From Chloroflexota bacterium (GTDB lineage Bacteria; Chloroflexota; Anaerolineae; Anaerolineales; Villigracilaceae): DNA of 10,000 nucleotides. Each line of letters opens with the position of its first letter. Position 1 is the first letter of the stretch. Below the pieces are notes generated by a model that saw nothing but the letters and a program-made list of their open reading frames with translations, was not told the DNA's origin and made no database searches. Positions 1-10,000 of the stretch are shown in pieces. Made by a program: the position numbers and the translations under genes. The stretch covers positions 1 to 10,000 of the forward strand of contig JAIWOB010000084.1 in NCBI GenBank assembly GCA_020217065.1. Reading direction: 5' to 3'.

Positions 1-672
1 ATCGGCAAGATTGCAAAGCGTTTTTCTTCCCTGCGCGTCTTTGGCGTAGATTAAATCGGGCAGGTTGTCAATGAGGGTCCTTAACAGATTGCGTTCCAGC
101 GCAAGAGCGCGCTCCGCCTGCCTTTTTTCGGTGACATCGCGCAAGATGAGAAGCCGTTTAGATAGATTATCTCCTTCATGAACGAAAGTCTCGGCGAGAG
201 CGTAAATGGAATTGCGCCAGGTCAGTTCGCCGCGCCCTCCTTTTACAAACGCGCGATAGTCAATTCCGAAAACGTCCGTAAAAGTTCTTCCGATGATTTG
301 CTGAAAAGGGAGGTTCAAACGCTCCGCCGCGACGCGATTACAGCGCGAAATAACGCCGTCAGCGTCCATAATCAACACCAGGTCGGAAAAGGCGTCAAAG
401 GTCATCTCCCATTCCTTTTTGGCTCGGGAAATGGCGGAAAGAAAACCGCGCTGTCGTCCCAGCAGCGCCGCCATTACGCCCAGCACGAGAGGAGCCAGCC
501 CCACAATCCACATCGCCGGCTGCCGGGTGAACGTGTCGGCAAAGGCGCGGAGCGTACAGGAGAGACGGCTGCCGCCGCATTCCAGCAGGAAGGCAAGCGC
601 CGGAAAAATAAACCCGCTAAAAAAGCCGACAAGGGCGTAGAACAGGACGGTCCTATTCCGATACCAGGGCAT
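1..672 (-). CDS. PAS-domain membrane sensor protein, probably a histidine kinase (N-terminal part, runs off left edge)
   Basis: Reading the minus strand from the ATG at 672 gives 224 residues with no stop before the window edge, so the C-terminus is missing. Residues about 10-33 and 54-72 are hydrophobic and look like two membrane segments, with a short Cys-containing loop between them. A first PAS domain spans about residues 88-182: it starts WEMTFDAFSDLVLIMDADG and ends LLILRDVTEKRQAERAL, the typical end of a PAS domain running into a coiled linker. A second PAS begins near residue 200 (LIDNLPDLIYAKDAQGR). GGAGG lies 5 bases before the ATG. Such PAS-PAS proteins usually end in a HisKA/HATPase kinase, but a diguanylate cyclase is also possible and no output domain is visible. 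The ligand is unknown. The gene is divergent from metG, with its own promoter between them. Confidence 0.9.
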   Translation of the reverse strand, partial: MPWYRNRTVLFYALVGFFSGFIFPALAFLLECGGSRLSCTLRAFADTFTRQPAMWIVGLAPLVLGVMAALLGRQRGFLSAISRAKKEWEMTFDAFSDLVLIMDADGVISRCNRVAAERLNLPFQQIIGRTFTDVFGIDYRAFVKGGRGELTWRNSIYALAETFVHEGDNLSKRLLILRDVTEKRQAERALALERNLLRTLIDNLPDLIYAKDAQGRKTLCNLAD

Positions 673-713
673 ATCCGCCTCCGCTTCTGAATTTTAACTT
701 CCGCATAAAGTGT

Positions 714-742
714 AGCATATTAACCGGCTCTTGTCCTTGCAA
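714..742 (-). promoter_or_regulatory. Candidate sigma70-type promoter of the PAS sensor gene
   Basis: On the minus strand, TTGCAA (737-742) and TATGCT (714-719) are separated by exactly 17 bases. The predicted start point is about 35 bases before the sensor's ATG at 672, leaving room for its GGAGG ribosome-binding site. The call rests on sequence match and spacing only. Confidence 0.5.
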
Positions 743-772
743 AGACGTTCGAAGTTCTTCGCAACCTTGCAA
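735..772. promoter_or_regulatory. Divergent control region: two CCTTGCAA copies around a 12-base palindrome
   Basis: CCTTGCAA occurs at 735-742 and again at 765-772, offset by 30 bases. Between them lies a perfect inverted repeat, CGAAG-TT-CTTCG (750-761), centred within about one base of their midpoint. Each TTGCAA core is itself palindromic and forms the -35 of one of two divergent promoter candidates. The arrangement suggests a regulator-binding site controlling both directions. No regulator can be named. Confidence 0.4.
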
Positions 773-795
773 GTTCCGGCGCGGCATAGTAAACT
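767..795 (+). promoter_or_regulatory. Candidate promoter of the metG leader transcript
   Basis: TTGCAA (767-772) and TAAACT (790-795) are spaced by 17 bases, each matching the consensus at four of six positions. The expected start point is about 802-803, which is the A of the leader-peptide ATG or the base before it. The leader ORF would then be translated from a leaderless mRNA, which fits the absence of a Shine-Dalgarno sequence before it. Confidence 0.4.
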
Positions 796-802
796 TTGCG
801 CC

Positions 803-874
803 ATGAAATTCGAGCGCCTCTCGCGGATGCAGATGAAAATGAGCATGCGAAACCGCCGCTGGAAAGCGCGTTAG
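803..874 (+). CDS. Met-rich leader peptide upstream of metG (23 aa)
   Basis: This small ORF runs from ATG at 803 to TAG at 872-874. After the start Met it has Met at residues 9, 11, 13 and 15 (segment MQMKMSM, codons 827-847), so four of seven consecutive residues are Met. The rest is basic (many Arg and Lys). It ends 20 bases before a strong intrinsic terminator, which itself ends 57 bases before the start codon of methionyl-tRNA synthetase. This is the layout of a peptide-leader attenuator: scarce Met-tRNA would stall the ribosome on the Met codons and favour readthrough into metG. There is no Shine-Dalgarno sequence, so translation would have to be leaderless, matching the promoter placement. 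It is not known to me as a described leader peptide. Chance clustering of ATG codons remains possible. Confidence 0.5.
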   Translation: MKFERLSRMQMKMSMRNRRWKAR

Positions 875-889
875 TTCTTCGCGTCTGCG
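828..889 (+). promoter_or_regulatory. Candidate RNA pairing between Met codons and downstream leader (protector stem)
   Basis: TGCAGATG (828-835, spanning Met codons 9-11 of the leader peptide) can pair with CGTCTGCG (882-889) over eight consecutive bases, including two G-U pairs. Separately, AGTTCT (873-878, overlapping the leader stop codon) is exactly complementary to AGAACT (907-912) in the terminator loop, giving a candidate antiterminator contact. A ribosome on the Met codons would block the first pairing but leave 873-878 free; a ribosome at the stop codon would cover 873-878. The pairings are short and were found by eye. Confidence 0.35.
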
Positions 890-894
890 CGGAT

Positions 895-930
895 AACGGG
901 CTGTCCAGAACTGCGGGCAGCCCGTTTTTT
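895..930 (+). terminator. Intrinsic terminator/attenuator in the metG leader
   Basis: Bases 895-906 pair with 915-926 to form a 12-bp stem (one G-U pair, core ACGGGCTG/CAGCCCGT) with an 8-base loop, overlapping a run of six T at 925-930. It lies between the Met-rich leader ORF and metG. No other plus-strand gene precedes it, so it most likely acts as an attenuator for metG. Confidence 0.8.
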
Positions 931-987
931 ATGAAAATTTGGAATTTATGCGGGGAGACTCTCCGCCGCAAAACAGAGGAGAACATC

Positions 988-2790
988 ATGTCGGAAAATA
1001 TTCTCGTCGCCGTCGCCTGGCCCTACGCCAACGCGGAAATTCACGTCGGCAACTTGACCGGCTCCCACTTGCCGGGAGATATTGTCGCGCGTTATCACCG
1101 CTTGAAGGGAAACAAAACTTTGATGATAACCGGCACCGACTCGCATGGCACGCCGGTCACCATGAGCGCGGACAAACTCGGCAAGCCGGTCGAGGAGGTT
1201 TACAAGTTTTACCACGAAGGGTTCATCGAACTGTTTCAAAAGATAGGCATCTCTTACGACCTCTACACCACCACTCATAGCGAAAACCACTTCAAAGTGG
1301 CGCAAAATATGTTCCTTGCCCTGCAAAAGAACGGTTTTCTTTTTACCAAAGTGGAACCGCAATGGTTTTCGCCCGGCCTCAACCGTTTCCTGCCCGACCG
1401 CTACATTGAAGGGACTTGTTATATTTGCGGAAGCGACGGCGCGCGCTCCGACCAGTGCGACGTTTGCGGCAATGTGCTGGACCCCGCCAAACTGGTCAAC
1501 CCGAAGTCGAAGATTGAAGGCGACCGCTCTTCGCCCGAACTGCGCGAGACGGAACATTTCTACATTGACCTTTCGAAACTGGAACCCGACGTGAAGAAGT
1601 ACCTGCAAGACCGCGCCAGTTACATGCGCGATACGGTTTTGGGCGAATCGCTGCGGAAAATTGAAGCGGAGGGGCTGAAGCCCCGCGCCATCACCCGCGA
1701 CCTTGACTGGGGCATTCCAGTCCCTGTTCAAGGCTGGGAGGGAAAATGCCTCTATGTCTGGTTCGAGGCGGTCATCGGCTATCTCTCCGCTCCCATCGAG
1801 TGGGCGCAGATTTCCGGAAACAAGGACGCCTGGCGCGAATGGTGGACCAATCCCGCAGCGAAGCAGTTTCACTTCATCGGCAAGGATAATATTTTCTTCC
1901 ACACCTCGCTTTGGCCCGCCGAATTGATGGGCGTGGGCAGCGCGTTCATGGAACTTTTCGCCGGCGAAGAAATCCCGTTGATTGTCCCCTACGACGTGCC
2001 AGCCAACCAGTTTATGAATCTTGAAGGAAAGAAAATCAGCGGCTCGCGAAACTGGGCGGTATGGGTGCGCGACGCCCTGACTCGTTTTGACCCCGACGCC
2101 ATCCGCTATTATCTGACGGCGAACATGCCCGAAGCCAAGGATAGCGATTGGGATTGGGCGGAATTCGTGGCGCGCAACAACAACGAACTGGTCGCCACCT
2201 GGGGCAACCTCGCTAACCGCGTTCTGTCTTTTAGTTACAAACATTGGGAAGGGCGCGCGCCAAACGTGGATGCGTCCGCATTGCGCGAGGCTGACCTCGA
2301 ATTGCTCAAAACCATCGAAAACGGTTTTAACGTCGTCGGGGCGGAACTCGAAGCCGTGCGTTTGCGTTCGGCGCTCAGCGAAGCGCTGAAACTCGCCACC
2401 GCCGTCAATCAGTATCTCGATGCGCAGTCGCCGTGGAGCGCGGTTAAGACCGACAAGGAATCCGCCGCCAAGACCATCTACACCGCTCTCAAAGCCGTTA
2501 ATTCGCTCAAAGTGATTTTCGCTCCCTTCCTGCCTTTTACATGCGAAAAACTACACAAGTTTTTGGGGTACGAATCGACGCTTTTTGGAGAGCAATACAC
2601 CGAAACGGTCAAAGACGCCCTGGGCGAACATTTGGTTCTGCGCTACCGTCCCCCGGCGCGCAACGAAAACCAATGGAAGGCGGCGGAATTGGAGCCTGGG
2701 CAAAAGTTGAATCAGCCCGCTCCCTTGTTCAGAAAATTGGACCCCAGCGTGGTTGAAGAAGAAAGGGCAAGGCTGGGCGCGCAATCGTAA
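988..2790 (+). CDS. metG: Methionine--tRNA ligase (MetRS)
   Basis: This class I synthetase charges tRNA-Met with methionine, using ATP, in the cytoplasm. The product is 600 residues. The ATP-binding HIGH motif is HVGN (residues 19-22, in YANAEIHVGN). A zinc site, C144-x2-C147-x9-C157-x2-C160, lies in the connective domain, with the same spacing as in E. coli MetRS. The KMSKS loop is KISGS (349-353), followed by the anticodon-binding helical domain (WGNLANRVLSF). The FLPDRYIEGTC and RDLDWGIPVP stretches place it in the subclass also found in actinobacteria, as recalled. There is no C-terminal OB-fold tRNA-binding domain. Start: GAGGAG at 976-981 sits 6 bases before the ATG at 988. In-frame ATGs upstream (796, 931) are rejected because they lie in the leader or directly after the terminator. 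Expression is probably set by the Met-leader attenuator. Confidence 0.97.
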   Translation: MSENILVAVAWPYANAEIHVGNLTGSHLPGDIVARYHRLKGNKTLMITGTDSHGTPVTMSADKLGKPVEEVYKFYHEGFIELFQKIGISYDLYTTTHSENHFKVAQNMFLALQKNGFLFTKVEPQWFSPGLNRFLPDRYIEGTCYICGSDGARSDQCDVCGNVLDPAKLVNPKSKIEGDRSSPELRETEHFYIDLSKLEPDVKKYLQDRASYMRDTVLGESLRKIEAEGLKPRAITRDLDWGIPVPVQGWEGKCLYVWFEAVIGYLSAPIEWAQISGNKDAWREWWTNPAAKQFHFIGKDNIFFHTSLWPAELMGVGSAFMELFAGEEIPLIVPYDVPANQFMNLEGKKISGSRNWAVWVRDALTRFDPDAIRYYLTANMPEAKDSDWDWAEFVARNNNELVATWGNLANRVLSFSYKHWEGRAPNVDASALREADLELLKTIENGFNVVGAELEAVRLRSALSEALKLATAVNQYLDAQSPWSAVKTDKESAAKTIYTALKAVNSLKVIFAPFLPFTCEKLHKFLGYESTLFGEQYTETVKDALGEHLVLRYRPPARNENQWKAAELEPGQKLNQPAPLFRKLDPSVVEEERARLGAQS

Positions 2791-2825
2791 AAGAACGCCG
2801 GCAAGTCCGTTTTATTATACAAAGC

Positions 2826-2859
2826 GTCCCGAAGGTTGCGGCAAACCAACTTTCGGGAC
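2826..2859. terminator. Bidirectional hairpin between convergent metG and symporter genes
   Basis: A 13-bp stem (2826-2838 with 2847-2859, one G-U pair) encloses an 8-base loop, in the 92-base gap between the two convergent stop codons. Neither side carries a clean T-run: the plus side continues TGGAATAAAAC and the minus side GCTTTGTATAATAAAA. Its position and strength suggest a shared terminator. Confidence 0.65.
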
Positions 2860-2882
2860 TGGAATAAAACAATTGAGCGGAT

Positions 2883-4478
2883 TTAGTCAGACGCTGTGGC
2901 TTCAACCGGCTCCTCGTTGAGATAACTCCAGCCGAGGGCGTGTTTCATGTCCACGGGCTTGCCGTAGATGTTCTTTAAGACCTTCGGCGGGTCAATCTTG
3001 CCGGTGGCAAGCGAGACGACCAGGAACGCTACAACCGAGATGAAGAAAGCGGGCGTCGAACCAATGTAGACCGAATCCCAAACCGCGCACTGCACATCCC
3101 CTTCGCAAGCGATGATGGTTTCCTTGTAATAAGACATGGAAAGGAAAATCCAGGAAATGGTGCCGGAGAAAAACGACGTCAGGGCGCCAATGTGATTGGC
3201 TTTTTTCCAATACATGCCAATGACGTAAGGGGCGACCATCCCCACCAAAATACAAGTGTTCGCCAGCACAGCCAGCTGGTAAATGGTTTCCGCCCAGAGC
3301 GCAATCGCCAAGCTCAAAACTCCGCTGACAACCAGCGCGGCGCGGGTCAGGAAAAGTTGAGCATTATCCGAAAGGTCAGGTTTGAAAACTTTGACGATAT
3401 TCTCGGTGAACATGGTCGCGCCAGCCAGCATGGATGAGTCGGAAGTGCTCATCAACGCCGAAGCCAGCGCCGCCACAAAGAGCGCCACCAGGATTGGGTT
3501 GAGATATTTCATCGCCATGGAAATCAGGACGAATTGGGTCTGGTCTTCCGCAATATCGGGACCGATTGCCGAATACGCCGCCATGCCGATAAAAGGCGAA
3601 AGGACGCCGAATGTGATATAGAGAAACGCCGCAAGATAGGTGGATTTAACGGCGACGTTTTCGTTCTTCGCGGCGCAAGTGCGCTGAAGGTAATCCTGGG
3701 CGGGGATGCTGCCCAACCCAATCGCCATCCAAGCGGCGATATAGTAAAACCAACCCATCGTACCCTGATAACCGAAATAGCCTTCTTCAACGGTCGGCGT
3801 CATCGCAAAGGGATAATCGGTATATTGCGCGCCCGCCATGCCAATGAAATTATCGAGACCGCCGACGCCCCAGAGAATGCCGATGAAAATCACCAGCAAG
3901 CCGCCCATGGTCAGGAACATCTGCATGAAGTCGAGGGCGGTGTCAGCCCACAAACCGCCCGCCATGGTGTAGATGGTCACAACGCCCGCCACCATCACCA
4001 TGCCGACGGATAAATCCCAGCCGAGGAGCGCCTGTAAAATTGCGCCGCCCGCCACAATCTGCGCGGCGGTCCATCCAAAGTAACCGATAATTTGAGCAAC
4101 CGACCCCACCACCGACATTGCCGTGCCGTAGCGGTGCTGGAAGAAATCCATGATGGTGACGTATTGGGCGCGCCGCGCCACACGCACAATCAACAAGCCC
4201 GAAAGCACAAGGCACAAGGTGGCGCCAAAGGGGTCGAAAATCACGCCCTGCAAACCGTATTTATAGGCTTCCGAACTCGACCCCATCAGGGTTTCGGCGG
4301 CGAACCAAGTCGCCATAATGGAAGGCGCAGCCATCCAAATCGGCAAGCGGCGCCCCGCCAGCACATAGTCGTTCGTGGTCTCGACCCGTTTTGACGCCCA
4401 GTACCCAATTGCCAGGCGGATAATCAAAATGACGACAATCCCGCCAACGATTAAACCAGAATACTCGTAATTCTGCAT
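2883..4478 (-). CDS. Sodium:solute symporter family (SSS) transporter
   Basis: This 531-residue membrane protein of the SSS family (PutP/SGLT fold) uses the Na+ gradient to import a small solute. The hydrophobic profile fits about 13 membrane helices, starting at residues 8-26. Visible family marks include the loop GRRLP followed by a TWFAAET helix (residues 42-64), GGLWADTALDFMQ (174-186), and the Ser/Thr-rich helix ALMSTSDSS (341-349), which corresponds to the conserved Na+ (Na2) site. The substrate cannot be read from sequence; the neighbours (Lrp regulator, saccharopine-dehydrogenase-family enzyme) point to an amino acid or related amine. AAGGAGG lies 9 bases before the ATG, a strong ribosome-binding site. 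The gene lies 103 bases after the dehydrogenase stop, beyond a terminator hairpin, and I see no convincing promoter of its own, so it may depend on partial readthrough. Confidence 0.93.
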   Translation of the reverse strand: MQNYEYSGLIVGGIVVILIIRLAIGYWASKRVETTNDYVLAGRRLPIWMAAPSIMATWFAAETLMGSSSEAYKYGLQGVIFDPFGATLCLVLSGLLIVRVARRAQYVTIMDFFQHRYGTAMSVVGSVAQIIGYFGWTAAQIVAGGAILQALLGWDLSVGMVMVAGVVTIYTMAGGLWADTALDFMQMFLTMGGLLVIFIGILWGVGGLDNFIGMAGAQYTDYPFAMTPTVEEGYFGYQGTMGWFYYIAAWMAIGLGSIPAQDYLQRTCAAKNENVAVKSTYLAAFLYITFGVLSPFIGMAAYSAIGPDIAEDQTQFVLISMAMKYLNPILVALFVAALASALMSTSDSSMLAGATMFTENIVKVFKPDLSDNAQLFLTRAALVVSGVLSLAIALWAETIYQLAVLANTCILVGMVAPYVIGMYWKKANHIGALTSFFSGTISWIFLSMSYYKETIIACEGDVQCAVWDSVYIGSTPAFFISVVAFLVVSLATGKIDPPKVLKNIYGKPVDMKHALGWSYLNEEPVEATASD

Positions 4479-4531
4479 TTCTCAAAGCCTCCTTGATTGA
4501 TGGATTGGTTTTTCTCAAATTCCTTCAGCGC

Positions 4532-4570
4532 AAAAATGTCGTCCTTTGCGCGCAGATACGCAAAGGACGA
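4532..4570 (-). terminator. Intrinsic terminator after the saccharopine-dehydrogenase-family gene
   Basis: Bases 4539-4550 pair perfectly with 4559-4570 (core CGTCCTTTGCG/CGCAAAGGACG) around an 8-base loop. Reading the minus strand, the stem is followed by CATTTTTG with five T at 4532-4536. It begins 11 bases after the dehydrogenase stop codon and lies 54 bases before the symporter ATG. It probably ends most dehydrogenase transcripts and lowers expression of the symporter. Confidence 0.75.
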
Positions 4571-4581
4571 TAAAACTGCGC

Positions 4582-5784
4582 TTACATTTCCTTGATTCCG
4601 TAAGGGAAGCCGTAATCCGCCATCTTCTCCATGAAGGGGTCGGGCGGGAACGCCTCGGGACCGAGAACTCCCACACCCTTCCAGACGCCGTGTTCCAGCA
4701 AGTCCATGGCGATAACCGCGCCAAAAGCGGTCTGCGCCACCACAGCCTGACAGCCCCAAGTCTTCATGCACTCTTTATTATCCGCAACCTGATAGAGATA
4801 GACCTGGCGTTCCTTGCCGTCTTTCTTTCCTTTAACCCAGGCGCCGGCGCAAGTCTTCCCGCTCATCTTGTCGCCGAGATGGGCGGGGTCGGGCAGGCAA
4901 GCGGCAACTACATCGCGCGGGGCGACCATGACGCCCTTGACGTTGATTTTTTCCTTGTTGTCGAGACCCAGCATGTGCAACGTCTTTAGGACGCCGATGA
5001 ACTGGTCGCCAAGCCCGTACTTGAAGGTAACGCGTTTGGTCTTCACCCAGCGCGGGACCAACAGGACTTCTTCATGTTCCACGTTTACCACTTCGACGGG
5101 ACCAATCTCCGGGAAGTCAAAAACCTCCGGCTCGGAGAAGGGCGCAGTGGTAAACCAGCCTTTGCCTTCCTCCCAAATGACCGGCGGATTAAGGCATTCC
5201 TCAATGGTGGTCCAAATGGAAAAGTTGGGGGCAAATTCATATCCTTCGATGGTGATGTTTGCGCCATCGCGGATGCCAATTTCGTCTATTTCATCAAAGA
5301 GGCGCTCCTGGGCGTAACGGGCAAAGACATCCGCCATGCCAGGCTCGACCCCCATGCCCACCAGCGCAAGCAATTTTTTCTTTTGCCAGTCCTTCGCCTT
5401 TTTGAACTGGTAATCGCCCAGTTTGACGCCGCATTTATTGAAGGGGTCGGATTTGTGGGGCGTGGAAAGGGTCATTGCCATGTCCATGTAGGTCGCCCCA
5501 ACCGCATAAGCGGCGTCGAAAATCTGTTCGTTGAAGACAGGGTCAACCGCGTTCATAATCAGGTCAACCTTGTATTTCTTCGCAAGTTTGACGATGTCCG
5601 ATTTCTTGCTTGCGTCTATGAATTCAACTGGGAATCTTTTATTCTGACGCAGCCTTTTTTGCACCTCCCTGGCGCGCTTGATATTGTAGTCCGCCAGAAC
5701 CATTTGTTCCATCCACGGGCGCGGTTTTGCAATTGTGGCAATTGCCTCGCCAACGCCTCCGACACCGACGAGCAGAACTTTCAT
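4582..5784 (-). CDS. Saccharopine dehydrogenase family oxidoreductase (saccharopine/lysine/carboxynorspermidine dehydrogenase-like)
   Basis: This 400-residue NAD(P)-dependent enzyme belongs to the LYS9-type family (COG1748). It opens with a Rossmann fold: MKVLLVGVGGVG carries the nucleotide-binding GVGGVG at residues 7-12, and the second strand ends LADYN. The central catalytic domain follows (MNAVDP, MGVEPGMADVFARYA), with a conserved C-terminal part (LPDP, WVKGKKDGKER, PPDPFMEKM). From memory, this C-terminal part resembles bacterial carboxynorspermidine dehydrogenase (LPDP, WVQGKKDGKER, DPDPFLE). The substrate is therefore open: saccharopine, lysine or a carboxy-polyamine. Start: an ATG at 5799 adds five residues, but GGAG lies 9 bases before the ATG at 5784 and the Rossmann strand starts there, so I chose 5784. 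However, TTATAA (5806-5811) sits exactly 6 bases before the 5799 ATG, so a leaderless start at 5799 is a real alternative. An Lrp regulator lies upstream and a symporter downstream. Confidence 0.88.
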   Translation of the reverse strand: MKVLLVGVGGVGEAIATIAKPRPWMEQMVLADYNIKRAREVQKRLRQNKRFPVEFIDASKKSDIVKLAKKYKVDLIMNAVDPVFNEQIFDAAYAVGATYMDMAMTLSTPHKSDPFNKCGVKLGDYQFKKAKDWQKKKLLALVGMGVEPGMADVFARYAQERLFDEIDEIGIRDGANITIEGYEFAPNFSIWTTIEECLNPPVIWEEGKGWFTTAPFSEPEVFDFPEIGPVEVVNVEHEEVLLVPRWVKTKRVTFKYGLGDQFIGVLKTLHMLGLDNKEKINVKGVMVAPRDVVAACLPDPAHLGDKMSGKTCAGAWVKGKKDGKERQVYLYQVADNKECMKTWGCQAVVAQTAFGAVIAMDLLEHGVWKGVGVLGPEAFPPDPFMEKMADYGFPYGIKEM

Positions 5785-5847
5785 AATCTTGTACTCCATT
5801 TTGTTTTATAACCCGCCGAACGCGAGTTAGAATGACAATGAAAAGAC

Positions 5848-5883
5848 AAAAAAAACCCTGCCCGCATCGAAAGAACAAGGGTT
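5848..5883 (-). terminator. Intrinsic terminator of the Lrp-family regulator gene
   Basis: On the minus strand, AACCCT (5878-5883) pairs with AGGGTT (5854-5859) across an 18-base loop, followed by a T-run (complement of 5848-5855, eight bases). It starts one base after the regulator's stop codon. The stem is short, but the T-run is long. Confidence 0.6.
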
Positions 5884-5884
5884 T

Positions 5885-6355
5885 CTAAAAGTAAATCTCT
5901 TTTGCAATCTTCAAATGGATAAAAGATTCCGTTTCGCGGATGCCGTCTATTTTCGCAAGTTTTTCGGTCAGGAACTTGAGCAAGTCTTCGTGGTCGCGGC
6001 AAAAGACTTCACAGATAATGTCGTATCGCCCGCTGACCACCACCAGATAAACCACCTCTTCGAGTTTGGAAATTTGCTCGGCGACTTGCAGCATCTTGGA
6101 GGCTTCGGTGTGAACCCCAATCAACGCCATCGTCCGCATCCCCATCATCAGCGGGTTGGTGACCGCCACCACCTTGAGGTAACCAAGTTCCACAAGGCGG
6201 TTATAACGCTGGCGAATCATGCCGGGAGAAACGTTGAGTTTCTCGGCAATTTGAGCGAAAGGCTCCCTGCCGTCTTTATGCAGGGCGTCAATAATGTACT
6301 GGTCAATGCGGTCAAGACGCGAGACGCTCTGACTTGCGCCGATTGCGTTTTCCAT
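5885..6355 (-). CDS. Lrp/AsnC family transcriptional regulator
   Basis: The 156-residue product has the standard length and layout of the feast/famine family. An N-terminal helix-turn-helix spans about residues 14-62 (DRIDQYIIDAL, then EKLNVSPGMIRQRYNRLVELGYL as the recognition region). An alpha/beta RAM (AsnC ligand-binding) domain spans about residues 70-150, including the VVSGRYDIICEV strand typical of the effector-binding dimer interface. Members bind DNA as multimers of dimers and sense amino acids or related metabolites. The adjacent co-directional dehydrogenase and Na+ symporter are its likely targets, together with its own gene. There is no good Shine-Dalgarno before the ATG (AAAGGA is 13 bases away). 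The promoter instead places the transcript start on the ATG itself, so the mRNA is probably leaderless. Confidence 0.95.
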   Translation of the reverse strand: MENAIGASQSVSRLDRIDQYIIDALHKDGREPFAQIAEKLNVSPGMIRQRYNRLVELGYLKVVAVTNPLMMGMRTMALIGVHTEASKMLQVAEQISKLEEVVYLVVVSGRYDIICEVFCRDHEDLLKFLTEKLAKIDGIRETESFIHLKIAKEIYF

Positions 6356-6361
6356 TGTTCT

Positions 6362-6390
6362 ATTTTATTCCTTTTTTGCACAAAAGTCAA
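6362..6390 (-). promoter_or_regulatory. Strong promoter of the Lrp regulator, predicted leaderless start
   Basis: On the minus strand, TTGACT (6385-6390) and TAAAAT (6362-6367) are separated by exactly 17 bases, each matching the sigma70 consensus at five of six positions. Only six bases (AGAACA) separate the -10 element from the ATG at 6355, so normal start-site selection would begin the RNA at the A of the start codon. Confidence 0.75.
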
Positions 6391-6400
6391 TATTTTTTGA
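6374..6400. promoter_or_regulatory. Candidate operator in the Lrp promoter (two AT-rich inverted repeats)
   Basis: TTTTG-CA-CAAAA (6374-6385) is a perfect inverted repeat lying inside the -35/-10 spacer. TCAATATTTTTTGA (6387-6400) is an imperfect palindrome with TCAA/TTGA arms that covers most of the -35. AT-rich imperfect palindromes of this kind are typical of Lrp/AsnC sites, so autoregulation is plausible. Confidence 0.4.
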
Positions 6401-6410
6401 TGATTTGTCA

Positions 6411-6438
6411 GTTTTTTGCGACCCAAAAAGCAAAAAAC
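6411..6438. repeat. AT-rich hairpin between the polyamine-binding protein gene and the Lrp promoter
   Basis: GTTTTTTGC (6411-6419) and GCAAAAAAC (6430-6438) form a perfect 9-bp stem with a 10-base loop, 38 bases after the stop of the binding-protein gene on the minus strand. No clean T-run follows the stem. It could be a weak terminator for the upstream gene or part of the regulatory region. It is the only candidate for ending that operon. Confidence 0.35.
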
Positions 6439-6475
6439 GCAAAGGCACGCCGTCACCCCACAAGTTTCCAATGTC

Positions 6476-7663
6476 TTAATCGCCGTTTCTCACCTCGCGC
6501 CACAGGTCGTCATAAAGGCGGGCGGCGGTGCCTACATCCGCGATGCGGCGTCCCGTCCGCAAAACGTTTATGGGCGGGTTGGTGATTGGCGATTCAATGT
6601 AGGCGTTATACAGGCTGGCGAGAGTAATTTCCCCGCCGTTTATATCCTTGATTTTCGTTTGGTTTTCGCGGATAAATTCAAGCGCGGCGGCGTTCGGAAC
6701 GCTATATGGAAAATCGCGCAAGACCATCCAAAACACATCGCCCTGATTGACGTAATTCAGCCAGGCATAGGCGGCGTCGGCGTGAGGGGCGTTCTTAAGA
6801 ATCGCCCAATTATCCTGCCAAAGGATGACGCCTTCCGAAGGGAAAACAATTTGGATTTGCGGGTTTTCCTGATGGGCGATAAAGGCTTCGCCCGTCCATA
6901 CCGCCGCCAAATCCACAGCGCCGGCGAGGAGGGCAGTTTTGGGGCTGTCGCTGTCGAAGAGTTTGACGGCGGGAATCAACGCCTCCAGTTTGGTCTTGGC
7001 TTCCGCCAACTGCGCGGGGTCCGTCGTATTGACGTCATAACCGAGAGACAGGAGGGCTGCGCCAATAACGACGCGCCGGTCGTCGAGAAGCGCTATCCGC
7101 CCGGCGTACTGCGGATTCCACAGGTCCGCCCACGACTGCGGAAGAGTCTCCACCCTGTCCATGTTGACTGCAATCAAATCCATCCCAGCCAGATAGGGAA
7201 GCGTAAACCTGTTGCCGGGGTCAAATTCAAAATCGAGATAGTCGGGGTTGAAATTTTTCATCACCGGCAGGCGGGCATGGTCGAGTTCCTGCAATAAATT
7301 CTCTTTGACGAGACGGGGAATCATGTAATCGGACGGCAGAATCAAGTCGTAACGGGCGCCGCCGCCGACAATTCCATCATATAGCTCCTCGTTGCTGGAA
7401 TACAGATGAAGACGGGTTTCAACGCCGTAAACCGCCTCAAAACATTCGACCATGTCGGCTGGGATGTACTCGGTCCAAACAAAAAGGTCAAGTTCCGTGG
7501 AAGTCAATTCGGCGGGAAATTCAGGCTGCGGGCAAAGATAACCGCTTGAAGAAACCGGCGGCGCAGCGGTCGGAGAGGACGAGGCTGGCAGCATCGAACC
7601 GCCGCACGCCGCCAGCGAAAAACCAGCGGCAAGCAAACAGAGCGAGAGAATTTTTTGATTCAT
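6476..7663 (-). CDS. PotD-like polyamine-binding lipoprotein (ABC transporter substrate-binding protein)
   Basis: The 395-residue product starts with a lipoprotein signal: basic start, hydrophobic core, lipobox LAAC at residues 17-20, so Cys20 would be lipid-anchored. A Ser/Pro/Thr-rich tether follows to about residue 42, then a PotD-type periplasmic-binding fold. Compared from memory with E. coli PotD, the ligand-site residues WTEY (63-66), PSDY (110-113), D195, W256, and W282/D284 are kept. However, the position of PotD Glu171 is Val198, and the position of Gln327 appears hydrophobic. Polyamine binding is therefore likely, but specificity may differ. No permease or ATPase genes are in view. 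The start codon is 5 bases after the adenosine-specific kinase stop, so the two are probably co-transcribed; its own ribosome-binding site is weak. Confidence 0.9.
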   Translation of the reverse strand: MNQKILSLCLLAAGFSLAACGGSMLPASSSPTAAPPVSSSGYLCPQPEFPAELTSTELDLFVWTEYIPADMVECFEAVYGVETRLHLYSSNEELYDGIVGGGARYDLILPSDYMIPRLVKENLLQELDHARLPVMKNFNPDYLDFEFDPGNRFTLPYLAGMDLIAVNMDRVETLPQSWADLWNPQYAGRIALLDDRRVVIGAALLSLGYDVNTTDPAQLAEAKTKLEALIPAVKLFDSDSPKTALLAGAVDLAAVWTGEAFIAHQENPQIQIVFPSEGVILWQDNWAILKNAPHADAAYAWLNYVNQGDVFWMVLRDFPYSVPNAAALEFIRENQTKIKDINGGEITLASLYNAYIESPITNPPINVLRTGRRIADVGTAARLYDDLWREVRNGD

Positions 7664-7668
7664 CTTTT

Positions 7669-8154
7669 CTAAGATTTATAGCCAATCATCCGCAAAAAGT
7701 TCTTTCTCCACGCGACGCCCTCCTCGTCTTCAACCCCTTGAGGAGAAAAGCCGTCCACTACGCCGAGGATGCCGCGTCCCTGCTCGGTTTCGGCGACCAA
7801 GACTTCCACAGGGTTGGCTGTGGCGCAGAAAATATGAGCCACTTCAGGCACGGATTTAACGGCATTCAAGACGTTGATGGGAAAGAAGCCCCGCCCCAGA
7901 AAAAGAATGAAGGAATGTCCCGCGCCGATGGCGAGGGCGTTTTTCTTCGCCAGTTCAATCATTTCATCGTCGGTTCCCGTCCAGCGCACAAGGCATTTCC
8001 CCGAAGCCTCGCAAAACGCCAGACCAAACTTGACGCCCGGCACAGAACCAACCAAAACTTCGTGAATATCTTCGACGGTTTTAATGAAGTGGGATTGTCC
8101 AAGGATAAAATTGATGTCTTCGGGTTTTTCGATTTTGACAGTTTTGATTTCCAT
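7669..8154 (-). CDS. Adenosine-specific kinase (COG1839 / PF04008 family)
   Basis: This 161-residue protein matches the adenosine-specific kinase family along its whole length. The family is best known from archaea such as Pyrobaculum and is thought to phosphorylate adenosine to AMP. Hallmark stretches are [17 protein letters not shown] (about 10-26), [41 protein letters not shown], and [19 protein letters not shown] with [10 protein letters not shown]. The protein is predicted to be soluble. AGGAG lies 7 bases before the ATG. It sits between an MFS transporter (82 bases upstream) and a PotD-like lipoprotein (5 bases downstream). With an MTA/SAH nucleosidase-like gene in the same run, a role in adenosine or nucleoside salvage is a reasonable inference. 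The enzymatic assignment rests on the family, not on residues I can verify. Confidence 0.9.
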
Positions 8155-8181
8155 GGGGGTTCTCCTATTGAAAGTCTTTAG

Positions 8182-8216
8182 CCGCTCTGTCGAAGGCTAA
8201 GCCCGCCGCAGAGCGG
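8182..8216. repeat. Intergenic inverted repeat between MFS and adenosine-specific kinase genes
   Basis: CCGCTCTG (8182-8189) and CAGAGCGG (8209-8216) form a perfect 8-bp stem around a 19-base loop. A competing stem, CCCGC/GCGGG, uses part of the same bases (8203-8218). No T-run follows, so this is not a clear terminator. It may be a processing hairpin or a copy of a dispersed palindromic repeat; the loop contains TTCGA, common in such elements. Confidence 0.4.
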
Positions 8217-8236
8217 GTTGAGGCGGCAAATGTATT

Positions 8237-9484
8237 TTATACCGATTCCGCCGCCCGCCTGACGTCTTTTTTGAGAAACAACAAAAAACCAATGAGGCGC
8301 AGACCAGCGCTCACCCACAGCGCGCCGCCAAGACCAATGTAATCCGCAAGCCAGGTTCCAAGCAGCGGAGCGAAGATGGCGGAAAAATATTGCATCGAAT
8401 GGACGAGCGAGACGAAAGTCGCGCTATATTCCGGCGGGACGGTCTTCATCAACTCGTCAAAAAAGACCAAGTCCAATCCGGCTTGAAAGAGTCCTGCGAT
8501 GGCGGCGTAAACAACGATAAGCGAAACCTGAGGCGTGGCGGCCGTCAGGGCGGGATAGAGAATCATGCCCCCGGTCGTGGCGAGCAGAACAACCCGCCCG
8601 CCGTATTTGCGGGACGACATCGTCCAGAAGAAATATCCCATGAGCATGACAATGTTCATGGACATGGTGATGACGCCAATCTGCGAGTCCGTCGCTTTGA
8701 CCACATGCACGAAATACAACGGCATGATGGGCTGGCTCAACATCAACGCGGAGTAGTAAACGAACTTTTTCAGGGCGAAGGATGTGAAGGCGGGCGCGCC
8801 GCGAATCAGGGAAAAATAGTTTCGGGCTGATTCCCAAGCCGACGAGGAAGAACCAAGCGTCAGGCGGGTTTGGTCCGGCAGCGATATCTTCCGCGAAAAA
8901 TAGTAACTCAGCAGACCGCCGAGAGACAATCCTAAAAACATCACCGCGTAATTGACGGGAAATTCAATCAGGTCAATGGTGCGGGTGACAAAGAAGGTTC
9001 CCACCACGGTCGTCAAGCCAAAGATTGCCCAACGGCGGCTGAGGAGGATATAACGCCCTTCGGGACCGGCGACGGCGTTCATCACCACCGAAAAGGCAAC
9101 CGCCAGCGCCGTTTGCGGCAAGGTGGCGAACGCCCAAATGGCGAGCGTGGCGAGAACGGTGTATTGGCTGGGAAGCGCAAAAGTCAGAACGCCGGTCAAA
9201 GCGTAGCAGGAGATAACCAGCAGACGCGAAAGGCTGTACCAGGGGACGATGTTTTTGCGGCTTTGCAAAAAACGCCCAACCAAAATGGCGAGGAAAAGAC
9301 CAGTGACCCCCGGCATGGAGGTAAGCAAACCGACCTGAAAATTGCTCGCTCCAAGGCGGGTGAGAAAAACGGGAAGGAAAGGCGCGGCGACATTGGCAAT
9401 GCTGACGCCGATGGCGTCAATTTGCACATAGCGGAAATTTCGCTTTTGGATTTCTTGTTCGGTTGAATTAAGCATGGGATACAT
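8237..9484 (-). CDS. Major facilitator superfamily (MFS) transporter
   Basis: The 415-residue membrane protein has about twelve hydrophobic segments in two halves joined by a polar loop near residues 195-230 (SRKISLPDQTRLTLGSSSS). The N-terminal half reads like an MFS: FLPVFLTRLGASNFQVGLLTSMPGVTGLFLAILVGRFLQSR, where the first cytoplasmic loop carries the usual Gly and basic residues. The C-terminal half has SSRKYGGR in the equivalent loop. Substrate and direction are unknown; a nucleoside or drug-like substrate cannot be read from sequence. Its ATG follows the stop codon of the nucleosidase-like gene with no gap (TGA then ATG), so translational coupling is likely. A second ATG at 9475 is possible but has no better ribosome-binding site. 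Confidence 0.88.
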   Translation of the reverse strand: MYPMLNSTEQEIQKRNFRYVQIDAIGVSIANVAAPFLPVFLTRLGASNFQVGLLTSMPGVTGLFLAILVGRFLQSRKNIVPWYSLSRLLVISCYALTGVLTFALPSQYTVLATLAIWAFATLPQTALAVAFSVVMNAVAGPEGRYILLSRRWAIFGLTTVVGTFFVTRTIDLIEFPVNYAVMFLGLSLGGLLSYYFSRKISLPDQTRLTLGSSSSAWESARNYFSLIRGAPAFTSFALKKFVYYSALMLSQPIMPLYFVHVVKATDSQIGVITMSMNIVMLMGYFFWTMSSRKYGGRVVLLATTGGMILYPALTAATPQVSLIVVYAAIAGLFQAGLDLVFFDELMKTVPPEYSATFVSLVHSMQYFSAIFAPLLGTWLADYIGLGGALWVSAGLRLIGFLLFLKKDVRRAAESV

Positions 9485-10000
9485 TCACTTGACGCCCGCC
9501 AGCCAAATCGGCAATTGACGGAACAACTCGCTCATCACCGCTTTTGTCCGCTCATGGAAGATTTCAATTTTGCCGTAAACCTCGCCGCCGTCGCCGCCGA
9601 CAAGGTCGCTGATGCCGCGCAAAATCAACAGGCGGATATTGTTCTTTTTCGCCACCCAGGCAATCGCGCCGGATTCCCAATCTGCGGCGACGGCGTTGTA
9701 TTTTTCGATGAGCGCGGGGATGTCTTCGACAACGATGTCGCGGTCGGCGGAGATTAAGAGACCGCGAATGACGGACGGCGCATCGTGGTTTCCGCGTCCC
9801 AGCCAGGAGAGGTCAATCTCTGTCGTGTAATGCCGAATCGCTTCAGCGCCGTCGCCCATTTGCTCGATAATGTCGTAGACCAGAGTCCGCTCGACGAGGA
9901 TGACCGCGCCGGTTTTAATGCGCCCTGCAAAACCGCCGCAAGTTCCAAGGTTGACGAGCAGGTCAGGCTGGAAATGGTCAATCACATATTGAGCGGTCGC
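9485..10000 (-). CDS. Nucleoside phosphorylase / 5'-methylthioadenosine-S-adenosylhomocysteine nucleosidase family protein (5' end off window)
   Basis: The last 172 residues of a PnP/UDP-phosphorylase superfamily protein (PF01048) are visible. The frame stays open to the right edge (ATAQYVIDHFQPD), so the GTG at 9985 is internal and the true start lies outside. Marks include NLGTCGGF, the glycine-rich loop near the phosphate/ribose site, and DWESGAIAWVAKKN, whose Glu matches the ribose-binding Glu of MTA/SAH nucleosidases. ILRGISDLVGGDGG carries the Asp that protonates the purine in that family. Such enzymes cleave MTA, SAH or other nucleosides to free the base; nucleosidase rather than phosphorylase is favoured but not certain. 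It is the first visible gene of a probable operon with the MFS, kinase and PotD-like genes. Confidence 0.87.
   Translation of the reverse strand, partial: ATAQYVIDHFQPDLLVNLGTCGGFAGRIKTGAVILVERTLVYDIIEQMGDGAEAIRHYTTEIDLSWLGRGNHDAPSVIRGLLISADRDIVVEDIPALIEKYNAVAADWESGAIAWVAKKNNIRLLILRGISDLVGGDGGEVYGKIEIFHERTKAVMSELFRQLPIWLAGVK

Follow-up and report, generated by a model that had tools for sequence, protein, structure and literature searches.

The window analyzed here is a stretch of 10,000 nucleotides on contig C63 of an Anaerolineales (Chloroflexota) genome bin, which is 1.6 Mb long, 66% complete and divided into 157 contigs, and whose nearest relatives among named records are MAGs of Anaerolineales and other Chloroflexi. 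Within the window, a divergent intergenic region at positions 673-987 separates metG on the plus strand from a minus-strand PAS-domain gene, and the elements read in and next to this region are listed in Table 1. An earlier note on this DNA had pointed to a 23-codon ORF at 803-874 with four Met codons in the order MxMxMxM, to a terminator 20 bases past its end, and to methionyl-tRNA synthetase as the next gene, starting at 988. Re-reading of the sequence returned the same ORF; the terminator was placed at 895-926 with 12 bp, 8 of them G-C pairs, an 8-nt loop and a T run at 925-930, and the next gene matched PF09334 with an E value of 1.9e-133. When the whole window was searched for terminator-like sites, 17 were found against 18.3 expected by chance, i.e., no excess, and the 895-926 hairpin, which is conserved in relatives, topped the list. 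Elsewhere in the window, adjoining genes on the minus strand encode a saccharopine-dehydrogenase-type protein (4585-5799), an Lrp/AsnC regulator (5888-6355) and an extracellular solute-binding protein (6479-7663), and the regulator-dehydrogenase gene order is repeated in a relative, G030 (L245).

Table 1. Elements of the metG leader region, in window coordinates.
Element	Position	Strand	Remarks
-35 element TTGCAA	767..772	+	17 nt before the -10 element; similar placement in relatives
-10 element TAAACT	790..795	+	Sequence reading and comparison of 77 loci
7-nt discriminator	796..802	+	Predicted transcription start at or next to ATG 803
Putative leader peptide ORF MKFERLSRMQMKMSMRNRRWKAR, proposed name metL	803..874	+	23 codons, ATG 803, TAG 872-874
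Putative regulatory Met codons 827, 833, 839, 845 (M-Q-M-K-M-S-M)	827..847	+	Sequence reading
Predicted antiterminator 5' arm (segment 2), WKAR codons and first stop base	860..872	+	11/13 positions pair with 895-907
Intrinsic terminator	895..926	+	Segment 3 895-906, loop 907-914, segment 4 915-926, T run 925-930
SD-like GAGGAG of metG	976..981	+	Sequence reading
metG, methionyl-tRNA synthetase	988..2790	+	600 codons and stop, ATG 988; Pfam PF09334, E 1.9e-133

Conservation of a Methionine-Rich ORF Upstream of metG

To compare the leader with those of relatives, metG upstream regions were collected from the best 30 loci of the genus (57 genomes), the best 30 of the family (150 genomes) and 80 contigs of named records. 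The resulting 121 loci gave 89 distinct upstream regions after removal of 29 duplicates with the same last 200 nt, of L117, which has no start, and of L002 and L003, which match weakly at other places of the window's own genome. L029, with only 27 nt upstream, was excluded, and the last 330 nt of each of the 88 remaining regions, window included, were examined next to 1760 dinucleotide shuffles and the 88 antisense strands. All counts across loci are raw, i.e., uncorrected for phylogeny.

An ATG-initiated ORF of 12-60 codons with at least three internal Met codons was present in 82/88 regions, compared with 80/1760 shuffles and 8/88 antisense strands. When the ATG also had to follow a -10 box by 6-8 nt, 75/88 regions were recovered, and none of the shuffles (0/1760) or antisense strands (0/88). 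The six regions lacking an ORF with three internal Met codons were L019, whose leader has two, L085, L089, L107, L109 and L114; L037, counted among the 82, has neither the promoter spacing nor the arm nor the conserved terminator. A typical leader, that of L018, reads MKFKSAFSMVPMTMAMRMEMFCRAEWKAR-stop. In an alignment of 77 leaders, the Met columns were strongly kept (e.g., 71/77, 59/68, 59/75 and 58/77), and most non-Met positions were variable.

The reading frame was assessed by the distance from the promoter-anchored ATG to the antiterminator arm, which was located with a pattern blind to frame. This distance was a multiple of 3 in 60/60 loci showing the arm pattern (77 tried), with 16 different values between 57 and 114 nt. 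In the 77 leaders, internal ATG triplets in frame likewise far outnumbered those of the two other frames, 401 compared with 3 and 17; of the two tests, that by distance is the cleaner because, among several ATGs after a -10 box, the most Met-rich one was chosen. In 66/67 loci of the set defined below, the last Met codon lay 15-30 nt from the arm, with a mode of 18 nt (40 loci), which is about the distance to the downstream edge of a ribosome. This placement fits an attenuator; the distance of the arm from the end of the stop codon, 12 or 15 nt, was fixed by the choice of the set.

Purifying selection on the non-Met residues was not detected in 111 close pairs, in which 211 of 939 changed codons were synonymous, a fraction of 0.225 compared with 0.241 expected. 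The changes at the three codon positions numbered 323, 409 and 488 in this test, and 695, 845 and 816 in a cruder one. An unconstrained peptide would suit a leader that depends on nothing but its frame, its Met codons and its RNA segments, but it is no independent proof of translation.

A Promoter-Like Sequence Adjacent to the ORF and a Probable Leaderless Start

A short ORF with a -10 box 6-8 nt upstream of its ATG was found in 76/88 loci, against 15/1760 shuffles and no antisense strand. Among 77 loci, the box was TAAAAT in 43, TAAACT in 30 and TACAAT in 4, and its spacing to the ATG was 7 nt in 64, 6 nt in 10, 8 nt in 2 and 9 nt in 1. Promoter-like sites lay within 60 nt before the leader ATG in 54/77 loci, compared with 1.8 in shuffled sequences; between the terminator and metG, they were not in excess (1/67 versus 3.8 shuffled). 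An SD-like site preceded the leader ATG in 0/77 loci and metG in 86/89. Since the ATG stands 6-8 nt past the -10 box and an SD-like site is absent, the leader mRNA is predicted to be leaderless, and on this arrangement we regard it as probably so. Chloroflexi are listed in an excerpt of PMC3160421 as having leaderless genes and a TAtaaT signal.

At the genome scale, the exact pattern TTGACA-N16-18-TAAAAT-N6-8-ATG gave 16 sites in 12 genomes, and the reversed pattern none. The looser TAGTAAACT-N6-8-ATG was not enriched in the 12 genomes, with 8 sites compared with 13 for the reversed control; its sole site in the window's incomplete genome is the metG leader. A search for leaderless leaders of other amino acids, covering 24 sites in 12 genomes, gave no clear case. 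The gene of the Lrp/AsnC-type regulator (ATG 6355, minus strand) starts 6 nt after the -10 box of a TTGACT-17-TAAAAT promoter-like sequence (window 6390-6355), and, because of this spacing and the same arrangement in the G030 relative (L245), it looks leaderless too. A leaderless-looking ORF of 39 codons was also seen at about position 1537 of L239, some 100 nt before another gene, and may be a further leader ORF; the gene behind it is presumably homocitrate or isopropylmalate synthase-like, as judged by its first residues.

Conserved RNA Segments Around the Terminator

A hairpin followed by a T run was detected in 85/88 loci, of which at least three (L037, L109 and L114) do not have the conserved terminator. 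To describe the pairing segments, we selected loci with the motif GCTGYCC and an xGG codon 12 or 15 nt upstream of the stop codon's end. This rule gave 67 loci, including L097 and L112, which by eye belong to the type II described below, and the ATG was promoter-anchored in 65 of them. In this set, the WKAR-stop codons, TGGAAAGCACGTT (window 860-872), are complementary to AACGGGCTGTCCA (window 895-907), which consists of the terminator 5' arm plus one loop base. The conserved pairing is thus 860-872 with 895-907 and not the two pairings first named in the earlier note, 828-835 with 882-889 and 873-878 with 907-912: their complementarity is real, but they lie in variable regions and had predicted probabilities of only 0-0.16 and 0-0.01, respectively.

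Alignment A1, of 40 sequences, was composed of 37 of the 49 plus-strand loci (the window standing for L001) together with L101, L106 and L110, the 18 minus-strand loci being left out. In it, 91.6% of the antiterminator cells were paired, compared with 21-52% when slid, and 90.8% of the terminator cells, compared with 32-56%. Covariation of the antiterminator core on A1 was not above that of shuffles, 70 of 500 of which scored as high, because the core varies too little. Outside this core, arm positions -1 and -2 covaried with bases of the terminator loop, which have no partner in the terminator itself (permutation values of 0.0025 and 0.0045, kinship ignored); the pairs seen at -1 were A:T, G:T, C:G, G:C and T:A, and 19/67 loci were unpaired there. 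Arm positions 9 and 12 also covaried, with 0/2000 permutations as high when kinship was ignored. Since this signal comes mainly from the WKA-stop form, plus L079 at position 9, it probably reflects one or few events. By duplex energy, the arm and the terminator arm clearly outdid 100 shuffles (at most 5 as good) in just 19/82 loci.

Two further layouts were recognized. In about ten more distant loci, e.g., L081, L096, L100, L101, L106, L110 and L112, inspection by eye revealed a type II arm (GGACAGC and variants), which in these named examples follows the last Met codon by 15 nt, and in L096, L100 and L110 the arm had changed together with the loop base, C:G for T:A (by eye). A third layout, in six loci (L082, L092, L094, L098, L099 and L102), has an ORF ending in QFxAR-stop (TGA) and a CTGCTGGC-type terminator; a Met triplet or MSMSM and a GCAGTTC...GAACTGC hairpin across the stop codon were noted in it.

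An additional segment, here called segment 1 (consensus GCTTTCC), lies in codons 6-8 and directly precedes codon 9, which is ATG in 55/65 leaders. In a fixed register with the arm, 370 of 455 cells were paired (81%) over 65 leaders, that of the window among them, compared with 21-65% when slid (permutation value of 0.004), and at least 6 of the 7 pairs could form in 42/65 loci, as with GCCTTCC and GGAAGGC in L070. The pairing of segment 1 with the arm reached a predicted probability of at least 0.5 in 34/65 loci when untranslated RNA was folded before the terminator. About two thirds of the loci would therefore have the layout of a classic three-way attenuator, as segment 1 pairs with the arm in 42/65. 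Segment 1 was not found at codons 6-8 of the window, a match of just 6 of 8 positions being seen in another register, and by its sequence the window copy appears as a short form that lacks it.

A Proposed Methionine Attenuator and Its Alternatives

The earlier note had proposed a peptide attenuator for methionine. This idea gained from the comparison: the predicted antiterminator (860-872 with 895-907) overlaps the terminator, and in relatives the terminator before metG is conserved together with the Met codons, the reading frame, the place of the stop codon and the antiterminator arm. The note had offered as a refutation that relatives might retain the terminator without the Met codons or the ORF frame; the comparison was such a test, and the idea withstood it. 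We consider it very probable, on this comparative basis, that the leader controls metG as a ribosome-mediated transcription attenuator sensing elongator Met-tRNA. The RNA polymerase would begin at the ATG at 803 or beside it, and the 5'-terminal AUG of the leaderless RNA would load a ribosome. With ample Met-tRNA, this ribosome would reach the stop codon at 872 and cover the arm at 860-872; the terminator at 895-926 would fold, and transcription would end before metG. With scarce Met-tRNA, the ribosome would stall on the Met codons at 827-847, which start 15-33 nt before the arm, and the freed arm could pair with the emerging 895-907 segment, extended by 859:908, so that the terminator would be delayed or blocked and metG transcribed. 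The antiterminator would form first and persist until the polymerase passes, by virtue of folding order, or else the switch would be partial. In about two thirds of the loci, segment 1 (GCUUUCC) could take the same arm when nothing is translated, an option missing from the window.

Next, nascent RNA was folded starting 14 nt downstream of the first base of the A-site codon. When the RNA ended with the terminator loop, the antiterminator was predicted in 64/67 loci for a ribosome on the last Met codon, 63/67 on the penultimate and 60/67 on the first internal one, and in 0/67 for a ribosome on the stop codon. Once the RNA included the whole terminator, this hairpin had the minimum free energy in 67/67 loci when the ribosome stood on the stop codon, but it still won when the ribosome was stalled, in 63/67 loci (window included) for the last Met codon, 46/67 for the penultimate and 45/67 for the first internal one. 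For this reason, the switch would have to be kinetic or partial, and the stability of the terminator in the complete RNA with a stalled ribosome is the main weakness of the model as computed.

Untranslated leaders were folded in 65 loci, and these results bear on a variant that we regard as possible, if rather doubtful: the untranslated RNA of the window would antiterminate first, and both a loss of initiation by shortage of fMet-tRNA and stalling at the Met codons would switch metG on. The predicted antiterminator probability of the untranslated window RNA was 1.0 when folded to position 914 and 0.99 to position 920, compared with a median of 0.19 over the 65 loci with RNA to the loop end, and the window copy has no segment 1 at codons 6-8. 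On the other hand, the complete window leader favors the terminator at equilibrium, with a probability of 0.91 to 1.0; the minimum-energy fold of 803-935 is antiterminated, but this is a minor state, and the centroid shows the terminator. Elsewhere, segment 1 is present in 42/65 loci, and complete untranslated leaders fold into the terminator in 62/65. Such behavior was rejected for the clade as a whole, given these 62/65 leaders, an antiterminator in just 23/65 nascent ones folded to the loop end, and the existence of segment 1. A related and unlikely proposal is that a leaderless leader gauges initiation as well as elongation, so that, in short forms without a protecting segment, shortage of either initiator or elongator Met-tRNA would turn metG on. 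Were it true, initiation would be a second input, a plausible twist that the short form of the window is suited to test.

The remaining readings do without attenuation by methionine. That the ORF encodes a functional Met-rich peptide, e.g., a metal-binding one, in a gene ending at the terminator, with metG under its own promoter, is very improbable: MxMxM runs do resemble copper-binding motifs, but constraint on the non-Met residues was not detected, the end of the ORF pairs with the terminator, leader and metG occur together in 82/88 loci, no excess of promoter-like sites precedes metG, and 6/67 gaps are shorter than 60 nt. Control of metG by a ligand-binding RNA, either a T-box or a SAM riboswitch, with an incidental ORF would find some backing in the T-box matches (E up to 0.001) of 57/57 genus genomes, 53 of them above the family cut-off; at the locus itself, though, neither T-box (RF00230) nor SAM riboswitches matched anywhere in the window up to an E value of 5, no Rfam family reached its gathering threshold in 18 metG loci, and the leader length varies by whole codons, which makes this explanation hardly credible. 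For other Rfam families, the window gave three matches elsewhere, with E values of 0.56 to 4.4, far under the cut-offs. Finally, a boost of metG translation by reinitiation or coupling without methionine sensing, of a kind proposed in general for leader genes in an excerpt of PMC4833913, is extremely unlikely, as the terminator and 20-164 nt beyond it separate the leader from metG, metG has its own SD-like site in 86/89 regions, and Met codons would not be favored.

Relation to Known Attenuators and T-Boxes

Ribosome-mediated attenuators are known from the trp, his, leu, thr, phe and ilv leaders, and the amino acids with known peptide attenuators include Trp, His, Leu, Thr, Phe, Ile/Val, Cys and Ala. 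Switches of this kind are scarcely known for methionine. The metG leader shares with the classic ones a short ORF rich in the cognate codon, a terminator and a mutually exclusive predicted antiterminator, and, in 42/65 loci, the 1:2 segment pairing; it differs in being a putative methionine sensor, in its proposed control of metG, in its occurrence in Chloroflexota, in its predicted leaderless mRNA and, for the window copy, in the lack of segment 1. To our knowledge, one problem is unique to a methionine attenuator, namely that the sensed amino acid also starts the peptide. Under the proposal that initiation and elongation are both gauged, the clade would have solved it by means of a leaderless leader. 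The polycysteine leaderless ORFs of mycobacteria were reportedly described by Canestrari in 2020. As related in part in PMC13236596, these are leaderless, as predicted for the metG leader, and short, with runs of the sensed residue, but the residue is cysteine and the process is termed translation attenuation.

Excerpts of PMC8079986 describe Streptomyces lividans leaders before leuS (leuL2), alaS (alaL), thrS (thrL) and trpS (trpL2). Of these, leuL2 is leaderless, as predicted for the metG leader, and resembles it in having a terminator and in preceding an aminoacyl-tRNA synthetase gene, whereas the S. lividans synthetase leaders as a group differ in amino acid and phylum (PMC8079986, excerpts). 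The same excerpts contain metL, a proposed attenuator before metN that is leaderless, as predicted here, and has several Met codons, but the gene it precedes is for a methionine importer, a typical Rho-independent terminator was not found, and its Met and Thr codons are mixed. In the literature searched, and as far as these excerpts go, this tentative metN leader of Streptomyces is the nearest to a methionine attenuator at metG. The uORFC-8-2 leader before cysS of Rhodobacterales is, in an excerpt of PMC8632094, a ribosome-mediated synthetase attenuator found by genome comparison, as proposed here; it differs by its cysteine codons and its origin in Alphaproteobacteria. For the methionine operons of Actinobacteria, the portion of PMC1262725 consulted states that no conserved RNA structure was found upstream.

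The earlier note had supposed a Met leader peptide at metG to be undescribed, and none was found among the matches listed from the CC-licensed PMC literature; an earlier mention is possible, as one 2010 attenuation survey lies outside that scope. This survey, by Lopatovskaya et al., is said, by its title, to deal with attenuation of amino-acid and aminoacyl-tRNA operons. T-boxes, which sense tRNA charging, are common before aminoacyl-tRNA synthetase genes; both T-box and metG leader would respond to charging, but sensing by the metG leader would need translation. T-boxes in Chloroflexi are reported in parts of PMC2494555 and PMC3766115, and metG was not found in the main text of either.

The same genomes carry T-boxes, and yet a putative translated sensor precedes metG. 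Some 80 natural variants are available, in three layouts and with promoters close to consensus, and these leaders offer a ready system for testing how a leader may sense the amino acid that starts translation, and they could also be useful for studying leaderless initiation in Chloroflexota.

Extent Among Genomes and Further Copies

A covariance model of the leader, R1, matched 55/57 genus genomes at an E value up to 0.01, and the match was strong (E up to 7e-12) in 53/57. In 52 of these 53, it lay beside metG on the same contig; in G009, it was on a contig without metG. In the genus genomes without a strong match (G021, G048, G055 and G042), the start of metG was unassembled or split, and in G042 a metG-type leader ends at the end of a contig (G042:C87). 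Across 400 phylum genomes, searched with stricter filters by which weak matches are lost, 40 had a match at an E value up to 0.01; those at E values up to 1e-7 all belonged to the window's family.

The Met-rich ORF taken alone was found in 2/11 order genomes outside the window's family (0.32 in shuffled sequences, 1 antisense) and, with at least three internal Met codons, in 11/40 genomes of the class's other families (0.96 shuffled, 0 antisense), these 40 being drawn from 156 other-family genomes having a match. Because Met-rich ORFs also occur in other families of the order and class, the device may predate the family. A Met-rich short ORF followed by a terminator before metG was observed in other class families at L194, L197, L200, L208, L210, L212, L225 and others.

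T-box matches were present in all 57 genus genomes, with 5 in the window's own (G000: C62, C102 and C139) and up to 8 per genome; the genus is a T-box-rich Chloroflexota lineage. A regulon beyond metG was discarded, as R1 gave one strong match per genome, beside metG. Other R1 matches above 40 bits were in G056 (74), G037 (43), G054:C90 (42.6, with no Met leader) and G042:C87, and a Met leader was not found at four further R1 matches, in G054, G034, G032 and G055 (L176 and L179-L181). In G056 and G037, a second copy was seen before a 270-aa gene, some 1 kb ahead of the metG leader. The copy in G037 (L175; G037:C4:179219-179317, minus strand) has no Met codons and is apparently decayed, and that in G056 (L174 1287-1406; G056:C41:14286-14405) is a leaderless-looking ORF, MKTTMEIQTCDWKAR, with one internal Met codon and a similar terminator.
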